The translations under genes were made by a program, and so were the position numbers. Below the pieces are notes generated by a model. That model did no database searches, was not told the origin of the DNA, and saw only the letters and a program-made list of their open reading frames with translations. DNA of 40,709 nucleotides from an uncultured bacterium (GTDB lineage: Bacteria > Cyanobacteriota > Vampirovibrionia > Gastranaerophilales > Gastranaerophilaceae), in assembly GCA_902761735.1 (NCBI GenBank), contig CACWLL010000015.1, positions 1 to 40,709 on the forward strand. Reading direction: 5' to 3'. Numbering within the stretch: the first letter of the stretch is position 1; each line of letters begins with the position of its first letter. Below, piece by piece: positions 1 to 40,709 of the stretch.

Positions 1-1
1 T

Positions 2-553
2 AAATATAGCGGTCATTCATTGTATCAACATTTTTACCTGAATAATGCTGCATATGAGCGTAAAAATAAAACAGGAAATGAGATTTTAGACGAATTAAAT
101 TTTACACCCGTTAATGCTTCCCATGGTGCAGGGATATCTGTTTCAGTTCCTTTACCCAATTTTCTAAAAAAGAATCAGAATAGGAATAATAAATCTGAAA
201 TAAAAACAAAAAATTTTAATTCAGAAGATGAGTATTTTGATGATTCGGAAGCAGAGAATCAATCATACAAAAATGATGATATTTTTGCTAAAAGCTATGG
301 TCAGGATGCAACTGCCGAAAGCTCGGATTTTTACGCAGACGATAATTCAAATAGTCTTTCAGTAACGGAACCTGTTGCATCGCCAATATTTATTGATAAT
401 TGTGTAAAACCTGTGGCGTGTAATTTACAGAACGGATGTCCGTTGAAAGATTCTCATTTTATGGAAAAGTATTGTACAAGAAAAGACGTACAGGAAGAAA
501 TTTCTGACATTATTCGTCAGACTGCATTGTCCCTCGGGGTTAATCTTGATTAG
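2..553 (+). CDS. Partial hypothetical protein upstream of portal (C-terminal part)
   Basis: The reading frame is open from the left edge, so this is the C-terminal end of a longer gene; the first in-frame start-like codon (TTG at 20) has no ribosome site and is probably internal. The visible part has a short structured start, a long Asp/Asn/Ser-rich low-complexity middle (roughly residues 50-120) and a C-terminal segment with four cysteines (CVKPVAC, then GCPLKD and KYCTRKD) and a helical tail. It ends 42 bp before the portal gene, where a terminase large subunit is usual, but I see no terminase motif in this part. It could be a terminase tail, a fused accessory domain or an unrelated late gene. 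Function not recognised. Confidence 0.6.
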   Translation, partial: KYSGHSLYQHFYLNNAAYERKNKTGNEILDELNFTPVNASHGAGISVSVPLPNFLKKNQNRNNKSEIKTKNFNSEDEYFDDSEAENQSYKNDDIFAKSYGQDATAESSDFYADDNSNSLSVTEPVASPIFIDNCVKPVACNLQNGCPLKDSHFMEKYCTRKDVQEEISDIIRQTALSLGVNLD

Positions 554-595
554 TATTTTTCATTTTATAACATTAAACTTTTACAAGGAGGATTT

Positions 596-1867
596 ATGCT
601 TACATCTTTTGCTACGGATTCTAATTTTAGGAAACTAAAATGGGATGCCGAGGACTCTGTTAGGCTGCAAAAGTATATCAGATACAGAGAGCTTTACAGA
701 AGTGAATTTTCAAGACCGTTTCGCGGTGTAATTACAAAATTATTGCAAAGATACCCAATGCAAAATACTACTGCGCAAACCTTGATTGAGGTAAATTTAT
801 TTAAAGCCGTTACGGATTTTTACAAGTATTTAATTACAAATGAAGATTTCAAGATTGAAATTAATGGTGAAAACCAAATTTTATGGGAAAATATTGCTCA
901 TGAAAATAATTTCATATCTGTATTAAAAGAAGTTTGTGTCGACAGCTCTCGTTTCGGTGATGCTCTAATAAAAGTTGCACTAACCGATGAAGGCGTAAAG
1001 ATTTTTTCGGTTTGTCCCGATTGCTGGTTTCCTGTTTTCAGAAACGGAAATTTAAATGAACTTGAGGGGCATATATTGCTTTACGACATAGTCTTTCAGG
1101 GTAGAGTGTATAAACACATTGAAAAAATTCATAAAGGATATGTTGAAAATGAAGTTTGGGAAATTTCCAACGGTATTTTAACCAAACAAATTCAGGATAC
1201 AACGCTGTTTGGGCTTTTGCCGTTCGATGATTTCTCAGATAAGTGGAACGATTTTATTTTATTTCATGTAAAAAATACAACAGAAAGTGATTCGTATTAT
1301 GGAGAAAGTGATTATAAAAGTATTGAGAGTTTGGTTGAAGAAATTATGCTTACAATTTCTCAAAATTCCAAAATAATAAATCGTCATGCAAATCCAAAGC
1401 TTGCAGGCAGTATAGAAAATACGGAACTTAACCCAATTACAGGAGAACGGCATTTCCCTAATTCCGATTTTATTACTATGGGTAAAGACGGGCAAAAACC
1501 CGAGTATATAACAGTTGATTTGCAGTCTGAAGCAATAAAAACACATGTGGATTCATTAATGCAGTTTTTCTATATTTTATCCAAAACCCCTCCTCAAGCA
1601 TACGGAATTGATATTTCCCCTAATATGTCCGGAGAAAGTTTAAAGACAATTATGTCGTCTGCAATTGCAAAAGTAAATGATATCAGAACGGTGTCTTTAA
1701 ATAATGCGTTAATGAAAACTGTAGAATGTGCACTTGCGTTCTCAGGGGTAAAAAAATCAGAAGTTTCAATTAAGTGGGAAAAAGATAATGAAAATTCTGT
1801 TAAGGGTGCGGATGAAATGTCGGATAATCCTATAAGTAATAAAGGAGAAAATAAAGATGGAAATTAA
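596..1867 (+). CDS. Phage portal protein
   Basis: A 423-residue protein with the size of SPP1/HK97-like portal proteins. Portals form the dodecameric ring at the capsid vertex through which DNA is packaged and to which the tail attaches. The clearest signature is in the middle: SYYGESDYKSIESLVEEI, the portal segment with a glycine-rich turn followed by a helix of the 'I..L.eEI' type, followed by NRHANPKLAG. An acidic/Asn-rich C-terminal tail follows. The ATG at 596 has an AAGGAGG ribosome site 5 bases upstream. Its stop overlaps the next gene's start by 11 bp, and connectors, scaffold and capsid follow in standard phage order, which supports the call. Identification is by motif, length and context. 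Confidence 0.82.
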   Translation: MLTSFATDSNFRKLKWDAEDSVRLQKYIRYRELYRSEFSRPFRGVITKLLQRYPMQNTTAQTLIEVNLFKAVTDFYKYLITNEDFKIEINGENQILWENIAHENNFISVLKEVCVDSSRFGDALIKVALTDEGVKIFSVCPDCWFPVFRNGNLNELEGHILLYDIVFQGRVYKHIEKIHKGYVENEVWEISNGILTKQIQDTTLFGLLPFDDFSDKWNDFILFHVKNTTESDSYYGESDYKSIESLVEEIMLTISQNSKIINRHANPKLAGSIENTELNPITGERHFPNSDFITMGKDGQKPEYITVDLQSEAIKTHVDSLMQFFYILSKTPPQAYGIDISPNMSGESLKTIMSSAIAKVNDIRTVSLNNALMKTVECALAFSGVKKSEVSIKWEKDNENSVKGADEMSDNPISNKGENKDGN

Positions 1868-2303
1868 TTTAGATAATGCAGATGTGTATTTTGCCAATCA
1901 TCTATATTCCAGTTCTTGGGTATGTTCTTCGGAATCTGATAAGCTCGCTGCTCTTTTAATGGCAAAAGATGCTGTTTTTAGGCTTCCTTATATTGGCGAA
2001 AAACACTCAATTGCGCAAGCAGAACCTTTCCCAAGATTATATTGCGGAAGTGTAATAACATTACCTGATGATGTTGTAAAAGCTGTTTTTGAAGAAGCTT
2101 TAGAACTTCTAAAAAAAGTTGAGAGTGAGTCTGTTTCAGTAATTCCCGAAGGTGTGCAATCAATGAGTTTGGGCGGAGCGAGTATTTCATTTAAAGATGC
2201 ATCGGGAGTATATAAAATCTCAAAAAATGCATTGGAATATCTTGAACCGTGGTTAAAAAAAGGATTTGATTTTAATTCCGCAAAGTTTGGAGAGGTGTAC
2301 TGA
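1857..2303 (+). CDS. Head-tail connector/adaptor protein
   Basis: A 148-residue protein that fits the phage adaptor family sometimes labelled 'DnaT-like ssDNA-binding'. Seen: an N-terminal ANHLYSSSWVCSSESDKLAALLMAKDAV helix region (tryptophan and 'ESDK..AL..A' pattern), a QAEPFPR segment, a 'LPDDVVKAVFEEALELL' helix and a 'GVQSMSLGGASISF' strand region near the C-terminus. In other phages this protein docks under the portal. The start overlaps the portal stop by 11 bp, with AAGGAG upstream, which indicates translational coupling. The ssDNA-binding label seen for this family is likely historical; adaptor is the better reading given the context. Confidence 0.7.
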   Translation: MEINLDNADVYFANHLYSSSWVCSSESDKLAALLMAKDAVFRLPYIGEKHSIAQAEPFPRLYCGSVITLPDDVVKAVFEEALELLKKVESESVSVIPEGVQSMSLGGASISFKDASGVYKISKNALEYLEPWLKKGFDFNSAKFGEVY

Positions 2304-2653
2304 TGATATTTAAATTTTTTGCAAAAAATAAATTTGATATTTATTCAAAAGTTGTTTTAACAACCGGTGCAGGTGATGATATTTCTTGGACAAAGCGTGC
2401 TGTTATAAGTGCCTATATTGAGCCTGCCGACGGAGAAAATTTAAAAGGATGTCCTGAGGGGTTAGCAAAAAATGTTTCACTAACTCTTTTTACTCAGCAG
2501 CCGATTAATACGGGAGAGAGAATACACATTATCTCCCCCGAAACCTCCGTTGACGAGTGGTTTGAAATAGTAAGTCGCTCTTTTTATAAAATGCCGTTTT
2601 TTAATTATTTTAAAGGATATTTGGTGAAAACAGATGAAAACATATCAGTTTAA
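2303..2653 (+). CDS. Head-closure (stopper)-like protein
   Basis: A 116-residue protein with mainly beta-type sequence (VVLTTGAGDDISW, VISAYIEPADGEN, VSLTLFTQQPINTGERI), the size and position of head-closure or stopper proteins that plug the connector after packaging. It shares one base with the preceding stop/start junction (TGATG type) and overlaps the following gene by 20 bp, so all connector genes are translationally coupled. I assign it by size and its place between adaptor and neck gene; no diagnostic motif was seen. Confidence 0.5.
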   Translation: MIFKFFAKNKFDIYSKVVLTTGAGDDISWTKRAVISAYIEPADGENLKGCPEGLAKNVSLTLFTQQPINTGERIHIISPETSVDEWFEIVSRSFYKMPFFNYFKGYLVKTDENISV

Positions 2654-3164
2654 AAATACATTATTTGAATATTTTTATTCAAAATTTATTGAAGCTTATC
2701 CGGCGTTTGAAGGAAAGGTCTTTAGGGAAAGATTAAAAATTGATAAACCTGATTGCCCGTTTTTAGTTTTAAAATCCGGTGAAAGGAATCGAATAAACAA
2801 ACGCTTTGAAAAATTTAGAGAAAATAATATCGATTACATAAGAGCAAATTACAGAATGCTTGTAAATTTTAAACTTCACGTTTTAGAAGAAAAACCTATG
2901 CAAGCAGAAGCTTTTGCAGATGAGGCTCTAGATTTTATAGAAGCTTTTTTCCTTGATAATGAGTCGACGCATGCAGATTTAAGAGATGTCGGTATTGTTG
3001 TAAATGAGGAGTTGTGTTCGGGGATTCGAGATCAATCAGAATTTTCAAAGACAGCTCAAGAGTTTGTTCGAGATATAGATATTGTATTTGAATTTGAAGA
3101 TATAAAACCAGAAGCTTCAGTTTTGGGTAAAGAACTCGAAACGAATATTTTATCAAAATTTTAA
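2634..3164 (+). CDS. Neck / tail-terminator-like protein
   Basis: A 176-residue protein, starting with FKNTLFEYFYSKFIEAYPAFEGKVF, an arrangement (N-terminal helix, 'YP' turn, then beta strands such as YRMLVNFKLHVLEE and REVDI-like RDIDIVFEFED) typical of phage tail-completion proteins that cap the last tube/sheath ring. It lies fourth after the portal and before the scaffold gene. The start overlaps the previous gene by 20 bp. The assignment is by fold-like pattern and position; a generic head-tail joining role is the alternative. Confidence 0.48.
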   Translation: MKTYQFKNTLFEYFYSKFIEAYPAFEGKVFRERLKIDKPDCPFLVLKSGERNRINKRFEKFRENNIDYIRANYRMLVNFKLHVLEEKPMQAEAFADEALDFIEAFFLDNESTHADLRDVGIVVNEELCSGIRDQSEFSKTAQEFVRDIDIVFEFEDIKPEASVLGKELETNILSKF

Positions 3165-3179
3165 TTAAAAGGAGACTTT

Positions 3180-3620
3180 ATGGATAAAAAAGAAGTAAAA
3201 ATAAATAAACTTACGTTAAAAAAGGTTGAGCGAGAAAAAGAGATTGGAGAAAGAATTTTTGGAACTGCTTCAAAAGTTAAAAGTATAGAGCAAACCGATA
3301 ATAAGAATATTCAAACACAATCTCAAAATCCTGACATTCAAGCTTTACAAAGAGAAATTATGGAGCTAAAGACCGAAAATCGTAAAATTAAGGCATCTGC
3401 TGCCCTTGACAAATTAGGGTGTATAAAAACCGATTTGGTTATTAAAGCTTTACCTGATGATTGCGAAGATATTCAGGGTTGGATTGATACTTTTAAGGAA
3501 GAAAACGAGTTTCTCTTTAAAGAATATAACTCAACGCATGGCGGAAGTTATAAACCAACGCAATCTACCAATTTAAGCCCTACAGAAATCATGAATAATT
3601 ATATCCGCGGAATTATGTAA
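3180..3620 (+). CDS. Capsid scaffolding-like protein
   Basis: A 146-residue, highly charged protein. The N-terminal half is Lys/Glu-rich, residues about 57-80 form a likely coiled coil (QALQREIMELKTENRKI), a small helical domain follows, and the C-terminus is SPTEIMNNYIRGIM, a short helix of the kind that binds the capsid protein in scaffolds. It sits immediately upstream of the major capsid gene, the usual place for a scaffold. The ATG has a good AAAAGGAGA ribosome site. No protease domain is visible, so it would be a separate, non-cleaving scaffold. Inferred from composition and position. Confidence 0.6.
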   Translation: MDKKEVKINKLTLKKVEREKEIGERIFGTASKVKSIEQTDNKNIQTQSQNPDIQALQREIMELKTENRKIKASAALDKLGCIKTDLVIKALPDDCEDIQGWIDTFKEENEFLFKEYNSTHGGSYKPTQSTNLSPTEIMNNYIRGIM

Positions 3621-3642
3621 TATTAAAATTTATAGAAATTGT

Positions 3643-3667
3643 TGCATCCTTGTTTTTCGAGGATGTA
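3643..3667 (+). promoter_or_regulatory. Hairpin in the leader of the capsid gene
   Basis: The 8-base arms at 3643-3650 and 3660-3667 are complementary (one G-U pair) around a 9-base loop. No T-run follows, so it is unlikely to be a terminator. It lies 17 bp upstream of the capsid ribosome site (3685-3693) and may be an RNA-processing or stability element for the highly expressed capsid message (inference). Confidence 0.45.
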
Positions 3668-3700
3668 TTTGTGTGTACTTATAAAAAAGGAGATTTTGAA

Positions 3701-4639
3701 ATGACAGTTCATGTTATTGAAAGAGCCAACAGTGAGGCTTTAATTCCTGTGGAAACTTGTAACGAAATTATCAAAGAAATTCCTAATGCATCAAAATTGC
3801 TTCCTTTGATGAAGAAGTTGCCTAATATGTCATCAAAACAAAAAACGATTCCGGTTCAAAATGCTTTACCGGAAGCCTATTTCTTATCCGGCGATATGGC
3901 ACAAAAACAAACATCAAAAGCCGAATGGGAAAAATTAACCCTTACTGCCGAAGAATTAGCGGTAATAATACCTATCCCGGAAGCAGTATTGGATGATGCC
4001 GCATTTGATATTTGGACTGAAATTAAGCCTCAAATTGTCGAAGCACTTGGTATTGCAATAGATGGTGCTATTCTTTTCGGGATTAATAAACCGTCAAGCT
4101 GGCCAACATGTATCTATGATGCTGCAGTTGCAAAGCATCAGACTGTTGAATTAGGTACTCAAGAGGATGTCGCAGCCGATATTATCGGTGTTGACGGATT
4201 AATGGCAAAAGTCGAAAATTCAGGTTTTGTTGTAAACGGATTTATTGCAGATGCAACTTTTGAAGCTCATTTAAGAAATTTGCGTGATTCAAATAATAAC
4301 TTACTGTATAGCTCATCATTGCTGAGTTCAACCCCATCTAATCTGATAGGCAGACCAATCGAATATGATAACAGCGGAGTTTTTGATACAACAAAAGCAC
4401 TAATGTTTTGTGGTGATTTTTCAAAGGCTGTGTACTCAATTCGTCAGGATGTTACTTATAAAGTCTTATCAGAAGCCGTAATTCAGGATACTGAAGGTAA
4501 TATAGTTTATAATTTAGCACAACAGGATATGGTAGCATTAAGAGTTGTTATGAGATTAGGTGTACAAATTGCAAATCCTGTTACAAGAAGAAAAGGAAAT
4601 GCAGGTTATCCGTTTGCGGTATTAACTCCTGCTTCTTAA
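3701..4639 (+). CDS. Phage major capsid protein (HK97-fold)
   Basis: A 312-residue protein from the ATG at 3701, chosen over an upstream in-frame start at 3650 because AAAAAGGAGA (3685-3693) is correctly spaced from 3701 and because the longer form would run through the leader hairpin. HK97-type features: a helical N-arm (ETCNEIIKEIPNASKLL), a KQKTIPVQN strand, an E-loop-like LSGDMAQKQTSKAEWEKL, then ELAVIIPIPEAVLDDAAFDIW leading into the long spine helix, and a C-terminal MVALRVVMRLGVQIANPVT strand ending in the A-domain. It would form the icosahedral shell. Hairpins lie on both sides, consistent with separate, high-level expression. Confidence 0.85.
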   Translation: MTVHVIERANSEALIPVETCNEIIKEIPNASKLLPLMKKLPNMSSKQKTIPVQNALPEAYFLSGDMAQKQTSKAEWEKLTLTAEELAVIIPIPEAVLDDAAFDIWTEIKPQIVEALGIAIDGAILFGINKPSSWPTCIYDAAVAKHQTVELGTQEDVAADIIGVDGLMAKVENSGFVVNGFIADATFEAHLRNLRDSNNNLLYSSSLLSSTPSNLIGRPIEYDNSGVFDTTKALMFCGDFSKAVYSIRQDVTYKVLSEAVIQDTEGNIVYNLAQQDMVALRVVMRLGVQIANPVTRRKGNAGYPFAVLTPAS

Positions 4640-4713
4640 TAAATTTATTTTTGATACAAATTTTATAACCTTTTTGGTTGTTAATGTATCTTGCTGTTTA
4701 CCTCTTATTGTTT

Positions 4714-4742
4714 CTAACCCGCATTGAGCGGGTTAGATTTTT
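4714..4742 (+). terminator. Terminator after the capsid gene
   Basis: A perfect 9-bp stem (CTAACCCGC / GCGGGTTAG) around a 5-base loop, followed by ATTTTTATT. It falls between capsid and sheath genes, inside the late operon, so it must be partly read through, antiterminated, or followed by a new promoter. Confidence 0.8.
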
Positions 4743-4768
4743 ATTAACTAATTTATAAGGAGAAAATT

Positions 4769-5914
4769 ATGACTGTTTATGATGATTTAATAAGCATCTT
4801 ATTCAAACTTCCTGACGGCAGGAATTTAGAAGAATATTTTAAAAATATTTTGCTTTTAGCAAAGTTTTCTGATAATGATTTAGCTGAGAATAATACATTC
4901 CCTCAATCCGGTGTCAAAAAGTATTCTTCATATGATGAAATTGTTATGGATTTTAACGCATCATCTCAGATTGCAATTGAAGCACAAGCGATATTTAATC
5001 AGAAAAATAATACTCAAACCAAATCACAAGTAATGTATTTAATCGTAGCAAAACAAGCTGAAGGTTCTACTGTTGCGGAAGCTCTTGATGCTGCAAAGAA
5101 TATTGACGGTAAATTTGCCAAAGTAGTGCCTTTATCAAGATTATCTGCAGATATATCTGCTGTGGCTGACTGGTGTATGACTAATAGCAGATTTTGTGAT
5201 TGCGTAGTTTCAAATGTAGAGGATGTATCAGATTTAGTTGAAAATTTGAATAATTATACCTACGGTATATTCCGCAAAAATATGCAAGAACCTATTGCCT
5301 CTGCGCTTGCATCAACATCTACTTGCGGTAAATTTGGAGCAAAGGATGGCTCTGCACAATTTACCCAATTAATAGGAATTTCTCCTGAACAATATACCGG
5401 TGCTGAAATTTCTGCTATGAAAAGCAATAATTTAGCTTTTTATACAAATATTTCACCAATTGATGGCGGTAATACTTCGGAATTCGGCTATAACTGGGTT
5501 GTTGGCTCAAGAATGCTCGGCGGTGAATTTAGGCAACGTTGTATGATTAAACACTATATAGAAAAAGCTGTTGGGCTTATGGCACTTGAGTTTTTTAATA
5601 AAAAACCAATGTATGATGAAACCGGTAATAATTTATTATTAACCATGGCTCAAAAATTGTTTAATACTTTCCAAACATATAACTTGATTATCCCAACTAC
5701 AGCAGAACAAGTCGGATATGAGTTAAAAGTTACACCGATAAGAGTCGGCAAAAACAGTATTATGAATACTGATACCGAGGCATATAATGCAAAAAGATTT
5801 AAACTGTCAGGCTATTACTATGACGCAATTGTTGGTGAAAAAGTAGATTTCATGTTTACGGTTGACCCGTCTGAAGAAGAAGTTGCTCAAATCCTCGGAG
5901 GTGGTGAGGAATAA
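4769..5914 (+). CDS. Contractile tail sheath protein (DUF3383-type)
   Basis: A 381-residue protein resembling the DUF3383 tail-sheath-like family. Seen: an N-terminal sheath domain with helix-strand alternation (YLIVAKQAEGSTVAEALDAA, FAKVVPLSRLSADISAVADW), a central alpha/beta core, NNLAFYTNISPIDGG and GYNWVVGSRMLGGEF (the sheath 'G.......R' region), then a C-terminal domain with helix FRQRCMIKHYIEKAVGL and the terminal strands LKVTPIRVGKNSI and LSGYYYDAIVGEKVDF used for inter-subunit handshake. It forms the contracting outer cylinder. The tube gene follows directly, as in myoviruses. The start has TAAGGAG 8 bases upstream. Confidence 0.82.
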   Translation: MTVYDDLISILFKLPDGRNLEEYFKNILLLAKFSDNDLAENNTFPQSGVKKYSSYDEIVMDFNASSQIAIEAQAIFNQKNNTQTKSQVMYLIVAKQAEGSTVAEALDAAKNIDGKFAKVVPLSRLSADISAVADWCMTNSRFCDCVVSNVEDVSDLVENLNNYTYGIFRKNMQEPIASALASTSTCGKFGAKDGSAQFTQLIGISPEQYTGAEISAMKSNNLAFYTNISPIDGGNTSEFGYNWVVGSRMLGGEFRQRCMIKHYIEKAVGLMALEFFNKKPMYDETGNNLLLTMAQKLFNTFQTYNLIIPTTAEQVGYELKVTPIRVGKNSIMNTDTEAYNAKRFKLSGYYYDAIVGEKVDFMFTVDPSEEEVAQILGGGEE

Positions 5915-5953
5915 TAATTTTTGTCAAATGTTTAATAATATAGGAGAATAAAA

Positions 5954-6334
5954 ATGACTGTATATGACGCAAAAAATATTGAATTTTCCTGGAAAGGGAT
6001 TACTTTAACGGGAACCGGTGATGATCACGCTTATTCAATTTCTCAAGAAGGCGCAAGTGTAAAACCATATAAAGGCGTTCAGGGAGAAGGCTTAAATATT
6101 GTCAATAATCAGCGAATTTGGAAAATTAGCAGAAGTTTTAAGGTTGATAGTAAGTCGTTACCTATGCTATTTGAGGATTGTATGAATTTCGTAGAGGATG
6201 AATTGGTCGTCAGAGATATTAATACCGGTAAAGATGATATTTTTTCTGAGTGTATGATTTCGAGTATAGAGGGAGAAAAAGATTCTTCAACAAGAGTTGT
6301 TCATTGGGTTGCTCTCAGTCGAAATTCTAAGTAG
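5954..6334 (+). CDS. Tail tube protein (DUF3277-type)
   Basis: A 126-residue, mostly beta protein beginning MTVYDAKNIEFSWKGITLTG, the pattern of DUF3277 structural proteins that build the rigid inner tube. A central GVQGEGLNIVNNQRIW and the C-terminal VVHWVALSRN strand complete the barrel. It immediately follows the sheath gene, the usual sheath-tube order. A second gene of the same family lies at 8129-8506 among the baseplate genes; this copy is assigned as the main tube because it adjoins the sheath and is followed by a terminator. Ribosome site AGGAG. Confidence 0.8.
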   Translation: MTVYDAKNIEFSWKGITLTGTGDDHAYSISQEGASVKPYKGVQGEGLNIVNNQRIWKISRSFKVDSKSLPMLFEDCMNFVEDELVVRDINTGKDDIFSECMISSIEGEKDSSTRVVHWVALSRNSK

Positions 6335-6347
6335 TACATATAATGTG

Positions 6348-6373
6348 CCGGCAGATTTTTCTGCCGGTTTTTT
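6348..6373 (+). terminator. Terminator after the tube gene
   Basis: A 7-bp GC-rich stem (CCGGCAG / CTGCCGG), 6-base loop and TTTTTT tail. It separates sheath and tube, needed in many copies, from the baseplate genes needed in few. Confidence 0.85.
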
Positions 6374-6392
6374 AAATATAAGGATTATTTTT

Positions 6393-6725
6393 ATGTCTAA
6401 AGCTTATTTGTTGCCTGATATTTCTGATAATTCTCGAGTTTATGCAGAATATGTTATAAATAATAAATCTTATTTTTTTGTATTTGATAATAGAGATTTT
6501 TTTGTATTTATATCGGTTTATCAATCAGATGATTTGTCAACTCCTATTATTGAAGGTTATCCTTTGTGCTCGGGTGTTGATGTGTTTGCCAGAGTTAAGG
6601 ACTCAAATATTTTTCAGGGAAAACTTATACTTGAGCCCAAACTTAATAATTCTGTTTCTTTATACTCTGATAGTATGTCTGATTATTACCAATTTGTATA
6701 TTATAGTCCGGATGAGGGTGCTTAA
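6393..6725 (+). CDS. Baseplate plug-like small protein
   Basis: A 110-residue protein from ATG 6393 (ATAAGGA upstream; longer in-frame extensions run back through the terminator). The sequence is rich in beta strands and aromatics: VINNKSYFFVFDNRDFFVFISVY, TPIIEGYPLCSGVDVFARV, GKLILEP. This resembles the single-domain plug proteins at the top of the hub in simplified myovirus baseplates (the cyanophage Pam3 type), and its position directly upstream of the hub gene is the same. It is where tail chaperones and a tape measure would normally be encoded, but at 110 residues it cannot be a tape measure. Family assignment is tentative. Confidence 0.5.
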   Translation: MSKAYLLPDISDNSRVYAEYVINNKSYFFVFDNRDFFVFISVYQSDDLSTPIIEGYPLCSGVDVFARVKDSNIFQGKLILEPKLNNSVSLYSDSMSDYYQFVYYSPDEGA

Positions 6726-6737
6726 GAGGAGGCTTTT

Positions 6738-7556
6738 GTGGAAAATTCCAGTGATTTTTTTTATTTAACTGTAGATGCAGGTTTAATTAAATTTAATTCG
6801 GGAAATTATGATATTAATTTTTCGATAATAAGGACAGATGATTATGTACCTGATACTGCATTTATTCAAATTCACAATATAAACCAGAAGGATTTTTCAT
6901 TATTGCTGAATCCTTTAAGAGAGTTGTCCTTGTATATGAAATTGTCAGATAAGTTGCCGTTATTGTTATTTAATGGTAACGTATTACCATCTTCTGTCAA
7001 GGGTATTTCAAAGTATATTAAAACAAATAATAATTATTCTAATGATATAAGAAATTCAATAACTGCAGTTGATTCACTAAGATTTTATTCCGATATGCTT
7101 GATATTAACTATATTGAGGCTGTTTCGGCATTAACATTAATCAAAGACTGTGCTGCTTCATCGGGGATAAAAGGAGTGTTTTTCTCAAAAACTATACAAG
7201 ATAAAGTTTATTCAAAATTTAAAGCCCTCGGTAGTCCGTGTAAAATAATAAAAAATATTTGTAATGCATTAGAAGAACAGTTTTATATTTGTGGAAATAA
7301 TTTATATGTAGGGGATGTGCCTTCAATTAATTTGTTGTCACCCGTGCTGGATTTATCAAATTCATCAATCCCTGTTCGCATAAATGGTGGTGCATTCAGG
7401 CTTATAACAAAATTTAATTCAAGTATAAGACCCGGCGGTTATGTAAATACTTATTTCCCATCTCTTTTGGTTGGGGAATTCAGGGTTAGTCAGGTTTATA
7501 TCTATGGAAATACAAGTAAAAATTTTATCGAGATGTCGTTAGAAATAAAGGTGTAG
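6738..7556 (+). CDS. Baseplate hub protein
   Basis: A 272-residue protein of the gp27/gpD hub type: the trimeric ring joining tube and spike. Seen: beta-rich N-terminal half (FNSGNYDINFSIIRTDDYVPDTAFIQIHNI), a middle helical domain (YIEAVSALTLIKDCAASSGI, KIIKNICNALEEQFYICGNNLYVGD) and a C-terminal barrel with FNSSIRPGGYVNTYFP and FRVSQVYIYGNT, typical of hub proteins. It starts with GTG at 6738, with AGAGGAGG 5 bases upstream overlapping the previous stop. The next gene encodes the spike, confirming the order. Confidence 0.65.
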   Translation: MENSSDFFYLTVDAGLIKFNSGNYDINFSIIRTDDYVPDTAFIQIHNINQKDFSLLLNPLRELSLYMKLSDKLPLLLFNGNVLPSSVKGISKYIKTNNNYSNDIRNSITAVDSLRFYSDMLDINYIEAVSALTLIKDCAASSGIKGVFFSKTIQDKVYSKFKALGSPCKIIKNICNALEEQFYICGNNLYVGDVPSINLLSPVLDLSNSSIPVRINGGAFRLITKFNSSIRPGGYVNTYFPSLLVGEFRVSQVYIYGNTSKNFIEMSLEIKV

Positions 7557-7558
7557 TT

Positions 7559-8113
7559 ATGCTAAAAAGAAACATTGTTTTTAATACTGAAAAAATAATA
7601 AATGCTTTAATGAAAAATTTGTACGTAGAAAAGCCTTGTAAAGTTCTGGCAGTTAAAGAGCACTCAAAATTTGTCGATGTAGAATACTACGATAATAATG
7701 AGCCTAAAATATTGTATAATGTGCCCGTAAAGCATATTCAAAGCTCAAGAGCGTTTGTATTTTTGGGTTTGTCTGTTGGAGATAGGGGAACTTTGAGATT
7801 CTTTGATTCTTCGGTTACCGAATATCTTGAAAGTTTAGAAAATAAAAGCAGAGAAAGCAGAGCACATGATATAAATGACGGCTATTTTGCAGTAGGATTT
7901 TTCCCGACCCAGGAGCTGTATAATTTGCTTCCGCAATATGGTGATATTGTAATAGGTACGGCAGAGGGTGCAACTGTCGAAATAAGCGGTTCTGATATCG
8001 TAATATCCGGAGGTAATGTGAATATTTCCTCAAATGTTATTATTGACGGCAAATCATTTTTAACGCACCGACATTCTACATCAGGAGGTTCTCCAACAGG
8101 CGGCGTAATTTAG
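7559..8113 (+). CDS. Baseplate spike protein (gpV-like)
   Basis: A 184-residue protein with an N-terminal OB-fold-like part (CKVLAVKEHSKFVDVEYYD, YNVPVKHI, FVFLGLSVGDRGTLRF) and a C-terminal triple-helix-like repeat region (ATVEISGSDIVISGGN, VNISSNVIIDG). It ends with THRHSTSGGSPTGG, an HxH pair (H170, H172) at the position where P2 gpV-type spikes bind a metal ion at the tip. It pierces the outer membrane or envelope on contraction. The gene is 2 bp downstream of the hub stop. Confidence 0.78.
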   Translation: MLKRNIVFNTEKIINALMKNLYVEKPCKVLAVKEHSKFVDVEYYDNNEPKILYNVPVKHIQSSRAFVFLGLSVGDRGTLRFFDSSVTEYLESLENKSRESRAHDINDGYFAVGFFPTQELYNLLPQYGDIVIGTAEGATVEISGSDIVISGGNVNISSNVIIDGKSFLTHRHSTSGGSPTGGVI

Positions 8114-8128
8114 AATAAGGAGATTGTT

Positions 8129-8506
8129 ATGACTATTTATAACACAAAATATACCCAATTGATTTGGCGCGGAATAACGTTAAGAGATTTCGCATCATCT
8201 GATATTGCAGTTTCTCAGTCAGGTAGCAGTATTCAAACTTGCATCGGAATATTTGGTGAAAGCTTTAGTTTCCCACACATAAAAAGAGGTTGGGAAATCC
8301 GCTCGTCATTTTTAGCTTCAAGCGATATCTTTAAGATTCTTGATAATGACAACCTTTGTAATAGAAGCGGACTAATTGTAATTAATGATATGAATTTAGA
8401 TGTTACTGATGTTTATTCCGGCTGCAGAATTGTTTCAGTTAATATTTTACCCGGAGGAAATGAACGTCAAGTCGTTTGGTATGCAAAGGCAAAGAACGGA
8501 AGGTAG
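8129..8506 (+). CDS. Second tail-tube-family protein in the baseplate block
   Basis: A 125-residue protein that aligns end to end with the tail tube at 5954-6334: both start MTxY, share a W.GITL motif at residues 13-18, an S.SGSS/SQEGAS turn near residue 30, G..GE..., W.I..SF and the closing VVWYA/VVHWVA strand followed by a basic tail. Identity looks modest (about a quarter to a third by eye). It lies between spike and gp25-like genes, so it may form the first tube ring (initiator) on the hub, as the second tube-type proteins of extracellular contractile injection systems do. That role is inference; a redundant or alternative tube is possible. Ribosome site AAGGAG. Confidence 0.7.
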   Translation: MTIYNTKYTQLIWRGITLRDFASSDIAVSQSGSSIQTCIGIFGESFSFPHIKRGWEIRSSFLASSDIFKILDNDNLCNRSGLIVINDMNLDVTDVYSGCRIVSVNILPGGNERQVVWYAKAKNGR

Positions 8507-8515
8507 GTGTTATTA

Positions 8516-8869
8516 ATGGATATTTGTATTGATAATTCGCATATAGTTATGTCTAATGGCGATTTTGTTTTCATCGACGATTCTGTGCGGGAAGTAAAAC
8601 AGCATATTATTGTTGCGTTAAATACTTTTTTAGGGGATTGGGTTCTTAATTCCTTGAAAGGGATAAATTATCCTGCAGGATTAAGGGAGAACGATTTGTT
8701 GGAGGTAGATGTAAAAAAGCAATTGCTGGGAGTAAAAAATGTTAGAGCCATAGATAATTTTAAGCTGATTTTTTCAAACGATAATAAGTCAGTTAGTGTT
8801 TCGGCAACTGTATTTACGACATTTGGAAACATTTTAAAGTTATCTGAAACGGTTAATTCTTACTACTAA
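8516..8869 (+). CDS. gp25/gpW-like baseplate wedge protein
   Basis: A 117-residue protein from ATG 8516, preferred over the upstream GTG at 8507 because GGTAGGTG is then correctly spaced. It shows the gp25/DUF2634 pattern: a short strand pair (GDFVFIDDSVREVKQHIIVALNT), FLGDWVLNSLKGINY, then a helix-strand segment (VDVKKQLLGVKNVRAI) and VSVSATVFTTFGN. This family forms the wedge core with gpJ and nucleates the sheath. The gene order gp25-gpJ-gpI is the standard myovirus baseplate order. Confidence 0.78.
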   Translation: MDICIDNSHIVMSNGDFVFIDDSVREVKQHIIVALNTFLGDWVLNSLKGINYPAGLRENDLLEVDVKKQLLGVKNVRAIDNFKLIFSNDNKSVSVSATVFTTFGNILKLSETVNSYY

Positions 8870-8885
8870 AAACGGAGATATAATT

Positions 8886-10058
8886 ATGAAATTTATAAAT
8901 TGTGAAATTATTGAAGATAATAAGCAGGACATTCAGTCGTTTTACCGGCAAAATATTTTAGATTTATTTCCAAACATCGATAATATTCTTGAAGGAGGTT
9001 TGATTGATAAATTAATAAAACTATTAGTTGATTATGAACTTGATATGCAAGAGAAGATTAAATGGTTGTACTCTCAATTTTCTCCAACCGGTGTCGAAAA
9101 TTTTCTTCAAGATGCATTATATGAAAGGATTGGTGTGCTAAGATTAAATGCAGCCCCTATGATAGTAAAGCTCAGATTGGTATCAAACCCGGGAATATCC
9201 CTAAGAGCTGAATCCTTACGAATCAAAAATACTTATGATAATTCCGAATTTAAAAACAGTTCTGACATTTTGTTTGATTCTGAGGGGTATACGGAAGCCG
9301 AATTTTTTTCAGATAGCGTCTCGGCAGAGACTCCTGAATTATCTTTTAAGGTTTTCCGTTCACCTGTAAGCTTGCGTATCGATGAGGATTATCCTGTATC
9401 AATTATATCGATGGGACATCCAATAGAGTCTGATGTCGGATATAAAGAACGGTATAACAATTCAAAAGCTATAAAAGCTTGTGTTACGCCCGGTGGAAAT
9501 ATTTCAAATCTGTCAAAACATCTAGATTCGTTATCTTATATAAATATTTTAACTAAAAATTCAAATCCTGAAATGGATTTTGGAACCGTAAGAATAATCG
9601 TCAAGCATAATACAAGTGATGAGATTTTTGCAAGAGAAATTTTTGAAACATTTGGAGTTGGAATTAAATTTCTTGGTGATACATGTGTTGAACTTTTAGA
9701 TTCTTGCGGTTATCCCGTAAATATAAGATTTGATAAAGCAAAAGAAATACCCGTTTTAATTTATATATATCTAAATTTTGTGCGGGATGTTTCTTTTGAG
9801 CAAGGGGTGGAACAAGTTAAAAATGCTCTTATTGGCTACGTAAGTTCAAATATTTTTGGGCTTGGTGTAAATTTATATGCAACAGATTTAGCGAATCCAA
9901 TATTGAAATGCCAGGAAGTAGCTTTACTAAAGAGAATAAAGCTTAATCGTGGAGACTCAAATGATTTAGTCGATAACATATCATTTGCTGTTGATGAAAT
10001 TCCGATATTTAAATTTGAATACATATATGTAGAGGAGGAAGTAAATGGTGGTATATAA
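8886..10058 (+). CDS. Baseplate wedge protein J-like
   Basis: A 390-residue protein matching the gpJ/gp6 family of wedge proteins. Seen: LLVDYELDMQEKIKWLYSQFSPTGVENFLQDALYERIGVLR at the start (the recognisable 'G..Ld..a...gl.R' region), a central beta domain with NPGISLRAESLRI, a VTPGGNISNLSKH segment (the gpJ 'G..GN....I' feature), and a C-terminal repeat domain ending in a VDEIPIFKFEYI strand. It dimerises with gp25- and gpI-type proteins to form the wedges. It overlaps the next gene by 14 bp. Confidence 0.78.
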   Translation: MKFINCEIIEDNKQDIQSFYRQNILDLFPNIDNILEGGLIDKLIKLLVDYELDMQEKIKWLYSQFSPTGVENFLQDALYERIGVLRLNAAPMIVKLRLVSNPGISLRAESLRIKNTYDNSEFKNSSDILFDSEGYTEAEFFSDSVSAETPELSFKVFRSPVSLRIDEDYPVSIISMGHPIESDVGYKERYNNSKAIKACVTPGGNISNLSKHLDSLSYINILTKNSNPEMDFGTVRIIVKHNTSDEIFAREIFETFGVGIKFLGDTCVELLDSCGYPVNIRFDKAKEIPVLIYIYLNFVRDVSFEQGVEQVKNALIGYVSSNIFGLGVNLYATDLANPILKCQEVALLKRIKLNRGDSNDLVDNISFAVDEIPIFKFEYIYVEEEVNGGI

Positions 10059-10617
10059 TTTTGAAGAACTTTCCCCGGGATATATATTGCCCTATTTGAG
10101 AACTTGTCCGGAATTGGTTTCGTTAATGAAATTAATAGGAAATAGATTTAATTCTATACAGGCTGTTCTATTAGCGTTGCTTGAATGCTACGATATATCA
10201 AACTGTAAAGGACGACTTCTTGATTTTGCGGGTGATGAGGTTGGCGCATCCAGAGAAGAAGCGTCTATTGATAATTATTTTACTGTAAACTTGTATCATT
10301 TAAATGCCGAGAAACACTTTTATTTTTCTGATTCCGGTATTTCTCCATATAGCAATTTATCCTTAGAAGATAGTGAATATATGCAAAAAATATTTGCTTA
10401 TATTTGTAAGAATACTACATTTCCAACTTTTGATGAGGTTATTTATTGCACTAAGTTAATAACTAATGCCGACAGAGTTTTAATTTCTGACGGGTCTTTT
10501 GGGTTAATTATACATTTATTCGGGGAGAATATCTTTTTTACAAGTAAAGGATTAAAATTACTCCGAGAAATTTTATGTGAAGGTATTTATATAGAGGAGA
10601 TTAAAATTAATGAGTAA
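10045..10617 (+). CDS. Baseplate protein I-like (DUF2612-type)
   Basis: A 190-residue protein; the N-terminal part (YLRTCPELVSLMKLIGNRFNSIQAVLLALLECYDISNCKGRLLDFAGDEVG) is typical of gpI/DUF2612 wedge proteins that connect gpJ to the fibres. The rest is alternating helix and strand. ATG 10045 has AGAGGAGG upstream and overlaps gpJ by 14 bp; its own end overlaps the fibre gene by 8 bp. Confidence 0.72.
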   Translation: MVVYNFEELSPGYILPYLRTCPELVSLMKLIGNRFNSIQAVLLALLECYDISNCKGRLLDFAGDEVGASREEASIDNYFTVNLYHLNAEKHFYFSDSGISPYSNLSLEDSEYMQKIFAYICKNTTFPTFDEVIYCTKLITNADRVLISDGSFGLIIHLFGENIFFTSKGLKLLREILCEGIYIEEIKINE

Positions 10618-12031
10618 ACCTGTAAAACCAAATGTTACTTTGCCTTCTGAGTTCGCACTTAGAGGTCAGAAACGAGATTTTAGTGAAGACAAAATTTTAA
10701 ACGGATTTAGTTCGGTATCGCCGGATGTTTTGTCGGGTGATAACTTAAATAAATTTATAGATGATACATATAAAAGTATAAATTATGCAACTGATAGTAT
10801 TGATGATTTATATTCGTCTCTAATTACATATAATTCGGATGAAATATATAATCAAAACTCAATTGTTTTTGATATAGATTCTTATGGGAAAATTCATCTG
10901 TATATATCGAAAACAGATAATAATACCGGTAATTCTTTGGATAACGATACTTATTGGAAAGAAGTTTCCTTGGGTGGGTCAACTCGTAATGTAGGCGAAC
11001 TGGTATATTCGTCGTTACCTCAAACAGATACGGGTTTACACTTGCTAGATGGTGCTTTAATACAAGGTAGCGGTAGCTATTCGGCTTTTGTAGATTATAT
11101 TGCTGATTTATATACAGCTAACCCTACGGCAAACTACTTTACTGATGAAACCACTTGGCAAAATACGGTTACACAATATGGTGTATGCGGTAAGTTTGTT
11201 TACGATAGCACAAATAATACAGTAAGATTACCTAAAGTAACGGGTATTGTAGAAGGTACAACAAATCTTGCAGTGTTAGGGAATTTAGTGCAAGCAGGCT
11301 TGCCGTTGAGTTGGTTTGAACACAAACATACTCGTGGAGATATGAATATTACGGGTAGTGTAATATTTACGGAAACAGGCGACTCTGATAAATCCACTAT
11401 AAGAAGCTCAAGTGGAGCTTTTACGAACACTGGCGGATATGGTGGTGGTTGGGGGCAAATTCAGCCTACCGACCAAAATTGGGTTCAGCGATTAGACTTT
11501 GATGCATCTCGTAATTGGACAGGTTCGACTTCAACCCCGAATTACACGAGCTTAAGCCATGATGCGAGCACCGTTCAGCCACAAACCATAAAATGCTTTG
11601 TATATATTGTTATCGCAACTTCAACTAAAACTGATATTCAGGTTGATATAGATGAGATTGCTACTGACCTTAATGGTAAAGCTGATACTGATTTATCGAA
11701 CACCACAGACCAAGCAAAAATCCTTATGGGCGGTATGGCTATGCCTAGCAATAGATATATTGATTTAACACTTGGTGCAAGCGGAACACAATATACCGCT
11801 CCTGCAAATGGTTATTTTGGTATTTTTGCTCGTTCAGCAGATACAGTAAGATTTGAGGGATTAGAGTATAGTGTGACAATGCCAAATGCTAGTAACTTAG
11901 TAAGTTCGGTTATATTCCCAATATTGAAAGGTAAAACCATAACATTAAACTACGGAACTTTAAATTTATCTGAGAGTTGGTGTTATTTCCGATTTATCTA
12001 CGCACAAGGTTCAGAAAGTGAGGCTAACTAA
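10610..12031 (+). CDS. Tail fibre / collar-type receptor-binding protein
   Basis: A 473-residue protein. The N-terminal 130 residues should attach to the baseplate. The middle has the tail-collar-like pattern VDYIADLYTANPTANYF...VCGKFVYDSTNNTVRLPKVTG...AGLPLSWFEHKHTRGD with a Gly/Thr/Ser-rich segment (GGYGGGWGQIQPTDQNW) as in trimeric fibres. After a short helical link with a heptad-like IDEIATDLNGKAD stretch, the C-terminal 110 residues form a separate beta domain, probably the receptor tip. Starts within the stop region of gpI. Confidence 0.75.
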   Translation: MSKPVKPNVTLPSEFALRGQKRDFSEDKILNGFSSVSPDVLSGDNLNKFIDDTYKSINYATDSIDDLYSSLITYNSDEIYNQNSIVFDIDSYGKIHLYISKTDNNTGNSLDNDTYWKEVSLGGSTRNVGELVYSSLPQTDTGLHLLDGALIQGSGSYSAFVDYIADLYTANPTANYFTDETTWQNTVTQYGVCGKFVYDSTNNTVRLPKVTGIVEGTTNLAVLGNLVQAGLPLSWFEHKHTRGDMNITGSVIFTETGDSDKSTIRSSSGAFTNTGGYGGGWGQIQPTDQNWVQRLDFDASRNWTGSTSTPNYTSLSHDASTVQPQTIKCFVYIVIATSTKTDIQVDIDEIATDLNGKADTDLSNTTDQAKILMGGMAMPSNRYIDLTLGASGTQYTAPANGYFGIFARSADTVRFEGLEYSVTMPNASNLVSSVIFPILKGKTITLNYGTLNLSESWCYFRFIYAQGSESEAN

Positions 12032-12468
12032 TGTATTATATAGAAAATAATGATAAGGTAGTATTATTTGATGAGGATTTATCGAAGCTACAAGATACGA
12101 TAAAATTTATGCCAAATTATCAAAAGTCGGATATCAAAGAAACAGATAAAAGGATTATTTCTTTTGATGGTAATTTTTATTTTCAAGATGACTCGGAGTT
12201 GATATCTAAGCGTATAGCGCAATTTGAAAAAGAGTTCTTTGAAACGTCTTTGGGCTGGGTTCGCCGTACAGTTACGATGCAGGACAACTGTACAAAAGAT
12301 TTTCTTTCTGATATTTTACCGTTATTACAGTCGGATATTCCTGTTTTGACTTATGAAAAACCGGATTTTGTTGAAACTTTTGTCCCTCAACAGAATAGGG
12401 TTATGGTAACAGAGGAGTTTATCAATGAATGCAAACAACAAGTACTGAAAGATTTTTACGGAGAATAA
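12031..12468 (+). CDS. Fibre-associated protein, possible chaperone
   Basis: A 145-residue protein that starts on the last base of the fibre stop codon, hence coupled to it. A helical N-terminal part is followed by FFETSLGWVRRTVTMQDNCTKDFLSDILPLL and PVLTYEKPDF, a motif set I associate with small genes next to fibre genes in gut phages. A fibre-assembly chaperone is the likely role from the position only; I do not recognise a named family. Confidence 0.5.
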   Translation: MYYIENNDKVVLFDEDLSKLQDTIKFMPNYQKSDIKETDKRIISFDGNFYFQDDSELISKRIAQFEKEFFETSLGWVRRTVTMQDNCTKDFLSDILPLLQSDIPVLTYEKPDFVETFVPQQNRVMVTEEFINECKQQVLKDFYGE

Positions 12469-12469
12469 A

Positions 12470-12715
12470 ATGCATGGAATAAATTTGGATTTAGTTATAT
12501 CCGTCACTATTCAATTAATTGCAATAGGTGTATTTATAGGAGTTTATAAGACTACTATTTCGTTTATGCAATTACAGATTGAGGAATTAAAAAATGATAT
12601 GAGAAAATATAATAATATTCTTGAAAGGATGATTGTAACGGAACAATCATTAAAATCTGCTCATCACAGAATTGATTCGGTTGAGTATAGTTTGACTAAA
12701 AAATATAACGTATAA
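12470..12715 (+). CDS. Small membrane protein with coiled coil (holin/XhlA-like architecture)
   Basis: An 81-residue protein: N-terminal membrane helix (about residues 6-28, DLVISVTIQLIAIGVFIGVY) followed by a helical, coiled-coil-like tail (FMQLQIEELKNDMRKYNNILERM...). This resembles membrane-anchored accessory lysis proteins such as XhlA in outline, but one helix is little to go on. It is the last gene before the terminator that closes the phage module. No endolysin follows. Confidence 0.5.
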   Translation: MHGINLDLVISVTIQLIAIGVFIGVYKTTISFMQLQIEELKNDMRKYNNILERMIVTEQSLKSAHHRIDSVEYSLTKKYNV

Positions 12716-12762
12716 TGTTCATATTTTCTTAAATATCCCTTCGTATTTATTTTGTAAAATTG

Positions 12763-12811
12763 TCCCGATTGGAGTTGGTTATTTTAATCAGCTTCTTTCG
12801 GGATTTTTTTT
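12763..12811 (+). terminator. Strong terminator closing the phage module
   Basis: A long two-part hairpin: outer TCCCGA / TCGGGA and inner AGTTGGTT / AATCAGCT pairs, followed by a run of eight Ts. It marks the end of phage transcription; chromosomal genes with their own promoter follow. Confidence 0.88.
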
Positions 12812-12832
12812 GCTTATTTATCGCTATGGCTA

Positions 12833-12860
12833 TTGTTATCGTTTATTATTGTGTTATGAT
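12833..12860 (+). promoter_or_regulatory. Promoter of gshB
   Basis: TTGTTA (12833-12838), 16-bp spacer, and TATGAT (12855-12860) preceded by TG one base away (extended -10). It lies 20 bp upstream of the start codon with AGAGGGG between. Confidence 0.6.
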
Positions 12861-12880
12861 TATTTTTAGAGGGGTATGCT

Positions 12881-13855
12881 ATGAATATTTTATTTATTAT
12901 TGACAGAATTGAGTTTAAATATTTTGAATTTAATAACCTAGTTACAAATTTTTGGCTAATAAGAGAAATGCTAAAATTAAATCACTCTGTGTCAATAGCT
13001 ACTATTGATGATTTAGTTTTAGTGAACAAAAAGGCTTGGGCTCACTGCTATAATGTATATGTAAAAAATGAAAATATATTTTATGACAAAAATAGTCTGC
13101 TTAGAAATATTAATGATTTTCAACTTGTTATGTTCAGACAAGATCCGCCGGTAGATGGAGATTATATTAATTCAACATATATATTTGACTTTGTTGATAG
13201 AGATAATACGCTAATTATAAATGAACCTTCATCTATAAGAGATTTTAATGAAAAATTACATACGGTTTATTTTTCTGAACTAATGCCAAAAAATATTGTC
13301 ACCGCATCTAAATCAGATATAATAAAATTTTTAGATGAAAATGAAGAAATTGTTCTGAAACCTCTAAACAGGTGCTTTGGTTCGGGTGTTATGACTTTAA
13401 GACAGGGCGACAAGAATACCTCCGTTATAATTGATTTAATGACAAACAGCGGTAAAACTCTTGTTATGGTACAAAAATATATTAGTGCAGCCGTAAATGG
13501 AGATAAAAGAGTATTATTTTTGGGAGATAAGGTTTTACCATATTGTGTACAAAAACTTCCGGGCAAAAATGATTTCAAATTTAATGAGCACTGTGATGCT
13601 AATATAATAAAAGCTGAGTTAACGGCTGAGGAATTAGAAAATTATGTTCCTGTTGCAAAAAAATTGAATTCTATGGGATTACCTTTAGTCGGATTAGATG
13701 TTATTGACGGTAAAATTATTGAGATAAATGTTACAAGCCCGTGTTATTTTATCAAGGAAATAAATGCTCATTTCGGTTGTAATTTAGAACAAGAAATCAC
13801 CGAATTTATTGTAAATAAAGTTGAGTCAAAAATTTTATCAGGAGTCGTTTCTTAA
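12881..13855 (+). CDS. gshB: Glutathione synthase (ATP-grasp)
   Basis: A 324-residue protein matching prokaryotic glutathione synthase, which joins gamma-glutamylcysteine and glycine using ATP. Family landmarks: MFRQDPPVDGDYINSTYIFD and NEPSSIRDFNEKLHTVYF in the N-terminal part (typical GshB: 'R.DPPfd..Yi..T..l', 'N.p..lrd.NEKl'), the ATP-grasp core IVLKPLNRCFGSGVM, a VQKYISAAVNGDKRVLF strand and the metal/substrate part LVGLDVIDGKIIEINVTSPC near the end. Length is normal for the family. It is a single-gene unit with its own promoter after the phage terminator. No gamma-glutamylcysteine ligase gene is in the window. Confidence 0.85.
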   Translation: MNILFIIDRIEFKYFEFNNLVTNFWLIREMLKLNHSVSIATIDDLVLVNKKAWAHCYNVYVKNENIFYDKNSLLRNINDFQLVMFRQDPPVDGDYINSTYIFDFVDRDNTLIINEPSSIRDFNEKLHTVYFSELMPKNIVTASKSDIIKFLDENEEIVLKPLNRCFGSGVMTLRQGDKNTSVIIDLMTNSGKTLVMVQKYISAAVNGDKRVLFLGDKVLPYCVQKLPGKNDFKFNEHCDANIIKAELTAEELENYVPVAKKLNSMGLPLVGLDVIDGKIIEINVTSPCYFIKEINAHFGCNLEQEITEFIVNKVESKILSGVVS

Positions 13856-13880
13856 TAAAATAGGCAAATTTTGTTTTTGT

Positions 13881-13888
13881 GATATAAT
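13881..13888 (+). promoter_or_regulatory. Extended -10 element for the glycosyltransferase gene
   Basis: TG-A-TATAAT (hexamer 13883-13888), a consensus extended -10, lies 20 bp upstream of the start at 13909. A -35 is not obvious. It would drive the GT2-pgpH-ybeY-dgkA group. Confidence 0.55.
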
Positions 13889-13908
13889 TCAGTTGAAAAG
13901 GTTGTCTT

Positions 13909-14868
13909 ATGAAACTAGTAATTCAGATTCCGTGTTTAAACGAAGAAAATTCCTTGCCAATAACGGTAAGAGATATTCCAAAACATATAGAGGGCATAGA
14001 TGATATTGAACTGTTAGTCATAGATGACGGCTCAACCGATAGAACCTCAGAAATCGCAAAGTCGCTAGGTGTCAATAAAATCGTTCGATTTGAAAAAAAC
14101 TACGGGTTGTCTAAAGCTTTTACAACGGGGTTGGCGACCGCTCTTGATATGGGTGCAGATATAATTGTGAATACGGATGCAGATAACCAGTATTGTGCTT
14201 CTGATATAGAAAAATTAGTTCAACCAATAATAAATAACAGGGCAGATATTGTTATAGGTACTCGCCCGGTAGCAAAAATTAAGCATTTTTCAATTATGAA
14301 GAAACTACTGCAAAATATTGGTTCCTGGGTCGTTCGTAAACTGAGTTCCACTTCGGTTAAGGATGCGCCGAGCGGATTTAGAGCGTTTTCAAGAAATGCG
14401 GCAATACAGTTGAATGTGTTTGATAAGTATACATACACTCTTGAAACAATTATTCAGGCAAAAGCAAAAGATTTAACTATTGAATGTGTTGATATAAACA
14501 TTAATCCAAATCTAAGAGAGTCCCGACTTTTTAAGAATATGTTTGTATATATTGTACGTTCGGCAATTACTATGCTGAGGATGTTTATTGTATATCGCCC
14601 GTTCAGATTTTTTGCTATATGTGCGTCGATAGCTCTCTTTTTGGGAATTTTGTTAGGAATACGTTTCCTTTATTTTTATATAACAGGTAATGGCAGCGGA
14701 CATATCCAATCTTTAATATTAGCAGCAATATTTTTGCTGTCAGGTGTTCAAATAGGTTTGTTTGCGGTTTTTGCAGATCTGATTTCAATTAATCGAAGGT
14801 TGATTGAAGATGTTCAAAAACGTTTGAAGCTTAATGGCTTGCAAAAATCCTCAAAAGAAGCAATATAA
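13909..14868 (+). CDS. Membrane-anchored GT2 glycosyltransferase (DPM1/GtrB-like)
   Basis: A 319-residue family-2 glycosyltransferase. Catalytic motifs: VIDDGSTDRT (about residues 37-46, nucleotide binding), NTDADNQY (about 87-94, DXD-type metal site) and DAPSGFRAF (about 155). Two C-terminal membrane helices follow (about 227-254 and 265-288), as in polyisoprenyl-phosphate hexosyltransferases of the dolichol-phosphate-mannose synthase/GtrB group. It would transfer a sugar to a lipid carrier for envelope glycan synthesis; the exact sugar cannot be read. Start ATG with AAAAGG upstream. Located 30 bp before the 7TM-HD gene. Confidence 0.8.
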   Translation: MKLVIQIPCLNEENSLPITVRDIPKHIEGIDDIELLVIDDGSTDRTSEIAKSLGVNKIVRFEKNYGLSKAFTTGLATALDMGADIIVNTDADNQYCASDIEKLVQPIINNRADIVIGTRPVAKIKHFSIMKKLLQNIGSWVVRKLSSTSVKDAPSGFRAFSRNAAIQLNVFDKYTYTLETIIQAKAKDLTIECVDININPNLRESRLFKNMFVYIVRSAITMLRMFIVYRPFRFFAICASIALFLGILLGIRFLYFYITGNGSGHIQSLILAAIFLLSGVQIGLFAVFADLISINRRLIEDVQKRLKLNGLQKSSKEAI

Positions 14869-14898
14869 TGGTGTAATTAATAAAAGGTGATTTAGTTT

Positions 14899-17079
14899 AT
14901 GATAAATAATAATATATATGAAAAAATCAAAGATTTTATGTTTTCATCTTTAATGTTGAAAATAGCGGCATTTTTCTGGTTTACTGTTATAATGACAGCA
15001 ATCGTGGCATCTCAGAATTTCTTTTTTCAAAGTATTATTGAAAACGGTGTAAGTAAAAAAGAAATTAAAGCAGAAAAAACCCTTACAGTAGTTGATGTAA
15101 AGCGTACCGAATTGCGAAAAAAAGAGGTCGCTCAACAAATTGACCCGGTATTTACCCCTGCAGAGGATGATTTTATTAAGAACAACCTTGAAACACTTGA
15201 AACCTCGATTTTCCAAATCAGAAAAAAATCTGTTCCGGAATCGGTAAAAGAAGAGGAATTAAATATTTTATTTGATATTCCTCAAGCTTCTACAAAGAAA
15301 TTCGTAACGGATTTCTTCTTAAAAGTCGATGAAAATTCATTAAGAGAAGCTTTTGATAAGGCTAATTATACACTGACAAATATATTGGCTACAGGATTAT
15401 CTGAAAAAGATTTTGAAAATAACAATATTGATAAAATAATATCAGATCACCTTGTGGCAAATGTATCAAAACGCCAAGTTACAATTGTTAATGCCTTATT
15501 AAATCAGATTCTTGCACCAAATCTTGTGGTGGACGAATTTGCAACGGAAATTGCCAAAAAAAATGCCGAAAATTCGGTTAAGCCGTATGAGATAACCTTC
15601 CAAAAAGGTGACAAAATTGTATTTGAAGGTGAGCCTGTTACAAAATTAAAACGTGATGCTTTAAGACAAGCCGGTTACAATGTTTATGAACTTAATTGGC
15701 AGGGTTTACTGGCGCTGTTTTGTTTGATAGGCTTGGCAACCTTTATATTCGTTGCATATATGAAATTCTTTGCAAAACAGTACGTTGCAACTCGTTATTT
15801 TGGAGTTGCGGCAGTCCTTTCTATTATTATGGCAATTATTGCAGCTGTTATTCCAACAGGATTTTCTCCGTATGTAATTCCTATTCCTGCATTTGTTATG
15901 TTGCTTTCAATATTTGCAAGCCCAAGAGTTGCTTTTACCGCTACAACGATTTTGATTTCCGTTTTGGCAATAGGAGTCCAATATCCTGCTCAGTTTATAA
16001 TTACGTTTATGCTTTTAAATCTGGTCGCCGGTATTACAATGTCACAGATAAGATATTCAAGGCGTGTTGACTTAATAAAAGCGGGTTGCATCGTGTCTTT
16101 GGGCGGAGTTTTAATAATAATGAGTATTTATATGCTTGAAAAATGCCTTATTGATGTAAGTAATTTAAGAGTGGCATATGATTGCGGGTATATTGCTCTA
16201 AACGGTATAGTTAGTTCAATGATAGTTTTTATTGTTGTACCTTTGTTTGAGGGCATATTTAATATAATTACCCCGTATGGTTTAGCTGAATTAACCGAGC
16301 ATCAGGTATTAAAAACTCTGTTAGATAAAGCTCCCGGAACATATCATCATAGTTTAATGGTGTCAAATTTGTGTGAAGCTGCTGCTGAGGCAATAGGTGC
16401 CAATCCTATACTTGCAAAGGTTGGAGCTTTGTATCATGATATCGGTAAACTTCAACGTCCGTTGTTTTTTGTTGAAAATCAATCTTATTTTGGAATAGAT
16501 AATCCTCATAAAAATCACAATCCGCATGTTAGTAAGATGTTAATTACGGCACACACAAAGGATGGCGTTGAAATTGCAAAAAAACATGGTTTGCCATCTG
16601 TAATTTATAATTTTATTCTCCAACACCATGGGGAGGGTCTTGTCAGCTATTTCTACAATGAAGCGGTTAAAGAAGAAGGTGCGGATAATGTTCAGGAAGA
16701 ACAATTCAGATATTCCGGTCCAAAGCCAAATATGAAAGAAACAGCAATTTTAATGTTGGCGGATGCTATTGAATCTGCTGTGCGTTCTCTAAAAACTCCT
16801 ACGGCTGATGATATTGAGCAAATTATTGATAAAATAATTGTAGACAGGTTAAATGACGGACAACTTTCAGACAGTCCGCTTACGTTGAAGGATTTAAAGG
16901 TTATAGCAAATACATTTAACAGAATCCTCAGAGGGATGCAGCATGAGAGAATCAAGTATCAAGAGCAAGATGAAAAATTTAAAAATGATGTGACTGCGAT
17001 CCCTGGTAAAATGCTTGATGAAGACCTTGAAAATAAGATTAATGAGTTAGAATCTAAAAATAACTCTTTTGAGGAATAG
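14899..17079 (+). CDS. pgpH: 7TM-HD phosphodiesterase (PgpH-like)
   Basis: A 726-residue protein with the complete PgpH architecture: N-terminal membrane helix (about 20-38), a large extracytoplasmic 7TMR-HDED domain (about 50-270), seven predicted membrane helices (about 275-470) and a cytoplasmic HD domain with YHHSLM (about 478-483), ALYHDIGKL (about 510-518) and a downstream HHGEGL. PgpH proteins hydrolyse the second messenger c-di-AMP to pApA; the HDIG motif is intact, so the enzyme should be active. The downstream ybeY and dgkA genes form the conserved neighbourhood of this family. The stop is 1 bp before the ybeY start. The c-di-AMP substrate is inferred from the family. Confidence 0.85.
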   Translation: MINNNIYEKIKDFMFSSLMLKIAAFFWFTVIMTAIVASQNFFFQSIIENGVSKKEIKAEKTLTVVDVKRTELRKKEVAQQIDPVFTPAEDDFIKNNLETLETSIFQIRKKSVPESVKEEELNILFDIPQASTKKFVTDFFLKVDENSLREAFDKANYTLTNILATGLSEKDFENNNIDKIISDHLVANVSKRQVTIVNALLNQILAPNLVVDEFATEIAKKNAENSVKPYEITFQKGDKIVFEGEPVTKLKRDALRQAGYNVYELNWQGLLALFCLIGLATFIFVAYMKFFAKQYVATRYFGVAAVLSIIMAIIAAVIPTGFSPYVIPIPAFVMLLSIFASPRVAFTATTILISVLAIGVQYPAQFIITFMLLNLVAGITMSQIRYSRRVDLIKAGCIVSLGGVLIIMSIYMLEKCLIDVSNLRVAYDCGYIALNGIVSSMIVFIVVPLFEGIFNIITPYGLAELTEHQVLKTLLDKAPGTYHHSLMVSNLCEAAAEAIGANPILAKVGALYHDIGKLQRPLFFVENQSYFGIDNPHKNHNPHVSKMLITAHTKDGVEIAKKHGLPSVIYNFILQHHGEGLVSYFYNEAVKEEGADNVQEEQFRYSGPKPNMKETAILMLADAIESAVRSLKTPTADDIEQIIDKIIVDRLNDGQLSDSPLTLKDLKVIANTFNRILRGMQHERIKYQEQDEKFKNDVTAIPGKMLDEDLENKINELESKNNSFEE

Positions 17080-17080
17080 T

Positions 17081-17593
17081 ATGACCGAATATAATATTTT
17101 TAGCGAAAATCTCTATACCAAATGGGAAATTGATGAAAAGTTTTTTATAGATAAAGCCAGAGAAATATTAAAATTCTATCTTGCTCAAGACGATATATCT
17201 GGTCGTTGCTGTCTTTTGGAGTATGATTATAATATTTTATCATTTGATTTTTTGTATTGCGACAGTTCTAAAACTCATGAGATTAATAAAGAGTATCGTA
17301 ATAAAGATTATCCTGCAGATATAATTACATTTGCAATTTTTGCTGATGCTGAGCATTCTGACAGATTTATATTTGATGGCGAGATAAACTTAGGGGAGGT
17401 TATTATAGCGTTGGATAAGGTTATGGAGGAAGCTTTAAAGAAAAATGTTTCAAAGGAATATGAGTTATGCTTTTTAATTAGTCATGGGATATTGCATCTT
17501 TTAGGATTTGACCACCAAACAGAAGAGGATTATAATTATATTATAGAAAAGCAAAATAGTGCGCTAAAGGCTGTGGGATATGACAAAGTATAA
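17081..17593 (+). CDS. ybeY: Endoribonuclease YbeY (rRNA maturation)
   Basis: A 170-residue protein with the YbeY metal-site signature SHGILHLLGFDHQTEED (about 133-149; three histidines bind zinc) and the preceding EINKEYRNKDYPADIITFAI and DGEINLGEVII segments conserved in the family. It processes the 16S rRNA 3' end and takes part in ribosome quality control. I chose ATG 17081 rather than an upstream TTG at 17069 inside pgpH. It overlaps dgkA by 14 bp. Confidence 0.9.
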   Translation: MTEYNIFSENLYTKWEIDEKFFIDKAREILKFYLAQDDISGRCCLLEYDYNILSFDFLYCDSSKTHEINKEYRNKDYPADIITFAIFADAEHSDRFIFDGEINLGEVIIALDKVMEEALKKNVSKEYELCFLISHGILHLLGFDHQTEEDYNYIIEKQNSALKAVGYDKV

Positions 17594-17984
17594 AACTCAA
17601 GGATTCAGAAAAACTTTTAAGAATGCCCGAAAAGGTTTAAGAATAGTGCTAAAAAGCGAGCGTAATATAAGAATTCATTTTCTTGTGGGCGCATTAGCAT
17701 TATTGTGTGGAGTGGCTCTTGAACTTTCTGCTACAAGAATTTGTCTTGTCCTAATGGCAATAAGCTTGGTTGTCGGGTTTGAAATGATAAATTCTGCAAT
17801 TGAATTTTCTTTAGACGCTGTATTTCATAATAAATATTCTACTCTTGTAGGTATGGCAAAAGATATTTCTGCCGGTGCTGTAATGTTTGCTACTTTTGTT
17901 GCAATTGCAGTTGGACTAATTATTTTTATACCTGCAATAATTAATTTGTATTATAAGTGTACTTTTGGTTTACCTGTCACGTAA
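17580..17984 (+). CDS. dgkA: Diacylglycerol/undecaprenol kinase
   Basis: A 134-residue integral membrane kinase of the DagK family with three membrane helices. The catalytic signature FEMINSAIEFSLDAV (family: 'E.iNTAIE..vD') and VGMAKDISAGAVMFA ('aKD.aaGAV') are intact. Gram-positive-like members prefer undecaprenol, so the product probably recycles lipid carriers for envelope synthesis. The start overlaps the end of ybeY, indicating coupling; the trio pgpH-ybeY-dgkA is widely conserved. Confidence 0.88.
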   Translation: MTKYKTQGFRKTFKNARKGLRIVLKSERNIRIHFLVGALALLCGVALELSATRICLVLMAISLVVGFEMINSAIEFSLDAVFHNKYSTLVGMAKDISAGAVMFATFVAIAVGLIIFIPAIINLYYKCTFGLPVT

Positions 17985-18044
17985 TTTTCTTAATTCTGCT
18001 TAATAATGTAGCAAAATAATTTGTGTTTGTTTTTACTTTTATAT

Positions 18045-18881
18045 ATGTTAAGAGTAAAAGTTTCACCCAAAGTTAAATATTCCCCCGTTTATGCCCGTGG
18101 TACTGTCGCAGAACGCAACAATGCAGTTTCCGCTTCTTGTGAAGAGTTATATAACAAGATTGTTGCTAATCTCCCTGAGGACAGGATTCCGATAAAAATT
18201 CTCAGAAATATTACAAAAAGTGTATTAAAAGAACCAAAACGTATAGAAATTTTAGAATTAAAGTCTTCGAGTTACAGTGGAGAAAATGATTTTATATATG
18301 CAAGAGATGATATAAATTGTACGGATTTTCTTGGTCAAATTATTTCAATTCCAATGAAAAGGCACAAACTCTCGGAAATATTTGTTCCTCCGTATATGCA
18401 TGAAATGACTCATGCTTTTGATACTCTTTTTCACCCTAAATATACTGCCAGAACAATGAGTGTCTTAAAAAACGAGCTTTTATCTTGCAAATATATGGGT
18501 TGTTATAATAGCTCTTTATATAATTATGAAAAATATGCAAATGAACAGGATAAAGATAAAATACTAAAAAGAGTAGAAAAAGATATTAAAAAAGTATTTG
18601 ATGAAAATATGAACGCTTCTGAGAAAGTTTCAATATTACAGTCTATGCGTTATGATTTAGAATCGGAACTAAAAGCTTTTACCGAAGAATTAAAGTACGC
18701 GAAAAAAATGTTAGAAAGTAAGAGAGAAGTTCTAGGATGCTACCTTAAGGAAAACAATATTGCTTGTTTAATGTTTCCTGAAAAAATAAATCTAATTAAA
18801 AAAATTGCCTTTGACATAATACGCAAAGAGCGAGCAAAGCATGCTGTTCAATTTGGCAAACCTAGTCCATCTGAGCATTAG
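18045..18881 (+). CDS. Hypothetical protein with HExxH zinc-peptidase-like motif
   Basis: A 278-residue protein, family not recognised. Residues 119-123 read HEMTH within YMHEMTHAFDTLF, an HExxH motif with the usual hydrophobic flanks, so a zinc peptidase activity is possible; an acidic helix ESELKAFTEELKYA about 90 residues later could supply a third ligand. The C-terminal half is helical and charged. No signal peptide is visible. I chose ATG 18045 over the TTG at 18021; neither has a clear ribosome site, so translation may be weak or leaderless. The 3' end overlaps the convergent ATP synthase gamma gene by 20 bp. Catalytic function is inference from one motif. Confidence 0.6.
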   Translation: MLRVKVSPKVKYSPVYARGTVAERNNAVSASCEELYNKIVANLPEDRIPIKILRNITKSVLKEPKRIEILELKSSSYSGENDFIYARDDINCTDFLGQIISIPMKRHKLSEIFVPPYMHEMTHAFDTLFHPKYTARTMSVLKNELLSCKYMGCYNSSLYNYEKYANEQDKDKILKRVEKDIKKVFDENMNASEKVSILQSMRYDLESELKAFTEELKYAKKMLESKREVLGCYLKENNIACLMFPEKINLIKKIAFDIIRKERAKHAVQFGKPSPSEH

Positions 18882-19797
18882 CACCTGAAACAACTTCAAC
18901 TATTTCATTCGTGATTGACGCCTGACGGAGCTTGTTATATTCAACTGACAGAGAAGCAATCATACTTTCTGCGTTGCTTGTCGCCGCAGACATAGCAGTC
19001 ATTCTTGAGGCCAATTCGCTTGCTTTCGCCTCAAGCAGAGATTGATATATTATGTTTGTTATATACATAGGGACAATTTTTTGCAGTATTTGGTGTTTAT
19101 CAGGTTCAAATTCCATCAAGGGATCAACAACTCCGTCGTAAAGCTTATCATGGTCTTGAGTAAAGGTCTTTAGAGGTAAAACGACCCATTCTTCGACAAA
19201 ATAACTCATCATATTTTTAAATCTTGTTGTTATTATTTCTATTTTGTCTATTTTTCCTCCAACAAAATATTCAGCTAAATCTTCGGTAACGATTTTGGCT
19301 GCCTCAGGATTAGGGTTGGCTGCTATTGCTAAATAAGTTTTGGCTATTTCGCAATCATATTGTTCAATTTTTCTTTTTATCGAGGATAAACCTTTTTGCC
19401 CGATAATAAATAGATATGTTTTTATTCCCTGTGCATTATATTCTTTTATTTTTTGAATAGTTTTTCTTACAACATTTGCATTATAAGCACCGGCAAGACC
19501 TTTGTTTGACGTATTAACCAATAGTCCAACCGAGCGAATCTCTCTAATTTTTAGTAATTCCGGATAATTATCAACCGGAGATTTTATTCTTAATGTTGTC
19601 CTGCTATAATTTTGTTGAACATAATCCAGCATTTTTTTGAAAAGAATATTTAAATTTTCAGTAAATGGTCGGGAAGCTTTAACTGTCTGCTCAGCTTTAT
19701 TTACACTGGCAGATGCAACCATCTTCATTGCACGAGTTATCTTTCTGGTGCTTTCAACGCTCTGTATTCTGTTTTTTATATCTTTTAAGTTAGACAT
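18862..19797 (-). CDS. atpG: ATP synthase gamma subunit
   Basis: A 311-residue gamma subunit, the rotor shaft inside the alpha/beta ring. The N-terminal helix SNLKDIKNRIQSVESTRKITRAMKMVA is the highly conserved start; the C-terminal helix pair ASELASRMTAMSAATSNAESMI...YNKLRQASITNEIVEVVSGA is equally diagnostic. Slightly longer than the E. coli form, as in cyanobacterial-type gamma subunits that carry an insertion in the middle; I cannot confirm a redox cysteine pair here. Last gene of the operon. The ribosome site AAGGATG is 9-12 bases from the ATG. Confidence 0.95.
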   Translation of the reverse strand: MSNLKDIKNRIQSVESTRKITRAMKMVASASVNKAEQTVKASRPFTENLNILFKKMLDYVQQNYSRTTLRIKSPVDNYPELLKIREIRSVGLLVNTSNKGLAGAYNANVVRKTIQKIKEYNAQGIKTYLFIIGQKGLSSIKRKIEQYDCEIAKTYLAIAANPNPEAAKIVTEDLAEYFVGGKIDKIEIITTRFKNMMSYFVEEWVVLPLKTFTQDHDKLYDGVVDPLMEFEPDKHQILQKIVPMYITNIIYQSLLEAKASELASRMTAMSAATSNAESMIASLSVEYNKLRQASITNEIVEVVSGANAQMD

Positions 19798-19815
19798 TGT
19801 TTTTATACATCCTTA

Positions 19816-20118
19816 TTACTGCATAGGTACCGGCGGTAACGGTGCCGGAGGCATTATAAGTGAAATCCCGTATCCTACAACTATCACGGCAGCAGCGATA
19901 AAAATAAATTTAATTATTTTTGTGCCTAAGCTATCGTGCATTTCGAAAAACTTATATCCTAATCTTGATAATTTCTCAATGTTACGACATCTGCGACTGT
20001 TCTTGCAATATAAATATATGGAGTCTTTTTCCGAGTCTGCGCAGTCACGGCACAGTGCCTTGCCGCATGAACGGCAAATACATACTGCATCTCTATCATA
20101 ATGGTTGTAACATCTCAT
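19816..20118 (-). CDS. B-box-type zinc-finger membrane protein inside the atp operon
   Basis: A 100-residue protein from ATG 20118 (a GTG one codon upstream is also possible; AAGGAATAAGTG favours the ATG). Residues 3-26 form a B-box-like zinc-binding pattern, C-x2-H-x6-C-x-C-x2-C-x4-C-x2-C, followed by two further cysteines (YCKNSRRC). One membrane helix lies at about 69-91 (IKFIFIAAAVIVVGYGISLI), and the C-terminus is Pro-rich. It is thus a zinc-finger domain held at the membrane by a C-terminal anchor. It sits between atpA (the ribosome site lies within the atpA stop region) and atpG and must be co-transcribed. A role in ATP synthase assembly or regulation is a guess from position. Confidence 0.75.
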   Translation of the reverse strand: MRCYNHYDRDAVCICRSCGKALCRDCADSEKDSIYLYCKNSRRCRNIEKLSRLGYKFFEMHDSLGTKIIKFIFIAAAVIVVGYGISLIMPPAPLPPVPMQ

Positions 20119-20121
20119 CAC

Positions 20122-21645
20122 TTATTCCTTTGGTTTAAAAGTCTTTTTAAATGTCGATATTGCTTCATCCAATGCCTTTTTATCGTCATCTGAAAGGGCA
20201 TTCCCTTTATTTAATCCTTCCATAATACCCGATAAATTCCCTTTTACATAGTTACAAAGGTCATTTTTAAAGCTTTGGACATCTGTATTTTTGATATCAT
20301 CTAAATATCCGTTGTTTGCCGCGTATAATACAGTAATCTGTTCCGCAACACTTAGTGGCTTATATTGAGGTTGTATCAGTACCTCGGTTATTTTTTCCCC
20401 TCTAATCAATTGGTTTTTGGTTGTTTGATCAAGGTCGGAAGCAAACTGAGCAAAGGCTTCCAGCTCACGATATTGTGCCAAATCAAGTCTTAGCTGCCCT
20501 GCAACTTGCTTAATACCTTTTGTTTGAGCGTTACCGCCAACACGGGATACTGAGATACCGGCGTTAATAGCAGGTCTGATACCGGAATTAAAATAATTTG
20601 ATTCCAGGAATATTTGCCCGTCAGTAATTGAAATAACGTTTGTTGGAATGTAAGCAGAAACATCTCCCGCTTGCGTTTCAATTATCGGTAATGCTGTTAT
20701 ACTTCCTCCGCCTAATTCATCATTGAGTTTTACTGCCCTTTCAAGAAGCCTTGAGTGTAGGTAGAAAACATCTCCCGGATAGGCTTCACGTCCCGGCGGT
20801 CTTTTAAGAAGCAAGCTCATCGCACGATAAGCCTGAGCATGTTTACTTAAATCATCATATATTATAAGAACGTCTTTGCCTTCGTCCATAAATTCTTCAC
20901 CAATAGCAACGCCCGCAAACGGTGCAATATATTGTAACGGTGCAGCTTCATTTGCAGTAGCCGAAACAATAATAGAATATTCCATAGCTCCATACTCATC
21001 AAGAGTTTTTGCAATTTGAGCTACGGTAGATGCTTTTTGCCCGATTGCGACGTAAATACATATAACATTTTGCCCTTTTTGGTTAATTATTGTGTCAATT
21101 GCGATTGCCGTTTTCCCTGTCTGTCTGTCCCCAATAATGAGTTCTCTTTGACCTCTGCCGATTGGGGTAAGAGCATCAATTGCAGTCAAACCTGTTTGTA
21201 ACGGTTGGTGAACAGATTTCCTTGTAACAATGCCGGGCGCAACTCGTTCAATAGGTCGAGTTTTTGAATATTCAATTTCCCCTTTACCGTCAATAGCTTT
21301 ACCTGTTGGAGAAATTATCCTGCCGATTAACCCATCTCCGACAGGCACCTCTGCTATTCTGCCCGTTGTTTTAACTGTCATTCCTTCTTTTATTTTTGTG
21401 TAATCTCCGAGAACGACAATTCCTACACTATCTTCATTCAAGTTCATTGTAATTCCAAGCGTATCTTGTCCGTCATCAAATACAACAAGCTCACTATACA
21501 TAACATTTCGAAGTCCGTAAACACTGGCGATACCGTCACTGATATTAATAACGCTACCGGTATTTGAAACTTCCGTTTTTAATTCAAAGTTTTCTATTTT
21601 ACTTTTTATTATAGAACTAATTTCGTCAGGTTTTATTACAGTCAT
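20122..21645 (-). CDS. atpA: ATP synthase alpha subunit
   Basis: A 507-residue alpha subunit of F1. Motifs: Walker [16 protein letters not shown] (about residue 170), [35 protein letters not shown] and the ARG-finger region [17 protein letters not shown]. Alpha forms the non-catalytic nucleotide sites of the hexamer. All expected regions are present and length is normal. The beta subunit, its catalytic partner, is not in this cluster. Confidence 0.97.
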
Positions 21646-21658
21646 ATGTCCCTCTTTA

Positions 21659-22219
21659 TTATTTTTTTAACATTAAACTTTTATTCATATTGTTTATTCT
21701 GTGTCGAATACTCATATCAATTATATCATCATCCATTCTGACAATGAGACCGGCAATAATATCTTTATCGGTTTCCCAATGAGGAAGAATAGTTTTTTGC
21801 ATCTTATCAGTAAGAGTATCTATAATTCTTTTTTTCTGTTTATCGTCTAATTTTATTGCGGAAACAACGGTTACCGGTTTTATATTATTTATACTGTTAA
21901 CTTGAGTTATAAACTCTATGTATATTGAATTAAATTCATTTATACGATTTTTCTCAACAAGAAGTTTTACAAAATTCATAACTTCTGTATTAATTTTGTT
22001 TTTAAAAACAGCTTCTAATATTTCATATTTAACATCATTGTTTATGGCTGGATTAGTCATAACCGTAACTAAATCATTTGATGTTAACAGGGCTTCATTT
22101 ACCGTTTTTAAATCCTCCGATAACTGTTCAAACGGAACAATATTATCTTGACCTAACTCAATGAGTGCCTGCGCATAATTTTTTGATGATGTTGAGATTT
22201 TTTCTATTGCCGCCGTCAT
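21659..22219 (-). CDS. atpH: ATP synthase delta subunit
   Basis: A 186-residue delta subunit (OSCP-type) that joins the peripheral stalk to the top of F1. It has the N-terminal helical bundle start ([16 protein letters not shown]) and a C-terminal [35 protein letters not shown], the conserved 'D..iiGG..vri.d..iD.Si...l..l' motif. The ATG overlaps the b-subunit stop by 4 bp (ATGA), and atpA follows 13 bp downstream. Confidence 0.92.
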
Positions 22220-22725
22220 AATGATATTTTCTCCAATTCTCGAATACTTTCCTCTATATATTTGTTCTGAAGTTCAGGCTCCTCTTTTATTTTATTTTTT
22301 ATAAATCTGGATGCTATATTAATAGCCTCATCCGCAGTTTGATCATGTAAATTTGTTATTAGAGTCTTGGTTTCTGCATTGATTATTTTAGTAACATTTG
22401 CAGAAAGCTGCTTGAGCTTTTTGTTTTTAGATTCATCTATCATTTTTGCTACATTATCAGCTTGTTCTTTAGCAAGTTTTAATCTTCCAGAAATTTCATT
22501 TGGTAAATCTGCGATTTTAGCTTTTGCATCTGCATAATGGTTTTCCGCATCCTCTTTTGCCTTTTTGGAGGTATCGAGTTTTGCAATAACCTCATTCTTT
22601 AAATCCGATAATTTTTCGGAAATGTTCATTTTTTGCATGACAATTGCCAACGCAACAATAAGAATAACAAAGTTAAACGTATTTGATTCCAGTATTAATT
22701 CCCATAAATTTACTAATTGATTCAT
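22216..22725 (-). CDS. atpF: ATP synthase b subunit
   Basis: A 169-residue peripheral-stalk subunit: N-terminal membrane helix (about 10-30, LESNTFNFVILIVALAIVMQKM) followed by a long charged helical coiled coil. It pairs with the b' subunit encoded next to it. It overlaps atpH by 4 bp and starts 1 bp after the b' stop, so the three are coupled. Confidence 0.88.
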   Translation of the reverse strand: MNQLVNLWELILESNTFNFVILIVALAIVMQKMNISEKLSDLKNEVIAKLDTSKKAKEDAENHYADAKAKIADLPNEISGRLKLAKEQADNVAKMIDESKNKKLKQLSANVTKIINAETKTLITNLHDQTADEAINIASRFIKNKIKEEPELQNKYIEESIRELEKISL

Positions 22726-22726
22726 T

Positions 22727-23182
22727 TTATTGTCCTAATTTCCCTTCTATTTCTTCTTTTTCAATGTTAAATCCAAGTATCTTAGAAGAAATAGATTGTG
22801 CTAATTCAACAACTTTGCTTTTCAATTCTGACTCGGTTGAGATTTTTTCCTGATAAAGTAACTCTTTTTGTTCTTTTATTTTTTGAGCAGATTCTTGAGC
22901 GGCTATTGTCGTTTCATCCTTGCTTTTATTATTGTATTCTTCTATCTTGTTTGCAATGGTTTTTCGTGCTTCTTGTTCCGCGTTTGCAAGTTTATCATCT
23001 CTGTCTTTTAATATAGAATCAGCATCGTTATTATAATTTTCTGCAGATTCATAGTATTTTCTGATTTTTTCTTCTCTTTCATTGACTATTTTTGTGATTG
23101 GTGCATAAAAAATCTTGTTCATAATGAATACGAACATCAAAAAACTAATTAGAGATATGATAAATGTTGCGTTAAATTCCAT
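22727..23182 (-). CDS. atpF2: ATP synthase b' subunit
   Basis: A 151-residue second b-type subunit from ATG 23182 (GAGGT upstream; a TTG at 23194 is a poorer start). It has an N-terminal membrane helix (FIISLISFLMFVFIMNKIFYAPI) with the PITKIVNEREEKI motif that follows the helix in b/b' proteins, then a long coiled coil. A divergent b/b' heterodimer is the rule in cyanobacteria and phototrophs, unlike the b homodimer of E. coli. Confidence 0.88.
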   Translation of the reverse strand: MEFNATFIISLISFLMFVFIMNKIFYAPITKIVNEREEKIRKYYESAENYNNDADSILKDRDDKLANAEQEARKTIANKIEEYNNKSKDETTIAAQESAQKIKEQKELLYQEKISTESELKSKVVELAQSISSKILGFNIEKEEIEGKLGQ

Positions 23183-23201
23183 TACAGACCTCAATCATGT
23201 G

Positions 23202-23423
23202 TTATTTCCCTAGTAATTGGAAAGCAATAACGAACGCATACAATGCACAAGCTTCCGCTAACGCTGCACCTAAAAGGAAAAACCCAAAAGCTTTGCCTGC
23301 AACTTCAGGTTGGCGGGAAACAGCGTCCATTAACCCTTTTGTTGCAACACCAATACCTAGACCTGCGCCAATTGCTCCAAATCCGATTGCAATACCTGCT
23401 CCTAATTGTGCTAAATTTTCCAT
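23202..23423 (-). CDS. atpE: ATP synthase c subunit (rotor ring)
   Basis: A 73-residue hairpin protein. Helix 1 has the close-packing GxGxGxG pattern (AIGAGLGIGVATKG), the loop holds the RQP motif (37-39), and helix 2 carries the ion-binding Glu57 in LGAALAEACALYAF. The residues around Glu57 lack the Gln/Ser-Thr set typical of sodium-binding rings, so proton coupling is more likely (inference). Ribosome site AAGGAG. Confidence 0.97.
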   Translation of the reverse strand: MENLAQLGAGIAIGFGAIGAGLGIGVATKGLMDAVSRQPEVAGKAFGFFLLGAALAEACALYAFVIAFQLLGK

Positions 23424-23454
23424 ATTTTTCTCCTTATATTAAAACTTAAATTTA

Positions 23455-24144
23455 TTAATGTTCATCTTCTACTGCCGAGCCGATGTAGGCTATTGTCAGC
23501 ATCATAAATACAGTAGCTTGTATAAATGCGACAAGTATCTCAAATAGCATTACAGGAATAGGTGCAAAATATGCACTCGCAGCCAATGCTATTGAAACCA
23601 GAATCTCTCCTGCAAATATATTTGCAAAAAGTCGGATAGCCAAACTCAGCGGTCTGGTTACCATTTCGAGGAGTTCAACTAATGCTTTTACAATACTTAC
23701 AAAAGAGAAATTATGCAGGAAGAATTTTGGTCCTTTTTTCGCTATTCCTGCACCTACGTAATATATTAAAACAATTACAGCCATAGCTGCAGTCAGATTA
23801 ATATCGTTTGTAGGAGAAGCCAATTCTCCTGTTTTTAAATGTATTATTCTTAAAGGTAATTGTCCCATAAGATTTGCAAAAAGTATAAATAAGAACAGAG
23901 ATGCTACCAATGGTACATGCTTACGGTTATCCGCTGGCATCATTGAGTCCATAGTGCCCCATAGCAGCCCCATAATCTTTTCACAAAGAGCTTGAAGTTT
24001 ACCCGGAATAAGAGAAAGCTTTCGTGTCGCAATAAATGCAAATATAATAAGGCAAATCATGGCAAACCACATTGTAAATACTGTGTCCAGATTTACGTAT
24101 AACTTATGCCCTAATATTTGAAAGCAGTATACCCAATGCTCCAT
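23455..24144 (-). CDS. atpB: ATP synthase a subunit
   Basis: A 229-residue membrane subunit forming the proton half-channels. The conserved helix MVTRPLSLAIRLFANIFAGE holds the essential arginine (SLAIRLFAN), and the C-terminal ...FEILVAFIQATVFMMLTIAYI is typical ('vQAfVF..L...Yi'). I chose ATG 24144 because AGGGAG is then about 10 bases away; an ATG three codons upstream would touch the ribosome site. First gene of the operon. No atpI-type gene precedes it. Confidence 0.95.
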   Translation of the reverse strand: MEHWVYCFQILGHKLYVNLDTVFTMWFAMICLIIFAFIATRKLSLIPGKLQALCEKIMGLLWGTMDSMMPADNRKHVPLVASLFLFILFANLMGQLPLRIIHLKTGELASPTNDINLTAAMAVIVLIYYVGAGIAKKGPKFFLHNFSFVSIVKALVELLEMVTRPLSLAIRLFANIFAGEILVSIALAASAYFAPIPVMLFEILVAFIQATVFMMLTIAYIGSAVEDEH

Positions 24145-24165
24145 TATACACATTCTCCCTAAATG

Positions 24166-24194
24166 ATTTTATCATGCAAAATATTTGGTTGCAA
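24166..24194 (-). promoter_or_regulatory. Promoter of the ATP synthase operon
   Basis: On the minus strand: -35 TTGCAA (24194-24189), 17-bp spacer, -10 TAAAAT (24171-24166) with a TG one base upstream (extended -10). It lies 21 bp upstream of the atpB start. Confidence 0.7.
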
Positions 24195-24211
24195 GTAGGG
24201 ATAACCAAATA
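24182..24211. promoter_or_regulatory. Inverted repeat overlapping the atp -35
   Basis: Perfect 9-base arms TATTTGGTT (24182-24190) and AACCAAATA (24203-24211) with 12 bp between. The left arm overlaps the -35 of the atp promoter, in the space shared with the divergent regulator gene. A candidate operator. Confidence 0.45.
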
Positions 24212-24218
24212 ATATCCT

Positions 24219-24254
24219 AATACTTGCATATAGTATTAATATATGATATACTAT
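24219..24254 (+). promoter_or_regulatory. Promoter and nested operator-like palindromes of the RHH gene
   Basis: TTGCAT (24224-24229), 17-bp spacer, TATACT (24247-24252). Two inverted repeats are nested in it: AATACT/AGTATT (24219-24224 and 24232-24237), and ATAGTAT/ATACTAT (24230-24236 and 24248-24254). Such layered repeats over a promoter fit autoregulation by the encoded ribbon-helix-helix protein (inference). Confidence 0.6.
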
Positions 24255-24284
24255 TTATGTGTTACCAATGGAGGGTATAGTGTT

Positions 24285-24473
24285 ATGGCGAAAATCTTAG
24301 TCACAATGCCGGATGCGTTTCTGGATAAGGTTGATTTGGTTGCGAATGATGAACAAAGGTCTAGGAGTGAATTAATTAGAGAAGCTTTACGTTCATATAT
24401 GCGCAGAGTATCTGCAAATCAAGCAAAAAGAGCTGATGAAAATGCAAAGATGCTTGAAAACTTGATTGGCTAA
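24285..24473 (+). CDS. Ribbon-helix-helix (CopG/Arc-type) transcription regulator
   Basis: A 62-residue protein from ATG 24285, set by GGAGGG (24270-24275) 9 bases upstream; a longer form from 24243 would start inside the promoter. Sequence: strand AKILVTMPDAFLDKVDLVA, helix-turn-helix DEQRSRSELIREALRSYMRR, then a short charged tail; this is the RHH fold (basic strand, 'R.S.lI..AlR.y'). It would bind as a dimer to the repeats in its own promoter. No toxin gene follows, as would be expected for an antitoxin; a terminator ends the unit, so it is a solitary regulator. Confidence 0.8.
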   Translation: MAKILVTMPDAFLDKVDLVANDEQRSRSELIREALRSYMRRVSANQAKRADENAKMLENLIG

Positions 24474-24507
24474 TACAAACATGTATTTCATATAAATCTT
24501 ATAATAT

Positions 24508-24539
24508 AAAAATATCGCTCAAATGCGATATTTTTGTTT
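24508..24539 (+). terminator. Terminator of the RHH gene
   Basis: An 11-base perfect stem (AAAAATATCGC / GCGATATTTTT, loop TCAAAT) ending in Ts; being A-rich on the left it may also work on the opposite strand. Confidence 0.85.
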
Positions 24540-24544
24540 ATATG

Positions 24545-24573
24545 TTGACAGGAACTTGAGTTTTATATAAACT
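24545..24573 (+). promoter_or_regulatory. Promoter of the Met-rich small ORF
   Basis: Consensus -35 TTGACA (24545-24550), 17-bp spacer, TAAACT (24568-24573); an overlapping TATAAA at 24566 with a 15-bp spacer is the alternative -10. It lies between two terminators and serves only the small ORF that follows. Confidence 0.6.
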
Positions 24574-24595
24574 AAATTTCAAGGAAATAAATTGA

Positions 24596-24688
24596 ATGAA
24601 TAAATATTCGGTAAAAACTATGAATATGATGGCTATGATGAGCATGCAAATGATGATGTGCATGCCGACTTTAGCCTGCCGAATGTGA
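24596..24688 (+). CDS. Methionine-rich 30-residue microprotein
   Basis: A 30-codon ORF, ATG to TGA, with AAGGAA 9 bases upstream. The peptide begins MNKYSVKTMNMMAMMSM and contains twelve methionines and two cysteines in 30 residues, ending in a PTLACRM segment. It has its own promoter (TTGACA) and its own terminator (24716-24755), so the region is a self-contained unit of about 190 bases. Clusters of Met and Cys suggest binding of a soft metal such as copper(I), or a small membrane-inserted peptide; both are guesses. A small RNA with a chance ORF is the alternative. Not similar to any family I can name. Confidence 0.5.
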   Translation: MNKYSVKTMNMMAMMSMQMMMCMPTLACRM

Positions 24689-24715
24689 TTGTTCACTGGA
24701 TAAAGGATAAGGATA

Positions 24716-24755
24716 AAGCCGGCGAAAGTTAAGTCTATCGTCGGCTTATTTTTTG
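24716..24755 (+). terminator. Terminator of the Met-rich unit
   Basis: A 10-base stem with one mismatch (AAGCCGGCGA / TCGTCGGCTT), 12-base loop, then ATTTTTTTG-type T-run. Confidence 0.82.
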
Positions 24756-24782
24756 TAACAATTTTTATAAAGGAACAAATTT

Positions 24783-26093
24783 ATGACATTCAATTATGAT
24801 ATTACAACAAAACAAAACGGTATAAGCTTTAAGTCCGCAAAATCTGTTGCGGCAAATAAATTATCAGAAGAATTAACTTCTAATCTAACTAAGGGACAAA
24901 AATTCTTAGCAAAAGTAATTAATTTAAAAGAGGGTGATTCCGGATTATCTCATTCCAGATTTGCTCAGGCTACTATTACAAATTGGTTACCAAAGGCAAT
25001 ATTTTCAAGAAGTGTTGCCGATTTATCCGAAGTTACTTTTTTAGAAGTTTTAGAGGGTGCATTATTTTTCTATTTACCTTCCCTAATGGGTGAATACATC
25101 TCAAGAAGAAAAATCTTTTCCAAAACTCTACCTGAAGGTATTCGCTCTGAAGTGTCTAAGCCTGTTAATGAGATAATAAAAGAGAGCGGGAAAAATGCAC
25201 AAAGGCTTATACCGGCAAAGGCAGCAATCGTCTTGAGCTGTGCAGCAATTCCTGCAGCTGAATATGCACTTAGTTTTGCCAAAAATCTGTTTACATTAAA
25301 AGTTTTCAAGCAGGCGGATTTCACTAAGGTTGCTAATTTAGATAAATCAAAAGGGGTTGCTAATCCGGAGGATGCTGCAAGAGTAGAAACAAGTGCAAAA
25401 TCGCATCTTAAAAAAGCCGCACGGTTTTCTCTCGGAGCTCTCGTATTAAGTTTGATTATTGGTACTGCGGGACAAAAAAGCAAAGCTGTTTCAAAGCTTT
25501 GTGAGGCATTTTTAAATCCGGGTGCTAAAATATATAAAGCTCTTGAAAAGGGTGGCATAAAATCAAATAAGCTTGAAAAGTTTTTAAATAAATACCTGAA
25601 TTTAGATTTTGCCCGTAAATCAGATGGTAGTCTGGCTTTAGGAAACGGACAGCTTGCGGTTACGGTATTATCGGGTGTAGCGGGCTATTTTGGCGCAGCT
25701 AAAGATAGAGGTAAGCTTGATGTTCAAGAGGTAGCAACAAGAGTTCCGATTATCGCCTTATATACAATTTTTGGCAGTGCATTATTTGATGAAAAATTTA
25801 AACAAATTTTACATCACGACAATAAACATTCCGATATACTGAAATTTAATGAAAAAACCGGAGAATATAGTGTTGCTTCACTAAATGATATTCCAGATAT
25901 TGCAAAAAAAACCGTAAATTCTGACGATAAATTGTTAAAAAGTAAAATTCAGGAATTATTCAAAGGAAAAGCAAAAATTGCACTCGTACCATTTTTGTTT
26001 AGTTTGTTAACTGTTGGTGCGATATTGTCGCTGGTGAGTCGGATTTGGACTCAATATCGCTATAACCAAAGTGTTAAAAATAATACAAAATAA
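24783..26093 (+). CDS. Hypothetical multi-helix membrane protein
   Basis: A 436-residue protein, not recognised. Several hydrophobic segments could span the membrane: about 85-105 (FLEVLEGALFFYLPSLM), 145-170 (AAIVLSCAAIPAAEYALSF), 215-235 (FSLGALVLSLIIGTAG), 295-310 (LAVTVLSGVAGYFGA), 320-335 (VPIIALYTIFGSAL) and 400-425 (IALVPFLFSLLTVGAILSL). Stretches between are Lys-rich and helical. The N-terminus is polar, with no classical signal peptide. RBS AAAGGA. It follows the Met-rich unit after a terminator and converges on the radical SAM gene. Probably a lineage-specific family. Confidence 0.7.
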   Translation: MTFNYDITTKQNGISFKSAKSVAANKLSEELTSNLTKGQKFLAKVINLKEGDSGLSHSRFAQATITNWLPKAIFSRSVADLSEVTFLEVLEGALFFYLPSLMGEYISRRKIFSKTLPEGIRSEVSKPVNEIIKESGKNAQRLIPAKAAIVLSCAAIPAAEYALSFAKNLFTLKVFKQADFTKVANLDKSKGVANPEDAARVETSAKSHLKKAARFSLGALVLSLIIGTAGQKSKAVSKLCEAFLNPGAKIYKALEKGGIKSNKLEKFLNKYLNLDFARKSDGSLALGNGQLAVTVLSGVAGYFGAAKDRGKLDVQEVATRVPIIALYTIFGSALFDEKFKQILHHDNKHSDILKFNEKTGEYSVASLNDIPDIAKKTVNSDDKLLKSKIQELFKGKAKIALVPFLFSLLTVGAILSLVSRIWTQYRYNQSVKNNTK

Positions 26094-26129
26094 AATCTAT
26101 GGTCGTAATTTTCTGCACAATAATATAAC

Positions 26130-26160
26130 AGTCAGAGGTATATCCTCTGACTACTCTTTT
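26130..26160. terminator. Hairpin between convergent genes
   Basis: A perfect 9-bp stem AGTCAGAGG / CCTCTGACT with a 5-base loop (26130-26152); it overlaps the stop codon of the minus-strand radical SAM gene. The plus-strand side runs into CTCTTTT, so it mainly terminates the plus-strand gene. Confidence 0.65.
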
Positions 26161-27221
26161 ACACATAATTCACAGCACATTTGACAAGCTCCAAAGACTT
26201 TTGCTGCTTTTAAGTTTTTCCTGAAACATCTGTATTGAGGAAGATTAAACGCTTCTTTTATGCTTAAATTCTTTATATTACCTATTTTTTGAGACAAACA
26301 CGGGTAAATATCTCCTGCAGGAGTAATCATCATATTTGAAAACGGATACATACAGGGCTTATAAATTTCTGATACAGGTTTATTTTCATCTGTGTTGAAA
26401 AATTTTATGATTGATTCTAAAGGGTTATTATTATATTCAAATTTTGGGGAAAATCTTATTTTTACTTTTGACGTTTTAGACATACTCTCCAGTTCTCTGT
26501 ACACTTCGGTAAAATGCTCCAAATCGAAGTATTTTTTGATAGGATAATTTGAGTTAAATTCGGGGATAAAGGAATCAAATAAGATTGAATTTTGTTTTAA
26601 ATTATTGTTTCTTAAAAATGATATTGAAAAGAAATTGAAGTTCATATCATTGCATAACTTGTATAATTTTGGCAAATCGTCCAAATTATTCTCTAAAACT
26701 ATTGTCTTAATATCAATCATTGGTCTTTTGGAACGAGAATTCATATTTTCAAAATTATTCATAATTATATCGAATATGCCGTCTCTGTTACGATTTATGT
26801 TGTGATTTTCTCCAAATCCGTCCAGAGAAACCGATAACAGCATCATATTACTCTTTATAAAAGCCTCAATTATGTCATCGTTTATTAATATTCCATTTGA
26901 AACAACATTCAATTTGCCAAATGTTTTTTTTGCAGTTTTCATTAAAATATCTATAAAGTCTTTACGAATAAGAGGTTCTCCTCCAACAAGCGTTACAAAA
27001 GAATACCAAGGGATTTGGTCGATAATATTAAACCATTCCTCAGTTGAGAGTTCCTCTTTAACCCTATCTGCACCTACATAGCAATATGGACAATTAAGAT
27101 TACATCTGTATGTCAGCTCGAAAAAATAGCGTAAAGGAATAGGCGCCTTGCCCGACTTGTTATTGTATGCATTAAGTGCATACAGGTTTCTGCCAACATC
27201 AAAAAGTTTTGATAAGTCCAC
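26151..27221 (-). CDS. Radical SAM/SPASM-domain protein
   Basis: A 356-residue radical SAM enzyme. The 4Fe-4S cluster motif CNLNCPYC has Cys40, Cys44 and Cys47, with GGEPLIR about 40 residues later (SAM binding). The C-terminal part has the SPASM pattern: PCMYPFSNMMITPAGDIYPC followed by ACQMCCELC, enough cysteines for auxiliary clusters. SPASM enzymes modify peptides or proteins (as in AlbA-, PqqE- or sulfatase-maturing-type enzymes). No precursor peptide is obvious next to it. Starts with GTG at 27221, AGAGGA upstream. Last gene of the folE2-ABC-GH13 operon. Confidence 0.82.
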   Translation of the reverse strand: MDLSKLFDVGRNLYALNAYNNKSGKAPIPLRYFFELTYRCNLNCPYCYVGADRVKEELSTEEWFNIIDQIPWYSFVTLVGGEPLIRKDFIDILMKTAKKTFGKLNVVSNGILINDDIIEAFIKSNMMLLSVSLDGFGENHNINRNRDGIFDIIMNNFENMNSRSKRPMIDIKTIVLENNLDDLPKLYKLCNDMNFNFFSISFLRNNNLKQNSILFDSFIPEFNSNYPIKKYFDLEHFTEVYRELESMSKTSKVKIRFSPKFEYNNNPLESIIKFFNTDENKPVSEIYKPCMYPFSNMMITPAGDIYPCLSQKIGNIKNLSIKEAFNLPQYRCFRKNLKAAKVFGACQMCCELCVKE

Positions 27222-27261
27222 CGTATCCTCTTTTCATAGCTAATAATACAATAAAATTAAT

Positions 27262-29556
27262 TTATTTTTCAAGGGAAAATATTCTAAATTCAGCCGGTTT
27301 TAATTCCTCAAAAAATAATTCATTTGGTGAACCTTCCCATTTTTTTGCGGCAAAATATGTTTCTTTAAATTCGTATTCGGCTTTTATATTGAAATCGGTA
27401 GGTAGTTTAATGCTCTTTTTATTAATTGGTGCCCCTTTAATCCAATTCTGCTGATTCTGCCCGTTATCAAGGGGAGTTGTAACAAATTCTGTCGGGTATT
27501 TATAATTTGCTGCAACCAAAAAGGCCTTTTTAGACGGTTCGCAGGTTATTAACCACACAGCAAATCCGTCTTTATCCTGAAGCATAATACTTGCTTCGCC
27601 TTCGGTAATAATAGGTTGTTGTTTTACAAATCTGTCAATAGCATCGAACTTATTGTAAAAATCCGAGTTATTTTCTCTTGCCATTGCAATTTCCTCTCCA
27701 ATTGCACCTTCAATACCTCGTTTTGTAAAACTTTCATCTCCATCAATGTATAGCATGGGTCTTTGAGCCAATTTGCCGCCGGGGAGTAATTTGTACATTG
27801 CCCACTTAAATAGGGCACCTTCTGCTGTTAGTTGCCCCGGATACTGATCTATTTCTCTAAATTCACCATCCTGATTGTTGTATGCCTTCACTATAGATAA
27901 TCTTGCACCTTCCTTAAAATCAATATTATAATTTGCAAGAGTTTGGTTATCTTCAGTAATCTTTTCAGGATTTTTCTCTTGTTGGGATACAATATCGTTT
28001 CCCCAAAGCAAATCAAAATTCATGTCTTTGTGGTAAGCGCTAAAATAGTTATCCCAAAGCATGTATTCTGCAAGAGTCGCAAAATATGGAACGCTAGCTT
28101 TCATTGAGTTATTAAGTTGTCTAAGCACTTCTCTCGGGGCACGGTAACTTATCGGCACTCCTGCCGCTTCAGATACGGCGTCTACAACATGGTCAATGTG
28201 GTCAACTCTAAAACCATCAAAGTTATATTCTTTTTGTAATGCTTGCATGGCTTTAATAAAATATTCAATAACAGGTTTATTATATGAGCCATCTTCAAGA
28301 TAGACAAAATAATATGGAGTTTGACAGTCAAGATTAGCAAAATGGGTTACATCTTCTCCCTTGTAGTCATAGTGTTTGAAAGTAGGATATCCGCCGCACT
28401 CACTCATTTTATCGTATACCGGAACGCCTGCAGAGCACCAAGCCCCTCCGGGTGCTGGCCACAACCCAACATCAATGAGTTCTTTTATAATGTCAATCTG
28501 TTTGGTAATATCTGCTTCAGTTAATTTTTGATTTGGTTTTGTGCCTAAAATTTTAGAAACAATTTCTTTTACACGTTTGTGAATTATCTCTTGTGATGCC
28601 CTTTCACACATTTTTTCACAAATTTGTTTTCTGCAGGAAACCATTTCATTATCCATTTTTTCAAATAAAAAAGCATAATGCTCGGTAAGATTTCCGGTAC
28701 TGCCTGTTTGTGACTGCTTATAAATATCTTTTATAACATCAACATCTTCGGCATCATAGGCGCCTTTTAAATTTTCTGCCACGTCGTCAATTTTTTCTAA
28801 GATTTTTTTGTCTAATTCGGGAATATCAAACCATCTTGCAATCGTAGGATTCGCCAGAACAGCTTTAGAAAATCTCCCGGTTTGCGGCAAAATATCATAT
28901 ATAACAGGGTGTCCGGCTAATTGTGAAAGTTCTATAAATATTTTAACCTGCTCTTTCACTGTAGTTTTGGTTAAATTACCTAATTCCTCATCATATAATT
29001 TTTCACTCACATCTGAACTTTTTGGTAAATAAGCGCAACCAAATTCTCTCGGATGAAATGGTATTAAATATATTGTTGTATTAAAAATTCCGTTTTCTAA
29101 ATTACCTGTCGGAAGTATTAAAAGTTGCCTTAACCAATCCATAAATTTTCCGGGAGCCTTTGATTTATTACCGTTGCCCAGTCCTGCCAAATTTATGAGT
29201 TTTATATCATGACCTTCTTTTTTAAACCAATCGGAATTTTTAATTCCGTTCCTTGCTAATACACTAATTTTATTATTTGTAAAATCAAATTTTCCATTTT
29301 TAAAAATCCCGTTCTGTTGCCATTTTATTTCAAGTCCAAATAGGATTTCTTCATTTGTAAGTTCTTCACAAGCTTTGATATACGGATAATTTAGATAACC
29401 GTACATGTTTATTTTATCTTTTAAATAAGCTTTTCTTTCATCAGATATATTATCCGGATTGTATTTATCTCTAAGTTTTGCGTAAAAACTGTTTACTGTT
29501 TCAAGTTTATTCTCTTCAGTTTTATTATTTTTTTTACCAAATAAAAAATCAAACAT
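27262..29556 (-). CDS. GH13 (alpha-amylase family) protein
   Basis: A 764-residue protein with the (beta/alpha)8-barrel marks of GH13: region I-like GHPVIYDILPQTGR, region II DGFRVDHIDHVVDA (nucleophile Asp about 447), and region III TLAEYMLWD (acid/base Glu). A region IV 'N/H-D' motif is not clear (YIDGDESFTKRG is the nearest), and region I lacks the usual Asn-His. It therefore looks like a divergent alpha-glucan-acting enzyme, or a member with altered specificity. No signal peptide, so cytoplasmic glycogen or malto-oligosaccharide metabolism is likely. RBS AAGGGGAG. It lies 54 bp after the ABC transporter gene. Confidence 0.75.
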   Translation of the reverse strand: MFDFLFGKKNNKTEENKLETVNSFYAKLRDKYNPDNISDERKAYLKDKINMYGYLNYPYIKACEELTNEEILFGLEIKWQQNGIFKNGKFDFTNNKISVLARNGIKNSDWFKKEGHDIKLINLAGLGNGNKSKAPGKFMDWLRQLLILPTGNLENGIFNTTIYLIPFHPREFGCAYLPKSSDVSEKLYDEELGNLTKTTVKEQVKIFIELSQLAGHPVIYDILPQTGRFSKAVLANPTIARWFDIPELDKKILEKIDDVAENLKGAYDAEDVDVIKDIYKQSQTGSTGNLTEHYAFLFEKMDNEMVSCRKQICEKMCERASQEIIHKRVKEIVSKILGTKPNQKLTEADITKQIDIIKELIDVGLWPAPGGAWCSAGVPVYDKMSECGGYPTFKHYDYKGEDVTHFANLDCQTPYYFVYLEDGSYNKPVIEYFIKAMQALQKEYNFDGFRVDHIDHVVDAVSEAAGVPISYRAPREVLRQLNNSMKASVPYFATLAEYMLWDNYFSAYHKDMNFDLLWGNDIVSQQEKNPEKITEDNQTLANYNIDFKEGARLSIVKAYNNQDGEFREIDQYPGQLTAEGALFKWAMYKLLPGGKLAQRPMLYIDGDESFTKRGIEGAIGEEIAMARENNSDFYNKFDAIDRFVKQQPIITEGEASIMLQDKDGFAVWLITCEPSKKAFLVAANYKYPTEFVTTPLDNGQNQQNWIKGAPINKKSIKLPTDFNIKAEYEFKETYFAAKKWEGSPNELFFEELKPAEFRIFSLEK

Positions 29557-29610
29557 AACAACTCCCCTTAAATGTTATTCCAGTTTTATTTTACCATAAA
29601 TATTCAAAGA

Positions 29611-31425
29611 TTATTCTTGTCCCTTAAATTGCATTTCGTATAACTTTTTATAAAAGCCGTTTTCATTTTGGATTAAGTCCTCATGATGTCCTAATTCAAC
29701 TAGCTCTCCGTCATGTATTACTGCTATTCTATCGGCATTACTGATGGTAGATAATCTGTGTGCAATAACAAATACTGTTTTGTTTTGCATAAGATTATTC
29801 AATGCTTTTTGCACAATCGCTTCAGATTCATTATCCAATGCGGATGTGGCTTCGTCTAAAATAACAATAGGTGCATCCTTTATCATAGCTCTTGCGATCG
29901 CAACCCTTTGCCTTTGCCCGCCGGAAAGAGTTGTTCCTCTTTCTCCCAATTCGGTATCCAAACCTTTTTCTAAACCTGAAATAAATTCATTTAAATGTGC
30001 TAATCTGACAACCTTATCCAGGTCTTCATCAGTTGCATTTTGATTACCTAACAATATGTTTTCCCGAATCGTTCCGGAAAACATAAAATTATCTTGAAAA
30101 ACAAAAGAAATCTTGTCCCTTAGCGAATAGATGTCAAAATCTTTAATATTTTTACCATCAATCTCAATAGAGCCTTCCGTTACATCATAAAATCTTGGTA
30201 ACAAGCTGACCACAGTGCTTTTCCCGCCACCTGAATTTCCGACAAGTGCAATTGTTTCATTCTTAGAAATGCTCAAATTAAAATTCTTTAGCACAGGAAC
30301 ATTTTTTTCATATTCAAAATTGACATTTTTAAATTCGATAATATTTTTTAAATCCTCCAATTTTTTGTTTCCGCTAATAATTTCGGGTTTTAATTCAAAC
30401 AGTTCAAATACACGACTCATAGCAACAAAAGTCGTTTGTAAGTTCGCCAAATCATTACCTAAATTTTTTGTTGGCTTATACAATAAGAGCAAAGAAGTTA
30501 CAAAAGACGCAAAACTTCCGGCAGTCATTGTTCCCGATAAAATGAGATGATTCCCGTATGCCATAACAAGTGCAACCCCAATTGAACATACAAAATACAT
30601 TATAGGGGACATCCAGCCAACACGTTTTGTAAGGGACATTGTGAGATTAAATTGCTCATCAATTTGTTTTTCAAATTTATTATTCTGAACTTCTTGAAGA
30701 TTATATGCTGTCATAATTTTATTGCCCGAGAAAGTTTCATTGAAATTTGTAGTCATATTCCCGACAACAACCATCGTAGCATTTGATACTTTTTTAATTC
30801 TCTTCCTTATTAGAGTTACAGGAGTTATTGTAATTGTCATAACGGTTACTCCAATAATTGCGAGCTGCCACGAATTATACAATAATACGATAACTAATCC
30901 TAATACCCCAAATAAGCTTGCAATAAAAGATTTTAGGGTGTTGATAATATTTTTAGATGCCGTTTCAGGATCTGTTAAAAAACGGGATAAAACTAACCCT
31001 GAAGTATTTAAGTCATAAAATTTTGGGTCAAGAGATGTTAATTTTTTAAATAAATCAATTTTTAATGCGTTAGAAATTTTATTTCCTGTCCAATCCGTAA
31101 GATATGTACTTGCATACTTGAGTAACCCTTGAAAAATAGCAAATCCTACGATGCCAAAAGGAATTACAAAGGCAAGCCACGATTGTAAATATATAGTATG
31201 CCCAAAACATGTCCAAGTTTGTTCAGGCGAACCGTTTACAACGAAGTCCAAATACGGTTTGAGTGATAAAGCCACAACCCCATCCAGCAATCCAAGCGGG
31301 ATAGCTATTATTAGATTTAAAAGTGCACGCCCGATAACGGTTTTGATATAAGGATATATTCGTTTTAGAAGCAGCCCATACTCAAACGCTGTTTTACCGG
31401 TTGTATCTTTTAATTTATATTCCAT
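29611..31425 (-). CDS. ABC exporter, MsbA-like half-transporter
   Basis: A 604-residue half-transporter: six membrane helices in the first 330 residues, then a nucleotide-binding domain with Walker A GNSGGGKSTV (about 397), Q-loop VFQDNFMFSG, signature LSGGQRQRVAIARAM, Walker B APIVILDEATSALD and the switch histidine IAHRLST. All motifs are intact. The type IV fold matches lipid A/lipid flippases (MsbA) and multidrug exporters; a lipid or polysaccharide-precursor substrate is plausible but not shown. It starts 9 bp after folE2. Confidence 0.85.
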   Translation of the reverse strand: MEYKLKDTTGKTAFEYGLLLKRIYPYIKTVIGRALLNLIIAIPLGLLDGVVALSLKPYLDFVVNGSPEQTWTCFGHTIYLQSWLAFVIPFGIVGFAIFQGLLKYASTYLTDWTGNKISNALKIDLFKKLTSLDPKFYDLNTSGLVLSRFLTDPETASKNIINTLKSFIASLFGVLGLVIVLLYNSWQLAIIGVTVMTITITPVTLIRKRIKKVSNATMVVVGNMTTNFNETFSGNKIMTAYNLQEVQNNKFEKQIDEQFNLTMSLTKRVGWMSPIMYFVCSIGVALVMAYGNHLILSGTMTAGSFASFVTSLLLLYKPTKNLGNDLANLQTTFVAMSRVFELFELKPEIISGNKKLEDLKNIIEFKNVNFEYEKNVPVLKNFNLSISKNETIALVGNSGGGKSTVVSLLPRFYDVTEGSIEIDGKNIKDFDIYSLRDKISFVFQDNFMFSGTIRENILLGNQNATDEDLDKVVRLAHLNEFISGLEKGLDTELGERGTTLSGGQRQRVAIARAMIKDAPIVILDEATSALDNESEAIVQKALNNLMQNKTVFVIAHRLSTISNADRIAVIHDGELVELGHHEDLIQNENGFYKKLYEMQFKGQE

Positions 31426-31434
31426 AATATCCTC

Positions 31435-32223
31435 TTATTTAACGTTATTCGTTTCCTTTTGATATGCCCACGCTGAATGGTTATGTATACTTTCAAAAGC
31501 TTCACATTCTATTTCAAACTCGTTAACAGTCGGATGGTTTCTTAATTTTATTACGACATCTCTTAAAACATCCTCAACAAATTTTGGATTATCCCACGCC
31601 TTTTCTGTTACATATTTTTCATCTTCTCGTTTTAAAAGAGGATAAAGCGGGCAGGAAGCACAACTTTCAATCAGCTCAATTAAGTCCTCTAACCATATTT
31701 GTTTATCTTCATCATAGGAAACTTTTACTGAAATTAGAGCACGTTGATTATGAGCACCATTATCAGAAATTTCCTTTGAACAAGGACATAAGGTTGTTAC
31801 AGGAACCTTCACCCCAAGTATAAATTTATAAATCCCTTCTTCTATAACTCCTTTAAATGAGCAATCATAGCACATCTGTGCCGGCAATTGCGTTACGGGA
31901 GAAACCTTTTTAATAAAATATTTAAACTTAAATTTTAATTCTCCGCTTTCTGCATTAAGTCTTTTTATAATTTCCTCAAGACAACCTTTTATATCCATAC
32001 CGAGAAGTTTTTTATTTTCCCATTCTGTCAACACTTCAACAAATCTGGACATGTGAGTGCCCTTGTAATCCTTTGGCAAAGCAACCGTAACTCGTGCCTC
32101 ACCGCTTACGATTTGATTTTGTTCATTCTTTCTTTCGATAGTCAGCGGCAATTCAATATGATTAATACCCACTTTTTGAATATCAACATTTCTCGTGTCT
32201 TTAAGGTTTTGAATGTCTTTCAT
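31435..32223 (-). CDS. folE2: GTP cyclohydrolase I type 2 (FolE2)
   Basis: A 262-residue enzyme that makes dihydroneopterin triphosphate from GTP, the first step of folate (and queuosine-type) synthesis. FolE2 signatures: PLTI...VALPKDYKGTHMSRFVE, CYDCSF, and PVTTLCPCSKEISDNGAHNQRA (metal-binding Cys and the catalytic region), with a closing FEIECEAFESIHNHSAWA. I chose ATG 32223 over an upstream TTG at 32235, since GAAGAG lies upstream of the former. FolE2 works with other metals when zinc is scarce. First gene of the operon. Confidence 0.92.
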   Translation of the reverse strand: MKDIQNLKDTRNVDIQKVGINHIELPLTIERKNEQNQIVSGEARVTVALPKDYKGTHMSRFVEVLTEWENKKLLGMDIKGCLEEIIKRLNAESGELKFKFKYFIKKVSPVTQLPAQMCYDCSFKGVIEEGIYKFILGVKVPVTTLCPCSKEISDNGAHNQRALISVKVSYDEDKQIWLEDLIELIESCASCPLYPLLKREDEKYVTEKAWDNPKFVEDVLRDVVIKLRNHPTVNEFEIECEAFESIHNHSAWAYQKETNNVK

Positions 32224-32267
32224 TTTTCTCTTCAAATATCATGTAAAGTTTTATTACAAAAATAGTT

Positions 32268-32315
32268 AAAAATTGGCAATTTTTTCCTTTTAAAGGACTT
32301 TATATAAATATAAAG
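32268..32315. promoter_or_regulatory. Three tandem palindromes upstream of folE2
   Basis: AAAAATTG-G-CAATTTTT (32268-32284), TCCTTT-T-AAAGGA (32285-32297) and CTTTATATAAATATAAAG (32298-32315) follow one another without gaps in the 150-bp space upstream of folE2. They could be operator sites; in many bacteria folE2 is under zinc (Zur) control, but I see no Zur-box consensus. Confidence 0.4.
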
Positions 32316-32342
32316 CTCTCTCTTCTTATTTAAACGGATAGG

Positions 32343-32368
32343 CCTTGAAAGATTCAAGGTCTTTTTTT
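32343..32368 (+). terminator. Plus-strand terminator-like hairpin without an upstream gene
   Basis: A 7-bp perfect stem CCTTGAA / TTCAAGG, 3-base loop, followed by TCTTTTTTT on the plus strand. All annotated genes here are on the minus strand, so it either serves an unseen plus-strand transcript or acts as a hairpin end for the minus-strand thioredoxin-like gene (no T-run on that side). Confidence 0.5.
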
Positions 32369-32375
32369 TATGCTT

Positions 32376-32861
32376 TTATTTTTGTGAGGAGCATTTTTCT
32401 CCGGCATCAAGAAGTTTTCTGATTTTAGCATACATATCAAGTTCCCCTTTTAAGGATTTAGTGTCACCATAAAATGCGTGACTTATAAATACCCTGTTGC
32501 CATATTTCGGGTCAAGCACGAATAATGAAGGATAGCTTGTTAATCTTACTTCTTTAACCAAATCCTGTTTCGTCGGGTCTTCAGCGTTTATCATAACAAC
32601 GTTAAAGTTTTCTTTTACTTTTGGCTCAATAGTTTTATAGCTTGGCATAAATCTTAAGCAATATTTGCACCAATCAACGTAAAACAGTGCTAAAATCGGT
32701 TTATCAGCTTTAACAGCATCTTCATACTTCATTCCTATTTTATAATCTGACGGCTTGTTATATTTAGGAGAAAAGGCTCCTGTTGTAACAGCATACGTAA
32801 CCGCAGATGAAAGTATAATTATTACTAATATCCCTAATGTAATTAAAAGTTTTTTCTTCAT
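32376..32861 (-). CDS. Membrane-anchored thioredoxin-like protein
   Basis: A 161-residue protein from ATG 32861 (GAGGGGG 6 bases upstream; a longer in-frame form lacks a site). N-terminal signal anchor (KKKLLITLGILVIIILSSAV), then a thioredoxin domain with active site W64-C65-K66-Y67-C68 and the cis-proline SYPSLFV. The domain faces outside the cytoplasmic membrane. WCKYC differs from WCGPC and, with a lysine and tyrosine between the cysteines, suggests a reducing or thiol-transfer role. It could support disulphide handling of secreted proteins; substrate unknown. Confidence 0.82.
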   Translation of the reverse strand: MKKKLLITLGILVIIILSSAVTYAVTTGAFSPKYNKPSDYKIGMKYEDAVKADKPILALFYVDWCKYCLRFMPSYKTIEPKVKENFNVVMINAEDPTKQDLVKEVRLTSYPSLFVLDPKYGNRVFISHAFYGDTKSLKGELDMYAKIRKLLDAGEKCSSQK

Positions 32862-32946
32862 ATATATCCCCCTCATGCTCAATATTCTAGCATAAAAATA
32901 GAACGTATGCTACACTGTTCTCTTTTTAAATTTGTAACAAATATTA

Positions 32947-33005
32947 ACAAACACTTGAAAAAGTATATAACATAGTATATACTAATTATATAATCAAGTG
33001 TTTGT
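32947..33005 (+). promoter_or_regulatory. Sigma-factor promoter framed by a 12-bp inverted repeat
   Basis: -35 TTGAAA (32955-32960), 17-bp spacer, -10 TATACT (32978-32983). The 12-base arms ACAAACACTTGA (32947-32958) and TCAAGTGTTTGT (32994-33005) are perfect reverse complements 35 bp apart; the left one overlaps the -35, the right one lies in the leader. A second, 12-bp palindrome TAGTATATACTA (32973-32984) covers the -10. This layout fits repression at two sites. Confidence 0.62.
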
Positions 33006-33025
33006 CTTCGTGTTACTTTTTTAAT

Positions 33026-33049
33026 CTTATTCGTGCGAATAAGGAGGAG
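33026..33049 (+). promoter_or_regulatory. Hairpin joined to the ribosome site of the sigma gene
   Basis: CTTATTCG (33026-33033) and CGAATAAG (33036-33043) are perfect 8-base arms with a 2-base gap. The right arm runs into the ribosome site AAGGAGGAG (33041-33049), so the first bases of the site would be in the stem. It may set translation level or RNA stability. Confidence 0.5.
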
Positions 33050-33056
33050 TTTAAGT

Positions 33057-33971
33057 ATGAGTAAAAATACCCCGATTAAATTTAAAAAGACTACGTCAAA
33101 ATCAAATCCGGCAAAGTATGAAGTAGTGGAAGCCTCAAGTGACAATTTTTTAAGCGAGTACATTAGTGAGTTATCAAATTATCCGGCATTAAATGCCGAA
33201 GAAGAGAAGGAATTGGCAAGACGTGCACATGAAGGTGATGATGATGCAAAACGTCAACTAATTCGTGCAAATTTAAAATTGGTTGTTTGCTTAGCTAAAA
33301 AAGTTATTCATTCATCGGGAATTCCAATGTTTGATTTAATTCAGGAAGGTAATTTAGGTCTTATGATTGCTGCGGACAAATTCAATTATAAATTGGGCTA
33401 CAAGTTTGCAACATATGCAAGTTGGTGGATAAAACAATCAATGTTTAAGGCTATTTCAGAGCAATCGCATTGTATGAAAATTCCTGTTTATATTCAGGAA
33501 ACACTGTCAAAATTTTCAAAACTTAAATCTCAGATGGAACAAGAAACAAATAAGCAGGTTAAAACAAAAGATGTTGCGGATAAAATGAATATTTCAGCAG
33601 ATAAGATTGAAAGCTTTTTATCTGCATATACAAAAACAATTTCTATTGAAAGCGGTCTTGAAAAGCAAGATGGCGGTGATTTTAATGTTGCGGATATATT
33701 AGAAGATGAAAAAGAATGTGTTTCTGCTAACATTGAGCAGAAAAATCTTCAAGATGATATCGAAATGGTAATTTCAACTCTAAAACAGCGAGAACAGGAC
33801 GTTGTCAGAATGCGTTACGGAATTGGCGACTCAACACGCATGACATTAGAAGAAATCGGGAACCTATATGGTGTAACAAAAGAATGCATCAGACAGACGG
33901 AGCTGAGAGCTTTGAAAAAAATGAGGAGTTCATCGCTAGGGCAAGAAGTTTTAATGGCATATATTCTATAA
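33057..33971 (+). CDS. Sigma-70-family RNA polymerase sigma factor (group 2/3 type)
   Basis: A 304-residue sigma factor from ATG 33057 with a near-perfect AAGGAGGAG site. Regions: 1.2/2.1 (DNFLSEYISELSNYPALNAE), 2.2-2.4 (DLIQEGNLGLMIAADKF, YASWWIKQSMFKAI), region 3 (IPVYIQETLSKF) and region 4 helix-turn-helix (MTLEEIGNLYGVTKECIRQ). Compared with the primary-factor consensus YATWWIRQAITRAI, region 2.4 keeps the Gln but has Phe at the position of the Thr that reads the -10, and region 4.2 has KECIRQTEL instead of RERIRQIEA. It lacks region 1.1. This indicates an alternative factor with different promoter preference rather than the housekeeping one. Confidence 0.85.
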   Translation: MSKNTPIKFKKTTSKSNPAKYEVVEASSDNFLSEYISELSNYPALNAEEEKELARRAHEGDDDAKRQLIRANLKLVVCLAKKVIHSSGIPMFDLIQEGNLGLMIAADKFNYKLGYKFATYASWWIKQSMFKAISEQSHCMKIPVYIQETLSKFSKLKSQMEQETNKQVKTKDVADKMNISADKIESFLSAYTKTISIESGLEKQDGGDFNVADILEDEKECVSANIEQKNLQDDIEMVISTLKQREQDVVRMRYGIGDSTRMTLEEIGNLYGVTKECIRQTELRALKKMRSSSLGQEVLMAYIL

Positions 33972-34020
33972 TTAATGTGTAAGTAGTATTCCTCGTGTTA
34001 AACTAATAAGATATGATTTT

Positions 34021-34062
34021 AAAAAAGTGAAAAGTCGTTATTGCTGATTTTTCACTTTTAAA
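34021..34062 (+). terminator. Terminator after the sigma gene
   Basis: A-rich arm AAAAGTGAAAA (34023-34033) pairs with TTTTTCACTTTT (34048-34059) around an internal loop. Bidirectional in form. Confidence 0.65.
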
Positions 34063-34119
34063 TTTATATTCAATCGTTTGTATGTTTACAAATGAAAAAA
34101 TTTTATTAAAAATATTAGT

Positions 34120-34662
34120 ATGAAAAAGATATTTATAATGTCAATAATGAGCTTATTTATATTCGGTAATAATACATTTGCCGATGGTGACTTGTGGGAT
34201 AACTTCGGCGATCAGAATTATTACGGGAACAAAGCCGTATCGGATGCCGATTTTAAGAAAGCTATAGAAATAAAAAAAGGTAATAAAAAGCCAAAGAAGG
34301 AAAAAGGAGAAACTTATCAGCAGAGTAATGAAACAGAGGTTATAAACCAAATTCCTGCAGAGCTTCCTGTGCTGTCAGTTACTTGTCCCGTAAAACTCCC
34401 GCAAGATGCTGTGTTACCGACAGGACATTATCAGGTAGTAAGTGAAAAAATTGATAATAAAATATATTTAAAATTGTATCAGGGACATTTTTTGATGGCT
34501 TCATTGGAAGCAATAGAAACTTTAGATGACTTTGAGCAGCCGGAAGTTAACTTTGCAGGCTTCATCCCAAGCGGTGATAAATTTAAGATTATATATGGCT
34601 CCATTGATTATAACGCATACGTTGATTTAGAACCTGAAATTTATGAAAATAATGAAACATAA
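34120..34662 (+). CDS. Secreted hypothetical protein
   Basis: A 180-residue protein with a clear signal peptide (MKKIFIMSIMSLFIFGNNTFA, cleavage after A21). The mature part has a polar, Lys/Asn-rich linker (about 50-75) then a compact beta-type domain (AVLPTGHYQVVSEKIDNKI...FKIIYGSIDYNAYVDLE). No family recognised. No ribosome site is seen before the ATG; the upstream TAAAAA element suggests a leaderless transcript. A periplasmic or surface location is expected. Confidence 0.7.
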   Translation: MKKIFIMSIMSLFIFGNNTFADGDLWDNFGDQNYYGNKAVSDADFKKAIEIKKGNKKPKKEKGETYQQSNETEVINQIPAELPVLSVTCPVKLPQDAVLPTGHYQVVSEKIDNKIYLKLYQGHFLMASLEAIETLDDFEQPEVNFAGFIPSGDKFKIIYGSIDYNAYVDLEPEIYENNET

Positions 34663-34688
34663 AGAGTGAGAATTAACTGTCAGCGCAT

Positions 34689-34741
34689 TAAAAAACAAGT
34701 CTTTCGACTTGCTCAGAATAATGGCGGAGACGGTGAGATTC
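34689..34741 (-). repeat. Copy of the tRNA-Ser 3' end plus terminator
   Basis: Positions 34717-34741 are identical over 25 bases to 34888-34912, the 3' end of tRNA-Ser(GGA) with its flank; the similarity continues into the adjoining terminator (34689-34711 matches 34859-34884, with the stem CAAGTC/GACTTG kept although the loop differs, TTTC versus TTGT). The offset is 171 bp. Only about 20 bases of the tRNA are present, so it is not a gene. It looks like an attachment-site duplicate or a remnant tRNA tail. Confidence 0.75.
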
Positions 34742-34803
34742 TGCTTAGCCGTAGTTGAGCATATGAAATGCGAAAATTACGGATAAGTATGCAAAGCTAA
34801 CTC

Positions 34804-34833
34804 TTTTGTTTCCGACAACGAGAGGAAACAAAA
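34804..34833. repeat. 10-bp inverted repeat between the two tRNA-end copies
   Basis: TTTTGTTTCC (34804-34813) and GGAAACAAAA (34824-34833) are perfect reverse complements with a 10-base loop. No T-run follows on either strand, so it is not a terminator. It lies in the non-coding 34742-34860 stretch between the tRNA-derived repeats. Confidence 0.55.
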
Positions 34834-34858
34834 TGAGTGAGAAGCTAGCGTCGTAGCA

Positions 34859-34884
34859 TAAAAAAACAAGTCTTGTGACTTGTT
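34859..34884 (-). terminator. Terminator of tRNA-Ser
   Basis: On the minus strand AACAAGTC / GACTTGTT (8 bp, 4-base loop) is followed by a run of seven Ts, just downstream of the tRNA 3' end. Confidence 0.85.
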
Positions 34885-34892
34885 AAAAATAA

Positions 34893-34982
34893 TGGCGGAG
34901 ACGGTGAGATTCGAACTCACGGTGGAATTGCTCCCACACAACCTTTCCAAGATTGCACCTTAAACCGCTCGGACACGTCTCC
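34893..34982 (-). tRNA. tRNA-Ser(GGA)
   Basis: A 90-base minus-strand tRNA. Acceptor arms GGAGACG and CGTCTCC pair fully, the discriminator is G and CCA is encoded. The anticodon loop TTGGAAA gives anticodon GGA (reads UCC/UCU). A long variable arm (GTGGGAG...TTCCACC) marks a class II serine tRNA, and the T loop GTTCGAATC is intact. Its 3' end is repeated at 34717-34741. Confidence 0.95.
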
Positions 34983-35023
34983 TTGGTTATTACAATTACA
35001 ATGATAACACAAACATCTTTTCA

Positions 35024-35032
35024 TGGTAAAAT
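35024..35032 (+). promoter_or_regulatory. Extended -10 of aroA, leaderless position
   Basis: TG-G-TAAAAT (hexamer 35027-35032) ends only 6 bases before the aroA ATG at 35039, which would put the transcription start at the start codon. No ribosome site is present between. Confidence 0.5.
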
Positions 35033-35038
35033 TTTTTT

Positions 35039-36313
35039 ATGATAAAGAATGTTTCTAAAAATATCGGCGGATTAAAAGGTGAAATAACTATTCCTGCCGA
35101 TAAGTCAATTTCGCATAGAACAATAATGTTTTCTTCTCTTGCTAAGGGTAAAACAATAATCAACAATTTCTCATCGGGACAAGATCCGAAAACAACTCTA
35201 AAATTATTCCAAAATCTTGGAATTGACATTAAATATTTATCAGATAGTTCAATTGAAGTTATTTCTGACGGCAAAATTTACCCGTCAAATAAAATATTAG
35301 ACTGTGGAAACTCCGGAACGACGATGAGGCTCGTCAGCGGTATTTTGTCGGGGCAAAGCTTTTCTTCTGAACTTATTGGAGATAGCAGTTTATCAAAACG
35401 ACCTATGAAAAGAATAATTGAGCCGCTAACTCAAATGGGAGCAGAAATTTCATCAGTAAACGGATGTGCTCCATTAAAAATAGTTGGTCAAAAACTCAGT
35501 GCTATTGATTATATATCGCCAATAGCATCAGCTCAGGTTAAATCTTGTATACTCCTTGCGGGCTTGTTTGCCGATGGAGCTACTACAGTTACAGAGCCTA
35601 ATGTATCGAGAAATCATACCGAATTATTGTTGAAATATATGGGGGCTGATATATCAGTTAATAACAATAGCGTAACAATTAAGCAATCAAAATTAAAACC
35701 TCAAGATATATATGTATGCGGAGATATTTCGTCTGCCGCTTATTTTATTGCCGCTGCATTGATTGTACCAAATTCGGATGTAATCATAAAGAATATAGGT
35801 CTAAATCCGACAAGAACAGGTATAATTGATGTCGTCAAAGCGATGGGCGGTAGCATCGAAATCCTTGATAAAAAAGAATGCTCAGGAGAAATCATAGGTG
35901 ATATAAGAATTAAGTATTCTCAACTAAACGGTTGCGAAATATCCGGAGAAATGATACCCCGCTTAATTGATGAATTGCCAGTAATTGCAGTATTAGCAAC
36001 TCAAGCTAATGGCACAACAGTTATTAAAGATGCACAAGATTTAAGAAATAAAGAATCTGACAGAATTAAATCAACAGTCTCTGAATTAAAAAAATTAGGT
36101 GCAGACATAGAAGAAACTCCGGACGGATTTGTAGTTAACGGTAAAACAAAATTATATGGAGATATAAATCTTGAATCCTACCAGGACCATAGATTAGCTA
36201 TGAGTTTGTACGTAGCGGGATTGATTTGTGAAAAAGATATTTCAATAAATGATTTTGAGTGGACAAACATCTCATTTCCTGAATTTGAGGAATTATTTGT
36301 TAAAATTTCTTAA
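35039..36313 (+). CDS. aroA: EPSP synthase (3-phosphoshikimate 1-carboxyvinyltransferase)
   Basis: A 424-residue enzyme of the shikimate pathway that joins shikimate-3-phosphate and phosphoenolpyruvate. Conserved parts: GEITIPADKSISHRTIMFSSLA near the start, DCGNSGTTMRLVSGIL (substrate site), LSKRPMKRIIEPL, and RNKESDRIKSTVSELKKLGA and DHRLAMSLYVAGL near the end. Length and motifs are normal and complete, so a functional enzyme is expected. The divergent tRNA-Ser lies 57 bp upstream. A terminator follows. Confidence 0.95.
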   Translation: MIKNVSKNIGGLKGEITIPADKSISHRTIMFSSLAKGKTIINNFSSGQDPKTTLKLFQNLGIDIKYLSDSSIEVISDGKIYPSNKILDCGNSGTTMRLVSGILSGQSFSSELIGDSSLSKRPMKRIIEPLTQMGAEISSVNGCAPLKIVGQKLSAIDYISPIASAQVKSCILLAGLFADGATTVTEPNVSRNHTELLLKYMGADISVNNNSVTIKQSKLKPQDIYVCGDISSAAYFIAAALIVPNSDVIIKNIGLNPTRTGIIDVVKAMGGSIEILDKKECSGEIIGDIRIKYSQLNGCEISGEMIPRLIDELPVIAVLATQANGTTVIKDAQDLRNKESDRIKSTVSELKKLGADIEETPDGFVVNGKTKLYGDINLESYQDHRLAMSLYVAGLICEKDISINDFEWTNISFPEFEELFVKIS

Positions 36314-36324
36314 CATAAATAAAT

Positions 36325-36356
36325 TTTTAGGCAATAATTTTAACCTAAAATTTTTT
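36325..36356 (+). terminator. Terminator of aroA
   Basis: TTTTAGG / CCTAAAA 7-bp stem (36325-36331 and 36344-36350) followed by TTTTTT. Confidence 0.75.
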
Positions 36357-36400
36357 ATAACTTTGTAAGGTTAGTTATAAAAAGTAGGAAAGGTATTGTT

Positions 36401-37429
36401 ATGGTAAGTGAAGGTATTTATGGATACGGCTCAGGTCCGTTGTATCAACCGGGAGGCGTTCAACAACCCGCACAAGTACAAGGTCCGTTTAATCCGAGTT
36501 ATTTGTCATCAAACAGAACGGCATTTCGCGGTGAATTGGAAAATGATACTTATGAATCAAGCGGTTCCGGGGTTGCCGCAGGAGCAGCTATTACAACAGT
36601 TGGAGCAGGTGCAGGTGCCGCTGCAGGTTACTATTTGTATGGCAATCCGATAAAAAACGGTGACAAAGGTTTGGAAGTAAACACAAAATTATATGAAGCA
36701 TATGATAATGCTACAAAACAAGCTCAAATTACAAAAGCAATTGAAGATGCAAAATTGGAAAAGATTAAAGCTCAAGGCGTAACTTCAAAAGATCAGTATG
36801 AAGCAATAAAAAAAGCAATGAATGCAGAATCTTTTGAGGCGTTGGATGCTGAAACAAAGGCTAAATTACCTGCAAGTGTAACAAATAAGGCTCAAGCAAA
36901 AGCTATAGTTGATGTCGTAGAAGAAGATATTGCAAAGATTAACGCAAAGGAAATTGCTGAAAAAGTATCAAAAGAATTTACTAATAGTAAAAAGGCATTA
37001 TTATCTCAAGCAGAAAACTGGAAAACGTTACAGGAAGAAGTAAAAAAATTAGGCAAGACGGCAACTTCCGAGGAAATTAAAACCTTTGTAACCGAAAACA
37101 AAGAGTTGTTCGGAATTAAAGGGGAAGAAGCCACAGTAACAGCAGAAGTTGAAAGACTTTCCGCAATGAGCAAGAAAGATTTAACAAATTATGTAAAAGA
37201 ACAAGGAGCCGCATGTGAAGCTGAAATAAAAAGTTTTAATAAAGAAGTATTAAAACATGTCAAAAAAGATTCAAAAGTATTATCAGATAATGCTCCTGAT
37301 GTGTTTAAGAATGCATTTAAAGAATTTCAGTGGTCGCAAGTCAAACGTTTAGGTTTAATTGGTGCCGGCGTTGGCTTGGGGGCAGCTATCGTTACCTCTT
37401 TCTTTGGCGGTAACAAGAATAGAGGTTAA
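36401..37429 (+). CDS. Hypothetical protein with glycine-zipper segments at both ends
   Basis: A 342-residue protein, not recognised. Residues about 57-81 (GVAAGAAITTVGAGAGAAAGYY) and 320-338 (LGLIGAGVGLGAAIVTSFFGG) are small-residue-rich hydrophobic segments with repeating G/A spacing, i.e. glycine-zipper-type membrane helices. The N-terminal 45 residues are Pro/Gln/Gly-rich; the region between the two segments (about 90-310) is almost all charged helix with many Lys/Glu/Ala. So a long helical domain hangs between two membrane-inserting ends. Such ends oligomerise or form pores in other families; here this is only inference. AGGAAAGG precedes the ATG. A 7-bp inverted repeat TTATAAC/GTTATAA (36355-36380) lies upstream. 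Confidence 0.72.
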   Translation: MVSEGIYGYGSGPLYQPGGVQQPAQVQGPFNPSYLSSNRTAFRGELENDTYESSGSGVAAGAAITTVGAGAGAAAGYYLYGNPIKNGDKGLEVNTKLYEAYDNATKQAQITKAIEDAKLEKIKAQGVTSKDQYEAIKKAMNAESFEALDAETKAKLPASVTNKAQAKAIVDVVEEDIAKINAKEIAEKVSKEFTNSKKALLSQAENWKTLQEEVKKLGKTATSEEIKTFVTENKELFGIKGEEATVTAEVERLSAMSKKDLTNYVKEQGAACEAEIKSFNKEVLKHVKKDSKVLSDNAPDVFKNAFKEFQWSQVKRLGLIGAGVGLGAAIVTSFFGGNKNRG

Positions 37430-37481
37430 ATTTAAAATTTGACTTATACCATACTATACCAATTAACCATCCTTACAAATC

Positions 37482-37513
37482 AAAAGGACAGGCGTAGAAG
37501 CTTGTCCTTTTAG
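37482..37513. terminator. Bidirectional terminator between convergent genes
   Basis: AAAAGGACA / TGTCCTTTT perfect 9-bp stem with a 12-base loop, A-rich left and T-rich right, between the plus-strand glycine-zipper gene and the minus-strand LCP gene. Confidence 0.85.
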
Positions 37514-37528
37514 TATGTTATAATATTA

Positions 37529-38899
37529 TTATTTGCCGGCTGCAACAACAGTGAAATCTGACTCCGCACACATAAATATAGCAGGGTCATATATAAATTG
37601 ATATCCTGAAAGAATATCGTTTTCTCTTCTCAAATTGTTATAATAGGAATTTGAAATTCTGTTGGAATGAGCGATAAATTGCGAATGTGTTTTGGATACT
37701 CTGGATTCGCAAATAACATCTATACCCGAAGCTTTTAATGCGTTCTTAATTTCCTTTGCTTCTGATGATTTACTGTCAGTGTAGACAATTGATGCGGTGA
37801 CAGGTCTTTCAAAGTCATCGTACACCTTTTTTCTAAGAATCAATCGGTTAACTACCTCTTGAGTTTTTTCAGGATCAAGAATCCAATAGCTTATAACTCC
37901 GCTCTTATTCGGCGCCCCCGGAAGCATTGCGACTTCAATTTTATCCATATCAATATGTTTAGTAACAGATGCAAGCTGGGATAATTCATATAAAGACATA
38001 TTTGTTTTTATGTATTTTCTGCCCACATCAATAATGTCAGGTATTTTAGTAATTGACTCAGGTTTTTTAAGTTCATTCAACACTCCTCTTAAAAACCACT
38101 GTTGTCGTTGAGTTCTTCCGATATCTCCCATTGGGTCGTGTCTAAATCTTAAATAACCCACAGCCTCATCAGGTGATAAGTGATGATACCCCTTTGTCAG
38201 GTTGATATGCAAATGTCCTGAGTAATCATTATAATGCATATCCTTTTCTACGTACACGTCGACCCCGCCCAATGCTTTTACGATATTTTTAACAGCGTCA
38301 TCATGAACCATTATATACTTGTCAACCTTTATTCCCAAAGTGTTTTCAACTGTTCTGACCGTCATATCAACACCGCCGATTGCATGGGCTGCGTTAATTT
38401 TTTGTACGCCGTTATGATCAGGCAAGTACACCTTACTATCACGAGGAATTGATAGAGCATTAACCGATTTTGTTCTCGGGTCAATATTTACAAGTATAAT
38501 TGTATCAGTTCTTGTACCGGTCCATAAATCATCCGGAAACTCGCTGGCATCAACACCTAACAACAGGATATTTTTTCTTCTTGCTCCAAAAGCAGCCAAA
38601 GAAAAATCTGCACTGTCTTTGTTGGCGTTATTATTTTCCATGTTCTTAAAAAACTTTGTAATCGCAGAGTCAGAACCAAAATGTTCTTCGCAAAAGTTAG
38701 TTTTCATCCCTATTAAAAATATGCAAATCACAGCCACAATTAAAAAGAATAAAAATCCGATAAATCTTTTAACAGCTTTCTCTTGTGCCATTTGCTTTTT
38801 TTTAGCTTCTTTTAAATAAGATTTCCCTTGAGCAGATTGCTGCTTTGTTCGGGTAGTCGATGCGAAACTCTTTCGCCCAGGTGTTTGTTTATAATCCAT
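37529..38899 (-). CDS. LytR-CpsA-Psr (LCP) family protein
   Basis: A 456-residue membrane-anchored enzyme: basic cytoplasmic N-terminus (KSFASTTRTKQQSAQGKSYLKEAKKK), one membrane helix (about 46-66), then the LCP domain with NILLLGVDAS, WTGTRTDTIILVNIDP, LSIPRDSKVYLP, DMHYNDYSGHLHINLTKGYHHLSPDEAVGYLRFRHDPMGDIGRTQRQQ, which holds the conserved Arg and Asp residues of the family. A C-terminal LytR_C-like domain (SIVYTDSKSSEAKEIKNALKASG) follows. LCP enzymes transfer glycopolymers from undecaprenyl phosphate to peptidoglycan. In a cyanobacteria-like envelope the acceptor and polymer are unknown. Confidence 0.9.
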   Translation of the reverse strand: MDYKQTPGRKSFASTTRTKQQSAQGKSYLKEAKKKQMAQEKAVKRFIGFLFFLIVAVICIFLIGMKTNFCEEHFGSDSAITKFFKNMENNNANKDSADFSLAAFGARRKNILLLGVDASEFPDDLWTGTRTDTIILVNIDPRTKSVNALSIPRDSKVYLPDHNGVQKINAAHAIGGVDMTVRTVENTLGIKVDKYIMVHDDAVKNIVKALGGVDVYVEKDMHYNDYSGHLHINLTKGYHHLSPDEAVGYLRFRHDPMGDIGRTQRQQWFLRGVLNELKKPESITKIPDIIDVGRKYIKTNMSLYELSQLASVTKHIDMDKIEVAMLPGAPNKSGVISYWILDPEKTQEVVNRLILRKKVYDDFERPVTASIVYTDSKSSEAKEIKNALKASGIDVICESRVSKTHSQFIAHSNRISNSYYNNLRRENDILSGYQFIYDPAIFMCAESDFTVVAAGK

Positions 38900-38989
38900 A
38901 ATTCTCTCAAATCTTGTTGTAAATTGTATATTAACTCGTACTTATATTCTATCCTAATTATTGTACCAATACAAGTCTGTAAGATGTCT

Positions 38990-40360
38990 TTACAAAACTT
39001 GCAAATGGCTCAAATATAATGTTACAAGTGAAAAATAGACAAATAACCCGACAACATCAATTGTTGTAGCGATTACCGGCCCAGAAGCGACTGCCGGGTC
39101 AACTTTTACTGCTTTAAGGCATAGCGGAGTCAGTGTGCCGATGATGGTTGCCATTGTCATATTTATCATCATTGCCATACCGACAACAATTCCCAAACCA
39201 ATACTGTGTTTCCACCCCCAAGTCGCACTCATTACCAATAAACCGAATATTAAGCCAATTGTTGCACCTATGAAGGTTTCCCTCAATATATGATGAGTTG
39301 CTGTACTCATAGTTACCTGCCCGGTAGATAATCCTCTTACCATAAGAGTAATACTTTGTGTTCCGATATTTCCGCCAAGACCTGCAAGTAAAGGCATAAA
39401 CGCAGCAACAATCGGTAAGAGAGATACTGCATTTTCAAAGGAATTTGTAACATGAACAGCAATAAACTCTCCAAGCAGGGTTATAAATAGCCATGGAGTT
39501 CTTGCTCGAATGGCTCTGGTCATGCTGCCTGATAAAATTTCATCTTCATCTACTTCTACGGTAGAAATACCTGATGTCTGATAAATTTCTTCTGTTGTTT
39601 CTTCTTCAAATAAATCGTGTACATCATCCCAGGTAATCATCCCTTTTAACCTGTTATATAAATCAACAACAGGTAATGCATTATACTGATATTTCATAAA
39701 TTCATCAATAATATAATCGCTGTAATCATCAATGTGAAGTTTCACAATATCAGAAATCATGATATCCTCGACCTTTTGATTTATGGGAGTTGTAAGAAGC
39801 TTTCTAAGTGAAACAACACCCATAAGGTGGTTTTGCTTATCCGTAACATAAACATAGTAAAGTTCCATGTTATCTTCAGTTGCACTTGTCCTAATATGAT
39901 TTAATACATCTTTAACACTCATATCGGAATTTACTGTAAGAACAACAGGGTTCATCATACCGCCTGCTGTGTCCTCATTATATGTAAGAAGTTCTCTTAC
40001 TTCTTCGGAAAATTTATGAGGTAGCCTGTCTAAGTACTCTTCACTTTCATCCTCTTCCATATCGCCTAATACGTCAGCCGCAGCATCGTGCGGCAATTTT
40101 GTAAGGATTCTGGATGCTAATTCTTCGTCTATATCTCCAAGTAATTCAACTTGAATTTGCGGCGATAAATATTCCATTAAATCCGCGGCTTTTTCAATAT
40201 CTAAAAGATTAAAGCATTTAAGTCTTTCATCAGGTTTTAATTCAAGAAATATGTCCGCTAAATCCGCTTCATGGTAGCTGTTAAGCTCTTCTTTTAATTG
40301 AAGAAGAGTTTCATCATCCATTATTTCACGTATGCGTTCTACTATGCTTTGAGTATTCAT
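38990..40360 (-). CDS. mgtE: Magnesium transporter MgtE
   Basis: A 456-residue MgtE: N-terminal MgtE_N helical domain (about 1-130), two CBS domains (about 135-260; e.g. DKQNHLMGVVSLRKLL and YQYNALPVVDLYNRLKGMITWDD), a plug helix and five membrane helices. The pore segment PLLAGLGGNIGTQSITLMVRG and the conserved TTIDVVGLFVYF Asp (Mg2+ site) are present, so it should gate Mg2+ uptake through Mg2+-sensing N/CBS domains. No ribosome site precedes the ATG; a TATAAT lies 6 bases upstream. Confidence 0.93.
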   Translation of the reverse strand: MNTQSIVERIREIMDDETLLQLKEELNSYHEADLADIFLELKPDERLKCFNLLDIEKAADLMEYLSPQIQVELLGDIDEELASRILTKLPHDAAADVLGDMEEDESEEYLDRLPHKFSEEVRELLTYNEDTAGGMMNPVVLTVNSDMSVKDVLNHIRTSATEDNMELYYVYVTDKQNHLMGVVSLRKLLTTPINQKVEDIMISDIVKLHIDDYSDYIIDEFMKYQYNALPVVDLYNRLKGMITWDDVHDLFEEETTEEIYQTSGISTVEVDEDEILSGSMTRAIRARTPWLFITLLGEFIAVHVTNSFENAVSLLPIVAAFMPLLAGLGGNIGTQSITLMVRGLSTGQVTMSTATHHILRETFIGATIGLIFGLLVMSATWGWKHSIGLGIVVGMAMMINMTMATIIGTLTPLCLKAVKVDPAVASGPVIATTIDVVGLFVYFSLVTLYLSHLQVL

Positions 40361-40366
40361 ACTTAA

Positions 40367-40372
40367 ATTATA
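40367..40372 (-). promoter_or_regulatory. -10 element of mgtE at leaderless distance
   Basis: On the minus strand TATAAT is separated from the ATG (40360) by only TTAAGT, so the transcript would begin at or next to the start codon. The -35 is weak. Confidence 0.45.
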
Positions 40373-40481
40373 TAATAAACATATAAAATGAAATTATTTT
40401 CTTTAACTGATTTATAATAAACTTTTATAATACTACACAAGAGTGTAGCCTGCTTATGCGGTATAACTAAAGTCCTTTCAA

Positions 40482-40535
40482 GAATATATCCGTTGCGGTA
40501 TACGAGCGAAGCATCGCATGCTGTGCCTCAGACAC
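40482..40535 (+). repeat. 54-bp direct repeat, copy 1
   Basis: Aligns with 40575-40628 with 5 mismatches over 54 bases (about 91%). Contains GAGCGAAGCATCG and ends in TGTGCCTCAGACAC. The spacing between copies is 93 bp. Non-coding; nothing else was recognised between 40373 and 40481 except a 6-bp hairpin at about 40433. Confidence 0.75.
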
Positions 40536-40574
40536 TGCTACTCGCAATAAACGGTAACATTCATATTCTTTCTT

Positions 40575-40628
40575 GAATATATCCGCTGCGGTACACGAGC
40601 GAAGCATCGTATGATGTGCCTCAGGCAC
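40575..40628 (+). repeat. 54-bp direct repeat, copy 2
   Basis: Second copy of the 40482-40535 repeat; here the end GTGCCTCAGGCAC is a perfect short hairpin, followed by an A-run that is part of a minus-strand terminator. The two copies may represent an intergenic repeat family of this genome. Confidence 0.75.
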
Positions 40629-40653
40629 AAAAAAAAACGACTTGGTAGTCGTT
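40629..40653 (-). terminator. Minus-strand terminator at the right edge
   Basis: On the minus strand AACGACT / AGTCGTT (7 bp, 4-base loop) followed by about nine Ts. It implies a minus-strand transcript arriving from beyond the right edge; the 56 bases right of it show no convincing gene. Confidence 0.78.
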
Positions 40654-40709
40654 AGGGAAATTAAAAGGGAAATTATAATATTTTAAGGTTTTTTCTTGAT
40701 TTTGAGCAC

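What the first reader, a model, noticed from the sequence alone, without database searches (positions are those of the whole stretch)
5954..8869. Contractile tail module with no tape-measure gene in the usual slot
Seen: sheath, tube, terminator, a 110-residue gene, then hub and spike, with no gap large enough for another gene. Known: myovirus modules place tail-assembly chaperones and a long tape-measure gene between tube and hub; the tape measure sets tail length and is normally the longest gene. Here the longest gene of the module is the 473-residue fibre. Either length is set another way, the tail is extremely short, or the module has been reduced and repurposed (tailocin-like or gene-transfer-like particle, though capsid and portal remain).
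Basis: partly seen in the sequence, partly recalled or inferred. Interest (0 to 1): 0.75.

Follow-up and report, generated by a model that had tools for sequence, protein, structure and literature searches.

The report
Contractile tail whose ruler became cargo
A phage-derived contractile particle fixed in the chromosomes of gut bacteria of the order Gastranaerophilales has lost the usual tail-length ruler protein, and comparison with relatives suggests that toxin-like enzymes (here a lipase) carrying a shared tail-end tag have taken its place inside the tail.

Summary
The absence is real. Only 58 bp, holding a terminator-like hairpin, separate the tube gene from the plug gene, and no tape-measure (TMP) homologue was found in the assembled genome or in seven genus-mates. 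The module is not decaying: its genes are open and under purifying selection, and the element sits beside flgC in seven other species. Free-phage relatives and another genus carry an ordinary ~505-residue TMP exactly in this slot. Intermediates exist: one genus has ~310-residue TMPs; another has several TMP-derived ~400-residue proteins interleaved with opposite-strand membrane-protein genes that look like immunity genes. In the window's own genus, lipase- and peptidase-like proteins end in the TMP's C-terminal anchor motif; in one species such a lipase lies directly 5' of the plug gene. In the window's genome the corresponding lipase (its C-terminus is window 20-553) and a second protein share a private C-terminal tag that occurs nowhere else in that genome, evolves in concert, and co-varies with an aberrant plug and hub. 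Best reading: tagged effectors occupy the tube lumen as ruler and cargo. Homology of the private tag to the TMP anchor is not shown, and nothing was tested in the laboratory.

The parts
20..553 (+). C-terminal part of a lipase-like effector gene (cut by the contig start); codons 365-553 encode the private C-terminal tag
   Evidence: homologous to the C-terminal part of the 482-aa lipase of G007; tag shared with the 512-aa protein on C14, E=1.6e-14, and found only twice in the genome
596..1867 (+). portal
   Evidence: phrog_533 E=1.7e-24, Pfam SPP1_portal
1857..2303 (+). head-tail adaptor
   Evidence: phrog_477 E=8e-9
2303..2653 (+). head closure / minor head protein
   Evidence: phrog_4185 E=5.5e-7
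2634..3164 (+). probable tail terminator / completion protein
   Evidence: no family hit; homologue lies directly before the sheath in L155, L156 and other relatives
3180..3620 (+). probable scaffold
   Evidence: weak Phage_scaffold hit and position before MCP
3650..4639 (+). major capsid protein
   Evidence: Pfam Phage_capsid E=9e-35; dN/dS 0.02 to G007
4769..5914 (+). tail sheath
   Evidence: phrog_205 E=6e-23
5954..6334 (+). tail tube 1
   Evidence: phrog_280 E=2e-8
6335..6392 (+). empty chaperone/TMP slot with terminator-like hairpin 6347-6368
6393..6725 (+). baseplate plug, Pam3 gp18-like (110 aa)
   Evidence: Pfam Pam3_gp18 E=3.3e-7, phrog_349
6738..7556 (+). baseplate hub
   Evidence: phrog_196 E=3e-9
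7559..8113 (+). spike
   Evidence: Pfam PF18352 E=1.4e-4 and position
8129..8506 (+). second tube-like protein (tube 2, probable tube initiator)
   Evidence: phrog_280 E=0.001; not present in L155, L156 or genus g5
8507..8869 (+). gp25-like sheath initiator / wedge
   Evidence: phrog_120 E=3e-16
8886..10058 (+). gpJ-like baseplate wedge 1
   Evidence: phrog_6 E=6e-14
10045..10617 (+). gpI-like baseplate protein
   Evidence: phrog_587 E=4e-9, DUF2612
10610..12031 (+). tail fibre (473 aa)
   Evidence: position and length; no family hit, variable in relatives
12031..12468 (+). fibre-associated small protein
   Evidence: position
12470..12715 (+). small membrane protein, possibly holin
   Evidence: phrog_1863 E=9e-10

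Best explanation
This is a long-kept, phage-derived contractile particle (head genes retained) from which the ordinary tape-measure gene and its chaperone have been lost. Their job in the tube lumen is taken over by multidomain effector proteins that bear a C-terminal hub/plug-binding tag. In the window's genome these are a class-3-type lipase, whose tag-bearing end is window 20-553, and a 512-residue protein on the neighbouring contig C14. Shown: the slot is empty; recognisable TMP and chaperone are absent from the assembled genome; relatives' TMPs end in a conserved anchor; lipases and a peptidase-like protein of genus-mates end in the same anchor; the window genome's two proteins share a private tag that evolves in concert. 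Inferred: the tag binds plug and hub; the tagged protein fills the tube and sets or caps its length; it is ejected into a target cell on contraction; the secreted Kelch proteins next to the lipases are immunity proteins.
For: Bona fide TMP in the slot of free-phage relatives and genus g5. Anchor profile seeded on g54 TMPs: the 11 best non-seed hits among 1484 six-frame ORFs are all exact C-termini of large element genes, including the G002 lipase and the G004 M15-type protein; the next unseeded ranks include the G003 and G011 lipases. The G003 lipase lies immediately 5' of the plug. g17 proteins join a TMP body (TMP_3 E=1.2e-7; BLAST to the g5 TMP 6e-6) to the anchor, with opposite-strand membrane-protein genes between them. 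In G000 and G007 two unrelated bodies share a private tag (E=1.6e-14 and 5e-33), found only twice per genome and only in the element; identity 62% and 98% within, 43-49% between genomes. Plug and hub of exactly these two genomes are outliers. Purifying selection throughout. Lipase identity.
Against: No detectable homology between the window's private tag and the TMP anchor. The lipase gene is broken by the contig ends in G000, so its full length and the intervening sequence are unseen. A folded alpha/beta-hydrolase may be too wide for a tail tube, so it would have to be loaded unfolded or beyond the tube end. No binding, particle, toxicity or immunity data. Structure models have low confidence.
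Confidence: 0.55

Rival explanations
1. The tagged proteins are cargo docked at the baseplate, as T6SS effectors dock on the spike, but are not rulers; tail length is set without a ruler, for example by terminator kinetics or by the second tube protein.
For: The tag is short and the bodies differ in kind and length. A second tube protein and a second gpJ are derived features not seen in L155/L156. T6SS tubes form without a TMP (general knowledge).
Against: The anchor is homologous to the end of real TMPs, and in g17 to TMP bodies as well; the G003 lipase occupies the TMP gene position.
Confidence: 0.22
2. A decaying prophage remnant from which TMP and chaperone were simply deleted; no functional tail.
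For: Gene order is scrambled relative to free phages and no integrase is seen; the Kelch gene beside the lipase is split in G000; truncated cassettes in G003.
Against: All 14 head and tail genes compared are open and constrained at species-level synonymous divergence; the same empty slot occurs in every genus-mate that has both genes assembled together.
Confidence: 0.1
3. A conventional TMP exists but is unassembled in the gap between C14 and C15, or has diverged beyond recognition.
For: Both contigs of G000 and of G007 end in this region.
Against: In G003 the stretch from tube to plug is contiguous and its only anchor-bearing full-length ORF is the lipase. Whole-genome profile searches are negative in eight genomes.
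Confidence: 0.08
4. A gene transfer agent: the particle packages host DNA, and the tagged enzymes merely help entry, as enzymatic TMP domains do in phages.
For: Capsid, portal, TerS-like and TerL genes are retained, capsid and portal are constrained, and the chromosomal site is fixed.
Against: No packaging data; arrays of immunity-like genes fit competition better. Compatible with the best explanation rather than exclusive of it.
Confidence: 0.2

Closest known systems
Minimal-baseplate myophages of the Pam3/XM1 type (PMC9382816, PMC11633184) and the metagenomic phages L155/L156
   Same: Same baseplate parts: plug (Pam3 gp18 family), hub, spike, gp25-like, gpJ, gpI; L155/L156 share sheath at 65-68% identity
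   Different: Pam3 and L155/L156 have a tape measure and one collinear operon; the window has none, and its element carries a second tube-like and a second gpJ-like gene
TMP-related effectors of actinobacterial contractile injection systems: Sle1, and Tme of Streptomyces davawensis (PMC13277306)
   Same: TMP-derived proteins turned into effectors with exchangeable functional domains; one has a linked immunity protein
   Different: Those systems are headless; their conserved coiled coil is N-terminal and the variable domain C-terminal, the reverse of what is seen here
MuF polymorphic toxins of temperate phages (PMC5576092)
   Same: A phage structural protein used as carrier for diverse toxin domains with immunity genes, abundant in gut bacteria
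   Different: Carrier is a head protein (MuF) with C-terminal toxin; here the carrier is the tail anchor at the C-terminus
T6SS lipase effectors (for example PDB 7ubz) and the T6SS DNase Tde1, whose N-terminus resembles part of some TMPs (PMC10240207)
   Same: Lipase delivered by a contractile tube; the Kelch genes beside the lipases would play the part of an immunity protein
   Different: The carrier would be a phage tail hub tag, not VgrG, Hcp or PAAR; sequence similarity to 7ubz itself is weak (E=0.6)

Membership tests
Contractile-tailed (Pam3-like) temperate phage | capsid, portal, terminase | tested here: met
   portal and MCP in the window; TerL on C14 of the same genome, its homologue Pfam-confirmed in G012
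Contractile-tailed (Pam3-like) temperate phage | sheath, tube, plug, hub, spike, wedge | tested here: met
Contractile-tailed (Pam3-like) temperate phage | tape-measure protein | tested here: not met
   slot empty and profiles negative genome-wide; present in L155, L156, g5
Contractile-tailed (Pam3-like) temperate phage | integrase and mobility | tested here: inconclusive
   no integrase-sized unassigned gene in the assembled element and a constant flgC flank, but the C14-C15 gap is unseen and no integrase profile was run
TMP-related CIS effectors (Sle1/Tme type) | TMP-like coiled coil N-terminal, variable functional domain C-terminal, headless CIS | tested here: not met
   conserved part is C-terminal, body N-terminal, head genes present
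MuF polymorphic toxins | N-terminal MuF domain | tested here: not met
   no MuF domain found in the tagged proteins tested
Polymorphic toxin system | shared trafficking domain, exchangeable toxin domains, linked immunity genes, orphan cassettes | tested here: inconclusive
   shared tag on unrelated bodies, linked Kelch or multi-TM genes, decayed cassettes in G003; toxicity and immunity untested
Tailocin / eCIS | no head genes | tested here: not met
   MCP and portal intact and constrained
Gene transfer agent | packages random host DNA, not autonomous | not testable with these tools
   packaging genes are present, but no particle or packaging data exist

The most novel reading that the evidence does not exclude
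A new class of headed contractile particle in which the tape measure itself has become a polymorphic toxin: interchangeable effector bodies (lipase, peptidase-like, hydrophobic pore-former-like) on a common hub-binding C-terminus, with linked immunity genes, several alternative ruler-toxins per genome, and tail length set by the loaded toxin.
Probability: 0.4. Interest if true: 0.87.

Novelty: new variant of a known kind. Interest (0 to 1): 0.74.

Why it matters
The tape measure is regarded as indispensable in long-tailed phages. A natural series from ordinary TMP (~505 aa) through short TMP (~310 aa) and TMP-derived proteins with immunity-like neighbours to tag-bearing lipases with no TMP body would show how a ruler becomes a payload. 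It would make testable whether any protein with the right hub-binding end can set tail length, and would add a delivery system to a largely uncultured gut lineage.

Tried and rejected
Fragment 20-553 as terminase: rejected, it is a lipase C-terminus; TerL is on C14. The 298/322-aa gene after the tube in G012/G003 as a TMP: rejected, it is the Dit-like protein (Pfam Dit_like E=4.5e-5 for the C14 homologue). Hidden TMP elsewhere: profiles A1 and A8 negative. Homology of the private tag to the anchor by hhalign: none. gshB as a constant downstream flank: adjacent only in G000, G007 and G002. Foldseek of a g17 TMP-toxin model: no significant hit. Single-sequence sheath searches of phage records and viral contigs: no hits; the alignment-based scan then found L155/L156. 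Pfam Phage_sheath_1 in the own genome: no hit, the sheath is too divergent. Plug against PDB sequences: no relevant hit.

Full report
WHAT IS THERE. The window is contig C15 of a 2.0-Mb genome, here G000. Close relatives in a named collection are Candidatus Gastranaerophilales. A phage-derived element fills window 1-12715 and host genes follow (gshB 12881-13855). Its genes are all on the plus strand: lipase fragment, portal, adaptor, head closure, probable terminator, scaffold, MCP, sheath, tube 1, plug, hub, spike, tube 2, gp25-like, gpJ, gpI, fibre and two small genes. The other half of the element is on contig C14: XRE repressor, a 127-aa gene, M15 peptidase, TerS-like gene, a 512-aa protein, Dit-like protein, a second gpJ, TerL, Kelch protein, and the N-terminus of the lipase. 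Both contigs break inside the lipase gene.

THE SLOT. Tube 1 ends at 6334. The 58 bp between hold a terminator-like hairpin. A strong hairpin of unrelated sequence follows the tube gene in all 14 genomes folded, whatever comes next, so the junction looks like an old transcriptional boundary rather than a fresh deletion scar (inference). Profiles of relatives' TMPs find nothing in this genome. The chaperone that precedes the TMP in relatives is absent from G000, G007, G003, G004 and G012; in G011, G010 and G002 it survives, displaced.

NOT A WRECK. Between G000 and G007 all 14 head and tail genes compared are open. Thirteen have dN/dS 0.02-0.28 at synonymous divergence similar to gshB; tube 2 is saturated at synonymous sites. 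The sheaths of G000, G007, G002, G003, G004 and G012 form a supported clade (95/99), with G010 and G011 outside it. The element starts directly after flgC in G000, G002, G003, G006, G007, G010, G011 and G012; G001, G005, G008 and G009 do not have it there. A close sheath homologue is found in 26 of 383 family genomes sampled, in four genera.

THE SERIES. Free-phage contigs L155 and L156 carry one collinear operon with chaperone, TMP (507 and 505 aa), Dit-like gene, plug and hub after the tube. Genus g5 has chaperone and a TMP of 501-511 aa in the slot; it is a bona fide tape measure (phrog_2335 E=5e-44, Pfam TMP_3 E=1.4e-24) and matches the L155 and L156 TMPs at 2e-74 and 2e-122. Genus g54 mostly has chaperone and a ~310-aa TMP whose C-terminus matches the g5 TMP. 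Genus g17 has the chaperone followed by up to three proteins of 394-423 aa. One matches TMP_3 (E=1.2e-7) and BLASTs to the g5 TMP (6e-6). They share an N-terminal region, a variable middle and the anchor at the C-terminus, and alternate with opposite-strand genes for small multi-TM proteins, one with a weak TM2-domain hit.

THE ANCHOR. A profile of the last 42 residues of seven g54 TMPs was run on 1484 six-frame ORFs. Its 11 best non-seed hits are all at the C-terminus of large element ORFs: the g5 TMP, g17 proteins, a g54 protein, the G002 lipase and the G004 M15-type protein, the last cut by a contig end. After iteration, the next three unseeded ranks are the G004 protein, the G003 lipase and the G011 lipase; these three score weakly one by one (13, 8 and 7 bits), so the ranking and position carry the argument. 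In G003 the lipase lies immediately 5' of the plug, in the TMP position. G003 also holds a frame-shifted near-copy of its anchor behind another effector gene, and decayed anchors behind truncated lipases, as expected of cassette exchange.

THE WINDOW'S OWN CASE. The C-terminus at window 365-553 does not match that anchor. It is shared with the C-terminus of the otherwise unrelated 512-aa protein on C14 (E=1.6e-14); in G007 the same two proteins share 58 residues at 90%. A profile of this tag finds exactly two strong matches in G000 and two in G007, all in the element; the best match elsewhere has E=0.03. Identity is 62% and 98% within a genome and 43-49% between genomes, while the body of the 512/546-aa protein is 65% identical between genomes. 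The plug and hub of exactly these two genomes are outliers, 21-35% to all others, whereas the plug of a genus-mate such as G011 keeps 37-49% to other genera. This is the pattern expected if tag and receptor were replaced together. That is inference, not proof.

ENZYMES AND PARTNERS. The lipase call rests on the G-x-S-L-G motif, a profile whose ten PDB sequence hits are all lipases (best 1e-5), and Foldseek (top 22 hits class-3-type lipases or esterases, best E=2.9e-4) from a low-confidence model (mean pLDDT 42). Kelch-type proteins lie beside the lipases of G000, G002, G003 and G011; the fragment beside the G007 lipase is homologous to the G000 Kelch gene. Periplasmic immunity proteins are the natural guess; this was not tested.

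MECHANISM. The tagged effector binds plug and hub during baseplate assembly; tube 1 polymerises around it under the sheath; on contraction it is expelled with or before the DNA. All of this is inferred. Whether it sets length is the weakest step. At 1.5 angstrom per residue, 480-620 residues would allow 72-93 nm if fully helical, less if the lipase domain stays folded (general knowledge of TMPs).

KNOWN OR NEW. TMP-derived effectors with exchangeable domains are known from headless actinobacterial systems (PMC13277306), and phage structural proteins carrying toxins from the MuF family (PMC5576092). Seven text searches were run and five papers opened; none described tag-borne TMP replacement on a headed particle or such an element in Gastranaerophilales. 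The held library lacks most subscription journals. I file it as a new variant of a known kind.

Noticed in passing
window 8129-8506 and 5954-6334; L042 (C14) second gpJ: Two tube-like proteins and two gpJ-like proteins in one element; free-phage relatives L155/L156 show one of each. The duplicates look like derived features of the fixed elements.
   Followed up: partly
L017 3999-12701; L022 12306-21044; L071 5194-12755 (reversed view): Genus g17: arrays of TMP-derived proteins with 6-11 small opposite-strand multi-TM genes between chaperone and plug, resembling pore-forming bacteriocins with membrane immunity genes.
   Followed up: partly
L016 10330-10720, 11560-11760, 13150-13420: Frame-shifted near-copy of the anchor behind the 371-aa effector, and decayed anchors behind truncated lipases: orphan cassettes.
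   Followed up: partly
window 4713-4737 and 6347-6368: Terminator-like hairpins after the MCP and after the tube gene; a hairpin follows the tube in all 14 genomes folded, with unrelated sequences.
   Followed up: partly
L011 2837-5368; L044 14427-19479: G011 carries a row of six or so secreted Kelch-type genes near one lipase, like an immunity array.
   Followed up: partly
L072 2825-4168; L155 3164-4720; L046 12887-13645: A gene after the portal (Phage_min_cap2 in L072) in g5, probably also in L155 and G004, is missing after the portal in the window.
   Followed up: no
L042 (G000:C14) 511-1859, minus strand: The Kelch gene next to the lipase is split into two ORFs (89 and 348 aa) in G000; frameshift, assembly error or decay not decided.
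   Followed up: no
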